Below are positions 1 through 64,000 of a DNA stretch of 64,000 bases, piece after piece. Under the pieces are notes generated by a model. That model did not search any database. It saw only the letters and a list, made by a program, of their open reading frames with translations, and had not been told where the DNA came from. How positions within the stretch are numbered: the stretch's first letter is position 1; each line of letters opens with the position of its first letter. Origin of the DNA: Candidatus Thermokryptus mobilis. GTDB lineage: Bacteria; Bacteroidota; Ignavibacteria; Kryptoniales; Kryptoniaceae. Made by a program: the position numbers and the translations under genes. The stretch is taken from positions 16,519-80,518 of the forward strand of contig NZ_FAOO01000001.1 in the NCBI RefSeq assembly GCF_900070205.1, in the 5' to 3' direction.

Positions 1-224
1 CTGAGTTCATCAATTCGTTTGTTCACCTTGGCTACTTCCTCCATTAACTTTGAATCAAATTTCGCGAACTCCTCAGCGAGTCGCCTTTCAAATTTCTCTC
101 CCGATAATGATATTACATCCTCCTTTGAACCTTGTAACACCTGATTCAAAAACTCCACCAGCGACTCCGTTGCTTCATCACCGAGCTTTTCTCTTAACGC
201 TCTGGGTATTGTCACAACTGGCAT
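1..224 (-). CDS. Coiled-coil protein, LA_3696/DUF1640-like, 3' part cut by window edge
   Basis: The minus strand reads from an ATG at 222-224 without a stop to the window start, giving about 74 residues. It begins MPVVTIPRALREKLG and continues as a charged, heptad-like helix (EKFERRLAEEFAKFD, then a KVNKRIDEL end). This pattern, a short PxxLREKLG head followed by a coiled coil, is typical of small bacterial coiled-coil proteins annotated as LA_3696 family or DUF1640-like; no biochemical role is established for them. The gene lies downstream of, and in the same direction as, the E1 dehydrogenase, 19 bases away, so co-transcription is possible. The C-terminus, which in this family often holds a membrane segment, is outside the window. 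Confidence 0.6.
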   Translation of the reverse strand, partial: MPVVTIPRALREKLGDEATESLVEFLNQVLQGSKEDVISLSGEKFERRLAEEFAKFDSKLMEEVAKVNKRIDEL

Positions 225-243
225 GGTATTCACCCAATTTTAT

Positions 244-2304
244 TTAAAATTTTAACAACTCATCAAGCGCCTTAACAATCCAATCCGTCTGGGGCAATGC
301 AGCATCTTCAAGCGTCGGTGCGTAAGGAATTCCCGGAACATCAATACCAGCGACTCTTTTTATCGGAGCGTCAAGATATTCAAATGCTTCTTCGGAAATC
401 ATCGCCGAAATCTCAGCTCCAAACCCAGCTGTAAGTGTGTCCTCATGAACGATTAAAACTCTGCTCGTCTTTTTGACCGACTCCAAAATCGTTTCCTTAT
501 CAAGCGGGTTTATTGTCCTTATGTCAATGACTTCAATTTCAACGCCATATCTTTGCTCAATAATTTTAACTGCTTCAAGCGATTTATAAACCATTAATCC
601 CCAAGTTACAATCGTAGCATCTTTTCCTGGTTTTTTTATCTGGGCTTTTCCAAATGGTAACAGATAATCCTTGTCTGGCTCGGGTGACATCGCTTGTGGT
701 GAACGATAAAGTGCTTTATGCTCAAGGAAAAGCACGGGGTCTTCAATTCTACAAGCAGTTTTTAAAAGACCCTTCGCATCGGCAGCGTTTGATGGGTAAG
801 CGATGAAAATCCCCGGAAGATGTGCAAAAAATCCCTCAATATTTTGACTATGATAATGCCCGCCGTGAATGTAACCTCCAACGGGAACGCGAATGACAAC
901 CGGGGCACTCCAGTTCCCATTTGACCTATATCTGAACGGCGCAAGCTCATCTCTTATCTGCATCATAGCTGGCCAGATATAATCACCAAATTGAATTTCA
1001 ACAACTGGTTTATATCCCTTAACAGCAAGACCGATCGCCGTCCCAACAATGCTTGCTTCCGCAAGAGGTGAGTTAAATGCCCTGCTCTTACCAAACCTTG
1101 TCGTCAATCCTTTGGTTGCAGTAAAGACGCCACCTTTGGGATCAGCTATATCCTCACCATAAACGACCATCTTTGGGTTTAACTCCATCTCCTCATGAAG
1201 CGCATGATTTATCGCATCAACCATAACAATCGGCTTCCCAGAAGGAACACTCGCCTCATATTTTAACTTTCTCGTCTCCTCAGGTGCATAAACATGCAAC
1301 ATAACAGTTTCAGGAGAAGCATACGGCTTTCTTTCAGCATGTTCAATTGCTCGCTCTATCTCAACATTTAATTCATCATAAATTCTTTGAATTTCTTCAT
1401 TTGTTAAAATACCCTCCTTGACAAGTAAATTTTCCATCTTCAATATCGGATCGTTCAACCTCTCACGCTCAAGTTCCTCTGGGCTTCTATACTTCCTATG
1501 GTCATCAGATGAAGAATGCGGTATCAACCTAACTACATTGGCAACTATCATCGTCGGTCCTTGACCAGCCCTTGCCCTTTCAACCGCTTTTTTAACGGTC
1601 TGATAACTTTGAAAAAAATCTGTTCCATCAATTTCATAAACCCCAAGACCGAAGAATCCCTCACCAATTTTAGCCACAGAAGCCCCAGCGGTCTGCTCAT
1701 AAATTGGCACTGAAATCGCATACCTGTTGTTCTGTATCACAAATATAACTGGAAGTTTATCTTTACTTGCCCAATTTAGCGCCTCGTGAAATTCACCCTC
1801 ACTCGTTGAACCATCTCCACCAGACACATAAACAACCTCATCAGTTCCATCTCTGACACAACCCATTGCGGTTCCAACAGCTTGAAGATATTGAGTCCCG
1901 GTCGGACTTGACTGAGTTATAATCCTTAACTCCTTTTTCCCAAAATGAGCTGGCATCTGCCTACCACCAGTTGCTGGACAATCAGCCCTTCCAAAAACAC
2001 TATAAAAAAGCTCTTCAAGCGAAACACCCAATTGATAAACAAACGCCCAATCCCTATAATACGGATAAGCCCAATCATATCCCGGACGCAAATTCATTGC
2101 GCTCGCAACTTGAATCGCTTCATGACCCGAAACACCTATATGGAAAAAGACCTTACCCTGTTTCAAAAGCCTCATCGCCTTCTCATCTATCTGCCTTGCC
2201 ACATACATTGACTTCAAAGATTGAATCAGAAGCTCCGGCTTTAACCCAACCCCAGCTTCAATAGAGTTCTCCAAACCAACCTGTTTGTTCAAATTCTTGC
2301 TCAT
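244..2304 (-). CDS. 2-oxoacid dehydrogenase E1, fused alpha and beta subunits
   Basis: This is a thiamine-diphosphate-dependent E1 component that decarboxylates a 2-oxoacid (pyruvate or branched-chain 2-oxoacids) and passes the acyl group to a lipoyl-E2. Residues 1 to about 345 are the alpha part, with the ThDP motif GDGSTSEG at 163-170 followed about 25 residues later by NN (VIQNNRYAIS). From about 355 on is the beta part (GKPIVMVDAINHALHEEM, later VYGEDIADPKGGVF). At 686 residues it equals alpha plus beta, and fused forms are common in Bacteroidota and relatives. The specific substrate cannot be read from the sequence. lipB lies immediately upstream on the same strand, which fits a lipoate-dependent complex; no E2 or E3 gene is in view. 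Confidence 0.9.
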   Translation of the reverse strand: MSKNLNKQVGLENSIEAGVGLKPELLIQSLKSMYVARQIDEKAMRLLKQGKVFFHIGVSGHEAIQVASAMNLRPGYDWAYPYYRDWAFVYQLGVSLEELFYSVFGRADCPATGGRQMPAHFGKKELRIITQSSPTGTQYLQAVGTAMGCVRDGTDEVVYVSGGDGSTSEGEFHEALNWASKDKLPVIFVIQNNRYAISVPIYEQTAGASVAKIGEGFFGLGVYEIDGTDFFQSYQTVKKAVERARAGQGPTMIVANVVRLIPHSSSDDHRKYRSPEELERERLNDPILKMENLLVKEGILTNEEIQRIYDELNVEIERAIEHAERKPYASPETVMLHVYAPEETRKLKYEASVPSGKPIVMVDAINHALHEEMELNPKMVVYGEDIADPKGGVFTATKGLTTRFGKSRAFNSPLAEASIVGTAIGLAVKGYKPVVEIQFGDYIWPAMMQIRDELAPFRYRSNGNWSAPVVIRVPVGGYIHGGHYHSQNIEGFFAHLPGIFIAYPSNAADAKGLLKTACRIEDPVLFLEHKALYRSPQAMSPEPDKDYLLPFGKAQIKKPGKDATIVTWGLMVYKSLEAVKIIEQRYGVEIEVIDIRTINPLDKETILESVKKTSRVLIVHEDTLTAGFGAEISAMISEEAFEYLDAPIKRVAGIDVPGIPYAPTLEDAALPQTDWIVKALDELLKF

Positions 2305-2329
2305 AGCAAACTTCTATTTTTGTTTTTCC

Positions 2330-3016
2330 TTATTTTAAAAAATTTAATCCTTCTTTCAAAGAATTCACTTCACCCGAAAATTCAATCCCAAACACATCTT
2401 CAAATTCCGCTATCAATTTTTTCTTAACCTCGTCAAGACAAACATCAAAGCCGAGGATTTTCCTCATTGATGTCATCTCAACATCCTTTAACCCGCACGG
2501 AAAAATAAAATCAAAGTATCTCAAATCCGTGTTAACATTAAGCGCGAAACCATGCATCGTCACCCAATGACTAACTTTAATCCCAATTGATGCTATTTTC
2601 CTCTCACCAACCCAAACCCCAGTAAGTCCGTTTCTTCTGTGAGACCTTATACCATAATCATCAAGCGTCCGAATTATAACCTCTTCAAGAGCACGAAGAT
2701 AAGAGTGTATGTCCAAACTGATCTCATCAAGTTTAAAAATTGGGTAGCAAACGATCTGCCCGGGTCCGTGATATGTAATTTTCCCCCCTCTGTCAATTTT
2801 AAAAACCTTCGCGCCGACTTCCAATAGAAAATTTTCACCAACTTTAAAATCATTCTCATCCCCAGCTTTCCCGATCGTATAAACATGCTTGTGCTCAGTA
2901 AAAATTAAAACATCATCAATTTTACCATCAACCCTGAACTTATGAATCAAAGATTGCAACCTCCAAACATCTTCAAATTCAGAAAGACCCGGAATATCTA
3001 TTAAAATCGCTCTCAA
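2330..3016 (-). CDS. lipB: Octanoyl-[acyl-carrier-protein]:protein N-octanoyltransferase
   Basis: LipB moves the octanoyl group from acyl-ACP to a lipoyl-domain lysine, the first step of endogenous lipoylation of 2-oxoacid dehydrogenases. The 228-residue protein has the family signature RGGKITYHGPGQ at 76-87, the conserved lysine at 140 (ERKIASIGIKV) and the catalytic cysteine at 174 (FPCGLKDVEMTS). Translation must begin at the TTG at 3014-3016, because an in-frame stop sits two codons upstream and no ATG precedes the conserved region. It is 25 bases upstream of the E1 gene on the same strand. That suggests an operon pairing the enzyme with its cofactor-attachment step. Confidence 0.95.
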   Translation of the reverse strand: MRAILIDIPGLSEFEDVWRLQSLIHKFRVDGKIDDVLIFTEHKHVYTIGKAGDENDFKVGENFLLEVGAKVFKIDRGGKITYHGPGQIVCYPIFKLDEISLDIHSYLRALEEVIIRTLDDYGIRSHRRNGLTGVWVGERKIASIGIKVSHWVTMHGFALNVNTDLRYFDFIFPCGLKDVEMTSMRKILGFDVCLDEVKKKLIAEFEDVFGIEFSGEVNSLKEGLNFLK

Positions 3017-3091
3017 TTTTCACGAAGAAATTTTTTTTGAACTCTTGTCAAAAATTAGCAAAATCAAAGTTTTTAAAAAAATCACCAAAAC

Positions 3092-3120
3092 TTGACTTTT
3101 ACATTTTATCGTGCTATCTT
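3092..3120 (+). promoter_or_regulatory. Sigma-70-type promoter for the 3167 gene
   Basis: TTGACT at 3092-3097 and TATCTT at 3115-3120 are separated by exactly 17 bases, and the -10 continues with T. The predicted start is near 3127, 40 bases before the ATG. A good Shine-Dalgarno (AGGAGG) precedes the ATG at 3167. Confidence 0.7.
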
Positions 3121-3166
3121 TTTAATGTAAATAGCATCCACAAAACCAAAATAGTAGGAGGTTGCC

Positions 3167-3898
3167 ATGAAAAGATTTCTTTTCACAGTCGCAATCCTTG
3201 CGCTTATCACCACAACCGCCTACCCTTGTTTTGATACTTATCTATTTCTGAAAAGGGGTTCAATGGTCTATCCGTTCAGATCTCTCGTTTTTGAGCTTAA
3301 CGGGGAATACTCAATCAATAGCTTGAGCTTGCCCGGTGAAGATACTTTCTTGTCAATGGGCAGTATCTATTATGGGTTAGCGCAAAACTTTTCGCTTCAA
3401 TTTACACTCGGTTCGGATGAAAAGGTGAGGAATGAGTTTAAAATTGATTATTACGGGATTAGCGGGGTTTATAATCTTTACTCAACTTTGACGGGTAGTT
3501 ACACACTTGACCTAATTTTTGCGCACAGAGGAAAATTAAATGAAAAGTCAAACGAATTTGAAATTTCCATCCCGAATATCTTTCGTGCTTCAAACTTTAC
3601 CTATGTTATCCATCCGACAGCAAGTTATGGGCTTGAAAGCAAAGAGTTTACACTTGGCGCTCACGCTGGGATATTCTACACATTCAACGAAATTGGAATA
3701 ATTGGCGTCGGCGCAGAATATGCCAGCGTTCACAGCAGTAGCTATGCAGGACAAAGATTAACAAAAAGTGAATACTCAACAAGTGTTTTCTTCGGTGCGA
3801 GGATAGGTGAAAGATTTTATCTTCAAAATGAAATCGCAAAAGGTTTAGCTAACTCGCGCGACATAGGTTTTGCAATAACAGCGAAGGTGATACTCTAA
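3167..3898 (+). CDS. Exported beta-barrel-like outer membrane protein, unknown function
   Basis: The 243-residue product starts with a signal peptide (MKRFLFTVAILALITTTAYP). It then shows alternating short strands rich in Tyr, Gly, Ser and Phe and ends in a strand with aromatic/hydrophobic alternation (DIGFAITAKVIL), the look of a small outer-membrane barrel. I do not recognise a named family. It has its own promoter and is followed by a strong terminator, so it is probably monocistronic. The AGGAGG Shine-Dalgarno directly before the ATG fixes the start. Confidence 0.7.
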   Translation: MKRFLFTVAILALITTTAYPCFDTYLFLKRGSMVYPFRSLVFELNGEYSINSLSLPGEDTFLSMGSIYYGLAQNFSLQFTLGSDEKVRNEFKIDYYGISGVYNLYSTLTGSYTLDLIFAHRGKLNEKSNEFEISIPNIFRASNFTYVIHPTASYGLESKEFTLGAHAGIFYTFNEIGIIGVGAEYASVHSSSYAGQRLTKSEYSTSVFFGARIGERFYLQNEIAKGLANSRDIGFAITAKVIL

Positions 3899-3911
3899 AG
3901 TAATTCCTTCA

Positions 3912-3940
3912 GGGCGTGCTGATTGCACGCCCATTTTTTT
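3912..3940 (+). terminator. Rho-independent terminator
   Basis: A perfect 8-bp stem (GGGCGTGC / GCACGCCC) with a 5-base loop is followed by ATTTTTTT. It lies 13 bases after the stop of the 3167 gene. Confidence 0.9.
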
Positions 3941-3949
3941 ATACCCCCC

Positions 3950-3978
3950 TTGACACTATCACATTTATTTTTTAACTT
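3950..3978 (+). promoter_or_regulatory. Sigma-70-type promoter for the 4017 gene
   Basis: TTGACA at 3950-3955, a 17-base spacer, and TAACTT at 3973-3978 continuing TA. It sits directly after the preceding terminator and about 40 bases before the ATG at 4017. Confidence 0.65.
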
Positions 3979-4016
3979 TACTTGTGATCCCACAAACATA
4001 ATTTTCGGAGGAAGAA

Positions 4017-4199
4017 ATGAATAGAATAGTGCTTGCGGGAATGGTCTTGGCATTGTTAAGCTTAATCATTGGGCTCTTGGGCAAGATCATTGGGCATAGC
4101 ATCATTTTTGCAAATGCGACCTGGCACAACTTCGCCCAAACCTGTCTTTTGTTCGCCGTAGCATATGGGATTGGAAAATTAGCGGGTGAAAAGAAGTAG
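4017..4199 (+). CDS. Small two-helix membrane protein
   Basis: This is a 60-residue protein with two predicted membrane segments (about residues 4-24 and 31-54) joined by a short polar stretch and ending in LAGEKK. A Shine-Dalgarno (GGAGGAAG) lies just before the ATG, and a dedicated promoter is seen at 3950-3978, so I take it as real despite its size. No family is recognised. It lies upstream of etfBA, but there is a gap of about 135 bases and no evidence of a functional link. Confidence 0.6.
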   Translation: MNRIVLAGMVLALLSLIIGLLGKIIGHSIIFANATWHNFAQTCLLFAVAYGIGKLAGEKK

Positions 4200-4334
4200 T
4201 TTTTGCACAGAAAATTTTCGCTTCCGCTTTACATTTCTTAAGGGGGATGGCTTTGTCTTCAGACAAATTTGGAAGATTTGATGAAAATTGAATATCTTTT
4301 AAACGAACAAACAAAAACAAAAATTCAACCTACT

Positions 4335-5084
4335 ATGAAAATTGCTGTTTGTGTAAACAGAGTCCCTGACACTGAAACAAGAGTAAAAATTGGTCCAGAT
4401 GGAAAAACAATTGACAAATCGGGTGTAAACTTCATTTTAAATCCATATGATGAATTTGCTGTTGAAGAAGCTCTTAAGACAAAAGAAAAGTTCGGGGGTG
4501 AAGTCGTTGTCATATCGCTTGGTGGTAGTGAAAATGTTGAGGTCATAAGGAAGGCATTGGCAATGGGTGCAGACAGAGGAATACTTTTAAAAGACGACTC
4601 ACAAAGAGATACCTTTTCAATCGCTAAAGCATTAGCCGAAGTTTTAAAAGAGCTCTCGCCAGACATCATATTTTTCGGAAAACAATCAATTGATTACGAT
4701 GACCAAGCGATGCCAAGTTTAGTTGCCGAACTTCTTGGTCTCCCGTCAATAACTGTCGTTGTCAAGCTTGAGATCAATTCAGATGGAACGGTGATAGCCG
4801 AACGCGAAATTGAGGGTGGAAGGGAGAAGGTCCGTGGTAAACTTCCAATTGTAATTGGAGCTCAACGGGGATTAAATGAACCAAGATATCCTTCATTGAA
4901 GGGGATAATGGCAGCGAAAAACAAACCAGTTGAAGAAAGAGAAGCGCCCAAATTTGATAACAAAACAGAAGTAATTGAAATGCTTTTACCTCCGCCGAAG
5001 AAACCAGGTAGAATAATTGGCACTGATGCAAGCGCTGTCTCTGAGCTTGTCAGGTTGTTAAGGGAGGAAGCAAAGGTTATTTGA
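4335..5084 (+). CDS. etfB: Electron transfer flavoprotein beta subunit
   Basis: EtfB forms a heterodimer with EtfA. It binds AMP or, in bifurcating forms, a second FAD, and shuttles electrons from acyl-CoA and other dehydrogenases to the quinone pool. The protein starts MKIAVCVNRVPDTET and has the family landmarks DEFAVEEAL, the alanine/glycine-rich MGADRGILL and the FGKQSIDYD region. The open frame extends upstream to 4269, but the extra 22 residues are not family-like, so I use the ATG at 4335. It is 63 bases upstream of etfA. Whether it confurcates or bifurcates cannot be decided by eye. Confidence 0.93.
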   Translation: MKIAVCVNRVPDTETRVKIGPDGKTIDKSGVNFILNPYDEFAVEEALKTKEKFGGEVVVISLGGSENVEVIRKALAMGADRGILLKDDSQRDTFSIAKALAEVLKELSPDIIFFGKQSIDYDDQAMPSLVAELLGLPSITVVVKLEINSDGTVIAEREIEGGREKVRGKLPIVIGAQRGLNEPRYPSLKGIMAAKNKPVEEREAPKFDNKTEVIEMLLPPPKKPGRIIGTDASAVSELVRLLREEAKVI

Positions 5085-5147
5085 AATTTTATAGTTGCAA
5101 AATAATTTGATAATACTTATTTTAAAACAAATTCAAAGAGATGTCAA

Positions 5148-6137
5148 ATGGCAAAAAGAGTTTTAACATTTGCGGAACAAAGGGAAGGGAAATTTAAAAA
5201 ATCAGCTTTTGAGGCGGTAAGAACAGGGAGAAAAATTTCAGATGAAATTTCAGCTGAATTCTTAGCGCTTGTTATAGGAGATGAAAATGCAACAAAGTTA
5301 GCACCTGAACTCGGCGGATACGGAGCAGAAAAAGTCATCGTCGTTCAAGACGATCGGCTTGGTTCATATTCACTTACCGCATATTCAAAAGTTATATCTG
5401 AAGTTGTCAATAAATATGATGTTGATTATATCTTTATGTCAGCAACCGCAATGGGTAAGGAACTAGCACCAAGGGTTGCTGGTAAAATTGATGCTGGATT
5501 TGCGCTTGATTGCACTGATTTAAAAGTTGAAGACGGGGAGATAATCGCCACAAGACCTGTATATGCGGGTAAAGCTTTTATTAAGGTCAAGATAAACTCG
5601 GAAAGAAAAATTTACACTTTGAGACCAAATGTCTTCACAGCTGGTGAAAGCGACGGGAAGCCGGCTGAGGTTGAAAGGTTTGAGGTCAATTTAACTGATG
5701 ATGATTTTTCTGTCGTGGCTTTTGAGACGGTGGCTTCAACGAAAGGCAAGCTTGATGTGACCGAAGCAGATATAGTTGTTTCAGGTGGGCGGGGTTTGAA
5801 AGCACCTGAGAATTTCAAGATGATTGAAGAACTTGCAGAAATACTCGGTGGAGCAGTTGGGGCGTCAAGAGCTGTTGTTGATGCCGGATGGCGTCCGCAC
5901 GACGAACAAGTTGGACAAACAGGTAAAACTGTATCTCCAAAACTTTATATCGCAATTGGAATATCGGGAGCAATTCAGCATCTTGCGGGGATGTCTTCTT
6001 CAAAAGTGATAGTTGCGATCAACAAAGATAAAGACGCCCCAATTTTCCAGGTTGCGGACTATGGTATCGCAGGGGACTTGTTTGAAGTTGTTCCAGCTTT
6101 GATTGAAGAATTAAAAAAAGTTTTAGGGAAGCAATAA
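5148..6137 (+). CDS. etfA: Electron transfer flavoprotein alpha subunit
   Basis: EtfA carries the catalytic FAD. The 329-residue sequence has the N-terminal alpha/beta domain and the C-terminal FAD domain with the conserved run [12 protein letters not shown], then [28 protein letters not shown] and NKDKDAPIF, followed by [17 protein letters not shown]. These are the classic ETF-alpha signature motifs. It is directly downstream of etfB, so the pair can form a complete ETF. No ETF:quinone oxidoreductase or acyl-CoA dehydrogenase gene is in the window. Confidence 0.95.
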
Positions 6138-6164
6138 TTTTAAAATCAAGGAGGACTGATAAAA

Positions 6165-6797
6165 GTGAGGAAAATTCAAGTTGACATAGTTGGTTTATCT
6201 GCGACGCCGACTGGACCGAGTTCTTACGCTTTGATATTGAAAGAGGTTGGGGGTGATAGACGTCTTCCTATAATCATCGGCTCCTTTGAAGCCCAAGCTA
6301 TCGCACTTGAGTTGGAGAACGTAAAACCACCAAGACCCTTGACACACGATTTGATAAAAAATATACTTGATGGGCTTGGCGTTTCAATGATTGAGGTCGT
6401 AGTGACGGATTTAAGAGATGGGACATTTTATGCGAAAATTTATCTTGAGCTAAATGGTTTAACTTACGAGATTGACTCAAGACCAAGCGATGCTATAGCG
6501 GTAGCGATAAGATGTGGCGCACCAATATATGTAAATGAAGAAGTCATGGAAGAAGCTGGATTTGCACCAGAAGAGGAAACCTCAGCTGAGGAAATAGAAG
6601 AGGAGGAAGAAAATCCAAGCTTATCTGACGAAGATATAACCGAACCCCCAGCGCCCAAGAGAACACCGAAACCAACTTCAAAAGAAGAAAAACTTGCTGA
6701 ACTTCAAAGACAACTTGAAGAGGCAATAAAGAAAGAAGATTACGAACGAGCTGCTAAAATCCGCGATGAGATAAGAAGGTTGAAAATGGGCGATTAA
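6165..6797 (+). CDS. Bifunctional nuclease (BFN/DUF151) domain protein with C-terminal UVR motif
   Basis: Residues 1 to about 130 match the BFN family (LPIIIGSFEAQAIALEL, then SRPSDAIAVAIRCGAPIYV). Members of this family have reported DNase/RNase activity in plants and are widespread but little studied in bacteria. An acidic linker follows (about 133-165). The last 35 residues form a UVR motif (EEKLAELQRQLEEAIKK then DYERAAKIRDEIRRLK), as found in UvrB/UvrC and ClpC-type proteins, where it mediates protein contacts. The start is GTG at 6165, supported by AAGGAGG nine bases upstream. The gene follows etfA by 27 bases and is probably co-transcribed. Confidence 0.85.
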   Translation: MRKIQVDIVGLSATPTGPSSYALILKEVGGDRRLPIIIGSFEAQAIALELENVKPPRPLTHDLIKNILDGLGVSMIEVVVTDLRDGTFYAKIYLELNGLTYEIDSRPSDAIAVAIRCGAPIYVNEEVMEEAGFAPEEETSAEEIEEEEENPSLSDEDITEPPAPKRTPKPTSKEEKLAELQRQLEEAIKKEDYERAAKIRDEIRRLKMGD

Positions 6798-6826
6798 ATT
6801 GGTTAAAAATAAATTCGGAGAGAGCA

Positions 6827-7603
6827 ATGAAGCGTTGTTTCATTTTTCTTCTCTCTTTTCTCATACTTTTATTAACACAAACTTTATCGCAATCAAATGA
6901 AAAAGTAAAGCAACTTATAGCCGATGGGGACGAGTTTTCAGAGAAGAAATTTGACAATTACAAAGCGCTTGAAAAGTATACAGAAGCTTATAAAATTGAC
7001 CCGCAAAATTACGATGTCCTTTGGAAGTTAAGCAAGGTCTATGTTGACATCGGGGAGCATCTGCCCGCAAATACCAAAGAGGAAAAGAAAAAGCAACTTG
7101 AAATGTACGAAAAAGCGAGGGAGTTCGCTGAGCTTGCAATAAAGGTCAATCCAAATGGTTCAATGGGTTATACGCGCAGGGCAATAGCTCTTGGTAGAAT
7201 TGCACTCTTCAAAGGGGTTTGGGAGTCAATTGACCTTGTAAAAGAAGTGAAAAAGGATTGTGAGAAAGCAATTCAACTTGATCCAAACAATAGCGTCGCA
7301 TACTATGTCCTCGGCAGAACACACGCCAAATTATGTGAAAGACCTAAATTTGCTCGCAATCTCCTCGGACTTGGCTGGGCAAGTTATGAGGAAGCGATAA
7401 AAAATTACGAGAAGGCGATAAGCTTGAGACCGACATTTATAATGTATCGCCTTGACGCTGCGAAAGCTTATATTGAAGTCAAAAATTACGCAAAAGCGAA
7501 GGAACATTTGATGAAAATACCAGAACTTCCAACCGAAGATGAGGACGATCCTCAATTTAGAAAAGAGGCACAAGAACTCCTGGAAAAGATAAAAGACAAA
7601 TAA
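6827..7603 (+). CDS. Exported tetratricopeptide-repeat protein
   Basis: The 258-residue protein begins with a signal peptide (MKRCFIFLLSFLILLLTQTLSQ). It contains several TPR helical pairs, such as YKALEKYTEAYKIDPQNYDV, then ELAIKVNPNGSMGYTRRAIAL, KAIQLDPNNSVAYYVLGRTH and NYEKAISLRPTFIMYRLDAAK. The arrangement resembles the regulator-of-microtubule-dynamics-like TPR family seen in bacteria of this group, but no function is established. It is 30 bases after the BFN gene and 3 bases before porD, and the tight spacing suggests one transcript with the T9SS gene. A scaffold role in the envelope is an inference. Confidence 0.8.
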   Translation: MKRCFIFLLSFLILLLTQTLSQSNEKVKQLIADGDEFSEKKFDNYKALEKYTEAYKIDPQNYDVLWKLSKVYVDIGEHLPANTKEEKKKQLEMYEKAREFAELAIKVNPNGSMGYTRRAIALGRIALFKGVWESIDLVKEVKKDCEKAIQLDPNNSVAYYVLGRTHAKLCERPKFARNLLGLGWASYEEAIKNYEKAISLRPTFIMYRLDAAKAYIEVKNYAKAKEHLMKIPELPTEDEDDPQFRKEAQELLEKIKDK

Positions 7604-7606
7604 AAA

Positions 7607-8494
7607 ATGAAGCGACTTTTTCTCCCCATCCTTTTTATTTTCATCATCGGCTTTTCAAATTCACAGGAGATTGATTGTAAAGTCACCGTTAATTTCGAAC
7701 AGCTCCCACCGCAAAACAAAGCTGACCTATCTGACTTCGCCGAAAAAATTCAACGATACATCAACAATTACAAATGGACGAATGTCGACCTCGGTGGTGA
7801 AAAAATTCAGTGCACTATGAACATTTTCTTTACCTCAGCAAGTGGCAACAATTATCAAGCTCAGATTTTCATCGGCTCACAAAGGAAAATTTATGACTCT
7901 GACAAAAGCACGGCAATTTTAAGGATACTTGACGATAAAGTTGATTTCGTCTACGACAAAAATGCACCTCTATATCACGATGAATTCCGTTTTGATCCAC
8001 TTTTAAGTTTGATTGATTTCTATGTCTATATCATAATTGGCTACGATTTTGACACTTATGAACCTTTCGGTGGGACGGAATTTTTTGAGAAAGCTTTTAG
8101 AATTTGCACGAACGCTCAATCTTCAAAATTCTCAAGGGGATGGCAAAGGGTCGCATCTGGCTATAGCAGATATAATTTGATAAACGAACTTCTTGACCCG
8201 AAGTATTCCGACTTTAGAAAAGCAATGTACAATTATCACTACAATGGTCTTGACATAATGCAAAAACAACCCGATGAAGCAATAGCAACGATTGATTCCG
8301 TTATTGATGTTATGTTGAACATAAAAAACAACATCAATCAAACATCAACGCTTGTAAAACTTTTCTTTGACGCGAAATATCTTGAACTTGTGGAAATTTT
8401 CAGGAACGCAAAGAACAAAGAAACATACTTTAGAAAGTTAATTCTTGCCGACCCTTCACATCAGACAACTTATCTTGAGCATATGAAAGATTAA
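7607..8494 (+). CDS. porD: Type IX secretion system protein PorD (DUF4835)
   Basis: This is a 295-residue exported protein with a signal peptide ending near residue 19 (FIIGFSNSQ). The body matches DUF4835/PorD: an early [12 protein letters not shown] strand, a [11 protein letters not shown] segment, the [32 protein letters not shown] block, and a C-terminus of helices ending in [14 protein letters not shown]. In Bacteroidota, PorD is needed for type IX secretion and gliding; its exact role in the complex is not settled. It is 3 bases after the TPR gene. The T9SS cargo gene at 61.6 kb shows that the pathway is likely present in this genome. Confidence 0.8.
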
Positions 8495-8498
8495 AAAG

Positions 8499-9821
8499 AT
8501 GGAAACATTCAGGAGAAAAAGTTTTTGGCTTGAAACAGCTGGTGAATTTAAATCACAACCGGAATTAAAAGGACATCTAAAAGTTGACATCGCAATAATT
8601 GGTGGTGGTTTCACAGGACTTTCAACCGCGTATCACATTAAAAAAGCTCAACCGTCGCTTGATGTTGCCATAGTTGAATCACAAATCTGTGGATATGGAG
8701 CAAGCGGTAGAAACGCCGGCTTTGGAATGACGCTTTTCGGTTTAACCTTCAGCTTAACTGCTTTAAGATTTGGCAAGGATAAAGCCGTTCAAGCCCATCA
8801 TTATATGGAGAAAGCAGTTGATTATTTAAGCGAATTCATCACAGAAAACAAAATTGATTGCGATTACGAAAGACCAGGATTTTTAAGGGTAGCAACATCA
8901 AAGCCCTATGTAAAAAGGATTAAACACGAAATAGACCTTGTGCGTTCACTTGGAATAGAGGGTATAGAATGGCTTTCACAGGAAGAAGTGAGAAGAGAGG
9001 TCAACAGTCCCCTTTATCTTGGCGCTTGGTGGGAACCAAGATGTGTTTTATTAAACCCAGCAAAACTTGCTTGGGGGATTAGAAATTTGAATCTTGAACT
9101 CGGTGTTAAAATTTTTGAGTTTTCCCCTGTTTTTGAAGCAAGAAAAGAAAATTCAAACTTTAAAATCAAAGCTGGAAAGGGTGAAATCACAGCGAAGAAA
9201 ATTTTGTTCGCTACAAACGCCTTCTCACATCTTTTTCCCCAACTTAAACGAAAACAGGTTCCAGCTTTTACTTACATAGTTTTAACTGAACCGCTTGATG
9301 AAAAGTTTTTCAATGATGTTGGCTGGAAAAATAGACAAGGAATTGAAGACGCGCGAAACCTTGTCCATTATTATCGGCTCACGAAAGATAACCGCTTGCT
9401 TATGGGCGGTGGAGATGTCGGGGTAGCCTTTGGGAAGAATATGAACCTTGATGAAAATGAAAGAATTTTCAAGGAATTGAAAAACTATGTCAAAAAACTT
9501 TTCCCCGTCTTAAAAGATGTCAAATTCACACACCAATGGGGCGGTCCAGTCTCTGTCACAATTGATATGGCACCTGCGATCGGAAAAATAGGGAATGAAA
9601 ATGCCTATTATAGCCTAGGCTGCGTCGGTCATGGCGTCTCACTTACAAACTTAAACGGTAAACTGCTTGCGGATTTACTCCTTGAAAGAAAAACTGACTT
9701 AACTGAAATTTTCTTCGTAAACAGAAAAACCATACCCTGGCCACCTGAACCATTACGCTTCGGGATAAGCCACTTGATACGTGGCTATATGCGACTTGAA
9801 GACAAAATACTTGACGCTTAA
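8499..9821 (+). CDS. FAD-dependent oxidoreductase, D-amino-acid oxidase (DAO) superfamily
   Basis: The 440-residue flavoenzyme has an N-terminal dinucleotide-binding motif ([17 protein letters not shown], about residues 31-47) and the subfamily motif [12 protein letters not shown]. The C-terminal FAD contacts are [20 protein letters not shown]. The pattern fits the glycine oxidase / gamma-glutamylputrescine oxidase-like group, which oxidises secondary or primary amines; the true substrate is unknown. There is no signal peptide, so it is cytoplasmic. It begins 4 bases after porD and ends 4 bases inside the 3' end of the convergent glycosyltransferase gene. Confidence 0.85.
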
Positions 9822-11251
9822 TCTCGCCTTTCAAACAAAAAAATCTCTATCCCGAGAAATCTCTTTCTTGAATTTAAATTCATTAAACGCTTCAGATTCT
9901 CAAGAGCGATCCCTTCAACCTCCCACGGATGGGATGAAACAAACCATATCCTCTTGTAACCTCCGACGATAGAGAGAAAATATCTAATGTGTTTTTCAGC
10001 TTCTTCACCAGAAAGGTCTTGAAAACTGAAAGTTCTGACATCTGTTCTCTTGAAATAGTAGTAAAAGACATACTTGCTCGCAACTATTAAGTCATTTTCC
10101 TCTATTCTTTCCTCCACAAATTTCGCTACCTCTCGCCACTGTTCCTTGTTCGTCTTTGCATAATACCAAACGAGATTAACAACTGAGAGAACAAAGACTA
10201 AGACCAAAATGATATCTTTAAATTCCTTACGAACGAATTCAATCCCCATTGAAGCAAGCATATAAAAAGCAACCGACGACGGGATGGCGTATCTTGTGAA
10301 ATAAAAAGGAGTTAAAAACTGGGAAAGAATAAATGGCAAAATTATCGGCGAAAGAAACCAAATCCAAAGCATGAAAATAAACTTTCTTCTTTCGGGATTA
10401 ACCCTTTTGAAGTTCAAATGCAAGACAAAAATCAAAACGCCTAAAATAAAAAGCAAAATTGCCGAAGAAGAATATTCAATGATAAAACTTTTCAAAATCA
10501 CATTTCCCGCTTCATCCCTTGGCATTGGGTAAGTGGCCCCAGAAAATTGGATCAATGTTTTCCCAATATCAACAAAGCTAGGCCTTGGTAGCCAGAAACC
10601 TTGAGAAACTATTTTCTTGGCTTGATTTAAAACCACGATTGCTCTCGGAATGTAAAAAAGCAAAGACAGAGAGAAGAAAAACGAAAATTTTTTAATTCTA
10701 TTAGCGTAGCAAAGCAGAACGAAAACAATGTGAGAAAAAACGATGAAAAAAGAATAAATGTGAGTGTAAAGCATCAAAACAACGCTTAATGTGTAAAAGA
10801 TGAAAAATTTCATTTCCCCCCTTTTCAACGCTTCAAGCAAGAAAAGATAAGATAGCGTTGAAATCATCAAAAAAAGTGAATATGCCCTTGCCTCCTGGGA
10901 GTAAAACACAAGAAAAGTTGAAATGCTTGTCAAAAGAGATGATAAAAGCGCAACTTCCCTATCAAAACTGGATAGAAGCTTGAAAACGATGAAAATTGTA
11001 GCGGAGCCGAAAATGACAGATGGAAAACGAACTGAGAACTCAGAATCGCCGAAAATTTTTATCCAAAAGTGAAGGATAAGATAATAAAGAGGTGGATTTG
11101 CGTCTGATTCAAGTTTTACAATCTCCAAAGTTTTCAGCTTCGCAATTTTCAGAGATGTCCCTTCGTCAAGCCATAAACTTTCCTCATCAAGTAGAAAGAC
11201 CCTCAGGAAAATCCCAAGCGTAAATATGAGGATGAAAATTTTTGCCCTCAC
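9818..11251 (-). CDS. Glycosyltransferase family 39 (PMT/ArnT-like) membrane protein
   Basis: This 477-residue polytopic membrane protein has about ten hydrophobic segments. The first luminal/periplasmic loop carries the acidic signature [14 protein letters not shown] and then [19 protein letters not shown], typical of GT39/ArnT enzymes. These transfer a sugar from a polyprenyl-phosphate donor to protein or lipid outside the inner membrane. The C-terminal soluble part holds short strands ([20 protein letters not shown]). Its ATG overlaps the stop of the upstream PLP enzyme by 4 bases, so the two are translationally coupled. The acceptor cannot be predicted. Confidence 0.85.
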
Positions 11252-12537
11252 GATTTGGCAAGATTTTTAACTTCAGCCAAAATTTTTGCAACATCCATCT
11301 CATTGTTGTAAAGGTGGAATGAGACTCTGACAGCCATCAAATTTCCCTCTGTCACGGGTCGCACTCTGATTCTTCTTTCAGCAAGATGTGCAACTATTTT
11401 ATCGTAGCTTAAATTTTTCATCTTGAAAGTTATCATCGCAGTTCTAAAGCTTTCATCGGCTGGGGATAAAACTTCAACCTCTGGAATTTTAAGTAGCTCT
11501 TGATAAAACGATTCCGCAAGTGCTCTGTTATGTTCCCAAATTCTTTCAATTCCGATTGCGTTGATGAAATCAAGCGCTGTCTCAAGCCCGAAAAACAAAG
11601 CTGGGTTTTGCGTCCCGTATTCAAATCTTTGCGCAGACGGTTGAAACTTGAGCTCATTTTTTTCTATGCTATAACCAGCATCTGAATAACCCCCAACTGT
11701 CAATGGTCTTACTACATCAAGAAGTTCTTTTTTAACATAAAGAATTCCAGTTCTCTTCGGTCCGATAAGCCACTTATGACCGCTTGTTGTGTAGAAATCG
11801 CAGTTATATTCCCTTAAATTTACAGGCATCATCCCCGGAGCTTGTGCTCCATCAAGGAAAACCCATATACCTTTATCTTTTGCAAACTTACATATCTCTT
11901 TCTCTGGAAGTCGCTGACCCGTTGTACATGTGACATGGCTTACGAAAATCAACCTCGTTTTTTTAGTCATCAACTTTTCAATCATTTCAAGATTTCCACG
12001 CCAGTTTGCTGTATCTGGCTCAAATGTCTTGAGAACAATACCATCTCTTTTAGCTCTGTTTAGAAGTGGTAAATTCCCAGCTACATGCTCATGTGTCGTC
12101 AAAATCACTTCATCCCCATTTTTAAGCGGTAAACCATTGACAATTATATTAATCCCTTCAGTCGCACAGCCAACGAATGCGATCTCTTCTTTATCACAGT
12201 TCAAAAAATTTGCAAACTTTTCTTTTATCTTCCACCATTTTTCAATATCGTGATTCGGCGTGGGGAACCTGTCAAGGTTATCCATCTCCTCTTTAACCCT
12301 TTGGCTCACAACATAAGGTGAAGAACCAAGTCCACCAGTGTTAAGATAAATGTAATCTTTCGGTATTGGAAACTGTCCCCTGACAAGTCGCCAAAACCTT
12401 GCATCAGATGGTTCAATTTGACTAAGCTCGCTCTTAAATTCGTCAAAACTTCGCTCGGTTTTAAATTTTAAATTAGGTGCAAGAAAACCAGCTGTCGTCA
12501 AAAAAGCAATTGATCTTAAAAATTCCTTTCGCCTCAT
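11248..12537 (-). CDS. Class V aminotransferase (isopenicillin-N-epimerase / cysteine-desulfurase-like)
   Basis: This 429-residue PLP-dependent fold-type I enzyme has YLNTGGLGSSPYVV near the N-terminus, GCATEGINIIVNGL, the cofactor aspartate run WVFLDGAQAPGMMPVNL, and the Schiff-base lysine around residue 255 (TTSGHKWLIGPKRTG). The group includes epimerases, lyases and desulfurases, so the substrate is open. The first 25 residues (RRKEFLRSIAFLTTAGFLAP) look like a Tat-type leader with an imperfect twin-arginine motif, which would place the enzyme outside the cytoplasm. That is unusual for a PLP enzyme but is seen in Bacteroidota homologues. It is coupled to the downstream GT39 gene. Confidence 0.85.
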   Translation of the reverse strand: MRRKEFLRSIAFLTTAGFLAPNLKFKTERSFDEFKSELSQIEPSDARFWRLVRGQFPIPKDYIYLNTGGLGSSPYVVSQRVKEEMDNLDRFPTPNHDIEKWWKIKEKFANFLNCDKEEIAFVGCATEGINIIVNGLPLKNGDEVILTTHEHVAGNLPLLNRAKRDGIVLKTFEPDTANWRGNLEMIEKLMTKKTRLIFVSHVTCTTGQRLPEKEICKFAKDKGIWVFLDGAQAPGMMPVNLREYNCDFYTTSGHKWLIGPKRTGILYVKKELLDVVRPLTVGGYSDAGYSIEKNELKFQPSAQRFEYGTQNPALFFGLETALDFINAIGIERIWEHNRALAESFYQELLKIPEVEVLSPADESFRTAMITFKMKNLSYDKIVAHLAERRIRVRPVTEGNLMAVRVSFHLYNNEMDVAKILAEVKNLAKS

Positions 12538-12557
12538 TTTATCTTCAAATTAAGTTT

Positions 12558-13472
12558 TTAATCAACTTCCATCTCAACATAATTTACCAACTCCCCTATA
12601 TTCTGAATCCAAGCGGTGATTTTATCCCCAGGCTTTATCGGTCCTACACCCTCAGGTGTTCCAGTTGAAATAACATCACCAGGATAAAGCGTTATATATT
12701 TGCTTATTGACTCAATTATTGTCGGAATATCAAAAATCATATTTCTTGTGTTTGAATTTTGGCGAAGTTCATCGTTGACCCAAAGTTTCAAATCAAGTTC
12801 AACGGGTGGTTGAATTTCATCAGCAGTCACAATCCAAGGTCCCATCGGTGCAAAATAATCAAAGCTTTTTGACCTAAACCACGGATATTTCAATTCTATA
12901 TCTTTCCTCTGAAGGTCCCTTGCTGTGACATCAATCATGATCGTATATCCAACGATATAATTCCACGCATTTTCACGCCTGATTTTCTTTCCCCTTTTCC
13001 CTATGACAACGGCAAGTTCAATCTCGTGGTCAATCCTGCCAACCTCACTTGGAAGATAAATTGTCTCAAGATGACCAACGACAGAGGTGCTACTTTTTGC
13101 GAAAATTATCGGTTCCCCCTCAGGAGCTGATGAGCCAAACTCACGAGCATGCAACTCGTAATTTCTGCCCAAACAAATAAGCTTTGGAGGATACTCAACC
13201 GGAGCATTATATCTGAATGATTCCTTGACGAAAAGATATTCCATCAAATTGTGTTTATCAACGAAATCAACAACTCGCTTGAAAAGGTCTATGTTAAATA
13301 GTTGCTCCCTGAAAAGTTCGGTGACCGTTTTTATCTTTGGAAAATCATCAATTTTATTTTTTAACTTCTGGTAAAGTGGAAGAGCATCCGTTAGGTTTAA
13401 AATCCTCCCGCTTTCATCATAAATTAGCCCAATGAAACCTTCTCGTTCAGTCCGCAAAGATAAAACTTTCAT
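12558..13472 (-). CDS. Fumarylacetoacetate hydrolase family protein
   Basis: The C-terminal two-thirds is a FAH fold: KLICLGRNYELHAREFG, the metal-binding acidic stretch RIDHEIELAVVIG, GYTIMIDVTARDLQ, and the end block GDVISTGTPEGVGPIKPGD. Family members are metal-dependent hydrolases, decarboxylases or isomerases of acylpyruvates and related 2-oxo acids; the substrate is not clear. I start the gene at the ATG at 13470-13472 (MKVLSLRTEREG) rather than the longer frame to 13568, because a promoter (13510-13538) lies inside the longer frame and the extra residues are not family-like. It is followed at 20 bases by the PLP enzyme gene. Confidence 0.88.
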   Translation of the reverse strand: MKVLSLRTEREGFIGLIYDESGRILNLTDALPLYQKLKNKIDDFPKIKTVTELFREQLFNIDLFKRVVDFVDKHNLMEYLFVKESFRYNAPVEYPPKLICLGRNYELHAREFGSSAPEGEPIIFAKSSTSVVGHLETIYLPSEVGRIDHEIELAVVIGKRGKKIRRENAWNYIVGYTIMIDVTARDLQRKDIELKYPWFRSKSFDYFAPMGPWIVTADEIQPPVELDLKLWVNDELRQNSNTRNMIFDIPTIIESISKYITLYPGDVISTGTPEGVGPIKPGDKITAWIQNIGELVNYVEMEVD

Positions 13473-13509
13473 TTGGTTCGCACTCGCCTTTGTTTTTAAA
13501 ATCTCACTA

Positions 13510-13538
13510 ATTTTAACAAACTTTTTAAACTTTATCAA
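13510..13538 (-). promoter_or_regulatory. Promoter for the FAH-family gene
   Basis: On the minus strand, TTGATA (complement of 13533-13538) and TAAAAT (complement of 13510-13515) are 17 bases apart. It fires leftward, about 35 bases before the ATG at 13472, and is back to back with the kinase promoter at 13554-13582. Confidence 0.6.
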
Positions 13539-13553
13539 GCAAACTTTCAAAAT

Positions 13554-13582
13554 TTGACAATCTTGCACTATTTTTTTATTTT
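13554..13582 (+). promoter_or_regulatory. Promoter for the hybrid histidine kinase gene
   Basis: TTGACA at 13554-13559, 17 bases, then TATTTT at 13577-13582 continuing TG, so the -10 reads TAnnTTTG, the Bacteroidota-type form. The kinase ATG is at 13613. Confidence 0.7.
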
Positions 13583-13612
13583 TGAAATAAAACTATAAAG
13601 ACCAATTAAAAA

Positions 13613-16600
13613 ATGTTCTTTGGGGTCAAGTTGATAAGCCAGATTTTAAACTTCGTTTTTTCATTTTTTCCGATAGCATCTTTGATGTATCTCGCCTATA
13701 AAATTTGGGAAAAGAAACGAACACAGTCAGGATTTTCCCATCTCCTCTTTGCTTTTCTTCTCACATTTATAGCACCATTCCAAACATTCCTGCTCGTCTT
13801 TTTCTTTGAATATCTATATGACTATGAAGCAAGCATAGCGACGATTGTCTTTTGGGTCGGATTAATTTTCGCGCTCTGGGGGACGAAAAAAATCGCCGAA
13901 AATATCTCATCAGGTTTGGAAGAAGAAATAAAAAGGGTCATAAAGTGGGTAGTTTTCATTTCTGTCCTTCTCGCCGTCGTTTATTATGTGCCGATCTATT
14001 TTAAATTGCAGAGGACATTGATCTGGAAAATTGGTGCCCTTTTTTACATTTTCAGCGGTATCGCGCTTTGGGGTCTTTTCACTTCAATTTCACACATCGC
14101 CAGTTTAGTGGAAGAATTAAAAAATGGTGCAAAAATTCTAAGAACTTTAAGTTTTTACCTGTTGATAGAACCGTTGATTTATTTGACGCTCGTCTCGTTT
14201 GAGGTCCTGCCATCTTGGCTTTTCAAAGCAAGATTTGTGATGTCGTTTATAAGCGTTTTGCTCGCAATTTTCATCGTTTCATTCACGCTAAATCTGTCAA
14301 TAAAACATCTTCCAAAAATTATTGCAGGCATAGAGACATTTTATACAGGCAGAATAAAACCCTTATCCATTCGCAAGCTTAGGTCCCTTATCTTAATCTT
14401 ACTCCCATTTATCGCTGTGCTTTTAATCTTACAAACAATCCTGATCAAAAACTACATAAAATATGAGGTGGAACGATATGCCCTGGAAAAATCAAAACTT
14501 TTGAAAACATTGGCAAATTCAATTGAATTTTCGCTTGAAAATAATTTCAAAATCCTTGAAGAGCTCTCCAACGATAAAGATATCATAGAGATTAACATCC
14601 CATCGCTTCAATCAAAATATGCAAGAGCTTTCCAGCGTTTCCCAAGTTACATTGGAAATGTCAGCAGAGTTGATGAAAAAGGAATTTTAAGATACACATT
14701 CCCACCGGATCCGAAAGCAATTGGAAGAGACATAAGCTATCAAGCACACATAAAAAAATTTTTAATTGAAAAGAAGCCGTTCGTAAGCGAGGTGTTCAGA
14801 TCTGTCCAGGGGTATGATGCGGTGGCATTGGGTCAGCCGGTTTTTGATATCAGAGGCAATTTTAAAGGTAATGTCTCCTGCTTGATTGATGTCAAGAAGA
14901 TGCTTGAGCACTTTTCAAAACTTGCTGGTGAAGGTCTGGATCAGTTTTATGTTTTCAACCTAAACAATCAAAAAATTCTTTACTCAAACGATTTAAGTTC
15001 AATCGGGCAAAACTTTTTTGAGGTCGCAAATAAATTTGTCAGGGCTGATATTAAAAAAGATGAATTAATTTCAAGCTTTGAAAATGAAACCGCCAATGGA
15101 AAGGCAATTGAAGGAAGACATAAGTGGCTTAGAAAAATCAAGTTCGCGCTTTCATTTGCAAAAATTGAATTGCTTAAAAATGATACCGAAACATGGGTTT
15201 TTGTCAATCTAATTGACGAGGTAACGGTACTTCGGAAAACATTTTATCATTTTCAACTTTATTATGTGCTTTTCTTCGCTTCAATTTTAATTTTCCTCTA
15301 CCTTTATCTTACGAACATCAATTCAATAAGATATACCTTCAACCTTGAGGAGGAAATAAACAAACAGGCGGAGGAGATAATTCAATCCGAAAGGAAATAC
15401 CGTGAGCTTGCTGAAAATCCGCTCGTTGGTCTCGCAATTTACGATGAGAACGGTTTCATATTTGTCAACAGGCGACTTTGTGAGATGTTTGGTTATGAGC
15501 CAGATGAATTTATGAATTTAACCCCAACTGATATAATCCATCCTGAGGATAAAGAGAAGTGGATTCAAAGAGCTATAGGTTTACTTCGCGGTGGGTATGC
15601 ACCTGAAAAGGCAACTTACAGAGCTATAACAAAAAACGGCGATGTACTTTATCTGACTTGCTACTCAAAACGAATAATTCATCAACATAAGCCAGCGGTT
15701 CAAACTGTTATTTTTGACAGCACGAAGGAAAAACTACAAGAGGACATGTTAAAACACTTACAGAGGGTGGAATCAATAGGGACTTTCACGATGGGAATAG
15801 CGCATGATTTCAACAACATACTTCAAATTATAATTGCTTCAGCGCAGATGATTGATTTCAAAGTTTCAAGGGGGAATATAAAGCCGGAGGAGTTGAAGAA
15901 ATACATAGACAATATAATTTCAATTTCAAACCGAGGTGCTGAACTTATAAAGCGACTTAAAATTTTCACACGAAAGGAAATCCCAGGTGCGGAAGTTTTA
16001 GACCTTGACCAAATGATATCTGAAACACTTAACATCATAAAAATGCCTCTGCCGGAGTTCATTGATATTGATGTTAAACTTAATGCCAAGGGTTCAAAAG
16101 TTTTTGCCTTAAAAACAGAGATTCAACAGGCGCTGTTAAACATAGTTTTAAACTCAAAGGATGCGATAATTGAGAAAATGAAAAAGGGTTTGTTAAACTC
16201 ACAAGGTAAGATAATCGTTGAAACGAGAATAAGGGAAATTTCAACGGAAGAGGCAGAGGTATTCAAAGTCAAGCCAGGTAAATATGCCTGCGTAAGGGTC
16301 ATTGACAATGGAATTGGGATGGATGAGAAGACAAAAGTGAGAGTTTTTGAGCCATTTTTCACGACAAAACAACCCGAAATTGGGACAGGTCTCGGGATGC
16401 CGACGGTTTTCGGAATCGTTGTATCGCACGGCGGTTTCATAACGCTTGATTCAAAACTTGGAGAAGGGACAACTGTTGAAATTTGCTTGCCCGTTTATGA
16501 AAAAGAAGCACCTAAATTAGAAACAGAAAAAACTAAAGTTGAGGAGCAAAAGAAAAATATAATGCTTATCTCGGAAAACAGAGAACTGAAAAATGAAGTC

Positions 16601-16891
16601 AGACGAGTTCTTGAAGGAATAGGGTTTGATGTTATCTTCGCCGATGATAGGGTTTCCGCATTTAAAATTTTAAGCGAGAATTCAGATAAAATTTCATTTG
16701 TCCTGATTGATTCAAAAACTCCGAGATTACATTTAAGAGAAGTCATAGCGGAGTTAAAAATCGTAAAGCCAGATATAAGGGTCGTTTTGCTCTACTCAAC
16801 ACCTGAGAGCGTCGGGTTGGAAAACATTGAAGTAATTGAAAATCCCGACGAGCTCATTAAAATTTTTTCTTCAATAAAGCCAACCTCATAG
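13613..16891 (+). CDS. Hybrid sensor histidine kinase: multi-TM sensor, Cache, PAS, kinase, degenerate receiver
   Basis: The 1092-residue protein has, in order: seven or eight N-terminal membrane segments (about 1-240); another at about 258-278; an extracytoplasmic dCache-like sensor (about 280-535, with YIGNVSRVDEKGILRYTF and GYDAVALGQPVFDIRGNFKG); a membrane segment near 545; a PAS domain (about 590-705); a phosphoacceptor helix with His731 (GIAHDFNNIL); and an ATPase domain with N box (NIVLNSKDAI), VIDNGIGMDE and GTGLGMPTVFGIV. The C-terminal receiver (about 975-1090) keeps the beta-3 Asp (FVLIDSKTP) but has lost the beta-5 lysine and most of the acidic pair, so it is probably not phosphorylated normally. 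No partner regulator is adjacent; a GT9 gene follows 4 bases later. Confidence 0.9.
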   Translation: MFFGVKLISQILNFVFSFFPIASLMYLAYKIWEKKRTQSGFSHLLFAFLLTFIAPFQTFLLVFFFEYLYDYEASIATIVFWVGLIFALWGTKKIAENISSGLEEEIKRVIKWVVFISVLLAVVYYVPIYFKLQRTLIWKIGALFYIFSGIALWGLFTSISHIASLVEELKNGAKILRTLSFYLLIEPLIYLTLVSFEVLPSWLFKARFVMSFISVLLAIFIVSFTLNLSIKHLPKIIAGIETFYTGRIKPLSIRKLRSLILILLPFIAVLLILQTILIKNYIKYEVERYALEKSKLLKTLANSIEFSLENNFKILEELSNDKDIIEINIPSLQSKYARAFQRFPSYIGNVSRVDEKGILRYTFPPDPKAIGRDISYQAHIKKFLIEKKPFVSEVFRSVQGYDAVALGQPVFDIRGNFKGNVSCLIDVKKMLEHFSKLAGEGLDQFYVFNLNNQKILYSNDLSSIGQNFFEVANKFVRADIKKDELISSFENETANGKAIEGRHKWLRKIKFALSFAKIELLKNDTETWVFVNLIDEVTVLRKTFYHFQLYYVLFFASILIFLYLYLTNINSIRYTFNLEEEINKQAEEIIQSERKYRELAENPLVGLAIYDENGFIFVNRRLCEMFGYEPDEFMNLTPTDIIHPEDKEKWIQRAIGLLRGGYAPEKATYRAITKNGDVLYLTCYSKRIIHQHKPAVQTVIFDSTKEKLQEDMLKHLQRVESIGTFTMGIAHDFNNILQIIIASAQMIDFKVSRGNIKPEELKKYIDNIISISNRGAELIKRLKIFTRKEIPGAEVLDLDQMISETLNIIKMPLPEFIDIDVKLNAKGSKVFALKTEIQQALLNIVLNSKDAIIEKMKKGLLNSQGKIIVETRIREISTEEAEVFKVKPGKYACVRVIDNGIGMDEKTKVRVFEPFFTTKQPEIGTGLGMPTVFGIVVSHGGFITLDSKLGEGTTVEICLPVYEKEAPKLETEKTKVEEQKKNIMLISENRELKNEVRRVLEGIGFDVIFADDRVSAFKILSENSDKISFVLIDSKTPRLHLREVIAELKIVKPDIRVVLLYSTPESVGLENIEVIENPDELIKIFSSIKPTS

Positions 16892-16895
16892 ATAT

Positions 16896-18059
16896 ATGCC
16901 GAAAGTGTATGAGTTTGAAATTCCAAACTGTAAAAACTTCACCGGTTATAAACCTTGTTATCCTTATGTCAAGTGTCATGAGACGGGATGCGTTGACCCG
17001 AGACCATTTGGCGTCAAAATTCTCATCATAAACCTTGACGCTATGGGAAATGTCCTTTTGACGACTTCAATTTTACCAGCGATAAAGAGAAAATACCCTG
17101 AAAGTTCAATTTACTGGCTTACGCTCAAAAACACACATCGCTTACTTGACAACAACCCCTATCTTGATGAGGTTTTCACCTGGGACCCAGAGACATGGCT
17201 TATACTTGAAAATATGAAATTTGACATAGTGATGAATGTTGATAAATCAAGAAGATCGGCAAGTTTAACGATGAAATTAAACGCCGATAAAAAGCTCGGC
17301 TATGGGATGAACGAACACGGTCAGATTATACCATTGAATCAATCCGCATCTTACGATTATCGTCTTGGGCTGGATGATGAGTTAAAGTTCAAATTAAATC
17401 AAAAGACGAGACAGGAAATTTTGTGTGAGATGTTTGAGCTTGAATATAAAAGAGATGAGTATGTTCTTGTTCTGACGGATGAGGAGAGGAAATTTTCCGA
17501 GGAATATAAGAGTAGGGTTGGAATAAAAGAAGGGGAGCTTGTTGTTGGATTCAACACTGGCTGTTCTCCGCTTTATCCGAATAAAAAAATGACGATTGAA
17601 CAACATGTTGAGTTGATAAAGCGGTTATCAAAATATGATGACATTAAGCTTGTCTTGCTTGGTGGTCCAGAAGATACGGAGAGGAATGAAGAAATTTTCA
17701 GGCGTTCAATTCAAATTGATGGCGTTGCTGGGAAATTAATTAACACTCCAACAACCGAAGGGATAAGGCGTGGGATTTGTTACGAGAACATTTGCGACAT
17801 CGTGATAACTGGCGATTCTTACGGCATGCATCTTGCAATAGCGTTGAAGAAATTTACGATAGCTTGGTTTGGTTTAAGTTCTTGGACCGAAATAGACCTC
17901 TATGATAGAGGTGTCAAGTTAATCCCCGAGGGACTTGAATGTGCGCCTTGCTGGAAAAAGGTTTGTCCATACAACCTTGAATGTATTCAAATGATAGACC
18001 TTGACAGGATTGAGAAAATAGTTGTTGAGTACAAGGAAAAAATTTTTACGAGGATTTGA
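16896..18059 (+). CDS. Glycosyltransferase family 9 (heptosyltransferase-like)
   Basis: This 387-residue protein of the ADP-heptose:LPS heptosyltransferase type has the glycosyltransferase N-terminal segment ILIINLDAMGNVLLTTSILPA, a middle nucleotide-sugar domain with VVGFNTGCSPLYPNKKMT and LVLLGGPEDTERNEE, and a C-terminal block ENICDIVITGDSYGMHLAIAL. Cysteine motifs lie at both ends: an N-terminal C-x8-C-x5-C-x4-C, and a C-terminal CAPCWKKVCPYNLEC, which is common in this family. The acceptor is probably envelope glycan, but heptose use is not proven. It starts 4 bases after the histidine kinase stop. Confidence 0.85.
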   Translation: MPKVYEFEIPNCKNFTGYKPCYPYVKCHETGCVDPRPFGVKILIINLDAMGNVLLTTSILPAIKRKYPESSIYWLTLKNTHRLLDNNPYLDEVFTWDPETWLILENMKFDIVMNVDKSRRSASLTMKLNADKKLGYGMNEHGQIIPLNQSASYDYRLGLDDELKFKLNQKTRQEILCEMFELEYKRDEYVLVLTDEERKFSEEYKSRVGIKEGELVVGFNTGCSPLYPNKKMTIEQHVELIKRLSKYDDIKLVLLGGPEDTERNEEIFRRSIQIDGVAGKLINTPTTEGIRRGICYENICDIVITGDSYGMHLAIALKKFTIAWFGLSSWTEIDLYDRGVKLIPEGLECAPCWKKVCPYNLECIQMIDLDRIEKIVVEYKEKIFTRI

Positions 18060-18064
18060 TAAGT

Positions 18065-18093
18065 TTGACAAGTTTGGCAAAATTTATTAAATT
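18065..18093 (+). promoter_or_regulatory. Promoter of tRNA-Pro
   Basis: TTGACA at 18065-18070, 17 bases, TAAATT at 18088-18093 continuing TTT. The predicted start is about 12 bases before the mature tRNA 5' end. Confidence 0.75.
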
Positions 18094-18111
18094 TTTATCG
18101 GTTAAAAATTT

Positions 18112-18186
18112 CGGGACGTAGCGCAGCCTGGTTAGCGCGCTTGCTTGGGGTGCAAGAGGTCGCCGGTTCAAATCCGGCCGTCCCGA
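18112..18186 (+). tRNA. tRNA-Pro (GGG)
   Basis: A complete cloverleaf: acceptor CGGGACG/CGTCCCG, D stem GCGC/GCGC, anticodon stem CTTGC/GCAAG with loop TTGGGGT (anticodon GGG at 18147-18149), and T stem GCCGG/CCGGC with TTCAAAT loop. The discriminator is A, and CCA is not encoded. Confidence 0.95.
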
Positions 18187-18285
18187 CTAAACTTAAAAAG
18201 CACCTTAAAACGAAGAACGGAAAAACTCTCGCCAAAGCACCTCTTTCCGAAATTAGGGCATTTAAAAAAGCTAAATCAAGATATT

Positions 18286-19194
18286 ATGAACCTAGTCATC
18301 GGTTCTCTAAAGAACATTTTTGAAGACGCTTTAATAGCAGCTTCAACTGATGAACCAGTTCTAATCCTCGGGGAAACAGGAACCGGTAAAGAGGTGCTTG
18401 CGAGATTTATCCACCAAAATTCAAATAGAAAGGACAAAATTTTCATCCCGATAAATTGTTCAGCCATTCCACCTAATTTACTTGAAAGCGAACTTTTCGG
18501 CTATAAAAAGGGCTCATTCACCGGGGCGGAAAAAGATAAAAAAGGAATACTTGAAGAAGCTGATGGTGGAACCGTATTTCTTGATGAAATTGGGGAACTA
18601 CCGCTTGAATCCCAAGTAAAAATTTTAAGAGCAATTGAAGAAAGGGAAATAATTCCCATAGGCGACACAAAGCCCAAAAAAATTGATGTTCGTTTCATAG
18701 CTTCAACAAATGTTGATTTAAAAGCAAAAGTAGAAAGAGGAGAGTTCAGAAAGGACCTTTATTATCGTCTTTCCGTTTTTGTCTATAAACTTCCACCATT
18801 GAGGGATAGAATTTTTGACCTGCCTGAATTTGTCAATTATTTTATCAAATTGTCCGGAAAGAATTCAAAAATTGAAATGCCAGTAATGGAGTTATTTTTC
18901 TGCTATCCCTGGCCTGGAAACATCCGTGAGCTAAGAAGTGTCATAATATACGCGCTTGCGAAGTCAAACGGTAGCGATATAAAAATTGAACATCTCCCGG
19001 ATTATTTGGTTCACTTCTGCAAGCATCCCGAAATTTTGCGGGGGAATAACGCAAAAGAAAAGCTTGAATGCTTTGAGGCATACTTGATCTCAGAGACGCT
19101 GAAAGAAAATCCCGACCCAAAAGAAGCTGCAAAGTTGCTTGGCATAAGCTTGCGAACTCTTTATAGAAAGTTGTCCAAATATAAAAATTTTTGA
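18286..19194 (+). CDS. Sigma-54-dependent activator consisting only of AAA+ and Fis-type HTH domains
   Basis: The 302-residue protein is an enhancer-binding protein reduced to its core. The AAA+ domain has Walker A GETGTGKE near residue 28, the sigma-54 contact loop as GSFTGA (usual GAFTGA with one substitution), Walker B VFLDEIGE, and the arginine region [12 protein letters not shown]. The C-terminal Fis-like helix-turn-helix is [20 protein letters not shown]. There is no receiver, PAS or GAF input domain, as in PspF. The reading frame runs back into tRNA-Pro, but the first credible ATG is 18286, right at the AAA+ fold. It may act constitutively or be controlled by a partner protein. No sigma-54 gene is in view. 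Confidence 0.88.
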
Positions 19195-19261
19195 AAAAAT
19201 CAAGAAAATTTTGGGGAAAAATCAATTTTTTCAAAATCAGGGCAATTTCACCTGCATTTTC

Positions 19262-19290
19262 TTGCCTTTAAATTCAAGTTTGCTTAAATT
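19262..19290 (+). promoter_or_regulatory. Promoter of rpmE
   Basis: TTGCCT at 19262-19267, 17 bases, TAAATT at 19285-19290 continuing TA. It lies 40 bases before the rpmE ATG. Confidence 0.55.
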
Positions 19291-19330
19291 TAAACCAAAC
19301 AAAATAAAAACCTCTAAGGAGTTAAGGAGA

Positions 19331-19555
19331 ATGAAAAAAGGAATTCATCCGCCTTATAAAAAGGCGATAATAGCGTGCGTTTGTGGAAACACATTTGAGA
19401 CAAGGTCAACCGTTGGCGGAGTTATCAAAGTTGAGATTTGCTCAAATTGTCATCCGTTCTTTACAGGGAAACAAAAACTTGTTGATTCTGCTGGTAGAGT
19501 TGAACGCTTTATGAAACGCTATGCGAAACACTATCAGGAGTCAAAAGGCGAATAG
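19331..19555 (+). CDS. rpmE: 50S ribosomal protein L31, zinc-binding form
   Basis: The 74-residue protein starts [12 protein letters not shown] and has the zinc ligand cysteines at 16, 18, 37 and 40 (ACVCGN and [12 protein letters not shown]), so it is the zinc-containing type rather than the zinc-free paralogue. AAGGAG directly upstream sets the start at 19331; the frame is open further upstream but not family-like. It is bracketed by its own promoter and a strong terminator, so it is a single-gene unit. Confidence 0.97.
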
Positions 19556-19582
19556 CCCTTTAGCAGTTTGGAAGGGATTATT

Positions 19583-19614
19583 AAAAAAGGGAGGGCGTTC
19601 GCCTTCCCTTTTTT
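19583..19614 (+). terminator. Rho-independent terminator after rpmE
   Basis: An A-tract and GGGAGG pair with CCTTCCC and a T-tract around a short GCGTTCG loop, giving a long stem ending in TTTTTT. The symmetric A/T flanks could let it work in both directions. Confidence 0.85.
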
Positions 19615-19658
19615 GTTTCAATAAACAAAAATAAAAACAAAATCGGAGACAAACTAAA

Positions 19659-20441
19659 ATGCTTGTGATCGTCAAAGAGGATTACGATGCAATGAGCAAA
19701 GAAGCAGCAAAAATTGTCGCTGACAGAATAAGAAGAAAGCCAAACCTTGTCCTTGGGCTCGCAACAGGTAGCACACCACTTGGACTTTACAAGGAACTTA
19801 TTAGAATGCATCGCGAAGAGGGACTTGATTTCTCAAAGGTGGTCACATTCAACCTTGATGAGTATGTCGGTTTACCGCCTGAACACGACCAGAGTTATCA
19901 CTACTTTATGTGGGAAAATTTCTTCAAACATATCAACATCAACCCTGCAAATGTCCATATTCCACAAGGGATGTTCGGCGATTTAAAAATAAGCCCGTAT
20001 GAAACGGACCCAAAAGTTGAGGCTTATTGCCAATGGTATGAGGAACAGATAAAGAAGTTTGGAGGAATTGACTTGCAAATCCTTGGTATCGGAGCAAATG
20101 GACATATCGCTTTCAACGAACCAGGTTCATCGCTTGGTTCAAGAACAAGGATAAAAACATTGACTGAAAAAACAAGGCAGGACAACTCAAGATTCTTCAA
20201 AAGCATTGACGAAGTTCCAAAGTATGCTATTACCATGGGGATTGGAACAATTATGGAAGCAAAAGAGGTAATACTTCTTGCAAATGGTGAAAACAAAGCC
20301 GATGCTGTAAAAGCAGCGGTTGAAGGTCCAATAACAGCAATGTGCCCAGCTTCAATGCTACAAATGCACAGGAAGGCAATAATAATACTTGACAAAAAAG
20401 CAGCATCAAAATTGTCAGCTGAATTTATATATTACGGTTGA
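19659..20441 (+). CDS. nagB: Glucosamine-6-phosphate deaminase
   Basis: NagB converts glucosamine-6-phosphate to fructose-6-phosphate and ammonia. The 260-residue protein shows the substrate-binding LGLATGSTPLGLY, the catalytic Asp67 with FNLDEYVGL, the ring-opening His149 in GIGANGHIAFNEPGSS, and the C-terminal PASMLQMHRKA block. The length matches the family. It is followed after 21 bases by a GlmU-family gene, which links amino-sugar catabolism or recycling to sugar-nucleotide chemistry. Confidence 0.96.
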   Translation: MLVIVKEDYDAMSKEAAKIVADRIRRKPNLVLGLATGSTPLGLYKELIRMHREEGLDFSKVVTFNLDEYVGLPPEHDQSYHYFMWENFFKHININPANVHIPQGMFGDLKISPYETDPKVEAYCQWYEEQIKKFGGIDLQILGIGANGHIAFNEPGSSLGSRTRIKTLTEKTRQDNSRFFKSIDEVPKYAITMGIGTIMEAKEVILLANGENKADAVKAAVEGPITAMCPASMLQMHRKAIIILDKKAASKLSAEFIYYG

Positions 20442-20462
20442 AAAACAAAATTTAACCCCACT

Positions 20463-21722
20463 ATGAACATTTGCATCTTTGAGGATGAGAAATACAGGAA
20501 ATTGCTTCCGCTCGTTTACTTCAGACCTGTGTATGAATTACGCTGTGGAATAATCCCAATCAAGGACAAAATCATAAGAAGTTTTTCAAACCCAAATGTA
20601 ATTCTTCACGCAAGGGACTATCTGACGGAAGTTCTGAAAAGAGATTACCCAAATTATTATGTCAATGAGCTTCCTGCAAATATAAATCAAGTTCTGTTCA
20701 TTAACGGTAGAGTTCTTGCCGACCCACACTTTGCGGATAAGTTTAAGTATAACGGGAAGGACATCGCTTATATCAAGGGAGATGATATCGTTGCTTTCTG
20801 GGCGAGCGGTGAAAATTTAGAAAAATTTAAAAATAAGTTTGGGACACCACTGGCAAAGTCTGATTTTGAGAATTATGAAAAGATTGAAATATCTGCGAAA
20901 CTAATAAACTACCCCTGGGACATCATCAACAACAATGGCGAACAGATAGTCATTGACTTTAATATCTTAACCGATGGTAAAGCGAGAAGAGAGGGAAAAA
21001 TTTACGAAGGCGTTCATCTTTTAAACGAACATTTCATCCACATTGAAGAGGGCGCGAAGATCAAACCTGGGGTTGTGCTTGATGCGGAAAACGGTCCAAT
21101 TTACATTGGGAAAAATGTTAAAATTTTACCCAACGCGGTGATTGAAGGTCCGGCTTATGTTGGAGATGGGAGCTTGATAAAAGTATCGGCGAAAATTTAC
21201 GAGAACACAAGCATCGGTCCTGTATGTAAGGTTGGAGGAGAGGTTGAAGCTTCAATAATACACGCTTTTTCAAATAAACAACACGAAGGTTTCATCGGGC
21301 ACTCATATCTTGGGACATGGGTAAATATCGGGGCGGACACGAACAACAGCGATTTAAAAAATGATTATGGCAATGTCAAGGTTTATGTTGATGGTGAGCT
21401 TATTGATAGTGGATCAATGTTTGTTGGACTCATAATGGGAGACCATTCAAAAAGCGGTATAAATTTGATGTTTAATACTGGGACAGTCGTCGGAGTAAGT
21501 TGCAACATTTACGGCTCTGGCTTACCTCCAAAATTTGTTCCATCTTTTTCATGGGGTGGAGCTGAAGATGGATTCGTCACCTACCGAATTGATAAAGCGA
21601 TTGAAGTTGCAAAAAGGGTTATGGCAAGGAGAAATGTCCAATTAACGGAAATTGATGAGAAACTTTTCAGAAAAATCTTTGAGTTGACCGAAGAGGAAAG
21701 AAGTAAGGCAGGGGTTAAATAA
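20463..21722 (+). CDS. GlmU-family protein with left-handed beta-helix (putative sugar nucleotidyl/acyltransferase)
   Basis: In this 419-residue protein the N-terminal half resembles the Bacteroidota GlmU-family nucleotidyltransferase-like domain (FEDEKYRKLLPLVYFRPVYE, then LRCGIIPIKDK). The C-terminal half is a hexapeptide-repeat left-handed beta-helix (GAKIKPGVVLDAENGPIYIG, then NVKILPNAVIEGPAYVGDG), with a terminal SGINLMFNTGTVVGVSCNIYG. The canonical GlmU pyrophosphorylase signature near the N-terminus is not clear, so activity is uncertain. It is co-directional with nagB, 21 bases away, which suggests work on amino-sugar phosphates. It is followed by a bidirectional terminator shared with groEL. 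Confidence 0.8.
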   Translation: MNICIFEDEKYRKLLPLVYFRPVYELRCGIIPIKDKIIRSFSNPNVILHARDYLTEVLKRDYPNYYVNELPANINQVLFINGRVLADPHFADKFKYNGKDIAYIKGDDIVAFWASGENLEKFKNKFGTPLAKSDFENYEKIEISAKLINYPWDIINNNGEQIVIDFNILTDGKARREGKIYEGVHLLNEHFIHIEEGAKIKPGVVLDAENGPIYIGKNVKILPNAVIEGPAYVGDGSLIKVSAKIYENTSIGPVCKVGGEVEASIIHAFSNKQHEGFIGHSYLGTWVNIGADTNNSDLKNDYGNVKVYVDGELIDSGSMFVGLIMGDHSKSGINLMFNTGTVVGVSCNIYGSGLPPKFVPSFSWGGAEDGFVTYRIDKAIEVAKRVMARRNVQLTEIDEKLFRKIFELTEEERSKAGVK

Positions 21723-21727
21723 CAAAT

Positions 21728-21752
21728 AAGCCCGAGCATTAAGCTCGGGCTT
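21728..21752. terminator. Bidirectional terminator between the GlmU-family gene and groEL
   Basis: A 10-bp perfect stem (AAGCCCGAGC / GCTCGGGCTT) with a 5-base loop. The right side continues TTATTTTTTT for the plus strand, and the left side supplies a weaker U-run for the minus strand. Confidence 0.9.
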
Positions 21753-21760
21753 TTATTTTT

Positions 21761-23401
<1,641 letters not shown>

Positions 23402-23421
23402 TCACTTTTGTTTTTAAATTT

Positions 23422-23718
23422 TCATTCAATGATTGCAAGTATATCGCTTTCCCTCATGATCAAGAACTCCTCACCGTCAATTGAAATCTCCGTTCCAGCG
23501 TATTTCCCATAAAGGACTTTGTCGCCAACTTTAACCTCCATCGGGATTTTCTTCCCATCATCAGTTATCCTACCCGGACCCACCGCAATAACCTCCCCCT
23601 GTTGTGGGCGCTCCTTCGCAGTGTCAGGTATCACAAGTCCGCTCTTCGTAACCTCTTCAGCAGGTAATGGCTTTACCACAACCCTATCTGAAAGAGGACG
23701 AATGTTAACTTTTGCCAT
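23422..23718 (-). CDS. groES: Co-chaperonin GroES (Hsp10)
   Basis: GroES caps the GroEL cavity. From the ATG at 23716-23718 the product is 98 residues ([18 protein letters not shown]), with the mobile loop region [19 protein letters not shown] and the roof segment [17 protein letters not shown] longer frame begins at GTG 23727, but that codon lies within the strong Shine-Dalgarno AGGAGGTGA, so the internal ATG is the real start. It is first in the groESL operon, behind a sigma-70 promoter and CIRCE. Confidence 0.98.
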
Positions 23719-23749
23719 AAAATTCACCTCCTAAGTTTTGTTTTACCTA

Positions 23750-23776
23750 TTAGCACCCGGATTGAAAGAGTGCTAA
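23750..23776 (-). promoter_or_regulatory. CIRCE operator (HrcA binding site) of groESL
   Basis: The inverted repeat TTAGCACCC-N9-GAGTGCTAA matches the consensus TTAGCACTC-N9-GAGTGCTAA with one mismatch. It sits just downstream of the -10 and spans the early transcribed region, where HrcA repressor blocks transcription until heat shock. hrcA itself is not in the window. Confidence 0.95.
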
Positions 23777-23787
23777 TCGCATAATTA

Positions 23788-23816
23788 AATATAATGCTTA
23801 AAACAATTTCTGTCAA
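23788..23816 (-). promoter_or_regulatory. groESL sigma-70 promoter
   Basis: On the minus strand TTGACA (complement of 23811-23816) and TATATT (complement of 23788-23793) are 17 bases apart. Transcription should begin near 23781, a few bases before CIRCE. Confidence 0.9.
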
Positions 23817-23902
23817 GTGACAAAATGACTAATAAATACAAAAGCAAATTAAAATTCAATCAAAAAATAAGGTATGTGAAATTGAAAGTTTGAAAAAATG
23901 TC

Positions 23903-24319
23903 TTAAATCCTGACCTCGCCATCCAACAACTCCTTTAATGTCCTCTCTGAAAGCATCTGCTTTATCTGCTCACGAATAACACTCCAATTTTGATGGACGG
24001 AGCAAGGATTTTCATCCGAACAATTCGGCAATCCAAGAACGCATTTTTTAAATAATTCATCCCCTTCAAGTGCAAGGACAACATCAATTATCTTTAACTT
24101 ATCAGGTGATTTTCTCAAGACGAAACCACCGTTTCTCCCACGTCTTGAATATATTATTTTTGACCTGACTAGCTTTTGAATCACTTTGGCGAGGAAATGT
24201 TTAGGTATTTTTAATTCCTTTGCTATTTCCTTCGTCGTGATATATTTTGAACTGTTAAGCGCGATGTAAAGGACCGCCCTTATCCCATACTCCGTTGTTT
24301 TGCTTAAAAGAGCAGGCAC
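23903..24319 (-). CDS. Rrf2-family transcriptional regulator with Fe-S cysteine set
   Basis: This 138-residue winged-helix regulator starts with GTG (MPALLSKTTEYGIRAVLYIA). The HTH reads TTKEIAKELKIPKHFLAKVIQKL and the wing has GRNGGFVL. Three cysteines at 93, 100 and 106 (KKCVLGLPNC and NPCSVH) match the C-x6-C-x5-C pattern that holds a [2Fe-2S] cluster in IscR/NsrR-type members, so it probably senses iron-sulfur status, redox or NO. The nearest genes (groESL, tRNA-Ala) do not reveal its targets. The upstream region is rich in TTGTTGT/ACAACAA motifs that might be its own operator. Confidence 0.9.
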   Translation of the reverse strand: MPALLSKTTEYGIRAVLYIALNSSKYITTKEIAKELKIPKHFLAKVIQKLVRSKIIYSRRGRNGGFVLRKSPDKLKIIDVVLALEGDELFKKCVLGLPNCSDENPCSVHQNWSVIREQIKQMLSERTLKELLDGEVRI

Positions 24320-24371
24320 TTGTTGTTATACGAATCTTTTTTTGTTTTAAATTACAACAAAACAACAAAAT

Positions 24372-24400
24372 TTGGAAATTTCAAGCGGAGTTTTTAAATT
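24372..24400 (+). promoter_or_regulatory. Promoter of tRNA-Ala
   Basis: TTGGAA at 24372-24377, 17 bases, TAAATT at 24395-24400 followed by TG, giving the full TAnnTTTG form. The tRNA begins 17 bases downstream. Confidence 0.7.
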
Positions 24401-24416
24401 TGAAATGAAATTTCCT

Positions 24417-24489
24417 GGGGCCGTAGCTCAGTTGGGAGAGCGCCACAATGGCATTGTGGAGGTCACGGGTTCGAATCCCGTCGGCTCCA
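24417..24489 (+). tRNA. tRNA-Ala (GGC)
   Basis: Acceptor GGGGCCG/CGGCTCC (one G-T pair), D arm GCTC/GAGC, anticodon stem CCACA/TGTGG with loop ATGGCAT (anticodon GGC), T stem CGGGT..ATCCCG with TTCGA. The discriminator is A. CCA is not encoded. Confidence 0.95.
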
Positions 24490-24566
24490 CTACCTTTCAA
24501 CTTAACACTTGAAAATTTTCCCGCCAAAAATTATCTTTTTAAAAAATAAAAAATCCCAAAGTAAAA

Positions 24567-25484
24567 ATGCCAAGAGTCAGGTGGAAAATATACCCGGTTA
24601 CGGAACATCTTCCAGACGAGATAAAGGAACTTGCAAAAGAAATTGAAAAAGACGGGGGAACTGTCCTAACAATATATCAAGAGCCATATGGCAAGAATTG
24701 GCAAATATTTGCGCTTCTACCACTTGAAAAGGTAAAACCAACCCCATTCCAAAGAGACCTTTCCTCATCTCATGTCAAACGTCTTCAAGAAGTGATTGAA
24801 CAAGTCAAAAGATTCATTGACCCGATCGTTGCCGTAAGATACGCGGAGGGTGAATATTGGACGCCAAATGGCAACCATAGAAGGGAAGCCCTCCTACAAC
24901 TTGGAGCTAAAGAAATACCTGCTATAATTATCCCAGACATGTCAGTCGCGTTTCACATCCTCTCGTTAAACACTGAAAAAGCGCATAACCTTAAAGAAAA
25001 AGCGCTTGAAGTGATCAGAATGTATAGGGGATTACTTGAAACGAATGGGAAAATTTCGGAAATGGAATATTCATTCCAATTTGAAGAAGCTTACTTTATA
25101 ACGCTTGGTCTAATATACGAGAAACATTTGAAGTTCAGTGGTTCTGCTTATGTCCCGATACTTAAAAAGGTTGATAATTTCATTGACGCACCGTTGCCAG
25201 AAGCACTTTCAGTAAGAGAAAAAAGAGCGGAGCTTTTGAAAGAAGTTGATGATGTGATTGAACCGATAGTTCAAAGCTTGAGAGAAAGAGGGATTAACCA
25301 TCCTTTCTTAAAGCAAGCGGTTGTTTCAAAAGTAAACCCAATAAAAAGGAAGAGAACTGCAACGATTGAATATGATGAACTCTTCAAACAAATGAGAAAA
25401 TCACTTGAAAAACTTGATCCATCTTCAATAACGATGGAAGAGCTTATAGCTATTGCCTCCGAGATGAGCGGTTGGAGCGATTAA
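24567..25484 (+). CDS. Orphan ParB-like (ParB/Srx-fold) protein
   Basis: In this 305-residue protein the N-terminal part resembles a ParB/Srx domain: LLPLEKVKPTPFQRDLSSSHVKRL, then PIVAVRYAEGEYWTPNGNHR, with the nucleotide-binding box GNHRREAL at 102-109 and AKEIPAIIIPD. The middle and C-terminal parts are helical and charged, and I do not see the canonical ParB HTH or dimerisation domain. No parA or parS-like site is adjacent, so a role in chromosome segregation is doubtful. A CTP-binding or enzymatic role is possible because the fold has many uses. It stands alone between tRNA-Ala and a convergent protease gene, overlapping the latter by 4 bases. Confidence 0.7.
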   Translation: MPRVRWKIYPVTEHLPDEIKELAKEIEKDGGTVLTIYQEPYGKNWQIFALLPLEKVKPTPFQRDLSSSHVKRLQEVIEQVKRFIDPIVAVRYAEGEYWTPNGNHRREALLQLGAKEIPAIIIPDMSVAFHILSLNTEKAHNLKEKALEVIRMYRGLLETNGKISEMEYSFQFEEAYFITLGLIYEKHLKFSGSAYVPILKKVDNFIDAPLPEALSVREKRAELLKEVDDVIEPIVQSLRERGINHPFLKQAVVSKVNPIKRKRTATIEYDELFKQMRKSLEKLDPSSITMEELIAIASEMSGWSD

Positions 25485-27922
25485 TCACTTGTAAATTTTT
25501 TCAAACCCTTTGATATTTCTCTTAATCTTTTATCAACAAGGTAATTGACTGTGCCTGGTTCAAATTTTCCGTCTTTAAGTCGTTTGCCTGCTTTTACACC
25601 TGTTAAAATTTCAATGCCCTCGTCTATCGTTTCAACTGGATAAATGTGAAACAAACCTTTTTTAACTGCTTCAACGACATCATCCCTTAACATTAAATCA
25701 TCAACATTTTTCTTCGGTATTATCACACCTTGTTCGCCTGTTAAACCTTTCGCCTTACACACATCAAAGAAACCTTCTATCTTCTCATTTACTCCACCTA
25801 TTGGCTGAATGTCCCCTTTTTGATTAACTGAACCGGTAACCGCAATACCTTGTTTTATCGGCAAGCCCGAAAGAGCTGAAAGTAATGCGTAAAGCTCTGT
25901 TGAAGATGCGCTATCCCCATCAATTCCAGAATACGACTGCTCAAAACAAATACTCGCTGATAAAGTTAATGGTTTATCCTGCGCGTATTTCTCACGCAAA
26001 TAACCAGCTAAGATTAAAACCCCCTTATCGTGAATTCTACCGCTTAAATTTGACTCCCTCTCAATGTTGATAATCCCAGCCCTGCCCATTGAAACGCTCG
26101 CAGTTATTCTAACGGGTCTACCAAATCTATAATCACCAATCTCATAAATTGTCAAACCATTAACTTGCCCAACCCTTTCACCGGTTACATCAACAAGTAT
26201 AACACCCTTTGATATCATCTCTTTTATTTTATCCTCAATCATCTTCCTTCTTTCAAAACTTTCCTGAATCGCTTTCTGAACATGTGAAGGTTTAACTTGA
26301 TTGCTTCCATCAACTCTCGCCCAGTAATCCGCCTCCCGTATTAAATCAGCTATAGTGCTAAACCTTGTGGTAATTTTATCCCTTCTGCCAGCTTGACGCA
26401 CAGCAAATTCAACAACTTTACCAATTGCTTCCCTCTCAAATGGTCTCAAATTTTCATCCCTACAAATCTTCCTTATAAATTTCGCATATTGAATTATCGC
26501 TTCATCGTTCAAATCCATTTCAAAATCAAAATCCGCCTTTATCTTGAAAATCTTCTGAAAGTCCTCGTCATATTCATAAAGCAAATGATAAAGTTCAGGG
26601 TCTCCAAGCATTATAATTTTTGTATTTATCTCAATTGGTTCTGGCTTCAAAGAAATTGAACTTATCTGAAAGAAAACATCCATCGGCTGAATTTCAAGTT
26701 TTCTATACATAAGCGTTCTCTTAAGTGCTTTCCAAACACCTGGCTCACTTAACGCATCCCTTGCATTTAAAACGAGATAGCCACCGTCCGCCTTTAAAAT
26801 TGAACCAGCTTTTATCTTTGTAAAATCAGTCCTCCAAAAACCTCGCGAATCATAAACCTTCTCTATCGTCCCGAATATATTTGAAAATGTCGGTGTAGTC
26901 TCAATTATAACAGGAACGCCTTCCTGTTCAGAGTTATCAAGTATGACATTAACACGATAAGGAAGAAATGGGTCAACTTCCTCTTTTTGTTCGGGGGAAA
27001 ATGGCACTGACTTAACTTGTTCAGCTGTAGCTTTGAAAATATGTAGATTGTTCAAAATATGCTTGCGAACATCGTCAAGATATTCGTGGACTTTCGGTAT
27101 TTTAAACTGCTCTTTTATCTCATCAATTATTCCATCAACAATTGACCTAACCGCCTCACGTTCAAGCTCTTCAAGTTCCCTTGAAAGCTCCCTTGCAAGT
27201 ATCATCTCCTTTTTGAAAATTTCCTGCATCTGCGCCTGAAGCTCAAGATATTTGCGCTCTATCGCCTTGACTTCCTCCTCGGATATTTTACCCGACTTGG
27301 CAAGATTTACGAGCTGTTCAATTGGAACTGGCTTACCTTCAACTATCGGGACAATGCTAGGCTTTATGACATTTTCAACCTGCATGTTTATTATGGCGAA
27401 TCTTTCCTTCTCAACTTTTTTCTGAAATTCCCTTAAAAGTTCCTGCTCCTTCCTCTGATATTTCTCAATAACTTTATTCCTTGCGTCAACATACTTTTCA
27501 TCTTCAAGCGTCCTTGGGATTTTCTGCTTCAGATAAAAAATCATCGCTTCCATATTTCGCTTAAACATTATCGCCTGACCCCGGGGAAATTCAAGAAGTC
27601 GCGGCTCATCGGGATTTTTGAAGTTGTAAACATAACACCTATCCGGAGCCTGTGGCGCCTTGGGGGAAATTTGCTTCAAAATGTGTTTTATCGTCGTCAT
27701 ACGCCCTGTCCCCGTCAAACCACAAACAAAAACATTATAACCAGGAGCGAAAAGCTCCGTCCCCAGTTTCAGCGCCTTTAAAGCCCTATCCTGACCGATT
27801 ATATCCTCAAGTGGCTCAATCTCATCGGTTGTTTCAAATTGTAATTTCTCAACTGGACATGACCATTTTAATTCATCGGGATTTAACTCTTTGAATTTGT
27901 GCTTATATTTTAATCGCTCCAT
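25481..27922 (-). CDS. Lon-like ATP-dependent protease (AAA_32/LonB-type, S16)
   Basis: This 813-residue protein has an N-terminal AAA-type domain whose P-loop reads GLTGTGRMTT, with Arg where Lys is usual. That change is common in this Lon-like family (E. coli YcbZ relatives). A long coiled-coil insertion follows (about 140-270). The protease domain is C-terminal with the catalytic serine in GDSASSTELYALLSAL (about 670) and lysine in IGGVNEKIEGF (about 713). It degrades proteins in the cytoplasm, but substrates for this branch are poorly known. It is monocistronic by appearance, and its 3' end overlaps the ParB-like gene by 4 bases. Confidence 0.92.
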   Translation of the reverse strand: MERLKYKHKFKELNPDELKWSCPVEKLQFETTDEIEPLEDIIGQDRALKALKLGTELFAPGYNVFVCGLTGTGRMTTIKHILKQISPKAPQAPDRCYVYNFKNPDEPRLLEFPRGQAIMFKRNMEAMIFYLKQKIPRTLEDEKYVDARNKVIEKYQRKEQELLREFQKKVEKERFAIINMQVENVIKPSIVPIVEGKPVPIEQLVNLAKSGKISEEEVKAIERKYLELQAQMQEIFKKEMILARELSRELEELEREAVRSIVDGIIDEIKEQFKIPKVHEYLDDVRKHILNNLHIFKATAEQVKSVPFSPEQKEEVDPFLPYRVNVILDNSEQEGVPVIIETTPTFSNIFGTIEKVYDSRGFWRTDFTKIKAGSILKADGGYLVLNARDALSEPGVWKALKRTLMYRKLEIQPMDVFFQISSISLKPEPIEINTKIIMLGDPELYHLLYEYDEDFQKIFKIKADFDFEMDLNDEAIIQYAKFIRKICRDENLRPFEREAIGKVVEFAVRQAGRRDKITTRFSTIADLIREADYWARVDGSNQVKPSHVQKAIQESFERRKMIEDKIKEMISKGVILVDVTGERVGQVNGLTIYEIGDYRFGRPVRITASVSMGRAGIINIERESNLSGRIHDKGVLILAGYLREKYAQDKPLTLSASICFEQSYSGIDGDSASSTELYALLSALSGLPIKQGIAVTGSVNQKGDIQPIGGVNEKIEGFFDVCKAKGLTGEQGVIIPKKNVDDLMLRDDVVEAVKKGLFHIYPVETIDEGIEILTGVKAGKRLKDGKFEPGTVNYLVDKRLREISKGLKKFTSD

Positions 27923-27990
27923 TTTTCAGTGAAGGTTTGTTTGACTACAATTGAAATTTAACACTTACAGTGGAAAGAAAAAATTTCACT

Positions 27991-28467
27991 TCAAACTTGA
28001 ATTGGATACGTCTCGGGGATACGAACGACCTTGCTTACCTTTTCACTTTTCAACAACTCAAAAATTTCACTGCGCTTAAGTAACTTTGGCTTATCCCTTT
28101 TAGCGTCAACTATACAAATGAAACCAAACGGTTCATCCGACTGATTTATAAATTGATGTGGGACATTTGAACCAATGTAAATTACATCCATAAAATTCAT
28201 TTCATAAACATCATCACCAGCAACTGCCAAACCATTACCACGAACGCAGATCACGACATGCTCATGGCGATGTTTTTCAAGTGTAGAATATCCACCCGGG
28301 GCAATTTCAAAATATCTCACATGAAATTTTGTATTTTCCCCCGACTTCCCCACAATTACTCGTCTACTGACATTGAGCCAGGTGTTTCTTTCATCTTTAT
28401 ATTGTTTTACTTCAACTCCTTCCCAATTGAAATCACTGAACTTTAAAAATCTGACTTTGTTGCTCAT
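27991..28467 (-). CDS. Cupin-domain protein
   Basis: In this 158-residue protein the central part is a small beta-barrel cupin with the metal-ligand motif KHRHEHVVICVRGNG (H-x-H) and the second motif MDVIYIGSNVPHQFIN. GFICIVDAKRD follows. Such stand-alone cupins bind a metal and may act as isomerases, dioxygenases or sensors, so no function can be assigned. The terminator at 28511-28540 separates it from the upstream cytochrome gene; an AT-rich stretch with a possible -10 (complement of 28490-28495) could serve as its promoter. Confidence 0.8.
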   Translation of the reverse strand: MSNKVRFLKFSDFNWEGVEVKQYKDERNTWLNVSRRVIVGKSGENTKFHVRYFEIAPGGYSTLEKHRHEHVVICVRGNGLAVAGDDVYEMNFMDVIYIGSNVPHQFINQSDEPFGFICIVDAKRDKPKLLKRSEIFELLKSEKVSKVVRIPETYPIQV

Positions 28468-28510
28468 TACGGGATCGTTTTTTGCAAAAAATATAATGAA
28501 ATCGGCTTAA

Positions 28511-28540
28511 AAACAAAAAGGGCAGGACAATGCCTGCCCC
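28511..28540 (-). terminator. Terminator after the octaheme cytochrome gene
   Basis: Read on the minus strand, GGGCAGG pairs with CCTGCCC and is followed by a TTTTTGTTTTT run. It ends the 28549-29880 transcript. Confidence 0.88.
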
Positions 28541-28548
28541 ATATTATA

Positions 28549-29880
28549 TTACTTCTTCTGTTTTGCTTGCGCATATTGTTTTCTTAACATCTCCGCTTCG
28601 TGTTTTATCTCGGCAAGGTCTTTCTTCATCTCCGCCCACCCATACCAATGCTGATAATCCGGATTCATATGGAACGCACCTTGAAAACTTCTCATCCTGT
28701 GCTCAAGAAACATAACATAGAGCTTTTGCTCTATCGGATGACGAACCTCATAGAACCTCAACAAGTCGGTGTGAAGAGGATAATCTTTTGGACGCTCAAG
28801 TATTCCATCTCTATAAAGCGATTCAACGATCTCAATCGCCTCAGCCATAAGTTTATCTGATTCCTTTATAACTTGGTCTGCTTTTTCAAGTTGTTCCTTC
28901 GCAAAACTTGGGCTGTGACATTGGGAGCAAATTTTTATCATTCTATTTCTCTCCGCTTCCCATTCCTCCGCTGTCAATCTAACGACTTTCCCTGCTTCAA
29001 TGACTTTAATCCTTTCTGTGAAATTCCCTTTCTCATCAAGGACGCCAAGTCCACGCATAATTGTGTTTCTCAACTTCGCCCATTCTGGGTCCTTTTCAGC
29101 AACTCTTAAAGCGAGGAAGCCCCAAGCTGTTTTAACTCCGTGGTCACCATTTGGCATATGGCATGTCTGACAAACGGGAGCTCTTGGTGTTGATGAATCA
29201 GCCTTATACGGTTCTTTATACCACTGACTCAATGGCTTGCTGAAATCCCAATTCTTCCCCTCCGTAAAATAAATTGTCCCATGCTTTGAAGTGCTCCACA
29301 TCTCCCATTGCGGATGGTCAAATCCCATATGACAAGTCATGCACGCCTCGGGTTTTCTGGCTTCAACAGTTGAGAACTTATGCCTTGTATGACAAGCATC
29401 GCATTTCCCCTCATCACGCCCAATTCTATGGCAACCACCGCAACCCTTTTCCCCTTCAATTAAAACGCTTGGTTGATCCTTCGTCGTAGGCATAGCCATC
29501 ATCGCAACCCAAGCCAGAGCATGCTTCCCTCTTTCAAACTCATTCACCTTGTCCTCATGACATTGTGCACAATTCCTCGGTGAAACAAGTCGCCTCACCC
29601 TTTTATCTTCACAACTACTCTTTGACTCGTGTATCTCCTTCACCGCCTCTTTGACAGGGATATGACAATCCGCACATGTGACACCAGCTTCATAATGCTT
29701 GCTCAACTTCCAATCCCTAATCGCACTCGCAGTTATACCCTTTGAAACATGGCAATCAATGCACTCCTGCGCTTGAGCGGTCTTCACCGCTTTTGAAACA
29801 TCAGGATAAAAGACCACAAGAGAAATAACTATTAGAACAGGGACAAAAAGAAAAGCTAACAAATTAATGATATGCTTCAT
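28549..29880 (-). CDS. Octaheme c-type cytochrome, hydroxylamine-oxidoreductase-like
   Basis: The 443-residue protein has an N-terminal membrane helix (about 5-25) and exactly eight CxxCH heme motifs (CIDCH at 40, then CADCH, CAQCH, CGGCH, CDACH, CMTCH, CQTCH, CSQCH). The segment CMTCHMGFDHPQWEMWSTS, the CQTCHMPNGDH motif and a heme-free helical C-terminus (GAFHMNPDYQHWYGWAEM) fit the HAO / Multi-haem_cyto family. Members oxidise hydroxylamine or hydrazine, or in the reductive branch reduce nitrite or hydroxylamine to ammonia. The presence of the cross-linking tyrosine that marks oxidative HAO cannot be decided without an alignment. It has its own promoter and terminator. No NapC/NrfH-type quinol dehydrogenase gene is adjacent. 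Confidence 0.88.
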   Translation of the reverse strand: MKHIINLLAFLFVPVLIVISLVVFYPDVSKAVKTAQAQECIDCHVSKGITASAIRDWKLSKHYEAGVTCADCHIPVKEAVKEIHESKSSCEDKRVRRLVSPRNCAQCHEDKVNEFERGKHALAWVAMMAMPTTKDQPSVLIEGEKGCGGCHRIGRDEGKCDACHTRHKFSTVEARKPEACMTCHMGFDHPQWEMWSTSKHGTIYFTEGKNWDFSKPLSQWYKEPYKADSSTPRAPVCQTCHMPNGDHGVKTAWGFLALRVAEKDPEWAKLRNTIMRGLGVLDEKGNFTERIKVIEAGKVVRLTAEEWEAERNRMIKICSQCHSPSFAKEQLEKADQVIKESDKLMAEAIEIVESLYRDGILERPKDYPLHTDLLRFYEVRHPIEQKLYVMFLEHRMRSFQGAFHMNPDYQHWYGWAEMKKDLAEIKHEAEMLRKQYAQAKQKK

Positions 29881-29915
29881 CAGTGTGCCCTTGATTTTGT
29901 TTTTAAGGCAGAAAA

Positions 29916-29944
29916 AATTTAATAAAAAAAGACAAAATCGTCAA
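29916..29944 (-). promoter_or_regulatory. Promoter of the octaheme cytochrome gene
   Basis: On the minus strand TTGACG (complement of 29939-29944) and TAAATT (complement of 29916-29921) are 17 bases apart, with T continuing after the -10. It is about 36 bases before the ATG. Confidence 0.7.
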
Positions 29945-29984
29945 ATTTTATACGGCACTTTCAATTCCCCCAATTAAATTCAAA

Positions 29985-30647
29985 TTAAGCTCGCAAAATT
30001 TTCCTCTTGAAATTCTCACTTGCCCGTCTTGGGTCATCCGCTTTCATAATCCCGGACACAACAGCAACACCATCAGCCCCGGCTTTCAAAACATCATCAA
30101 CATTTTCAACCGTTATCCCACCGGAAGCAAAAACAGGGATACCTTCACCAAGAATTTCTTTTGCTTTCCCTATCATCTCAAGCGGGACTATCTCGCAGGA
30201 ATCAACAGATGATGAAGGGAAAACTGAACAAAAGGAGATGTAATCCACAGCGTTTTCCCTTGCCCACTCAATTTTCCTGACATCATTGCCGCAGGTAACG
30301 CCGACAATTTTATCAAACCCAATTTTACTTTTAATCTCGGCAATTGACGCTTTCGGTATCTCGTAGCCATCAAGATGAACACCATCAGCATCTACCAATG
30401 CACAAAGCTCCAAATCATTAGCAATTAAAACTGGGACTTCCTTCTTATGCGCTACTTCAATTATTTTTCTGATAATCTCACAAAGCCTCTCAAACTCCAA
30501 CTCCCATTCCTCTCTCTGCGCCCATATTTGAATCACATCAACACCTCCTTCAATCGCCCTCTCAACGATCTCAAGCACCTTCCCTTCACCTAATTTTTTA
30601 ACCGAATTTATATCAACGACGAAGTAAAGACCGCCTTTGATTTTCAT
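29985..30647 (-). CDS. ThiE-like (thiamine-phosphate synthase superfamily) protein
   Basis: This 220-residue TIM-barrel of the ThiE/TenI type has IANDLELCALVDADGVHLDG, GVTCGNDVRKIEWARENAVDY and the phosphate-binding end FASGGITVENVDDVLKAGADGVAVVSGI. ThiE joins the pyrimidine and thiazole halves of thiamine. Several usual ThiE residues differ: VQLR.K is IQIWAQ, and GPvFpTxTK is SVFPSSSVDS. The activity may therefore be altered or shifted. The ATG is preceded by GGAGGTGA, which overlaps the stop of the upstream PurM-fold gene, so the two are coupled. ThiE is the likeliest label, but the active-site changes lower my certainty. Confidence 0.75.
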   Translation of the reverse strand: MKIKGGLYFVVDINSVKKLGEGKVLEIVERAIEGGVDVIQIWAQREEWELEFERLCEIIRKIIEVAHKKEVPVLIANDLELCALVDADGVHLDGYEIPKASIAEIKSKIGFDKIVGVTCGNDVRKIEWARENAVDYISFCSVFPSSSVDSCEIVPLEMIGKAKEILGEGIPVFASGGITVENVDDVLKAGADGVAVVSGIMKADDPRRASENFKRKILRA

Positions 30648-30650
30648 TTT

Positions 30651-31718
30651 TCACCTCCATCCTTTGTTAACAGCATTTATGTAAGCGCTCCAGTAAGGGT
30701 CTGCTTCTGGATAAAAAAACTCACTTCTAGTTCCATCCGGCTCTTCAATCCAAAATCCGTATGTTGCTTCCGTCAAATAGCCAACCTCGGCAGAGTTGAT
30801 ACCATTTTCCTCAAGAAGGTTGATAAGCTCCGTTACTTTTCCTTCCTTCACAGCGATTATCAATGTCCCTTCACTCAAAGAGATATATGGATCAATCTCA
30901 AAAAGTTGACAAATTTTTTCTGTTGTTTCAGAGATGGGAATTTTATCCCTGTAGATGTGAGCACCGCAACCGGAAGCAACAGCCAATTCATAAATCCCTC
31001 CCAAAACACCACCTTCTGTTGCATCGTGCATTGCGGATACACCTTCATCGCGGACACCGACCTTTACAGCGATCAATGCATCGTTTACAACTGAAAACTT
31101 TCTAAAATAACTTTGTGCCTCTTTTAAAAACCCAGAACCGAAATTTTTCTCTATCGTCTCGGGGAAAACACGCGCAAGTATTCCAGTGGTCGCAATTGCT
31201 GTGCCTTTGGTTATAACAATCCTATCACCTGGCCTAGCCATATTTGAAGCAAGATACTTATCAATATCACCAATTGAAATAAATGTCCCTCCTCCGACGA
31301 TCGTGTAATCTATACCGAAAAATTTCCCTGTGTGCCCAGCAACAATCGCAATTCCGAGTTTCTCACATTCACGGTGGAAAGCATCCCAATAAATTTCAAA
31401 TTCTTCCTTTGTTATCTGCGGTGGTAAATTGAAATCAAGCACAGCATACATCGGCGGGATACCACTCGTTGCAAGATCGGACGCAAGAAGATGAACCGTA
31501 AGCCAAGCTGAATCCTCAAACCCAAGCACAGGAATTATGGAAAGAGGGTCCGTCGTTAAAATCATAACCTGTCGTTCATTCACCTTTATCACCGCATTGT
31601 CACAACCATATGCTGGACCAACTAAGACTTCCTCTCTTCTTGCACCAAGTTTTGGATATATGACATTGTCAAAGAAAATCTTCCCGACCTTCCCAAATTT
31701 TGGAAAATCCACCTGCAT
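30651..31718 (-). CDS. AIR-synthase-related (PurM/HypE/ThiL-fold) protein
   Basis: The 355-residue PurM-superfamily protein has the N-terminal strand block VGPAYGCDNAVIKVNERQVM with TTDPLSIIPVLG, WLTVHLLASDLATSGIPPMYA, and the C-terminal domain segment HDATEGGVLGGIYELA. Members include HypE, PurM, SelD and ThiL, all ATP users. This clade is usually left as AIR-synthase-related. The usual GDDAAV motif is GCDNAV here. Coupling to a ThiE-like gene 3 bases downstream suggests a thiamine-related kinase (ThiL-like) role, but that is an inference. It sits 16 bases downstream of the methyltransferase gene. Confidence 0.8.
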   Translation of the reverse strand: MQVDFPKFGKVGKIFFDNVIYPKLGARREEVLVGPAYGCDNAVIKVNERQVMILTTDPLSIIPVLGFEDSAWLTVHLLASDLATSGIPPMYAVLDFNLPPQITKEEFEIYWDAFHRECEKLGIAIVAGHTGKFFGIDYTIVGGGTFISIGDIDKYLASNMARPGDRIVITKGTAIATTGILARVFPETIEKNFGSGFLKEAQSYFRKFSVVNDALIAVKVGVRDEGVSAMHDATEGGVLGGIYELAVASGCGAHIYRDKIPISETTEKICQLFEIDPYISLSEGTLIIAVKEGKVTELINLLEENGINSAEVGYLTEATYGFWIEEPDGTRSEFFYPEADPYWSAYINAVNKGWR

Positions 31719-31734
31719 CTTTCACTCAAATTTT

Positions 31735-32412
31735 TTATTTAAACTTAACACCAATGCCAAGAAAAGAACCTCCAAATGGAATTTTAACAAGCCCTTTTAT
31801 CCCGAAAATCTTCGGAAAAACAGCACATCGCCAATCAAGAAATTCAAAATTTTTACCCTTTAGCGCATTGGATAATTCTCGTTTTATCTCAGGTAAAGAG
31901 TAAAACCTTGCATTGTAATAGTATGGATTTTTACCAAGTTTCACCTGAATTATCCTCCTTATCGTCGGCAAACTCCACTTGTTCATCAAACCAATAACTA
32001 TACCTTTTCTCGCAACCCTTTCAGCTTCCCTGAAAACTTGTGAAAGGTCCTTCATATATTCAAGACAAGCGACATATAAAACGACATCAAAGGATTTATC
32101 TTCAAACGGTAAACTCTCAGCACTTGCGTTTACGAAATTGCCCTCTTTCCATAATTCTCTCGCAACGCTTAACATCACTGGTGAAATATCTGCACCGACT
32201 ACTTTATACCCAAGTGAGTGAAGCCACCTCGTAAAATGCCCCGTCCCGCAACCCACCTCAAGCACTTCCCTTACATCATCTATTTGATCAATTAAAAACT
32301 TCAACAACTTTTTCTCTTGAATGTCTGCTTCCTTATACTTCCCCTCATAGAACGATTCATAAACTTTCGCTATCTCCGGGTTGAAATACCACGGTGTGAA
32401 TTCTTTTCCCAT
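31735..32412 (-). CDS. Class I SAM-dependent methyltransferase
   Basis: This 225-residue Methyltransf_11-type protein has motif I EVGCGTGHFTRWLHSLG near residues 56-72, GADISPVML, an ASAESLPFEDKSFDVVLYVA motif IV/V segment, and EAERVARKGIVIGLM. The substrate is unknown; small-molecule or quinone-like substrates are typical. It is inside the long minus-strand run, 33 bases after the pseudouridine synthase gene and 16 before the PurM-fold gene, so it may simply be co-transcribed. Confidence 0.88.
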   Translation of the reverse strand: MGKEFTPWYFNPEIAKVYESFYEGKYKEADIQEKKLLKFLIDQIDDVREVLEVGCGTGHFTRWLHSLGYKVVGADISPVMLSVARELWKEGNFVNASAESLPFEDKSFDVVLYVACLEYMKDLSQVFREAERVARKGIVIGLMNKWSLPTIRRIIQVKLGKNPYYYNARFYSLPEIKRELSNALKGKNFEFLDWRCAVFPKIFGIKGLVKIPFGGSFLGIGVKFK

Positions 32413-32445
32413 AGAAAATTGACGATTTTGTTTTAACTTGGCAAA

Positions 32446-33210
32446 TTAAGTTTCAACTTTGCTGTGTTTCCTCAACTGTCTGATTAAACTCTCAAAATCC
32501 TTCGGCAATTTCGCCTCAAACTCAACATATTCCTTTTTTCTGAAATGGAAGAAACCTAGCTTCAAAGCATGAAGCGTCAATCTGTTCATCAAAGGTCTCT
32601 CCGTCTCGTTTTCCTTAACTTTGTATTTCTTCTTTATCTCCGAGAGGAAAATTTCCTCTCTACCTCCATAAACCGAGTCAATGGCGAGAGGGTGCCCTAT
32701 CGCTTTAAAATGAACCCGTATTTGATGCATCCTTCCAGTTAAAGGACGAACTTCAACAAGTGAATAATTTTCAAACTCTTCTAAAACACGATATTCAGTG
32801 ATTGACCTTTTCCCATTTTCATAATCAACTTTCATCGTCCCGGGAACCTTTTCATTTTCAGACAAAGGCAAATCAATTCTGCCCTCTTTATTTCTCAAAT
32901 GCCCGGTTATCAAAGCGAGATAAACTTTATTGACATCGTGTTCTTCAAATTTCTCGCTCAAATTTGCGTGCGCTTCTTCATTTTTGGCAAAACAAATAAC
33001 ACCGCTTGTCTCTTTATCAAGCCGATGTACAACAAAAATTTTCCCATATTTCTCGCTCAAAATATCGTAAAGATTTGGAATCGCTCTGCTAAACCTATCC
33101 GGGATGGTTAAAACGCCAGCTGGCTTGTTTAAAACAACGATATCCTCGTCTTCGTAGATTATTTCAATTTCGGGGGAAAATTCAGTTGTCTTCATTTTTT
33201 CCAGCATCAA
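32446..33210 (-). CDS. RluA-family pseudouridine synthase
   Basis: The enzyme isomerises uridine to pseudouridine in rRNA or tRNA. The 254-residue protein has the RluA motif VVHRLDKETSGVICFAKN with catalytic Asp65, the RPLTGRMHQIRVHFKAIGHP block and the LHALKLGF segment. There is no S4 domain at the N-terminus, so it is the short form like RluA/TruC. Translation could begin at the first Met or at the internal Met of MKTTEF five codons later; this does not affect the domain. The target position cannot be predicted. Confidence 0.92.
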   Translation of the reverse strand: MMLEKMKTTEFSPEIEIIYEDEDIVVLNKPAGVLTIPDRFSRAIPNLYDILSEKYGKIFVVHRLDKETSGVICFAKNEEAHANLSEKFEEHDVNKVYLALITGHLRNKEGRIDLPLSENEKVPGTMKVDYENGKRSITEYRVLEEFENYSLVEVRPLTGRMHQIRVHFKAIGHPLAIDSVYGGREEIFLSEIKKKYKVKENETERPLMNRLTLHALKLGFFHFRKKEYVEFEAKLPKDFESLIRQLRKHSKVET

Positions 33211-33231
33211 AATTTTTGGCGAGATTTAAAC

Positions 33232-33849
33232 TCAAAAATTAAAGGATAGATAAGCATTAAAACCTTCCCGAGTTGGAAGTACGCCAAGTTTTAAATTTGA
33301 TTTTTTGGCTAAAACGAAAGCATCAATGGCACTTGCAAAATGATTTGAAATTACAAAGACAAGGGCAAACTTAGCATAGTATCTCATTGCGCGACTTTTA
33401 GTTCTAATGTCTTTATATCTTTGCCTTGACCCATCTGTATCCCACCACCAGAAAAATTTCTCCGGGTCATAAAGTTTATCGTAATTCCTATCCCTTCCCT
33501 TTCTTTGATTGAAATCATAAACGCTTCTGTAATTTTCAATATTTGCGAAGAAATCATCATCTTTCCCGGTCTTGTCAATCCCAGCGCGAGCAACCGCAAA
33601 ATTTATAGCGTCTTCATTGAGCCATCTCCCATATTCATTTAGCCCAAAATAAACAAGCCAAAGCGAAACCTCCGAAGCAAGAAAATATCGCCCGATATCA
33701 AATCTTTTCAAATACGCCTGTCCAAGCCCTGGGAAAACAAGCGAAAGCCCAAAAGCAACAGCAGGGGATTTCTTATCTGAATTGAGCTTATCTAAATCTC
33801 CCGAAATGACAATGTCAAATGCCAGAAGTAATAAGATTAATTTTTTCAT
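33232..33849 (-). CDS. DUF5683-type membrane/envelope protein
   Basis: The 205-residue protein starts with a signal-like segment (MKKLILLLLAFDIVISGD). It then has the family block SPAVAFGLSLVFPGLGQAYL (small residues, PGLGQ-Y) followed by membrane segments, and ends in YAKFALVFVISNHFASAIDA. This matches the DUF5683 group common in Bacteroidota and relatives, whose role is not known. It lies between ruvA (10 bases upstream) and the RluA gene (21 bases downstream). Confidence 0.7.
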   Translation of the reverse strand: MKKLILLLLAFDIVISGDLDKLNSDKKSPAVAFGLSLVFPGLGQAYLKRFDIGRYFLASEVSLWLVYFGLNEYGRWLNEDAINFAVARAGIDKTGKDDDFFANIENYRSVYDFNQRKGRDRNYDKLYDPEKFFWWWDTDGSRQRYKDIRTKSRAMRYYAKFALVFVISNHFASAIDAFVLAKKSNLKLGVLPTREGFNAYLSFNF

Positions 33850-33859
33850 CGCAATAATT

Positions 33860-34468
33860 TTACCTTGATGTTATATGCCTTAATGCTTGTTTGACAAGCT
33901 CTTCAACGGTGAACTCTTTTTTCTCGTTTTCCCTTAACACGGTTCTTATCGCTTTTTCAGCGGACTGCCTTGAAAATCCAAGTGAAAGAAGCGCAAGCAA
34001 AGCCTCATTTCTGACTTCAACTTGATCGCTTGAAATGAATTCAAGTGGCTTTCCTGCAAATTCAATTTTAGCGATTTTATCGCGAAGTTCAACTATGACC
34101 CTTTCAGCTGTCTTTTTCCCGACACCTGGGATTGAGACAAGCGATGAGACATCACCGTGAATTATTGAATTCTTCAACTCCTCCACACTCATCCCCGACA
34201 TTATCGTCTGCGCCATCTTCGGACCTATCCCCGAGACAGAGATCAACAACTTAAAAAAATCCCTCTCCTCAATACTTGAAAATCCATAAAGGTAAATTTC
34301 TTCTTCACGAACGATTAAATAAATGTAAAGTTTTACATTTGCTCCAACATCTCCAAGTTTTTCATAAACCGTCACAGGTATATTTACAAGGTAGTGAATT
34401 CCACCGACATCAACGACAACTTCAACTGGCGATTTACTTACAATTTTTCCTTCAAGCGCAAATATCAC
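33860..34468 (-). CDS. ruvA: Holliday junction branch-migration protein RuvA
   Basis: RuvA binds four-way junctions and loads RuvB. The 202-residue protein has the OB fold (MIFALEGKIVSKSPVEVVVD), the helix-hairpin-helix pair (FFKLLISVSGIGPKMAQTI and LVSIPGVGKKTAERVIVEL), and the C-terminal domain III (EALLALLSLGFSRQSAEKAI). It starts at GTG, which overlaps the ruvC stop by 4 bases (GTGA). ruvB is not in the window. Confidence 0.97.
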   Translation of the reverse strand: MIFALEGKIVSKSPVEVVVDVGGIHYLVNIPVTVYEKLGDVGANVKLYIYLIVREEEIYLYGFSSIEERDFFKLLISVSGIGPKMAQTIMSGMSVEELKNSIIHGDVSSLVSIPGVGKKTAERVIVELRDKIAKIEFAGKPLEFISSDQVEVRNEALLALLSLGFSRQSAEKAIRTVLRENEKKEFTVEELVKQALRHITSR

Positions 34469-35058
34469 TTTTTCTTTCTTCTTGATTTTAAATCAATCTC
34501 ACCCTCAGCTAGCTCGGGATGTGCTTTCAGAAATGCTTTCCAATCCCTAAATCTCGCTTTATTCGGGACAAAGGTCTTATTTACATGACAAATAGCAACT
34601 GCGAGAGCATCTGAGACATCGTAAAATTCGGGGAAATTCTTAAGTCCAAGAATTGCCTTCACCATAAATTGGACTTGTTCCTTTGTGGCGTTTCCCCTGC
34701 CAACGACCGCCTTTTTAATCTCACGGGGTGTATATTCAAAAACCGATATGCCGGAATTAACGGCCGAAAGTATAACAACACCGCGAACATGACCAATTTT
34801 ATAAGCCGATTGAAAATTTTTCCCATAAAAAGCTGTCTCAATAGCAAGGTCCGTCGGGCGATGCTGATTTATTATCTGAACCAATTCATCATAAATTTTC
34901 TTCAAGCGAATATTAAAATGCTCTCTATCATCAACTTTTATCACGCCATAATCAACAGGGATAAGTTCAGTTCTATCAAGCTTTCCATCTTTCTCAAGAA
35001 CCTTAATTATGCCATAGCCAGTGATGTTGCTTCCGGGGTCAACCCCAAGAATTATCAT
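34465..35058 (-). CDS. ruvC: Crossover junction endodeoxyribonuclease RuvC
   Basis: RuvC resolves Holliday junctions by symmetric nicking. The 197-residue RNase-H-like fold shows the catalytic Asp7 (GVDPGSNITGYG), the glutamate in LAIETAFYGKN, the VVGRGNATKEQV loop and the final acidic pair in DVSDALAVAICH. The C-terminal tail (residues about 165-197) is longer and more basic than E. coli RuvC and ends in KSRRKKK. It overlaps ruvA and follows yebC by 25 bases, the common yebC-ruvC-ruvA order. Confidence 0.97.
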   Translation of the reverse strand: MIILGVDPGSNITGYGIIKVLEKDGKLDRTELIPVDYGVIKVDDREHFNIRLKKIYDELVQIINQHRPTDLAIETAFYGKNFQSAYKIGHVRGVVILSAVNSGISVFEYTPREIKKAVVGRGNATKEQVQFMVKAILGLKNFPEFYDVSDALAVAICHVNKTFVPNKARFRDWKAFLKAHPELAEGEIDLKSRRKKK

Positions 35059-35083
35059 TGTTTAAAAATCACCTCTAAAATTT

Positions 35084-35842
35084 TTATCCGCCCATTTGCT
35101 TGCTGTATTCAGCAAGGACGCTGTCGTCAATTTCAAAATTAGCATACACATTTTGCACATCGTCGTGATCTTCAAGCGCCTCAAGGAGTTTCAATAAAAG
35201 TTGCGCATCTTTGCCTTCAACCTTAACGGTGGTCTTAGGTATCATCCTGACCTTTGCGTCATCAATTTTAATGTTGTTTTTCTCAAGCGCCTCACGAACC
35301 GCTTCAAGATTTTCCGGAGCCGTCAAAACTTCAAAAAATGTATCGTATGCCTTCAAATCCTCAGCACCAGCATCAAGTATTATAGCAAGTATGGTATCCT
35401 CGTCATATTCCTTTGGGATTTGAATGACACCTTTTCTTTCAAAAATCCAAGCAACGGAGCCAGCTTCCCCAAGGCTACCGTTGTGCCTGTTCAGGATATT
35501 TCTAATCTCAGCAACCGTTCTATTCTTATTATCCGTCGTTGACTCAATGTAGAGCGCAACCCCACCCGGACCATATCCCTCATACACAACTTCTTCATAA
35601 AACACCCCAGGAAGTTCACCCGTTCCTCTTTTAATCGCCCTTTCAATATTTTCCCAAGGCATGTTAGCTGCCTTTGCGTTTTGAATCGCAAGTCGTAATC
35701 TCGGGTTCGTATCAGGGTTACCACCACCTTGTTTTGCAGCAACAGTTATCTCCTTGATAAGTTTCGTGAAAATCTTTCCTTTTTTCGCATCAACAACTGC
35801 TTTCTTATGCCTTATTTGATGCCACTTTGAATGACCTGACAT
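35084..35842 (-). CDS. yebC: YebC/PmpR family protein (TACO1-like)
   Basis: In this 252-residue protein, the N-terminal MSGHSKWHQIRHKKAVVDAKK and the GGNPDTNPRLRLAIQNAKAA motif are family signatures, and NVYANFEIDD lies near the C-terminus. Homologues have been described as transcription regulators and, in more recent work, as helpers for ribosomes stalled on proline or difficult motifs; mitochondrial TACO1 has a similar translational role. It sits between recJ (17 bases upstream) and ruvC. Confidence 0.95.
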   Translation of the reverse strand: MSGHSKWHQIRHKKAVVDAKKGKIFTKLIKEITVAAKQGGGNPDTNPRLRLAIQNAKAANMPWENIERAIKRGTGELPGVFYEEVVYEGYGPGGVALYIESTTDNKNRTVAEIRNILNRHNGSLGEAGSVAWIFERKGVIQIPKEYDEDTILAIILDAGAEDLKAYDTFFEVLTAPENLEAVREALEKNNIKIDDAKVRMIPKTTVKVEGKDAQLLLKLLEALEDHDDVQNVYANFEIDDSVLAEYSKQMGG

Positions 35843-35859
35843 AAACTTACACCTCCCTT

Positions 35860-37560
35860 TTACTTTAAATCTTTAATTTTAAACTGGACAACAGGTTGAC
35901 CATTCCAATTCCCCTCATCAAAACTGAAAACGATACTAACCTTATCAGCAACACCGACGCTCTGATAAAGTTCTCCAAGACCATAGCCAATGGCGTCAAT
36001 TGTTATGCCGTCAACTTTAATTTTAAATTTTAAATGATTATTTCCAAAATTTTTCACATCAAATATCTTTGCCTCCGGCGATAGAAAAACCGGTTCATAA
36101 TTTCCTGGACCAAATGGTTCAAATTTTTTCAGCAACATAAAATAATCAACTATTGAATTTGCTACTTCCCGTAAATCAACAACCGCATCTATAGTTACCT
36201 CTCTTACAAGCATATCCTCCGTGAGTTCATCATCAGCGAACTTATTTATAGCGATTTTAAATTCATCAAGTTTTTCTCTTTGCAAAACCATACCTGCAGC
36301 ATGTTTATGCCCACCGAATTGCAAAAGTGTATTCTCGCAATGTCTCAATGCCCTATAAATATCAAATCCCGGTATGCTTCTTGCTGAACCTTTAAGCACA
36401 CCGTCGGACGATGTCAAAAGGATCGCAGGTCTATGATACTTTTCAACTATCTTTGACGCTACTATTCCAATCACTCCTTGATGCCACTCCTCATTGAAAA
36501 GGACGAGGACTTTATCCTTTTTATGCAATTGGTAACTCTCAATAAATTCAACCGCTTCATCAAATGCCTTTCTATCAAGCGATTGCCTTCTTTCATTTTC
36601 CCTGTGAAGTTCATCAGCCCACTTTGAAGCGTCTTTATAATCACTGCTTATCAAAAACTCAACAGCCCTTGTTGCATCCCCAAGTCGCCCTACCGCATTT
36701 ATCCTCGGTCCAATTACAAAACCAATATGCCAAGTGTTAATTTTTTTATTCCTTAATCCAGCTCTTTCAAGCAAAGCTAGAAAAGAGACGCGCGGATTTG
36801 ATGAATTTAGGAGTTCAAGCCCATACTTGACAAGAATTCTATTCTCATCAACAAGCGGAACGACATCAGCTGCAGAAGCTATAGCGACATAATCAAGATA
36901 CTGAATTGGGTTTATCTCAACATTTAATTTTTCACATATCGCTTGAACTAACTTGAACGCAACCCCACAGCCGGATAAATACTTGAACGGGTAATTACAA
37001 GTCGCCTTCAAAGGGTCAAGAACAGCATAAGCATTTGGAATTTTTTCCCCCGGTTCGTGATGGTCACAGATTATAACATCAATACCAAATTTTTTCGCAT
37101 ACTCTACCTCATTTATAGCAGTGATACCACAATCAACCGCTATCATAGTTGAAACACCTTTTTCCTTTGCCCTTTCAATTCCCCTTAGAGAAATCCCATA
37201 ACCTTCTTTAAATCTATCCGGGATGTAAACCTCAACATCTGCTCCTAGCTCTTTCAAAAACAGATAAAGCATAGATGCCCCGGTTGTCCCATCAACATCG
37301 TAATCGCCGTAAACTAAAATTTTTTCTTTATTCAAAATCGCTTTGCTGATTCTATCAACCGCCTTTTCCATGTCCTCCATAAGAAAAGGGTCATAGAGAT
37401 CATCCAAACTTGGATTAAAAAACTTTTCAAGTTTTTTCCTTGTGTCAATTCCCCTTGCCACAAGAACCTTTGCTATCGGGATTGGCAAACTTGCCTCGGT
37501 TGCCAAATTTTTGACTTTTTCAATGTCCTTAACTTCAATTATTCTCCATTTATTCCGCAA
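35860..37560 (-). CDS. recJ: Single-stranded-DNA-specific exonuclease RecJ
   Basis: RecJ degrades 5'-ended single strands in recombination and repair. The 566-residue protein has the DHH phosphoesterase motifs (VYGDYDVDGTTGASMLYLF near residue 85, VDCGITA, ICDHHEPGE), the DHHA1 motif (LLQFGGHKHAAGMVLQ), and a C-terminal OB-fold (PVFLSPEAKIFDVKNFG). It follows rnpB by 27 bases. It precedes yebC-ruvC-ruvA, which makes this stretch a recombination-repair cluster. Confidence 0.95.
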   Translation of the reverse strand: MRNKWRIIEVKDIEKVKNLATEASLPIPIAKVLVARGIDTRKKLEKFFNPSLDDLYDPFLMEDMEKAVDRISKAILNKEKILVYGDYDVDGTTGASMLYLFLKELGADVEVYIPDRFKEGYGISLRGIERAKEKGVSTMIAVDCGITAINEVEYAKKFGIDVIICDHHEPGEKIPNAYAVLDPLKATCNYPFKYLSGCGVAFKLVQAICEKLNVEINPIQYLDYVAIASAADVVPLVDENRILVKYGLELLNSSNPRVSFLALLERAGLRNKKINTWHIGFVIGPRINAVGRLGDATRAVEFLISSDYKDASKWADELHRENERRQSLDRKAFDEAVEFIESYQLHKKDKVLVLFNEEWHQGVIGIVASKIVEKYHRPAILLTSSDGVLKGSARSIPGFDIYRALRHCENTLLQFGGHKHAAGMVLQREKLDEFKIAINKFADDELTEDMLVREVTIDAVVDLREVANSIVDYFMLLKKFEPFGPGNYEPVFLSPEAKIFDVKNFGNNHLKFKIKVDGITIDAIGYGLGELYQSVGVADKVSIVFSFDEGNWNGQPVVQFKIKDLK

Positions 37561-37587
37561 ATCAATAACCCAATTTATTTTAAATTT

Positions 37588-37977
37588 GCTGGTGTGGGTC
37601 TGTAAGCCAAATTCTGTCTTTCCCGTTGTTCGGGAGAGGCAGTTATTTCTCTTTGCGACCCACCCGAGAGTCCTTCGCCTTTGGCGAAGCCGGGGCGGGC
37701 AACCCCGGCCCCGTTATCCAGGGGTCCTCTCCTATTTGGTCTTGCTCCATGAGGGGTTTGCCCTGCCCCCGATATCGCTATCGGGGCGGTGGGCTCTTAC
37801 CCCACCTTTTCACCCTTACCCCAACCCAATGGGTTGAGGCGGTATCTTTTCTGTGGCACTTTCCATCTCCAGCGGTTATGACCACTGGATTTCCCGATTG
37901 CTCGGGACTCACCGCCCTGCGGAGTTTGGACTTTCCTCCCTCAAAATTATGAGGGCAACTGCCCGACCCACACCAGC
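37588..37977 (-). ncRNA. rnpB: RNase P RNA (bacterial class A)
   Basis: On the minus strand the 5' P1 strand (GCTGGTGTGGGTC, ending at 37977) pairs with the 3' strand (GACCCACACCAGC, at 37588-37600). The universally conserved GAGGAAAGTCC lies near 37930-37940, and an ACAGAA block near 37850. The AGAATTTGGCTTACAGACCC segment before the 3' end is typical of RNase P RNA. Total length is about 390 bases, normal for type A. It is embedded between the zinc-ribbon gene, whose stop codon touches P1, and recJ. Several plus-strand open frames here are spurious. Confidence 0.95.
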
Positions 37978-38720
37978 TACAACTTCACACTCTCACCAGC
38001 TTCCTTATAAACATCATCTGAAATTAATATCCTGCCACACGCCTCACACCTGTAAATCTTGTTGTTCTGCCATATCTCAACTATCCTCTGCGACGGAACC
38101 CTCGCCCCACATCCACCACATGTACCACTATTCACAGGAACAACCGCTAAAACACCAACAGCTTGCCTTATCCTTTCATACTGATTTAAAAGAATCTTAT
38201 CAACTTCTTTCGCAAACTTCTCCCTCACCTTCAAAAGATTCTTCTCCTCCTCCCTTATCTCTTTGTTAATCTCTTCAAGCTCTTCTTCCTTACTCTTAAG
38301 CTCTTCCTTCAATTCCTTCAAATCCTTCTCCAAAACCTTCACCTCATCTTCAACCTCACCTTGCTGTTTGATTAACTGAGCCCTTCGCTCACTTAATTCG
38401 TCAATCCTCTCATTTGCCTCACCTATCTGTTTCTGTAAAGAATCATATTCGCGATTTGATTTCACCTGGGTCAATTGCTTCTTCCATCGTTTAATATTTT
38501 CCTTAAGCATACTTATGTCAGAGTCAATGCTATCAATCCCCTCAATTATGTTCTTTAGTGTCTCCTTTGCTCGCCGTAGCTCCTCTTCAACCTCCTCAAC
38601 TCTCTCATTTAACGAATCAATCTCTGAGGGCAAGTCACCTCTTTTGCTATTAATCTCATCAAGCTTTGAGTCAACAATTTGAAGTTTGTAAAGCGCCACA
38701 AGCTTTTTTTTCAACTCCAC
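37977..38720 (-). CDS. Coiled-coil protein with C4 zinc ribbon (DUF164-like)
   Basis: In this 247-residue protein, residues 1 to about 190 form a long charged coiled coil. The C-terminus has a C4 zinc ribbon with two CxxC pairs (CGGCGARVPSQRIVEI, then RCEACGRIL). This architecture is the DUF164/zf-RING_7 group, widespread and conserved in bacteria but with uncertain function. Its stop codon (complement of 37977-37979) overlaps the first base of rnpB, so the two are almost certainly on one transcript or separated by processing. Confidence 0.85.
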   Translation of the reverse strand: MELKKKLVALYKLQIVDSKLDEINSKRGDLPSEIDSLNERVEEVEEELRRAKETLKNIIEGIDSIDSDISMLKENIKRWKKQLTQVKSNREYDSLQKQIGEANERIDELSERRAQLIKQQGEVEDEVKVLEKDLKELKEELKSKEEELEEINKEIREEEKNLLKVREKFAKEVDKILLNQYERIRQAVGVLAVVPVNSGTCGGCGARVPSQRIVEIWQNNKIYRCEACGRILISDDVYKEAGESVKL

Positions 38721-38751
38721 AACCTCTAATTAAGTTTTTATTTTTAGAATA

Positions 38752-38783
38752 AAAAAGTGCACCCCTAAAGAGTGCACCTTTTT
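38752..38783 (-). terminator. Terminator after korAB
   Basis: Two GTGCAC blocks in inverted arrangement around a 9-base loop, flanked by A5 and T6 runs. It lies about 120 bases beyond the korB stop. It can also act as an insulator before the zinc-ribbon gene. Confidence 0.7.
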
Positions 38784-38902
38784 AAATTTATCCAAATCAA
38801 ATGCATAAATTTTGCCTATTTCCTGGCTCAACTCCCAAGTAAAATCACGCAACTTTTTTTAAAATATAAAAACTAAAACGCAAAAAAACAAATCATTTTC
38901 TT

Positions 38903-41813
<2,911 letters not shown>

Positions 41814-41899
41814 TGAGATTTTTCCGATTTGTTTTTGAAAACAAGACAAAATTTGTCTACTTTTTCAGAAAATAAAACAAACTTAAAGTTCAAAATGTT

Positions 41900-42910
41900 T
41901 CAGCCTGTCGTCTGTCTAAATTTTACCCTGTCCTTAAACGGCTCTTCGCGATCGGAAAAATCAGGACGATAAAAATCCGGCGACTCCTCAAATTCTTGTA
42001 TCCAACCGTTTTCAAAACCAAACTTATCAAGTAATTCAATCACCGCAGCATATTCGCTGAACATTATCCGCCTTGATATCAATGGATAGTTAAACGCCTT
42101 GTTCGTTGGATAATACTGTGCCATTACACTTAAAGTGACATCCGTTCCAAGTTCTTCAGCTATCCAACGAAGTGAATCTTCGCTTCCAGCAATATCATTG
42201 GGTAAAATTAAGTGCCTTATTATTAAACCTCGTTTCAAAATCCCATCCTCTATCAAAAGTTCTGACCCAACTTGCCTCCACATCTCTTTAATCGCAAGCC
42301 GTGAATACTTAACATAGTCCCTTACCTTTGAATATCTCCACGCATTCTCATTATTGCTATACTTTATATCTGGAAGGTAAATGTCAACTATACCGTCAAG
42401 AAGCTTCAAAACCTCAACAGAATCATAGGCGTTTGTATTGTAAACAAGAGGCAACCTCAATCCATTTTCAACTGCAATATAAAGCGCTTTCACAATCTGG
42501 GGGACAAAGTGCGTTGGTGAAACGAGCCCTATATTATGACAACCCATATCCTGAAGTTCAAGCATTATCTCAGCAAGCCGTTCTATTGTAACCTCATTTT
42601 TTATCTCAACTTTCCAATTCTGACTTATTTGATAATTTTGACAATAAACGCATCTTAAGTTGCAATTCCCAAAAAATATATTCCCAGCTCCATTAACACC
42701 AACGAGCAATGGCTCTTCACCAAAATGTGGAACATAAGCAGAAACGATCGGTTTATAGCCCGAATAACATCTTGCTATCTCACCATTTAATCTATTGACG
42801 CCACAATTATGCGGACATATATTACAACTCTCAAGCATTTTTTCAAGGATTTGAACCCGCCTTTTTAATTCGCCCGACTCATACAACTTAACATATGACG
42901 GGATGAACAT
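41900..42910 (-). CDS. Radical SAM protein, PflX-like (COG1313)
   Basis: The 336-residue protein has an N-terminal cysteine set (CNICPHNCGVNRLNGEIARC) and then the radical SAM cluster motif CNLRCVYCQNYQIS (C-x3-C-x2-C). Downstream strands carry GLVSPTHFVPQIVKAL, TNAYDSVEVLKLL and DIYLPDIKYS. This matches the PflX/PflA-like group, some of which activate glycyl radical enzymes; the substrate of this branch is not known. No glycyl radical enzyme gene is nearby. It is 23 bases downstream of the glnD-coupled unknown gene, so they may share a transcript. Confidence 0.85.
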   Translation of the reverse strand: MFIPSYVKLYESGELKRRVQILEKMLESCNICPHNCGVNRLNGEIARCYSGYKPIVSAYVPHFGEEPLLVGVNGAGNIFFGNCNLRCVYCQNYQISQNWKVEIKNEVTIERLAEIMLELQDMGCHNIGLVSPTHFVPQIVKALYIAVENGLRLPLVYNTNAYDSVEVLKLLDGIVDIYLPDIKYSNNENAWRYSKVRDYVKYSRLAIKEMWRQVGSELLIEDGILKRGLIIRHLILPNDIAGSEDSLRWIAEELGTDVTLSVMAQYYPTNKAFNYPLISRRIMFSEYAAVIELLDKFGFENGWIQEFEESPDFYRPDFSDREEPFKDRVKFRQTTG

Positions 42911-42932
42911 ATCTTTGCCGAAAAATTAGTTT

Positions 42933-43859
42933 TTAAATTTTTGCTAATCGCCTTGCATTGTTTATCGGCAAAAACTCCCGCATATTTTCAAGGATATACC
43001 CAATTTCATCCTTCAATTCAATATAATATCTCAATTCTGTTTCCCTTTGATTTAACTCGCTTTCGTCAACACTTCTCTTATCTCCGCCCTCAATTCTATA
43101 GCCCTGTTCTATCATCTCGTTGAAAAATTGTTTTCTCCCCGTCTTCAAGTTATCCACTTGAGACTGAGACCACCCTATCACATCTTGGAGAAGTTCATAA
43201 ATCTCATAAACACTTGAAGCAGTCGGATTGCCAAGGAAAATCTTCAAAAGAAAATTGAACTTCTCAACCGAAATCCCGGGACCGCCAGCCGAATACAAAA
43301 GATAAACCCTTAAAAATTCCTCACGCCACTCTTCCTTCCAAAACTTATCCCTTAAAATCGCCTTCACAAAATCGCTCTCATTTCGGAAAACAACATCTAC
43401 CATCTGCGAAATCTCCTTTGACGGTTTATATTCAAGGTTCAATAACCTGACATATCTTCTGAGGTTAACATTGCCCAACCTCACGCTGAAGTTCCTCACA
43501 ACGGTTTCATCCCTCCTTTTTATTGTGATGTAAAAATTCGCTTGCAAATTTCTCCGCTCAAGTTCAGAAATTATATCCTCAACATCCTGAGCGGTCAAAT
43601 CAATTTCATCAAGAATTTTTGAAAATATTGCTTTGTCAGAAACTTTCGGTGTGAATGCAGGAGCAAACAAAAGGTCAATCTCATAATCTTCCCCCATCGG
43701 GTCCTTCTCCACAATCTTTGGGAATTCCTCACTGAAAAATTTATCAATCTGATCAAGCGTGTATGAGTAATGCGTAAGGATATGATTTATTATCTGATCT
43801 GTGAGTTGCCTTGGCTTCGTGAGTTCAAGTGCTATCATCTCAATTATTTTTTCCTTCAT
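42933..43859 (-). CDS. Conserved-looking protein of unknown function coupled to glnD
   Basis: I do not recognise this 308-309-residue protein. It is soluble, mostly helical and acidic, with short charged blocks (DEIDLTAQDVEDIISELERR, then KEEWREEFLRVYLLYSAGG) and no cysteines, signal peptide or membrane segment. The N-terminal 25 residues (KEKIIEMIALELTKPRQLTD) look like a small helical repeat. The ATG at 43857-43859 lies just past the glnD stop, and its GGAG is inside the last glnD codons, so translation is coupled. That context suggests a partner of nitrogen/PII signalling, but the sequence alone does not show it. A GTG at 43865 is a less likely start. Confidence 0.75.
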   Translation of the reverse strand: MKEKIIEMIALELTKPRQLTDQIINHILTHYSYTLDQIDKFFSEEFPKIVEKDPMGEDYEIDLLFAPAFTPKVSDKAIFSKILDEIDLTAQDVEDIISELERRNLQANFYITIKRRDETVVRNFSVRLGNVNLRRYVRLLNLEYKPSKEISQMVDVVFRNESDFVKAILRDKFWKEEWREEFLRVYLLYSAGGPGISVEKFNFLLKIFLGNPTASSVYEIYELLQDVIGWSQSQVDNLKTGRKQFFNEMIEQGYRIEGGDKRSVDESELNQRETELRYYIELKDEIGYILENMREFLPINNARRLAKI

Positions 43860-43861
43860 TT

Positions 43862-46447
43862 TCACTCCGATGTTAATTTTAAATTGTTAAGTTCATAAAT
43901 TACACTTAAAATCTCGCTTCTTACCTTTTCCCTGAATTTTTCGTCCTCAATTTTTCTTCCTTCTAAATCAAGGACATAGAAAGAGTCAACTATCCCATCA
44001 ACACGGGTGGAAATTTTCGCAAAATATATGTTCAAGCCAAGTTCCGACATCTTCCTCGAGACCATATAGAGGAAACCGAGCGAGTCAGGAGCGAAAACAT
44101 CAATTATTGTGAAATCCTTTGAATCCTCAAATTCAACCGCAATCTTAACATCCTTCCTCGTCCTTTCAATCTTGCGTTTCCACCTTCTCCTGTGTCTTAC
44201 AAAAAGTTCATCAAGATTTATCTTTCCGTTGAAAAGATCGTTCAAATCATTTTCAATTTTCTTCATCTGTTCCTTTGAAAGCTCAGCTCCTGAAACATAG
44301 TCAAACACCCTGAACTTGTCAATTACTATCCCATCCCTACGCGTGAAGATTTTCGCATCAAATATATTTGCATCATTTACGGATAAAACACCACAAATGC
44401 TCGCCAAGACAAAAGGAGCATCCTTGGTTATAACGGTTATCTCGGTGTATCCATCTTTAATCTCAAAAATTACATCCACACTTTTCTCCCCTGCTTCGGA
44501 AATTTTCCTTATGTGATTTTCTATCTCTTCGCTCGTGAAAACGCTTGAATAAGAATCACCCTCAATCAAATTTTCAAAATGATTCTCAACAATTTCCCTT
44601 GATATCTTCCCTGACAACGATTCAATAACACTCCGAATTCTCTGACTCGCCATCTCCTCAATAAAATCACGGATTCCTTCAATGTCAAGATTTCTCTCAA
44701 TTACCAACCTCGCCAATTGATAAAGCTCGTCAATTAATTGTGCCTTCCAGGTTGTCCAAACGCTCGGATTAACAGCGGAAAGGTCTGCGTAAGTTAAAAT
44801 GTAAAGCAAATCAAGCTGTTCGGCGTTTTCAAAGTTTGATGCGAAAGAAAATAGGGTTTCTGGGTCGTTGAAGTTTCTGCGAAAAGCTGTTTGCTCAAAC
44901 AAAAGGTGATTTTTAACAAGGAAACAGACATCTTCAACGGCATCAAAATTTATACGCCTTAAAAATGCACGAGCGATTTCAGCCCCGATCTTTGAATGCT
45001 CTTCAACCTTAACCGCTTTTCCGATATCGTGAAACAATATCGCAAGGTAAAGAACATCTTTCCTTCTCAAACCCCTAAAGATTTCACCGAGCGATGATTC
45101 GCTCCTTTTTAGCTCCTGAGCGTTTTTGATAGCCCTTAAAGTGTGCTCATCAACCGTAAAATAATGATAAACGCTATGCTGTGGCAAACAAGTTAACGCC
45201 CCAAATTCAGGTATGTATTTGCCAAGTATTCCAAGCTCATGCATCAATTCAAGCGTCTCCGCAACATAACCTTCGCAATTCAAAATATCTATGAAAATTT
45301 TATCAACCTCCCGATTGTTTGAAAAATCAAGATGATCAATTAATGCGATCATTTCTTGCTTTAACTCATCGCTAAAATCAACATTATCCCTGCACCTATA
45401 GAGTAAGGCATTGAAAACATCAACTGGTGTTAATTTTCTCTGTTCCGAATTTAATATCAGCCTTTTATCATCACGAATTGAAAAAACATCGTCTATCTTT
45501 TTGATTTTCTTATGTCCTTTAAGTCCGCTGTTCTCAATCTCCGAGATGAAAAATTTATTCAGCATATAAATTTCCCTTGCTCGCAGATAATAATCACGCA
45601 TGAAAACTTCAACACTTTTTCGCCCGGCGTTTTCATCTGCATATCCAAACGAATTCGCAATTTTTTCCTGAATGTTAAAATCCAAAACATCTCCAGCTCC
45701 ATTCAAATGAAGTTCAATTCGGGTCTTAAGCAAAAACTCAAACGCCTCAACTATAGATGAAAATTTCTGCCGATTTATCATCCCCTTGTGATACATCAAC
45801 TCAAACATCTCTTTACAAGCTGAGCTCTCCCCAGGTAGAGTCCAGAAGTCGGGGTCGGTGCCTTTCAAAATCCAAAGTAAAGTATGAACATCCCTCAAAC
45901 CACCAGCGCTCTTCTTAATGTTAGGCTCAAGAAGTTTTATCGTATTCCCATACTTTTCATGCCTTAAGCGGTTGCTATTTACAATCCATCTGACAAATGC
46001 CCCATTTTTATCGCTCAATGTTTTTTCCATTATCCGCCTTTTGAAATCTTCAAATAGATTCCTATCGCCACACACAAACCTTGACTCAAGCAACGATGCC
46101 CACGATTCAAAATCCGAGCCGAAAAGTTCAAGGCATTCATCAATTGTTCTGAAACTATGCCCGATATTTACATTGAGCCCCCAAATCTGTCGGAAAAATT
46201 TAACAGCTAAATCTTCCGTTTCTTCATTCTTTCCTTCAACAAGGAGCATCAAATCAATATCAGATCTTGGACAAAGCTCAATCCTTCCATATCCGCCAAG
46301 CGCAATCAAAGCAGAGGAGGGAATTTTTAAACCCTCGTAAATTGGTTTTATCATTGAGTCAAGCGTGAGCGTTAAAATCTTCGTGGTTTCAAAAGCGCTC
46401 TTTCCTTGCTTCTGTAAAAGTTCTATTTCATAAAAATCTATCTCCAT
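43862..46447 (-). CDS. glnD: [Protein-PII] uridylyltransferase/uridylyl-removing enzyme
   Basis: GlnD senses glutamine and uridylylates or deuridylylates PII. The 861-residue protein has the nucleotidyltransferase motif LGGYGRIELCPRSDIDLMLL (about 49-68), the GlnE-like linker, an HD domain (LFHDIGKAVKVEEHSKIGAE, about 460-480), and two C-terminal ACT domains that bind glutamine (VDVIFEIKDGYTEITVITK; FTIIDVFAPDSLGFLYMVS). All parts expected of a bifunctional GlnD are present. PII (glnB/glnK), amtB and glutamine synthetase are not in the window. It is divergently oriented from the Rieske gene with a 63-base gap, and is translationally coupled to the unknown gene at 42933. Confidence 0.93.
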   Translation of the reverse strand: MEIDFYEIELLQKQGKSAFETTKILTLTLDSMIKPIYEGLKIPSSALIALGGYGRIELCPRSDIDLMLLVEGKNEETEDLAVKFFRQIWGLNVNIGHSFRTIDECLELFGSDFESWASLLESRFVCGDRNLFEDFKRRIMEKTLSDKNGAFVRWIVNSNRLRHEKYGNTIKLLEPNIKKSAGGLRDVHTLLWILKGTDPDFWTLPGESSACKEMFELMYHKGMINRQKFSSIVEAFEFLLKTRIELHLNGAGDVLDFNIQEKIANSFGYADENAGRKSVEVFMRDYYLRAREIYMLNKFFISEIENSGLKGHKKIKKIDDVFSIRDDKRLILNSEQRKLTPVDVFNALLYRCRDNVDFSDELKQEMIALIDHLDFSNNREVDKIFIDILNCEGYVAETLELMHELGILGKYIPEFGALTCLPQHSVYHYFTVDEHTLRAIKNAQELKRSESSLGEIFRGLRRKDVLYLAILFHDIGKAVKVEEHSKIGAEIARAFLRRINFDAVEDVCFLVKNHLLFEQTAFRRNFNDPETLFSFASNFENAEQLDLLYILTYADLSAVNPSVWTTWKAQLIDELYQLARLVIERNLDIEGIRDFIEEMASQRIRSVIESLSGKISREIVENHFENLIEGDSYSSVFTSEEIENHIRKISEAGEKSVDVIFEIKDGYTEITVITKDAPFVLASICGVLSVNDANIFDAKIFTRRDGIVIDKFRVFDYVSGAELSKEQMKKIENDLNDLFNGKINLDELFVRHRRRWKRKIERTRKDVKIAVEFEDSKDFTIIDVFAPDSLGFLYMVSRKMSELGLNIYFAKISTRVDGIVDSFYVLDLEGRKIEDEKFREKVRSEILSVIYELNNLKLTSE

Positions 46448-46510
46448 GGGCTAAAACTTTGTCTTTTCCATACAACTGGCTAAATTATTACCAAAAACCT
46501 TTTTCTAAAT

Positions 46511-46831
46511 ATGCCAAAAGAAATTAAACTTTGCAAAATTACAGATGTAAAGAGGGCAAAATCTTTCAAAATAGAGGATTTTGAAATTGCTCTTGTAAAT
46601 TTAAACTCAAATTTCTTTGCCATCTCAAATATCTGTCCACACCAACATACACGAATCGTCAACGGCTCGGAAGCAATAATTGAAGGTGAAAATATAATTT
46701 GCCCGATGCACGGTTGGACCTTTGAAATAAAAACTGGGAAACCAATCTATGGCTCGGGAAGATTGAAAACCTTTGAAGTCAACATCAAAAACAACGAAAT
46801 ATGGATAAAACTTGATGATGGACAGGATTGA
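46511..46831 (+). CDS. Rieske-type [2Fe-2S] ferredoxin
   Basis: The 106-residue protein has the two Rieske ligand motifs ICPHQHTRIVNG (C-x-H) and ICPMHGWTFEIKTG (C-x2-H). It lacks a membrane anchor and a dioxygenase domain, so it is a small soluble Rieske ferredoxin like those paired with nitrite reductases or oxygenases. No oxygenase partner is adjacent. Its 3' end overlaps the start of the QueG-HAD gene by up to 17 bases, so the two are translated from one transcript. Confidence 0.9.
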   Translation: MPKEIKLCKITDVKRAKSFKIEDFEIALVNLNSNFFAISNICPHQHTRIVNGSEAIIEGENIICPMHGWTFEIKTGKPIYGSGRLKTFEVNIKNNEIWIKLDDGQD

Positions 46832-48443
46832 ATTGACACGGGAAATTAAAAGGAAAGCGATTGAAATAGGATTTTCAAAAGTTGGAATTGCAAAGGCACA
46901 GCAGTTGGAAAACGAAGCGATAAAACTTTCGCAATGGCTTGAGAGAGGATATGAAGCGGATATGAAATGGATGCGGGAAAGCTTTGAAAAACGAATTAAT
47001 CCCGCGCTTGTCCTACCGGGCGCAAAATCAATTATAAGCGTCGCATTGAACTACTTCAAAAATCTCCCACAAGCACAGAAAGAAGAAGGAAAAATCTCAA
47101 TCTACGCACTTGGAATTGACTATCACATCGTTTTAAAATCAAAGCTTGAAAAACTTCGCCAATTTATCCTCAAACTCGTCCCGGAAGCAAACGCAAAAGT
47201 TTATGTTGACACGGGACCCGTGATGGAAAAGGTCTGGGCTACAAAAGCCGGCATTGGTTGGATAGGAAAAAATTCAAACTTGATAACAAGGGAATTCGGC
47301 TCTTGGGTCTTCCTTGGCGAAATCATAACTGATATTGAACTTGAATATGATGAACCTATGAGTGATTTCTGTGGCAAATGCACAAGATGTATAATCGCAT
47401 GCCCAACCGAAGCGATAGTTGAACCCTATGTCGTTGACTCAAACAAATGCATCTCATACTGGACAATTGAATATAAAGGAGATGAATTTCCAGATGACTT
47501 GGGAAGGAGGTTTAAAAATTTAATTTTCGGATGCGACATCTGTCAGGAGGTTTGCCCCTGGAATCTAAAATTTCAAAAGGAAACAGAGGTTGAGGAGTTT
47601 AAGCCATTTAGTTATAATCTGAATCCAAAATTAAGTGAACTCTCAAAGCTGACTGAAAAGCAGTTCAAATCAAATTACAAATTAAGTCCGATAAAAAGAG
47701 CGAAATTTCACGGCTTCATCAGAAATATAAAAAATGCGATAAAGAACATGGTTTTAATGAAAATTTCGGAGTTGGATTTTGACTGTGCAATTTTTGATCT
47801 TGATGGTGTAATAGCGGATACATTTCAATTTCATTTTAAATCGTGGAGGAAAATATGTGAAGAATTTGGAAGGGATTTAAGCGTTGATGAATTTAGAACC
47901 ATCATTTTTGGAAGAAGAGGGGAGGAAAGCGCTAAAATTTTATTTGATGGGAAAATCAAAGACGAGGAAATAAAAAAGATAGGGGCAAGGGTTAACGAAA
48001 TCTTCAGGGACATAGCCCGTGGTAAGTTAAAAAGCGTTGATGGTGCGATTGAAGTTGTGAAGATTTTAAAAGAAAACGGGATAAAAGTCGCCCTTGCCAC
48101 ATCTGCCCCAGATGAAAATGTTGAGTTGATTTTTGAAGAGCTCAATTTATATGGTTTGTTTGATATCGTTATCACTTCAAAAGATGTTCAACGGGGTAAG
48201 CCAGCTCCAGATATCTTCATTCTTCCAGCGAAAAGATTAAATTGTAGGGCGGAAAGATGCATCGTTTTTGAGGACTCAATTGCTGGTTTGATTTCAGCTA
48301 AAAACGCCGGGATGGTTGCAATTGGCGTTGAAACCACTTTGAGAAAAGATGAGTTATCAAATTATGCAGATTTTTCAATCAAAAATTTCTTTGAATTAAT
48401 TGAAATTTTAAAACAAAGGACGCTTAAAAATGCAGGCGATTGA
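46815..48443 (+). CDS. queG: Epoxyqueuosine reductase (QueG) fused to a HAD-family phosphatase/mutase
   Basis: Residues 1 to about 315 are QueG, which makes queuosine in tRNA from epoxyqueuosine with cobalamin. They include the catalytic aspartate in [26 protein letters not shown], and two [4Fe-4S] sites ([16 protein letters not shown] and [11 protein letters not shown]). From about residue 320 the same frame continues as a HAD hydrolase of the beta-phosphoglucomutase type: nucleophile motif [29 protein letters not shown] and [15 protein letters not shown]. No stop separates them, so it is a real fusion as sequenced. The open frame could begin at TTG 46812, ATG 46815 or ATG 46818. The fusion links tRNA modification with a sugar-phosphate-type phosphatase of unknown substrate. 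Confidence 0.88.
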
Positions 48444-49371
48444 ACACAGAAAGCTCATAATTATCGGTTCTGGACCTGCTGGTTTGACTGCTGCGATTTA
48501 CGCAGCACGTGCTGACCTTGAACCGCTCGTTTTTGAGGGTTCTCAACCGGGGGGACAATTGATGCTCACAACAGAGGTTGAAAATTTCCCCGGGTTCCCG
48601 AAGGGTATTCAAGGACCTGAACTTATGCAACTTATGCGTGAACAAGCTGAAAGGTTCGGTGCAAAACTTGAGATGCTTGATGTCACCAAAGTTGATTTTT
48701 CTGTTAGACCGTTTAAAATTTGGGCTGATGAGGACCTCTACACTGCTGACGCTGTGATAATTGCAACTGGTGCATCAGCGAAATGGCTTGGGCTTGAATC
48801 AGAGCAAAAACTTCGCGGATATGGCGTCTCGGCTTGCGCAACTTGTGATGGTTTCTTTTTCAAAGATAAAGAAGTAGTCGTCGTTGGCGGTGGGGATACA
48901 GCAATGGAAGAAGCGCTTTTCCTGACAAGATATGCAAGCAAAGTCACAGTGGTACACCGAAGAGATAAGCTAAGAGCATCTAAAATTATGCAAGATAGGG
49001 CGATGAAAAACCCGAAGATAACCTTTATCTGGAACTCCGTGGTTGAAGATGTATACGATGTCACTCAGAAAAAAGTGACTGGTGTAAGATTAAGAAATGT
49101 CATAACCGGTGAAACGATAGATTACAAATGTGATGGTTTATTTGTAGCCATAGGGCATAAGCCAAACACCGAGATTTTCCAAGGGCAGATTGAAATGGAC
49201 GAGCTCGGTTATATAATCACTAAACCTGGGACGACTCAAACGAGCGTTCCTGGGGTGTTTGCCGCTGGTGATGTTGCTGATAAGGTCTACCGGCAAGCTG
49301 TGACAGCTGCTGGGACTGGGTGTATGGCTGCTCTTGACGCCTCAAGATACCTTGAGGCGTTACACGATTAA
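48430..49371 (+). CDS. trxB: Thioredoxin-disulfide reductase
   Basis: The 313-residue flavoenzyme has the FAD motif [20 protein letters not shown], the redox cysteines CATC at 136-139, the NADPH motif [17 protein letters not shown] and the C-terminal [21 protein letters not shown]. It reduces thioredoxin in the cytoplasm with NADPH. It overlaps the end of the QueG-HAD gene by 14 bases, and its end carries a 10-bp inverted repeat (49337-49360) before the terminator. Thioredoxin itself is not in the window. Confidence 0.96.
49337..49360 (+). repeat. Inverted repeat inside the 3' end of trxB
   Basis: ACGCCTCAAG (49337-49346), ATAC loop, CTTGAGGCGT (49351-49360): a perfect 10-bp hairpin in the last coding part of trxB. 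It ends about 8 bases before the stop codon and directly precedes the main terminator, forming a tandem hairpin. Confidence 0.85.
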
Positions 49372-49372
49372 T

Positions 49373-49397
49373 AAAGGCGGGCTTATGCCCGCCTTTT
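49373..49397 (+). terminator. Rho-independent terminator after trxB
   Basis: AAGGCGGGC pairs with GCCCGCCTT around TTAT, followed by TTTT. It ends the Rieske-queG-trxB unit. Confidence 0.9.
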
Positions 49398-49400
49398 CAT

Positions 49401-49429
49401 TTGCTTGATTTAAAATTTTTCTTTATTTT
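49401..49429 (+). promoter_or_regulatory. Promoter of the 49466 TPR gene
   Basis: TTGCTT at 49401-49406, 17 bases, TATTTT at 49424-49429. It lies directly downstream of the trxB terminator and about 37 bases before the GTG start. Confidence 0.55.
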
Positions 49430-49465
49430 GCCTCTGAAAAACCAAATTAAATCCCAAAATCAACC

Positions 49466-50878
49466 GTGAATTATCACGACTTTGACGACAGGGAAGAATT
49501 TGAAGAACAGCCAGAGAAGGAAAATCTTCAAGATAAAATCAAACAATACGAAGAATTCCTTAAGGAATCCGAGGGTGCCTATGTACACACAGAGATAGTA
49601 GAAGAGCTGATAGACCTTTACATGCTCTCTGGACAATATGAAAAAGCACTTTTCCATGTCCAAAAACTCATTGAGCTGTTCCCATACACAGTTGAATACT
49701 GGCTAAGACGAGGAATTATTTTAAACAATATGTCCGAATATGAAAAGGCGCTTTTATCATTTCACAAGGCATTGATGCTGAACCCAAACGAAGCTGACAC
49801 CTGGGCGAATATGGCTATAACCTTTGAAAACCTTGACAAAACGGAAGAGGCGCTGGAATGTATAGACAGAGCCATTGAAATACAACCGATGAACACCGAT
49901 TTCCTAAGGTTTAAAGCAGACCTGCTTGAAAAATCAGAAAACTACAATAAAGCGATTGAAACATTAAAAAAGCTTAGCGAAATTGAACCAAACGATAAAG
50001 AGACCTTCTTCAAACTTTCAATCTGTTATGAAAAAGTCGGAGATATTGACAGCCAAATTGAATCGCTTGAAAGATGCATTGAACTTGACCCTTATGATAG
50101 CCAAGTATGGTATAAAAAAGGCGTTGCGCTTGCAAAGAAAAATCAAATTGTAAAAGCTATTGAAAGCTTAGATATGGCTCTCGTCATAAAAGATGATCAT
50201 ACCGAGGCGCTTGAGAAAAAGGCTGAACTTTTATTAACTCTTGGCAGATATCCAGAAGCGATGGAGACATTTCGCCAGATATTGATATATCAACCCAACT
50301 CGGAACTCGCTCTTTTCTATCTTGGAAATATAAATGCGAAATTGGGTCAATATCGTGAAGCGATAAAATACTATAATCAAGCCCTTAAAATCAATCCAAC
50401 CAATTATGTCACCTATTACGCTCGTGGGAATTGTTATGAAGCGCTTGGGAACTACAAAAAGGCACTCGCCGACTATACAACAGCTGTAAATTTCAATCCG
50501 AAAATACCCGAACTTTGGGAAGCAAAAGCAGATGTTGAATATGAAATTGGCCGTTTCAGCGAAGCACTTTCAAGCTATATGATGGCTCTGAAACTTGATG
50601 AGAGAAACCCAGAACTATGGGTTGGGGTAGGGCTTGTTTATTTTGAGCTCGGGAGATATCAAGAAGCTGCTCAATCATTCTTTAACGCAATTAGAATTAA
50701 ACCCGACTTTGCAGACCCATACTATGAGATCGGACGCCTCTTTTTGATGGCGGATATGATTGATGAAGCGGGAAAATACTTCACAAAGGCATTTGAACTT
50801 GACGAGTCTAAAATAGATGACTTTGAGTACGAGTTCCCACGCTATAAAAGGTATCTCAAAAAGTGGGTGAAAAGGTAA
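49466..50878 (+). CDS. Cytoplasmic tetratricopeptide-repeat protein
   Basis: The 470-residue protein is almost entirely TPRs, about a dozen 34-residue units (for example YEKALLSFHKALMLNPNEAD and YREAIKYYNQALKINPTNYV), after an acidic N-terminus (DFDDREEFEEQPEKE). There is no signal peptide or membrane segment. Such proteins scaffold complexes, and no enzyme domain is present. The start is a GTG at 49466, since no ATG precedes the first repeat. It opens a plus-strand run that continues with aroE, larE and a GYD-domain gene, with aroE 27 bases downstream. Confidence 0.82.
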   Translation: MNYHDFDDREEFEEQPEKENLQDKIKQYEEFLKESEGAYVHTEIVEELIDLYMLSGQYEKALFHVQKLIELFPYTVEYWLRRGIILNNMSEYEKALLSFHKALMLNPNEADTWANMAITFENLDKTEEALECIDRAIEIQPMNTDFLRFKADLLEKSENYNKAIETLKKLSEIEPNDKETFFKLSICYEKVGDIDSQIESLERCIELDPYDSQVWYKKGVALAKKNQIVKAIESLDMALVIKDDHTEALEKKAELLLTLGRYPEAMETFRQILIYQPNSELALFYLGNINAKLGQYREAIKYYNQALKINPTNYVTYYARGNCYEALGNYKKALADYTTAVNFNPKIPELWEAKADVEYEIGRFSEALSSYMMALKLDERNPELWVGVGLVYFELGRYQEAAQSFFNAIRIKPDFADPYYEIGRLFLMADMIDEAGKYFTKAFELDESKIDDFEYEFPRYKRYLKKWVKR

Positions 50879-50905
50879 AATAACCGCTTTAAAAATTTTG
50901 GGGCC

Positions 50906-51787
50906 ATGGAAATCAACGCTGAAACAAAAATCGTCGGACTCATAGGGCATCCTATAACCCATTCGTTTTCCCCTTTAATTCATAACTTCGCTTTTGATAT
51001 ACTTGGGCTAAATTATAAATACCTCGTTTTTGATGTCTTGCCTGAAAATTTAAAAGACGCCATCAAAGGAATTGTATCACTTGGAATAAAAGGAATCAAT
51101 GTTACAATACCGCACAAAGAAACAGTTTTACAAAACCTTGATGATGCTTCTTCAGAAGCACGAATTATCGGCGCAGTGAATACCATCGTGAATGACAATG
51201 GAATCTTGAAAGGATTCAACACGGATGTTTTCGGTTTCACCGAATCATTGAGGGAATTCAAGGACATGGTATCAAATACACCCGCATTTATTTTTGGCGC
51301 TGGTGGCTCAGCAAGAGCCGTGATATATTCGCTCATAACAAATTTTCAGCCGGAAAGGATTACAATAGCGAACAGAAATTTGTCAAGGGCTGAAAGCATA
51401 GCAAGATATTTCTCTCAAGTTCTCGGATATAAAAATTTTGAGGTCAAGGAGTTTTTCTTGCCTGAAATATCAGCTGATATAAAATCATCACGGCTTATTG
51501 TAAACACGACCCCAATTGGGATGTATCCGAACTCGGATGATATTCCAATTCAAAGCGACGATATATTTCACCCCGGGCAAATTGTCTACGACCTTGTTTA
51601 TAACCCACCTTTTACGAGATTTTTAAAATTTGCGCAAGAAAAAGGAGCAACTGTAATAAGCGGAATTGACATGCTTATTCTTCAAGCAAGTAAATCATTT
51701 GAACTTTGGACCGGCAAGCAGATGCCTGTGGGAGAGGTTAAGAGGTTTTTAATTCAAAAATTAAAATCAAGGCGAAGAAAAAAATGA
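50906..51787 (+). CDS. aroE: Shikimate dehydrogenase
   Basis: AroE reduces 3-dehydroshikimate with NADPH in the aromatic amino-acid pathway. The 293-residue protein has the substrate-binding HSFSPLIHNFAFD, the catalytic lysine in NVTIPHKE, the aspartate in FNTDVFGF, the Rossmann FIFGAGGSARAVIYSL with NRNLSRAES, and DLVYNPPFTRFL. The length fits the family. It is followed by larE with a 4-base overlap. Confidence 0.95.
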   Translation: MEINAETKIVGLIGHPITHSFSPLIHNFAFDILGLNYKYLVFDVLPENLKDAIKGIVSLGIKGINVTIPHKETVLQNLDDASSEARIIGAVNTIVNDNGILKGFNTDVFGFTESLREFKDMVSNTPAFIFGAGGSARAVIYSLITNFQPERITIANRNLSRAESIARYFSQVLGYKNFEVKEFFLPEISADIKSSRLIVNTTPIGMYPNSDDIPIQSDDIFHPGQIVYDLVYNPPFTRFLKFAQEKGATVISGIDMLILQASKSFELWTGKQMPVGEVKRFLIQKLKSRRRKK

Positions 51788-52623
51788 CGCTTCAAGATAA
51801 ATACGAACGCTTGAAAAAAATAATTGAAGAGATGGGCTCTATCGTAATTGGGTTCTCAGGTGGTGTGGATAGTACTCTTTTGTTAAAGGTTGCTCATGAT
51901 ATTTTAAAAGACAAAGTAATTGCTGTCATCGGAAAATCAGAAACATATCCAGAGGAAGAATTCAACGAGGCGATAAAGCTTGCAGAATTTATAGGTGTAA
52001 GGTATAAAATCGTCGCAACGGAAGAAACCGATAATTTAAAATTTGCTGAAAATCCCCCCGATAGATGCTACTATTGTAAAACCGAACTTTTCACAAAGCT
52101 AAAAGAAATCGCAAAAGCAGAGGGAATAAAATGGATAGCTGATGGGACTAATGCCGATGATGTCAAGGACTTCAGACCCGGCTTAAGGGCTGTCAGAGAA
52201 AATAATATCCGCTCACCACTTCTTGAAGCAGGTCTTACAAAAACCGAGATAAGAGAACTTTCACGCACCCTTGGACTCCCGACTTGGGACAAACCCTCTT
52301 TCGCTTGCCTTTCATCCAGATTCCCTTATGGAATGCCAATTGATAGGGAAAAACTTAAAAAGATAGACAAAGCAGAATCATTTCTGCGTAAACTTGGCTT
52401 AAAAGTGTTTAGAGTCAGATTGATTGACGAGAACACAGTCAGGATTGAAACCGGGAGAGAAGAATTTAAAAAATTTTTTGATGACGATTTCAGAATCAAA
52501 GTTGTAAGTGAATTAAAAAATCTTGGCTTCATTTACATTACGCTTGACCTTGAGGGATACAGAACTGGGAGCATGAATGAGGTTTTGAAAATTGAAGTTA
52601 AACAAAGCATACTTCAAACTTAA
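51784..52623 (+). CDS. larE: LarE-type ATP-dependent sacrificial sulfur transferase
   Basis: LarE inserts sulfur into the nickel-pincer cofactor by giving up a cysteine sulfur (or via an Fe-S cluster in some homologues). The 279-residue PP-loop protein has the ATP motif GFSGGVDSTLLLKVA, CYYCKTELFTKL, IADGTNADDVKDFRPG and the conserved cysteine in FACLSSRFPYG. Both the CYYC pair and the FACLSSR cysteine are retained. larB, larC and larA (lactate racemase) are not in the window. It overlaps aroE by 4 bases and precedes a GYD-domain gene. Confidence 0.88.
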   Translation: MTLQDKYERLKKIIEEMGSIVIGFSGGVDSTLLLKVAHDILKDKVIAVIGKSETYPEEEFNEAIKLAEFIGVRYKIVATEETDNLKFAENPPDRCYYCKTELFTKLKEIAKAEGIKWIADGTNADDVKDFRPGLRAVRENNIRSPLLEAGLTKTEIRELSRTLGLPTWDKPSFACLSSRFPYGMPIDREKLKKIDKAESFLRKLGLKVFRVRLIDENTVRIETGREEFKKFFDDDFRIKVVSELKNLGFIYITLDLEGYRTGSMNEVLKIEVKQSILQT

Positions 52624-52638
52624 ACGGAGGTGACAAAA

Positions 52639-52923
52639 ATGGCGATTTATTTTCTCTTTGGGAAATACTCTCAAGAAGCGATGAAGGGAATGTCACCGCA
52701 ACGAACAGAGGAAGCACACAAGCTTATTGAAAAGTTTGGCGGGAAAGTGAAAGAGATTTACGCTCTGCTTGGAGAGATTGACCTCGTGATAATAGCTGAT
52801 TTCCCGGGAAATTCTGAAGCGATGAAGGCATCAATTTCCCTGTCAAAGCTTACAAACATTTCATTTAAAACTGCTCCAGCGGTGACAGTTGAAGAATTTG
52901 ATAAAATGATTCAAGAGTTATGA
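52639..52923 (+). CDS. GYD-domain protein
   Basis: The 94-residue protein has the GYD fold (MAIYFLFGKYSQEAMKGMSP, then KFGGKVKEIYALLGEIDLVI, AVTVEEFDKMI). GYD proteins are small alpha/beta proteins of unknown function, often thought to bind ligands. The frame is open to a GTG at 52630, but that lies within the Shine-Dalgarno GGAGGTGA, so the ATG at 52639 is the start. It follows larE by 15 bases and overlaps the start of the 52920 gene. Confidence 0.82.
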   Translation: MAIYFLFGKYSQEAMKGMSPQRTEEAHKLIEKFGGKVKEIYALLGEIDLVIIADFPGNSEAMKASISLSKLTNISFKTAPAVTVEEFDKMIQEL

Positions 52924-53555
52924 AGATAATTTTTTTATTTCTCTTTCTTCTTCAGCCATCATTTTTAATGACACAGACATGCGATAGTGTCAGTATGGCG
53001 ATTGAAATTGATACAGCTAAGAAAAAAATAAGCACTGGGGAAATTTTGCTCGGCGCAAGTGCAGCCATAGGTATACCGCTTACGATTGGGCTCGCGACGC
53101 TGAGCTTATCTCCACCGTCATACATTTTGTTTTTTAAAGATAAGAGACCGCATAACGGGATTGCCTTTGAAACGGCGATCGGCTACGGCGACACAACAAG
53201 ATTTAGATTCTCCGATTTTAGAATAATTTTTCAATATGCTTACATTAAAAACTTCAAAAATAGATTGACACTTGCACTAAACAGGGATAAAACGCTTGGG
53301 AGATTTGGACGAAATAAAATTTTTGGATACGGCTTATCAATGGGATTCTGGGCTGGGACAAACTTCAAAAAAATGAATTTGATAGGAATTGAAGTTTCCA
53401 TCTGGGTTGGGAACGCAATGAACATACCCTATATTTTTCTATTTCCACAACACCATTTATTTGTGAAGTTAAAGAGAGGATTTCTTTTAAACCCGATAGA
53501 ACAAATAACCGAGATAAACATCGGGTTTTCATCCTCAATCACTCTGAAAAGATAA
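52920..53555 (+). CDS. Exported protein of unknown function
   Basis: The 211-residue protein has an N-terminal signal peptide (MKIIFLFLFLLQPSFLMTQ). A region with a hydrophobic stretch follows (EILLGASAAIGIPLTIGLAT, about residues 40-62), and the rest has alternating aromatic strands (AYIKNFKNRLTLALNRDKT, and the end NIGFSSSITLKR). It looks like an envelope or small barrel protein, and no family is recognised. Its ATG overlaps the GYD gene stop by 4 bases, so translation is coupled. It ends 2 bases before the convergent permease gene, with no terminator between them. Confidence 0.7.
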   Translation: MKIIFLFLFLLQPSFLMTQTCDSVSMAIEIDTAKKKISTGEILLGASAAIGIPLTIGLATLSLSPPSYILFFKDKRPHNGIAFETAIGYGDTTRFRFSDFRIIFQYAYIKNFKNRLTLALNRDKTLGRFGRNKIFGYGLSMGFWAGTNFKKMNLIGIEVSIWVGNAMNIPYIFLFPQHHLFVKLKRGFLLNPIEQITEINIGFSSSITLKR

Positions 53556-53557
53556 AT

Positions 53558-54814
53558 TCACTCATACCTTAAAGATTCAACAGGGTCAACACTTGCTGCT
53601 TTCCAAGCTGGATAAACGCCGAAAATCATACCGACAAACGCACATATTAAAAAACCAATAACCACCCAATCATATGGAATTATCGGCTTAACCTTGAGTA
53701 TAAATGCGAGAACATTTCCGCCTACTATTCCAAGAATTATTCCAATCATTCCGCCAAATTGACTTAAAAGGAAAGATTCAAGCAAGAACTGTGTCAAGAT
53801 ATTTCTTTTCGTTGCGCCCACAGCTTTCCTTATACCTATCTCGCGCGTCCTTTCAGTGACAGAGACAAGCATTATATTCATAATTCCAACGCCAGCTGCG
53901 ACAAGTGCTATCATACTCACAACGAGCGCACCAACTTTAACCGCAAAGGTTAAATCATTGAACTGTTTTATTAGGGTTTCATTTGACTCAATCTCAAAAT
54001 CATTTTCCTGACCAGGTGGAACTTTCCTTATTTTTCTCAAAAGAGCTACAATTTCTTCAACCGTTTCATTGTAAAGTTCTCGGCTCTTCGCCTTGACAAG
54101 TATAGTAAGGTTTCTATTCTTCCCGTAGAGGTTCAAAAAAGTTGAAAGAGGTATGATAACTATATTATCAAAACCACTACCGAATAATCCCCCCTTTTCT
54201 TTGAGGACGCCAACGACTTTAAAAGTATAACCATCAATTTTGACATCCTTACCAATTGGATCCACATTTGGGAAAAGTTTCTTTGTAACATTTGCACCAA
54301 GGACAACTATAAACCTTGAGAATTCAACATCATCTTCAAATATGGCTCTTCCATCTTGAACCACCCAATTATTCGTCGCAAAGCCCTCTGGTGTCTCACC
54401 GTAAACAAATACATTTGGATTCGTCTTAACATCCCTGAATTGAACTATCTTCGGTCCGCTCCACCCTTCAATTGCAACTGCTTCTGGAAGGGTTGCATTT
54501 TTAGCCACATATAACGCCTGCTCATAAGTTATATCCTTTCTGTTCCGGTATTTAGCCCAGTCTGCACCACCGATTATAACAGATGGGCGCTTTGTCACCT
54601 GAAATGTGTTCGTCCCCAAAAAACTCAGCGTCTCCTCCATACTATTTTGCAAAACCCTTATCCCAGTCATAACAACAATTATTGAAAAAACACCAACCAC
54701 TACGCCAAGCAATGTTAAAAAGGTTCTCAACTTGTTCGCCTTGATTGAATCCCAAACCATATACAAACTCTCAACCAACTCAACCCAGAAAATTCTCAAT
54801 TTATGATTTCGCAT
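53558..54814 (-). CDS. MacB/FtsX-type ABC transporter permease
   Basis: The 418-residue protein has an N-terminal membrane helix (about 22-44), a large periplasmic MacB-core domain (about 50-290), and three C-terminal membrane helices with the FtsX signature [20 protein letters not shown] and [19 protein letters not shown]. It does not carry its own ATPase. It is the last gene of an export operon (TolC-type protein, adaptor, ATPase and a second permease lie upstream) and is 18 bases downstream of its paralogue. It moves substrates, often peptides, lipids or toxins, in a mechanotransmission-type efflux system. Confidence 0.92.
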   Translation of the reverse strand: MRNHKLRIFWVELVESLYMVWDSIKANKLRTFLTLLGVVVGVFSIIVVMTGIRVLQNSMEETLSFLGTNTFQVTKRPSVIIGGADWAKYRNRKDITYEQALYVAKNATLPEAVAIEGWSGPKIVQFRDVKTNPNVFVYGETPEGFATNNWVVQDGRAIFEDDVEFSRFIVVLGANVTKKLFPNVDPIGKDVKIDGYTFKVVGVLKEKGGLFGSGFDNIVIIPLSTFLNLYGKNRNLTILVKAKSRELYNETVEEIVALLRKIRKVPPGQENDFEIESNETLIKQFNDLTFAVKVGALVVSMIALVAAGVGIMNIMLVSVTERTREIGIRKAVGATKRNILTQFLLESFLLSQFGGMIGIILGIVGGNVLAFILKVKPIIPYDWVVIGFLICAFVGMIFGVYPAWKAASVDPVESLRYE

Positions 54815-54832
54815 GTTGAATCCTTTTTGTTT

Positions 54833-56059
54833 TCACTCATACCTTAACGATTCAACGGGATCAACCTTTGAAGCTCTATAAGCTGGGATAAACCCAGCGA
54901 TAATACCGACGAAGATAGAAATTAAAAGTGAAAGGAAAGCAACCCATAAAGGCAAGGATGTTGGGATTACTTGATCCACAACGAATCCAAGCAAAATCGC
55001 AAAGATTAAACCAATGACCCCACCAAAAAGACCTATTAAAATTGCTTCAATCAAAAATTGCATTAAAATCGCCCTACGTGTTGCACCGACCGCCTTTCTT
55101 ATACCTATTTCTCTCGTTCTTTCCTTTACTGAAACAAACATAATGTTCATGATTCCGATGCCTCCAACTACCAAAGCCAAAATCGTTATCCCCAAACCCA
55201 CAGCTCCTATGATTCCAACAGTTTGGTTATAAGCGTTTAAAAACAATTCTTGCCTATTAATTGAAAAATCATCTTCCTGCCATGGCTTAAGTTGTCTCAA
55301 AGTTCGCATTATTCCCCTAAGTTCTTCAATTGCATCTTCTATCTCGTTCATATCTCTGACTTTAACATTTATTGTCGTTCCAGCACGCCACGGGAAGATT
55401 CTAATAAATTGACCAATCGGAATGTAAATCCTATCATCAAGAGATGCTAAGCCGAGAAATTTTCCCTGCTTTTCAAGGACACCAACGACTCTAAAACTTC
55501 TCCCCGCAATTTTCAATTCCCTTCCAATTGGGTTTACATTCATGAAAAGCTTTTCAGCGATCTCTGCACCTATAACGCAAACTGGTCTCTCTGCTTTAAC
55601 TTCAATCTCGCTCATAAATCTTCCCAATTCAACAGACACACCACTTGTATATATGAACTCATCAGTCGTCCCAACTACTACGGTATTTTTTAAGACATTG
55701 CCCCCGTATCTTACAGTCGCATCAAATGAAGAGATAGTTGGAGCAACAGCGACAGCATAAGTTGACCTTTCTTTTATATACTTGGCATAACTTATTTGGA
55801 TTTCTCGCCTGTTCCTGTATTTCCACCAATCTTCACCCGTAAACCAAGGCCACTTCTGGATGTAAAGCACATCTGCTCCTATTGCAGATATACTTGTTTC
55901 AAAAGCTCTCCTCAAACCCTCAATTGCCATATTCATCAATGTAACGGAGACAATTCCAATTACAACACCAAGCGTTGTAAGCGAAGAACGAAGCTTATGG
56001 GCAAGAATTGATTGAAACGCTGATTTAAAGCTTTCTTTAAGTTGAAGTGTAAATCTCAT
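54833..56059 (-). CDS. MacB/FtsX-type ABC transporter permease, second copy
   Basis: This 408-residue paralogue of the neighbouring permease has the same topology: an N-terminal helix, a periplasmic core (about 60-280) and a C-terminal FtsX block with [22 protein letters not shown] and [16 protein letters not shown]. Two separate permeases can form a heterodimer that works with one ATPase. It lies between the ATPase (17 bases upstream) and the first permease. Sequence differences in the periplasmic core suggest specialised halves rather than a recent duplication. Confidence 0.92.
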
Positions 56060-56076
56060 CTCTCAGAGGATGTTTT

Positions 56077-56781
56077 TTATCCTTTTCGTTCAATTCTATC
56101 AATGACCCTTTCATCACTTTCAATCAATCCATCCCTTATCCTTATAATTCTGTGAGCATGCTTTGCAACATCTGGTTCATGTGTCACGATTATAATGGTA
56201 TTTCCTTTTTTGTGAAGTTCATCAAACAGAGCAAGGATTTCAGCTCCTGTTTTAGTGTCCAGATTTCCTGTTGGTTCGTCCGCAAGGATAATTGATGGTT
56301 TATTTACCAAAGCCCGAGCAATTGCAACCCTTTGCCTTTGCCCTCCTGAAAGTTCATTCGGTTTATGATGCAATCTATCCCCAAGCCCAACCTGTTCAAG
56401 CGCCTCACGAGCAAGTTTTTTTCTCAGCTCCCCTGGAACACCAGCATAGATCAACGGCAATTCAACATTGTGCAAAGCATCAGCCCTGGGCAAAAGATTA
56501 AACATCTGAAAGACAAAACCAATCTCTTTGTTCCTTATCTTTGCAAGATCATTATCGCTTAACTCACTCACATTTACACCGTTCAAAAAATACCTACCCG
56601 ATGTCGGCGTGTCAAGACAACCAATTATATTCATAAGCGTTGACTTTCCAGAACCAGACGGACCCATAATGGCAACATATTCCCCTTTCTCTATCTCAAG
56701 ATTTATGCCTCTCAAAGCGTGAACTTTCTCAGCTCCAAGGTCATAAATCTTGACAATATTTTCTAGTTTAATTAAAGGCAT
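56077..56781 (-). CDS. ABC transporter ATP-binding protein (LolD/MacB-type)
   Basis: The 234-residue ATPase has Walker [14 protein letters not shown]-loop [20 protein letters not shown], signature [15 protein letters not shown], Walker [13 protein letters not shown] and the H-loop [15 protein letters not shown]. It energises the two permeases downstream. It lies 29 bases downstream of the adaptor gene in the same operon. Confidence 0.97.
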
Positions 56782-56810
56782 TTCAATACCTCATTTAAAT
56801 TTTGTTTTAA

Positions 56811-58064
56811 CTATTTTTTCGCCTTCAAAATTTTAACCTTAACCCCGTCTTCAAGCTCCCTGTTTATCGCTTTGAAACTTCCAACAACTATCTCCTCATC
56901 GCCTTTCAACCCATCAACTATCTCAACATAAGTTTCTCCACTTATCCCACGTTTAACGGGAACCATCTTTGAAACTCCGTTTTCAACGATAAAAACGACT
57001 TCAACAATATCATCCTTTGAATTCTTTCCATTTTCAGAATCAGGATTCCGCTCGCCAGCCGACTTTTTCAAAGACCTAACCGTTACTGATTGAATCGGAA
57101 CAGCAAGCACATTATACTTCTTTTCTGTTTCTATATCAGCTGTCACTGACATCCCTGGGCGCAAAGCCGTTTCCTTGTCAAGTATCTTTATTTTAACTTC
57201 AAAATTCACAACCTCCTCCTGTGTCCCCAATCCTTTCGTTTTCGCAGCGTTTGAAATCTCATAAACAACACCCTTAAATTTTCTCTCCGGAAAAGCATCA
57301 ACGGAAAGTATCGCCGTATCTCCAATTGAAACATGAACAACATCAACCTCACTTATATCAACCCTTGCCTCCATCTTTGACAGATCAGCTACAACCATGA
57401 TAACAGTTCCAGCCATTTGGCTTGTCCCAACGACCCTTTCTCCAACCTCAGCATTAAGTTGAGTCACGATGCCATCAATGGGCGAATAAATAACTGTCTT
57501 TGCGAGGTCCTCTTGCGCCTGTTTTAAAGAAGCCCTTGCTTGTTCAACAGCAGAGGATGTAGAAGCGTATTGCGCCTTTGCAACCGTATAAGCTGTCCTC
57601 GCTGCTTCATATTCAGCATCCGAAATCAACTTCTTAGCGTAAAGTTCCTCAGCCCGCTTGAACTCCGATTCCGCTTTTGAAAGATTTGCCTTGGCTATAT
57701 CAAGCTGAGCTAAAGCAGATTTTAAATTCGCCTCCATCGCCTCTTTCCTCGCAACATAAAAATCCGGTTTGATCTTAACAAGTAATTGACCCTTTTTAAC
57801 TTTTTGCCCAACCTTGACCGGCAATTCAACTATCTCACCGCTCACCTCAGCACTTATCTTCACCTCAACCTCCGGCTGGATTTTACCCGTCCCAGTCACA
57901 ATTTGAGTTATATCTCTCCTTTGAACCCTCTCAACCTGAACCGCTACAACTTTTTCCCTACCACCACTTAAAATGCCTACAACTACCGACACAACGACGA
58001 TAAGCCCCAAGAGAACAGCAAAAATTAAACGCCTTTTCCTTCGTTTATTATTGTTGTTAGCCAT
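56811..58064 (-). CDS. MacA/HlyD-type periplasmic adaptor subunit
   Basis: The 417-residue protein has an N-terminal membrane anchor (RLIFAVLLGLIVVVSVVVGI) and a barrel-lipoyl head (VKISAEVSGEIVELPVKVGQ and KVKKGQLLVKI). A long coiled-coil hairpin follows (about 110-200, KANLSKAESEFKRAEELYAK). Its second lipoyl half (VIYSPIDGIVTQLNAEVGER) and barrel domain (GMSVTADIETEKKYNVLAVP) come next. It connects the inner-membrane ABC pump to a TolC-type channel, and the TolC gene lies 49 bases upstream. Confidence 0.93.
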   Translation of the reverse strand: MANNNNKRRKRRLIFAVLLGLIVVVSVVVGILSGGREKVVAVQVERVQRRDITQIVTGTGKIQPEVEVKISAEVSGEIVELPVKVGQKVKKGQLLVKIKPDFYVARKEAMEANLKSALAQLDIAKANLSKAESEFKRAEELYAKKLISDAEYEAARTAYTVAKAQYASTSSAVEQARASLKQAQEDLAKTVIYSPIDGIVTQLNAEVGERVVGTSQMAGTVIMVVADLSKMEARVDISEVDVVHVSIGDTAILSVDAFPERKFKGVVYEISNAAKTKGLGTQEEVVNFEVKIKILDKETALRPGMSVTADIETEKKYNVLAVPIQSVTVRSLKKSAGERNPDSENGKNSKDDIVEVVFIVENGVSKMVPVKRGISGETYVEIVDGLKGDEEIVVGSFKAINRELEDGVKVKILKAKK

Positions 58065-58113
58065 ATTGCAATTTTTTTTTATTTTGAACTACGAGCTTGT
58101 AATCTCATCAAAA

Positions 58114-59445
58114 TTAAAAATCAAATTCACCAAGCGCATATTGAAGTTGTGCTTTGGCAATTATGTAATCATAAACTGCGTTCACTTGCGCACTTATAGC
58201 GGAAGTATAATTAGCCGTCGCTATCAAAAGGTCAAGCAATGTCCCAGCCCCAATGTTATATTTTTCCTCAGCCGTTTTCAAATCAAGTTCAGCTGACTTG
58301 ACCTGTCTTTGTGCAACTTCAAGTTGTTTCATCGCGGATTCAATGTCAAGTATCGCCTTTTTAACATCAGCAGTTATCTGCCTCTTTACCTGTTCAAGTT
58401 GAACCTCTGCATTTTTAACATTTATCTTCGCCTGCTGAACTTGTGTCTGTAACTGAAAACGGTCAAATATTGGGAAGCTTATATTTATCCCCCAACCAAT
58501 TGAGCGATTGTTCGGCAATGTCTTAAACTCATTGCTGTTCAAATTAAAAACCGCCGAAGCTGAAACCGTCGGCATATAACCCGACATAGCAACAGTCACC
58601 CCAGACCTCGCAGAATTCAAATTTGAAATCGAACCCCTATAATCAGGTCTTCTATCAAGTGCAACCGCAATTAACTCATCAAGATTTTTTATCCTCTCCC
58701 TCAACGCGCTGAACTCCGTTGTGTCAATCTCAAGCTGGATTGAGGGATCTTCAAACTCATACTCATCCGTCGGTATCAACCCAAGATAAACAAGCAAATC
58801 CGCCTTCGCCTTATCATAATTTGCCTGCGTCCGTATCAATTGAAGCTCGTCATTTCCAACCTGAACCTCCTGCTTATAAACATCCGCAAGCGACACAGAC
58901 CCAACACGATTTGCCTCCAATATCCTCTCAAGCTGTCTCTGACTCCTTTTCAAATTATCCTGCGCAACCTTCAACAGTTGTTTATTCCTCAAAACATTAA
59001 GATAAAGTTGTTGTGTCTGAAAAACCACCGTCTGCATCGTTCTCCTCAAATTGTAATCAGCGGAAAGATAACTTGACCTCGCCCTACTCAATGAAGCAAA
59101 ATTTGCAAATCCATTGAAAAGCAAAATGCTCGTGCTGACACTCGTTGAAAAAGAATTCAATGTCTGCGATGTCCTGAAAGGAACTGTCCCAAGCCCAGGG
59201 ATAAATGTCAAATCCGACTCCCTCCGTGTCCTGTTCCAGTTCCCGCTCAAATTCAAATTTGGAAGAAATACCCCATATGCCTGCAAAACGCTTGCAGATT
59301 GGGACTGAACAGAATACTCAGCTCGTTTTATCTCCGTATTGTTTTCCAAAGCTATTTTAACGCAATCATTAAGCGTCAAAACCTTCTTCCCCTGTGAGAA
59401 CGAAATCCCGAAAAATAAAATCAAAAAGAAAAACAACCTACGCAT
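58114..59445 (-). CDS. TolC-family outer membrane efflux protein
   Basis: The protein has a signal peptide (MRRLFFFLILFFGISFSQG) and the two OEP repeats of TolC (LNDCVKIALENNTEIKRAEY in the first; RRPDYRGSISNLNSARSGVT in the second). Long alpha-barrel helices (QQLYLNVLRNKQLLKVAQDN) alternate with short strands. It forms the outer-membrane channel of the tripartite pump. The ATG at 59443-59445 is preferred over the GTG at 59454, because that GTG falls in the AGGTGAAAGG ribosome-binding region. It is the first gene of the operon. Confidence 0.93.
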   Translation of the reverse strand: MRRLFFFLILFFGISFSQGKKVLTLNDCVKIALENNTEIKRAEYSVQSQSASVLQAYGVFLPNLNLSGNWNRTRRESDLTFIPGLGTVPFRTSQTLNSFSTSVSTSILLFNGFANFASLSRARSSYLSADYNLRRTMQTVVFQTQQLYLNVLRNKQLLKVAQDNLKRSQRQLERILEANRVGSVSLADVYKQEVQVGNDELQLIRTQANYDKAKADLLVYLGLIPTDEYEFEDPSIQLEIDTTEFSALRERIKNLDELIAVALDRRPDYRGSISNLNSARSGVTVAMSGYMPTVSASAVFNLNSNEFKTLPNNRSIGWGINISFPIFDRFQLQTQVQQAKINVKNAEVQLEQVKRQITADVKKAILDIESAMKQLEVAQRQVKSAELDLKTAEEKYNIGAGTLLDLLIATANYTSAISAQVNAVYDYIIAKAQLQYALGEFDF

Positions 59446-59578
59446 ACCTTTCACCTAAATTTATTTTTACAAAATTCACACATATTAGACGAAACAACGA
59501 TATTTTTGTTACAATGCATTTATCAACCTTGCCTCTCACAGCAAAAATAAGAACAAGGAGTTAAAAACAAAAAACTTT

Positions 59579-59638
59579 CCTCCCCCTTAACTACGGAGGA
59601 GGATTAAGGTAGAGGTGAAAACTTTCCCTTACAGGGAG
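59579..59638. repeat. REP-like palindromic unit, isolated copy
   Basis: This unit has a CCTCCCCC arm, a GGAGGAGG partner arm, then an ATTAAGgtAGAGGTGAAA tail. It resembles the units clustered at 61.4-61.6 kb, whose tail is GACTAAGATGAGGGTGAAA. It is followed by a small TCCCT/AGGGA hairpin at 59625-59637, just past the stop of the 59639 gene. The 59446-59638 gap holds no gene. Confidence 0.6.
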
Positions 59639-60343
59639 CTATTTGACCTGCCGAACGACACCACCATGTCCACCAACATTTAATCTAAAATAAAATCCGT
59701 TAATCCCGACTCTTGGTCCATTGGTCAACGCAACCTCATCTCCCATTCTCCAATCACCAGAAATTGGTGAAAAAACATACCCAACCCTAAAACCAAAAAT
59801 CCAACCACCGTATCTTCTACCAATTTTGTATTCAATTCCAACCTCTGACTTCACAGAAAGCGACGAAAAAGAAGCGTCAAAAATTTTCTTTGGATTTGAA
59901 ATTGCATCATTAAAATCTGCCCCTTTCATCTCAAAAATTTTCAAATTCAAACCGCCACCGCCAATCCCAACCATCGGATAAAATCTCAACCTTTCAACAT
60001 CATAAATTATGTACCCCAAATTGAAAAAGCCATACCCACCCGATAAAACACATCTAAAATTTTCCTTATCCTTTTTCTGACCCAAAATTCCAAATCCCTC
60101 ACCTCCAATTATAATTTTATTCAGCACACCATAACCACCACCGCCGATATTTAAAAATGAACTTTGGAACTGAGCACGATTATTATCACTTAAAACGCGG
60201 TTTAATTTATCCAAGTCCAAAAAACTAATCCCAAAACTAAAATAACCACCTCCACCGAAAAATTTACCTAACGAATTGTCTTGAGAATTTGAAAAAGAAA
60301 CCACAACAAATAACAACAAGCTTGAAAATAAAAGATTTCGCAT
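59639..60343 (-). CDS. Exported outer-membrane-type protein of unknown function
   Basis: The protein has a signal peptide (MRNLLFSSLLLFVVVSFSNSQ) and is rich in glycine, tyrosine and phenylalanine (GGGGYFSFGISFLD, then GGYGVLNKIIIGGEGFGIL), with repeated short strands ending in FRLNVGGHGGVVRQVK. This fits a small barrel or outer-membrane-associated protein; no family is recognised. The ATG at 60341-60343 is used, as the upstream GTG at 60355 would only add GLK. It lies 24 bases downstream of the winged-helix gene and is probably part of the 61248-60368 operon. Confidence 0.7.
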   Translation of the reverse strand: MRNLLFSSLLLFVVVSFSNSQDNSLGKFFGGGGYFSFGISFLDLDKLNRVLSDNNRAQFQSSFLNIGGGGYGVLNKIIIGGEGFGILGQKKDKENFRCVLSGGYGFFNLGYIIYDVERLRFYPMVGIGGGGLNLKIFEMKGADFNDAISNPKKIFDASFSSLSVKSEVGIEYKIGRRYGGWIFGFRVGYVFSPISGDWRMGDEVALTNGPRVGINGFYFRLNVGGHGGVVRQVK

Positions 60344-60367
60344 TTTTAATCCCACATTTTTTAGTTT

Positions 60368-60670
60368 TTAAAATTTTTCACCTTCAAACATCTTCTTTAG
60401 AACCGAGATATAATTTTCAAAAGCTTTTCTCCCCTTTGCGGTCAAAGAGATATATGTCTTCGGTTTCTTTCCCTCAAATGTCTTTCTAATTTTGACATAT
60501 CCTGCCTCTTCAAGCTTGCTCAAGTGTGAGGACAGATTCCCATCCGAAAGACCAAGCAAATCCCTCAAGGCAATAAACTCAATCTCTCCACCTTCACCAA
60601 GCGTGTAAAGCGAAGCCATTATCTTTGTTCTCGTCGGCTGATGAATTATCTCATCAAGTTCACCCTTCAT
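60368..60670 (-). CDS. Winged-helix transcriptional regulator (MarR/ArsR-like, HTH_34 type)
   Basis: The 100-residue DNA-binding protein reads HQPTRTKIMASLYTLGEGGE, IEFIALRDLLGLSDGNLSSH as recognition region, LSKLEEAGYVKIRKTF as wing, and KTYISLTAKGRKAFENYISV. There are no cysteines or obvious ligand pocket. It overlaps the membrane-protein gene by 4 bases. A palindrome upstream of the operon (61278-61298) is a plausible binding site, so autoregulation is likely. It probably controls the membrane and outer-membrane genes around it. Confidence 0.85.
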   Translation of the reverse strand: MKGELDEIIHQPTRTKIMASLYTLGEGGEIEFIALRDLLGLSDGNLSSHLSKLEEAGYVKIRKTFEGKKPKTYISLTAKGRKAFENYISVLKKMFEGEKF

Positions 60671-61248
60671 CTACCCCACCTCCTATTGATGTAAATTCCA
60701 CCACCAACGAAAGCAAAAAGAGAAATTAAAGCCATAGCATAACTGAAATACTCACGAAGATATAGACCAACAAGAATTGACGAAACCGTAGCAAAAATTC
60801 CTATGAAAGCCATCTCCTTCCCAAGGAAAATTCCCATCAAAATGTAACCATACATCATAAAATTCAACCATAGAAGAGAAATCCCGATCCCACTTAACCC
60901 ACTACTCTCTCTACTAATAATAAAAAACCAGATCAGCGAATAAATCACCAACGAAATCCAAACAATACCTAAATACATACCCTCTGGGAAATAAATCCTT
61001 TTTTCCTTTGTCATCTTGATTTGCCTTATCACTATCAAAGCTGTTCCAACCCATCCGATTCCAAAAAGCGAAAGCCATAACAAATTCCCTTCAACAAAAC
61101 GATTCAAAACATAACCAAGTGATACAACAATCCCCCATAGAATAAGATAATCCCCTGTTCTTCTCCTTGCCAACATCTGTCTTGTCCTCCTGAACGCTTC
61201 CGTTATCTGAACAAGCGTCTCCCGTGCCTGGTCTAAATCTCGCTCCAT
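60667..61248 (-). CDS. Six-helix membrane protein paired with the winged-helix regulator
   Basis: The 193-residue product from the ATG at 61246-61248 (MERDLDQARETLVQITEAFR) has an N-terminal cytoplasmic helix, then about six membrane segments (YLILWGIVVSLGYVLN, LLWLSLFGIGWVGTALIVI, and others), and ends GGGIYINRRWGR. GGAGGGGG before this ATG supports it over the longer frame to 61326, which would run through the promoter and operator. No enzymatic motif is visible. The membrane-protein-plus-winged-helix pairing suggests a sensor or stress-response couple, but the signal is unknown. Confidence 0.8.
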   Translation of the reverse strand: MERDLDQARETLVQITEAFRRTRQMLARRRTGDYLILWGIVVSLGYVLNRFVEGNLLWLSLFGIGWVGTALIVIRQIKMTKEKRIYFPEGMYLGIVWISLVIYSLIWFFIISRESSGLSGIGISLLWLNFMMYGYILMGIFLGKEMAFIGIFATVSSILVGLYLREYFSYAMALISLFAFVGGGIYINRRWGR

Positions 61249-61277
61249 TTTTCCCCCTCCATATTTTGTTTCACAAA

Positions 61278-61298
61278 TTACTTTGTGTTGCAAAGTAA
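61278..61298. promoter_or_regulatory. Palindromic operator candidate upstream of the 61248 operon
   Basis: TTACTTTG (61278-61285), TGTTG, CAAAGTAA (61291-61298) form a perfect 8-bp inverted repeat. It lies exactly at the predicted start site, touching the -10 (61298-61303). This is the position expected for a repressor site, probably for the winged-helix regulator encoded in this operon. Confidence 0.7.
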
Positions 61299-61326
61299 AT
61301 ATAATAAAATGAAACTTAAAAGTCAA
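61298..61326 (-). promoter_or_regulatory. Promoter of the membrane-protein/winged-helix operon
   Basis: On the minus strand TTGACT (complement of 61321-61326) and TATATT (complement of 61298-61303, continuing TA) are 17 bases apart. The -35 and spacer lie in one copy of a 31-bp repeat that recurs at 63200-63230. Confidence 0.8.
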
Positions 61327-61336
61327 GCTTAACCAA
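61306..61336. repeat. 31-bp direct repeat, copy 1
   Basis: This copy is identical over 31 bases, and in the same orientation, to 63200-63230. It covers the -35 and spacer of the 61248 operon promoter. The two copies bracket the T9SS cargo gene. Confidence 0.95.
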
Positions 61337-61386
61337 CTTCTATTTCAAAAATTAAAACACCCCACACTTTGACAAATCATTTCAAT

Positions 61387-61567
61387 CCCTTCTCTTGATA
61401 GAGGATGACTAAGATGGGAATGAATTTTAACACCCCCACTCTCCCGCAAGGGGAGAGGAAAACAAACTGAAAGGAATTTTCCTCCCCCTTGACGGGGGAG
61501 GACTAAGATGAGGGTGAAAAAATTAACATCACCTCTCACCCTAATCCTCTCCCATAAGTGGAGAGGG
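61387..61567. repeat. Cluster of REP-like palindromes in the 61249-61585 gap
   Basis: There are four units. (1) 61387-61424 has arms around TTGATA and tail GACTAAGATGGGAATGAA. (2) 61438-61457 is CTCTCCC/GGGGAGAG without a tail. (3) 61481-61517 has a perfect 8-bp CCTCCCCC/GGGGGAGG stem and tail ACTAAGATGAGGGTGAAA. (4) 61530-61567 is inverted, with a CCTCTCC/GGAGAGG stem (61546-61552/61560-61566). Units 3 and 4 face each other, as in bacterial interspersed mosaic elements. The remainder of the gap holds the promoter and operator; I see no gene. Confidence 0.75.
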
Positions 61568-61585
61568 AAAGATAAAATGAAGCTT

Positions 61586-63097
61586 TTACTTTACCAACAC
61601 CATCTTCTTCACATCAACAAACCTTCCCGCTTCAAGACGATAAATGTAAATCCCACTTGGAAGACCGCTTCCATCAAAATCTACTCTATATTTCCCAGGT
61701 TCAAACTCCTCATTAACAAGTTTCTTAACTTCACGACCAAGAATATCATAGACGATCAGCTTTACATTCACCCTTTCTGGCACTTCAAATTCAATTCTTG
61801 TGACCGGATTAAACGGATTGGGATAATTTTGTTTCAATGCAAATCTTTCAGGCAAACCCCAAAGCTCCTCAACATTGGTTACATAAGAGATAGCGACACC
61901 ATAAACATCACCATTTGTAAAGAACACATCACCCTGATTCGTAAACCCCAAATTTACCCTGTTTGTGTAAGCATAAAATTTCCCATTCTCATACACCCCA
62001 ATTCCACCGATTGGGACTTTACCAGCCAACTGGCGAAAGACAGCAAATTCGCTGTTTGTTGGATTTAAAGACAAATCAAAAAATCTCCCAAACACAAAAC
62101 AAGAATCAGGGTTTGGACTAACTTTTGTAGTTGTGACTAAAACTTTATTCTCTCCAACAATTGCAAATGGCGACAGCCAGCCGTTTTCCGAAATTAAATA
62201 GCGTCCTTGCTGAATCGTTCCATCAGATTGAATTATCCTCGCATAAGTTTTCCAACCCGTTGATTCTTCATCAGGGAAAAAGCAAATAAATTTGCTCCCA
62301 TCAAAAGTTACATATAGCGGGTTATCACTTGGTTCTTGGCTACCATCAATTAAGAAAGTTGAACCAATAGGTGAACCGTCTTGATTTAATAACTGTCCCC
62401 AAATCTCATTGTCATAAGAGCCCGTTTCCTTCACAAAAGCAACCAAATATCTTGAGCCCCCAAAAGCAAGTGAATATTCCCCCCGACATGGGATACTTGA
62501 AATTTGATTTGAGTTTTCCAAAAAGCCGTCAGGACGAATGAAATTGTAAATCAAATAATAACCCTGATTGGCGACATAAATTTCAGAGACGAGAAAATAT
62601 TTGTTCAAATTTGGATTAAAATGTAATACACCGATTCCTGAAATATAAGAAGGTAGGGTGGGCTCAGAATACAAATCACTTAACGCAAATGTTTGTCCAT
62701 CAATGAAGCGATACTTTAAACCTCCATTTTGCCCATCTGTCCAAACAACAAGAAAACGACTCCCATCAAAAGCAACTTGTGGAAGCCCTCTGTCAAAATC
62801 TTCCTTTAGCATGGAAGTTGTCCCTAAAACGATTGGATTAGTAATAAGCGAGTGATCGCTTTTTGAATGAAACTGCAAGACAATTTCAGCTACATTTCCC
62901 CTTTCCCTTCGCATCACTATGGCATATTTTTGAGCATCTTGGGCAAAGCCAGTTGCAAAAGTTGAATCCGGAGCGGTTTCAACTGGAAATTCAGTTCCGA
63001 TTGTTTGAGATTGAGAAAGGTTAAAAAGCAGGAACATTAAAAAAATTTTGAAAAAGAGAAGGAAATTTGCTCTTGGTTTTAAATTTTCCTCACACAT
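61586..63097 (-). CDS. Secreted protein with Por/T9SS C-terminal sorting domain
   Basis: The 503-residue protein has a long N-terminal signal peptide (hydrophobic FLLFFKIFLMFLLFNLSQSQ). Its middle part (about 40-410) has recurring blade-like motifs with F-DGS-F-V-W/F segments (VAFDGSRFLVVWTDGQNGGL, FGGSRYLVAFVKETGSYDN, VTFDGSKFICFFPDEESTGW), suggestive of a beta-propeller. The C-terminal sorting domain starts QNYPNPFNPVTRIEFEVPER and includes YDILGREVKKLVNEEFEPGK and the end VDVKKMVLVK. It should be exported by Sec and moved across the outer membrane by T9SS. No catalytic domain is visible. The window's porD gene supplies a component of the pathway. Confidence 0.88.
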   Translation of the reverse strand: MCEENLKPRANFLLFFKIFLMFLLFNLSQSQTIGTEFPVETAPDSTFATGFAQDAQKYAIVMRRERGNVAEIVLQFHSKSDHSLITNPIVLGTTSMLKEDFDRGLPQVAFDGSRFLVVWTDGQNGGLKYRFIDGQTFALSDLYSEPTLPSYISGIGVLHFNPNLNKYFLVSEIYVANQGYYLIYNFIRPDGFLENSNQISSIPCRGEYSLAFGGSRYLVAFVKETGSYDNEIWGQLLNQDGSPIGSTFLIDGSQEPSDNPLYVTFDGSKFICFFPDEESTGWKTYARIIQSDGTIQQGRYLISENGWLSPFAIVGENKVLVTTTKVSPNPDSCFVFGRFFDLSLNPTNSEFAVFRQLAGKVPIGGIGVYENGKFYAYTNRVNLGFTNQGDVFFTNGDVYGVAISYVTNVEELWGLPERFALKQNYPNPFNPVTRIEFEVPERVNVKLIVYDILGREVKKLVNEEFEPGKYRVDFDGSGLPSGIYIYRLEAGRFVDVKKMVLVK

Positions 63098-63132
63098 TAA
63101 ATTTTCCTCCTTGGATTTAGTTTAACATTCCA

Positions 63133-63160
63133 AAGATAATACTTTTTCTTTAAACTCCAA
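63133..63160 (-). promoter_or_regulatory. Promoter candidate of the T9SS cargo gene
   Basis: On the minus strand TTGGAG (complement of 63155-63160), 16 bases, then TATCTT (complement of 63133-63138) continuing TG, so the -10 reads TAnnTTTG. It lies about 36 bases before the ATG; AAGGAGG precedes the ATG. Confidence 0.6.
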
Positions 63161-63199
63161 AGGTTTGTGTAAAAATATTTCTGGTTTGAGTTCATACCA

Positions 63200-63230
63200 A
63201 AAATGAAACTTAAAAGTCAAGCTTAACCAA
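63200..63230. repeat. 31-bp direct repeat, copy 2
   Basis: This copy is identical to 61306-61336 over 31 bases, same orientation. Its right end abuts the decayed transposase fragment at 63232. The -35 (TTGACT on the minus strand) is retained, but the good -10 of copy 1 is not. Confidence 0.95.
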
Positions 63231-63231
63231 A

Positions 63232-63386
63232 CACTTCTGAAGTTATGCAAAAGAGAGAGGCTTCTTAAGTTTCACGGTGTAAGAAAAGAGAACTTTGCAT
63301 ACTACCTCAAGGAGCTTGAGTTCAGGTATAATAACATAGAGAACTTAGATGATATGATGTATGTATGTTTGGTTGGAATAAAATGA
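63232..63386 (+). pseudogene. Decayed C-terminal fragment of an IS1595-like transposase
   Basis: Reading the plus strand gives FxSYAKE, then in another frame LLKFHGVRKENFAYYLKEL, EFRYNNIENLDDMMY and a stop at 63384-63386. This resembles the C-terminal end of IS1595/ISXO2-type DDE transposases (FWSYAKERLLKFHGV, then EFRYNN). The expected Trp codon is TGA (63238-63240), and two extra bases in a GAGAGAGG run (about 63253-63260) shift the frame, so the gene is dead. Nothing N-terminal is left, because a 31-bp repeat lies immediately upstream. The rest of the 63098-63430 gap shows no gene. Confidence 0.65.
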
Positions 63387-63430
63387 GGAATTATCAAATC
63401 TTAAAAATTACCCAGCGGTGGGATTTTTGT

Positions 63431-63979
63431 TTATATTATCTTGAGACGTCTAAGGTATTCTAAGTGTTTTCTAATATCGTTCCAGATGATTTCTTTATCC
63501 TTTTCCCATTCTAAAAAGATCCGATCAAAGCCCTTACCTTGTCTTAAAATAGTATCTGGTTGCAAGTTTCTTTCTTTTCGGGAATCTAAAAGAAAATAGT
63601 AAGCGCAATGCGGGAAAATATATTTTATCTCGCTAGAAATCCGAGCATAAGTCAAAAACCCATGGGTGTTCATACTTTGTCCAACTTTAAGTTCGCAGAT
63701 TATAAGCGGAATTATAATTTCTCCTCTTTTACCAATGTTCCTTATGTAAACCCCATTGCCAAGCTTTTCAGTGGCAAGGGTATCTTTGTAAAACACGATG
63801 TCCTGTTGCTGAAGCCCCAAAACTGGTCTCCAATTTCCTTCTTTATCTTTACCAAATGTAAAATCTTTTAAAATATTTACTTCTTTATCAACCTTAACAT
63901 CAGAAAATTTCCTGTCGGAATATAATTTAGCTCTAAAAAATTTCAACACTCGATTAGTAAATTCTAGTTCAGTTGTCAT
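63431..63979 (-). CDS. Putative PD-(D/E)XK-type nuclease-like protein
   Basis: In this 182-residue protein, the core LQQQDIVFYK (Asp) followed about 35 residues later by IIPLIICELKVGQS (E-x-K on a strand), then a long helix (FLTYARISSEIKYIFPHCAY) and YYFLLD, fits the PD-(D/E)XK fold seen in restriction enzymes and repair nucleases. The assignment is from motif order only. It has no membrane segment. The ATG at 63977-63979 is close to the window edge, so upstream partners, such as a methyltransferase, would be outside. It lies next to a transposase remnant, consistent with a mobile accessory region. Confidence 0.55.
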   Translation of the reverse strand: MTTELEFTNRVLKFFRAKLYSDRKFSDVKVDKEVNILKDFTFGKDKEGNWRPVLGLQQQDIVFYKDTLATEKLGNGVYIRNIGKRGEIIIPLIICELKVGQSMNTHGFLTYARISSEIKYIFPHCAYYFLLDSRKERNLQPDTILRQGKGFDRIFLEWEKDKEIIWNDIRKHLEYLRRLKII

Positions 63980-64000
63980 AGTAAATTTCTAATATGTTAA

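Follow-up and report, generated by a model that had tools for sequence, protein, structure and literature searches.

An octaheme cytochrome of the HAO family in Candidatus Thermokryptus mobilis with a probable role in N-oxide reduction

The octaheme gene and its surroundings

The window, i.e. the whole stretch of 64,000 nucleotides that was analyzed, carries on its minus strand a coding sequence for an octaheme HAO-like cytochrome of 443 amino acids (28549..29880), which starts with an ATG at 29880 and matches the Pfam family PF13447 with an E-value of 4.2e-39. Its eight CxxCH motifs lie far above the number found in 20,000 shuffled versions of the protein (mean 0.03, maximum 2), and the octaheme open reading frame that had been described for this place was confirmed. 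Among the other non-overlapping open reading frames of at least 80 amino acids in the window, one contains CxxCH, as a single motif in a frame of 114 amino acids. As compared to two Kryptonia orthologues, dN/dS values (NG86) of 0.03 and 0.05 were obtained at a dS of 1.7-2.1; for a third orthologue dS was saturated, and dN to the three relatives amounts to 0.06-0.09. The octaheme gene is under strong purifying selection.

Directly downstream of the gene, an intrinsic terminator-like hairpin with an 8-pair stem and a T-run is located (28519..28540, minus strand), and a hairpin with a T-run was also observed by eye downstream of the gene in two of three relatives. On the upstream side a promoter-like element TTGACG-17-TAAATT is present (29916..29944, minus strand); as judged by eye, TTGAC(A/G)-17-TA(T/A)ATT is kept in three of four Kryptonia upstream regions including that of the window. 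Of the promoter and terminator that had been ascribed to the gene as its own, the hairpin and the conserved promoter-like site were therefore recovered, but the single site returned by a promoter scan falls below the average of 2.9 in shuffled sequences, and the interval from the end of the upstream gene (29985) to the octaheme gene yielded no terminator-like site, so that read-through is possible. By eye, this upstream gene resembles thiamine-phosphate synthase. On the other side a cupin gene follows (27991-28467, PF07883), which adjoins the octaheme gene in four of five other Kryptonia loci and is 1.3 kb away in the fifth. The preliminary description had noted that neither NapC/NrfH nor NrfA is encoded beside the gene, and genome-wide profile searches indeed matched nothing else in the window.

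Two regulatory candidates were discarded. For a palindromic operator at the -35 box, 33 occurrences of the pattern were counted genome-wide as compared to eight for a reversed control; most of them carry one mismatch, and a single further exact site exists, inside a coding frame of 780 amino acids that by eye is carbamoyl-phosphate synthase-like. A connection of the Rrf2 gene in the window (23903-24319) to the octaheme gene was dropped, as this Rrf2 gene precedes groES/groEL, in the window as well as in the four other Kryptonia loci that extend far enough.

Heme motifs, family placement and the cross-link position

The eight heme motifs are, from the N-terminus and all on the minus strand, CIDCH (residues 40-44, 29749..29763), CADCH (69-73, 29662..29676), CAQCH (104-108, 29557..29571), CGGCH (147-151, 29428..29442), CDACH (160-164, 29389..29403), CMTCH (180-184, 29329..29343), CQTCH (237-241, 29158..29172) and CSQCH (318-322, 28915..28929). 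Motif 4 is aligned with the position of the active-site heme of HAO, which is heme 4 according to PMC8840924. Asp188-His189 (29314..29319, minus strand) corresponds in the alignment to the Asp-His pair of the Nitrosomonas HAO, and both residues are present in all 93 related rows of our alignment. We take this pair to have a catalytic role in the Nitrosomonas enzyme.

By profile, sequence and predicted fold, the protein is a member of the HAO family. Besides the Pfam match (E about 4e-39), a PDB search with the single protein sequence returned 6h5l (HAOr) at 5e-40, HOX at 1e-34 and Nitrosomonas HAO at 1e-28, while the first named ONR entry followed at 7e-4. With a profile of 38 rows, which also held paralogues of other branches, the first match was 4qo5 at 6e-71, which we take to be IhOCC of Ignicoccus hospitalis; HAOr at 1e-61, HOX and HAO came next. 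The AlphaFold2 model of the window protein (pLDDT 81.9, pTM 0.79) is closest to HAOr, with a Foldseek E-value of 1.7e-12 and a VIA Z of 22.1 over 361 residues at 3.1 A; Nitrosomonas HAO reaches 21.0-21.4, and HOX, HAO, HDH and IhOCC span 18.9-21.5. Nine HAO-family rows thus lie between 18.9 and 22.1, followed by a drop to ONR and NrfA at 8.6 or less.

The earlier assignment to HAO rather than ONR is therefore borne out by the PDB sequence search, profile, Foldseek and VIA; when another octaheme family was sought by profile search, HAO stood and ONR was far weaker. An identity as ONR or NrfA was rejected, as all eight motifs are CxxCH, whereas NrfA and ONR have a CxxCK active-site motif (PMC8840924), and ONR reaches a Z of 8.6 as compared to 22.1 for HAOr. 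PF02335 scores 22.3 bits against a cut-off of 24.1, and the NCBIfam NrfA models stay far under their cut-offs. OTR entries are absent among the matches listed for the sequence and fold searches, which does not amount to their exclusion. A fused NrfH-like quinol dehydrogenase was likewise rejected (TIGR03153, 37.1 bits against a cut-off of 134.2); PF03264, with a cut-off of 24.1, gave 27.4 bits as a partial match in the genome search and 21.2 bits for the whole protein, and its match spans the N-terminal helix and the first heme motifs.

As the deciding residue between oxidative and reductive enzymes, the preliminary description had named the cross-linking tyrosine at the catalytic heme. The roles of His459 and Tyr467 in Nitrosomonas HAO are given in a figure legend of PMC2628731. 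In our alignment Tyr467 coincides with the corresponding Tyr of HOX, both at eight residues after the axial His. The window protein carries its axial-ligand His404 and the cross-link segment in HMNPDYQHWYG (residues 404-414, 28639..28671, minus strand), so that Trp412, not Tyr, occupies the His+8 position at which oxidative HAO, HOX and HDH have Tyr. When a gapped alignment holding the C-terminal helix is used instead, Tyr467 falls on His411. Depending on the anchor, the aligned residue is hence His411 or Trp412, and no Tyr is found at either. Position 412 is Trp in 93 of 93 family rows and position 411 is His, Leu, Thr, Met or Asn, while HAOr has Trp at both equivalents; in 27 of 28 paralogue rows, Met stands at the position of His404. 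Tyr409 and Tyr413 are invariant in the 93 rows. As Tyr413 is only one or two residues off the cross-link position, a shifted loop may yet allow a covalent cross-link.

With no Tyr at the aligned cross-link position and the Asp/His pair kept, reductive use is the best reading, although the neighboring Tyr413 leaves some doubt; the literature regards HAO-like proteins that lack the tyrosine as reductive (PMC12758564, PMC8940962). A native HAO-like cytochrome of Beggiatoa, however, both oxidizes hydroxylamine and reduces nitrite (PMC6449678), so that sequence may not determine the direction. The preference expressed earlier for reductive use over energy from hydroxylamine is nevertheless shared by us as the likelier case.

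A clade with a cysteine insertion and the loci of its members

In a tree of 88 rows, the window protein falls into a clade of ten rows with a support of 100/100, beside a larger group of soluble proteins of about 410 residues. The clade comprises the window protein, three Kryptonia orthologues, G304 (L145, same order), L068 from an Armatimonadetes MAG and four delta/gammaproteobacterial MAGs. The underlying alignment of 125 rows leaves out a truncated sequence (L122) and a decayed gene (L149), and 37 of the 125 rows, mostly close relatives, were omitted from the tree to keep it small. Its bootstrap had yet to converge, and the long branches of the PDB rows led us to disregard their places. L065, L067, L072 and L074 were assigned to the clade outside the tree by similarity and by the insertion described below, which brings it to 15 rows or 14 distinct ones, as L066 and L146 are the same gene.

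All 15 clade rows have a spacing of 35 between heme motifs 2 and 3 as compared to 25-26 in the 78 others. The ten-residue insertion contains an extra non-heme cysteine, Cys90 of the window protein (29611..29613, minus strand), in 15 of 15 clade rows (14 of 14 distinct ones) and in none of the 78 others, all of which carry a His 3-5 residues after heme motif 2. The insertion columns are under the 30% filling limit of the tree, so the insertion did not make the clade. Six clade-conserved His outside the motifs (62, 120, 167, 200, 247 and 404) are eligible as distal heme ligands when His189 of the Asp/His pair, His394 and His411 are excluded, whereas seven would be needed if heme 4 is open. By elimination Cys90 is thus a candidate ligand, and a His-to-Cys ligand switch in the clade appears possible. 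His84 is found in the heme 2-3 stretch of all Kryptonia rows, and the nine other clade rows have no His there. The window protein is 59-71% identical to clade members from other phyla, which suggests horizontal transfer.

The N-terminal hydrophobic helix, an anchor or a signal peptide (residues 6-24, 29809..29865, minus strand), coincides with a strongly hydrophobic stretch at residues 7-25 (Kyte-Doolittle 2.9), which ends 14 residues ahead of heme 1; in the AlphaFold2 model a helix extends over residues 2-24. The one membrane helix previously credited to the protein stands in so far as the helix is strongly hydrophobic, but an anchor in Kryptonia is uncertain, since an S/T-x-A triplet directly after the helix in all four distinct Kryptonia lineages inspected is a possible signal-peptidase site, which would make the helix a cleaved signal peptide. 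Here, 11-14 residues separate the hydrophobic stretch from heme 1. In six further clade loci (L069-L074) it ends 19-20 residues before heme 1, as compared to a median of four in the 78 others, and several of these rows have a long N-terminal tail ahead of it (with start codons as predicted); a membrane anchor is likely in this group. The stretch is less hydrophobic in L145 and L068 (1.4 and 1.2).

In each of the six loci L069-L074 the octaheme gene ends an Amt-Rieske-cytochrome b gene row. It begins 38-97 bases after the Rieske and cytochrome b genes, which are preceded by one or two Amt genes, and PII is present in five of the six loci; the cytochrome b frame of L070 is split. Pfam was run on the genes of L069, L070, L071 and L074, the others being assigned by similarity. 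The octahemes of this subclade are mutually 70-95% identical, and the record titles name Deltaproteobacteria (twice), Gammaproteobacteria (twice), Sedimenticola and Candidatus Polarisedimenticolaceae (Acidobacteriota in NCBI). The octaheme of the latter (L074) is 95% identical to a gammaproteobacterial one, so its operon would reflect either a recent transfer or a mis-binned contig. In the deltaproteobacterial MAG of L069 (5488-8391), a second, divergent octaheme gene follows directly after the clade member; its product is 33% identical to the window protein and groups with another HAO-like branch.

Other relatives have other neighbors. In G304 the order is Rrf2, a NapH-like polyferredoxin (Fer4_5), octaheme and YwiC-like, and the octaheme gene of the Armatimonadetes contig lies behind a YwiC-like gene. 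Some relatives adjoin nosZ/nosD/nosL, NrfHA, ScdA/DUF438 hemerythrins or Rrf2 regulators. Within 8 kb in the 94 loci, nosZ was found in at least four (three of them with nosL and nosD), NrfA-like genes in at least six and Rrf2 in at least 19, Kryptonia rows included; polyferredoxin genes occur within 5 kb in at least 12 of the 94. These counts are lower bounds, as many loci are short, and the majority of the 94 had no match to any N-oxide neighbor that was queried. Among 14 genome rows of the clade, two of which apparently represent one genome, NrfA exceeded the cut-off in eight; one of these matches covers most of the profile and the other seven are short or consist of summed pieces.

Several known systems resemble the window protein and its clade in part. 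Kuenenia HAOr (the kustc0457/0458 complex, PDB 6h5l) is likewise an octaheme with Trp instead of Tyr at the cross-link position. Its chain is longer, 26-32% identical, and in complex with a partner protein, which we take to be a diheme protein; between heme motifs 2 and 3 it has neither His nor Cys, whereas the window protein has Cys90 and His84. Kuste4574 of Kuenenia R/b-3 is an HAO-like octaheme tied to Rieske/cytochrome b as in L069-L074 (PMC12954380, PMC12485887). R/b-3 however includes an NAD(P) oxidoreductase and an extra multiheme cytochrome (PMC12954380), neither of which was recognized beside L069-L074, while these loci, unlike R/b-3, carry Amt and PII genes, and the Kryptonia gene stands alone. 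The epsilon-Hao of Caldithrix abyssi, Nautilia and Campylobacterota is comparable by its description as a tyrosine-less octaheme and proposed nitrite reducer (PMC5317091, PMC2628731); in Caldithrix it adjoins Nap and Rieske/cytochrome b (PMC5317091), a context that in the genome studied here is shared by another octaheme gene, on contig C6, and not by the window gene. IhOCC is also an HAO-like octaheme, although its fold fits less well than that of HAOr (Z 18.9). In Ignicoccus, octahemes are found both in the soluble and in the membrane fraction (PMC4429474).

The sister group of soluble octahemes of about 410 amino acids (Ignavibacteria, Nitrospirae, Geomonas, Acidobacteria and others) is 46-58% identical to the window protein and shares its Asp/His pair and C-terminal segment. 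It differs in the hydrophobic stretch, which ends a median of four residues before heme 1, in the heme 2-3 spacing of 25-26 rather than 35, and in having a His after heme 2 where the window clade has the Cys insertion. We know of no name for this group.

N-oxide genes of the genome and the probable function

The gene belongs to an FCB bacterium, as had been proposed, from the hot-spring lineage Kryptonia: the nearest named relatives are Candidatus Kryptoniota, under which Candidatus Thermokryptus is filed in the FCB group. Among named records, Candidatus Thermokryptus sp. RSWP10 (97%) and Candidatus Chrysopegis kryptomonas (90%) come closest. Among seven genomes of the genus including its own, five have an intact copy, the other four being 86-97% identical to the window protein; G308 has a decayed copy with stops (L149), and in G310 (about 93% complete) no match to the gene was obtained. 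The gene is therefore dispensable. No N-oxide gene was recognized beside it in the Kryptonia loci. In one genus member (L147, 10292-16999), CRISPR-like repeats and, by eye, probable Cas genes lie about 1 kb upstream of the octaheme gene.

The description of the gene as an orphan octaheme holds locally but not for the genome as a whole (97.5% complete), which encodes two more HAO-family octahemes, on contigs C6 and C29. The C6 protein (554 amino acids) is encoded within a cluster of molybdopterin oxidoreductase, 4Fe-4S, NapD, Rieske and cytochrome b genes, and falls into a different tree clade than the window protein. The C29 protein (506 amino acids) is weakly placed near IhOCC in the tree, nearer to it than is the window protein. 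A nosZ gene is found on C6 together with Rieske and cytochrome b genes and a multiheme gene.

No full-length NrfA was found in this genome by profile search; the best of four partial matches is the window gene itself, and one frame on C13 exceeds the NrfA cut-off only when pieces are summed. NirK was matched only far under the cut-off, at the place of nosZ. NrfH/NapC genes were also sought elsewhere in the genome, as the preliminary description had advised: only proteins with at least eight CxxCH were matched, the window gene included, and no small NrfH/NapC was found. An ammonium transporter was matched in 14 of 14 controls but not in this genome, and capture of the product as in the Amt-bearing operon can thus not be carried over. 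Two COX1-family genes are present, which might include an NO reductase.

We consider it probable that this HAO-family octaheme resides in the periplasm, probably tethered to the membrane, and is adapted to N-oxide reduction, most likely to ammonium; the direction of the reaction, its substrates, product and electron donor we infer as follows. Electrons would be drawn from the quinol pool, in relatives perhaps by way of the Rieske/cytochrome b pair or the NapH-like polyferredoxin, and would be relayed by the six-coordinate hemes to heme 4, the open one, at which the reduction of nitrite, hydroxylamine or NO would be assisted by Asp188 and His189. Ammonium appears the likeliest product because Amt and PII accompany the operon-bearing members. 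In its own organism the enzyme would be an addition to the Nap-like and nosZ systems: it could scavenge nitrite, NO or hydroxylamine or, in this genome lacking a full-length NrfA, serve for ammonification at low flux. As Kryptonia have neither Amt nor a recognized donor, a scavenging or minor ammonifying role is as likely here as respiration.

Three alternatives have to be weighed against this reading. HAOr, the best match by single sequence and by fold, is reported to reduce nitrite to NO (PMC12485887, PMC12758564), and with nosZ present in the genome the window protein could in the same way make NO from nitrite and feed an N2O-forming or N2O-reducing chain instead of ammonification; the Amt and PII genes of the operon-bearing relatives point to ammonium, and we regard NO formation as unlikely. 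Kryptonia were also proposed to respire Fe(III) via a novel Mtr-like pathway (PMC4737851), and on C13 proteins with up to 18 CxxCH are encoded beside cytochrome b- and Rieske-like genes, which would fit an electron-transfer octaheme of an iron-respiration apparatus without N-oxide turnover in vivo. The Asp/His pair is however invariant in the family, some relatives cluster with N-oxide genes and the window gene lies outside the C13 cluster, all of which renders such a role rather improbable.

The poorest prospects are given to an oxidative enzyme converting hydroxylamine to NO or nitrite for detoxification or energy, which strikes us as improbable. Such a use would agree with the HAO fold and the conserved Asp/His pair, with Tyr413 adjoining the cross-link position and with the hydroxylamine oxidation by the Beggiatoa protein (PMC6449678), but the aligned column is without Tyr, and some relatives have N2O-reductase and nitrite-reductase neighbors. 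Ammonia monooxygenase was unmatched in the 14 genome rows, which counts little since the controls were silent too.

Going beyond the N-oxide reductase reading, the clade could form a distinct class of membrane-anchored octaheme reductases, in which a His-to-Cys exchange of a distal ligand would create a low-potential heme near the membrane. One subclade would run on Rieske/cytochrome b in a proton-moving ammonifying chain, with Amt and PII recapturing the ammonium, and the Kryptonia and Armatimonadota members would have become operon-less after transfer. We offer this scheme as tentative and in its entirety rather doubtful.

HAO-like reductases lacking the tyrosine have been described before, as have octahemes linked to Rieske/cytochrome b (PMC12954380, PMC5317091, PMC12485887, PMC12758564, PMC8940962). 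Neither the Cys insertion nor the Amt-Rieske-cytochrome b-octaheme order was found described in the literature searched, which covers few subscription papers. What is added here is an apparently transferred HAO-like clade defined by a marker, the Cys insertion, with one subclade that has dedicated electron-supply genes and in which ammonification driven by Rieske/cytochrome b could be tested outside the anammox bacteria. Moreover, this Kryptonia genome has three HAO-family octahemes and a Nap-like cluster, although for the lineage nitrous oxide reductase but no other denitrification component is described in PMC4737851.

Three further clusters of the genome deserve mention. The Nap-like cluster (L036, C6:55000-70000) comprises a molybdopterin enzyme, NapD, 4Fe-4S proteins, Rieske, cytochrome b and the octaheme of 554 amino acids, and may represent a nitrate-ammonifying unit. 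In the nosZ cluster (L155, C6:78000-96000), an Rrf2-like gene, Rieske, cytochrome b and a cytochrome c gene with five CxxCH are located upstream of nosZ. The cluster on C13 (L038) encodes proteins with 4 to 18 CxxCH along with genes resembling cytochrome b and Rieske, and is possibly the iron-respiration apparatus proposed for Kryptonia. Finally, octahemes of the C6 type (L016-L019, L036, L061, L062) have, in the stretch that separates heme motifs 2 and 3, a conserved Cys (in FxCP(E/D)SD) together with an additional His, and could be a second case of altered heme ligation.
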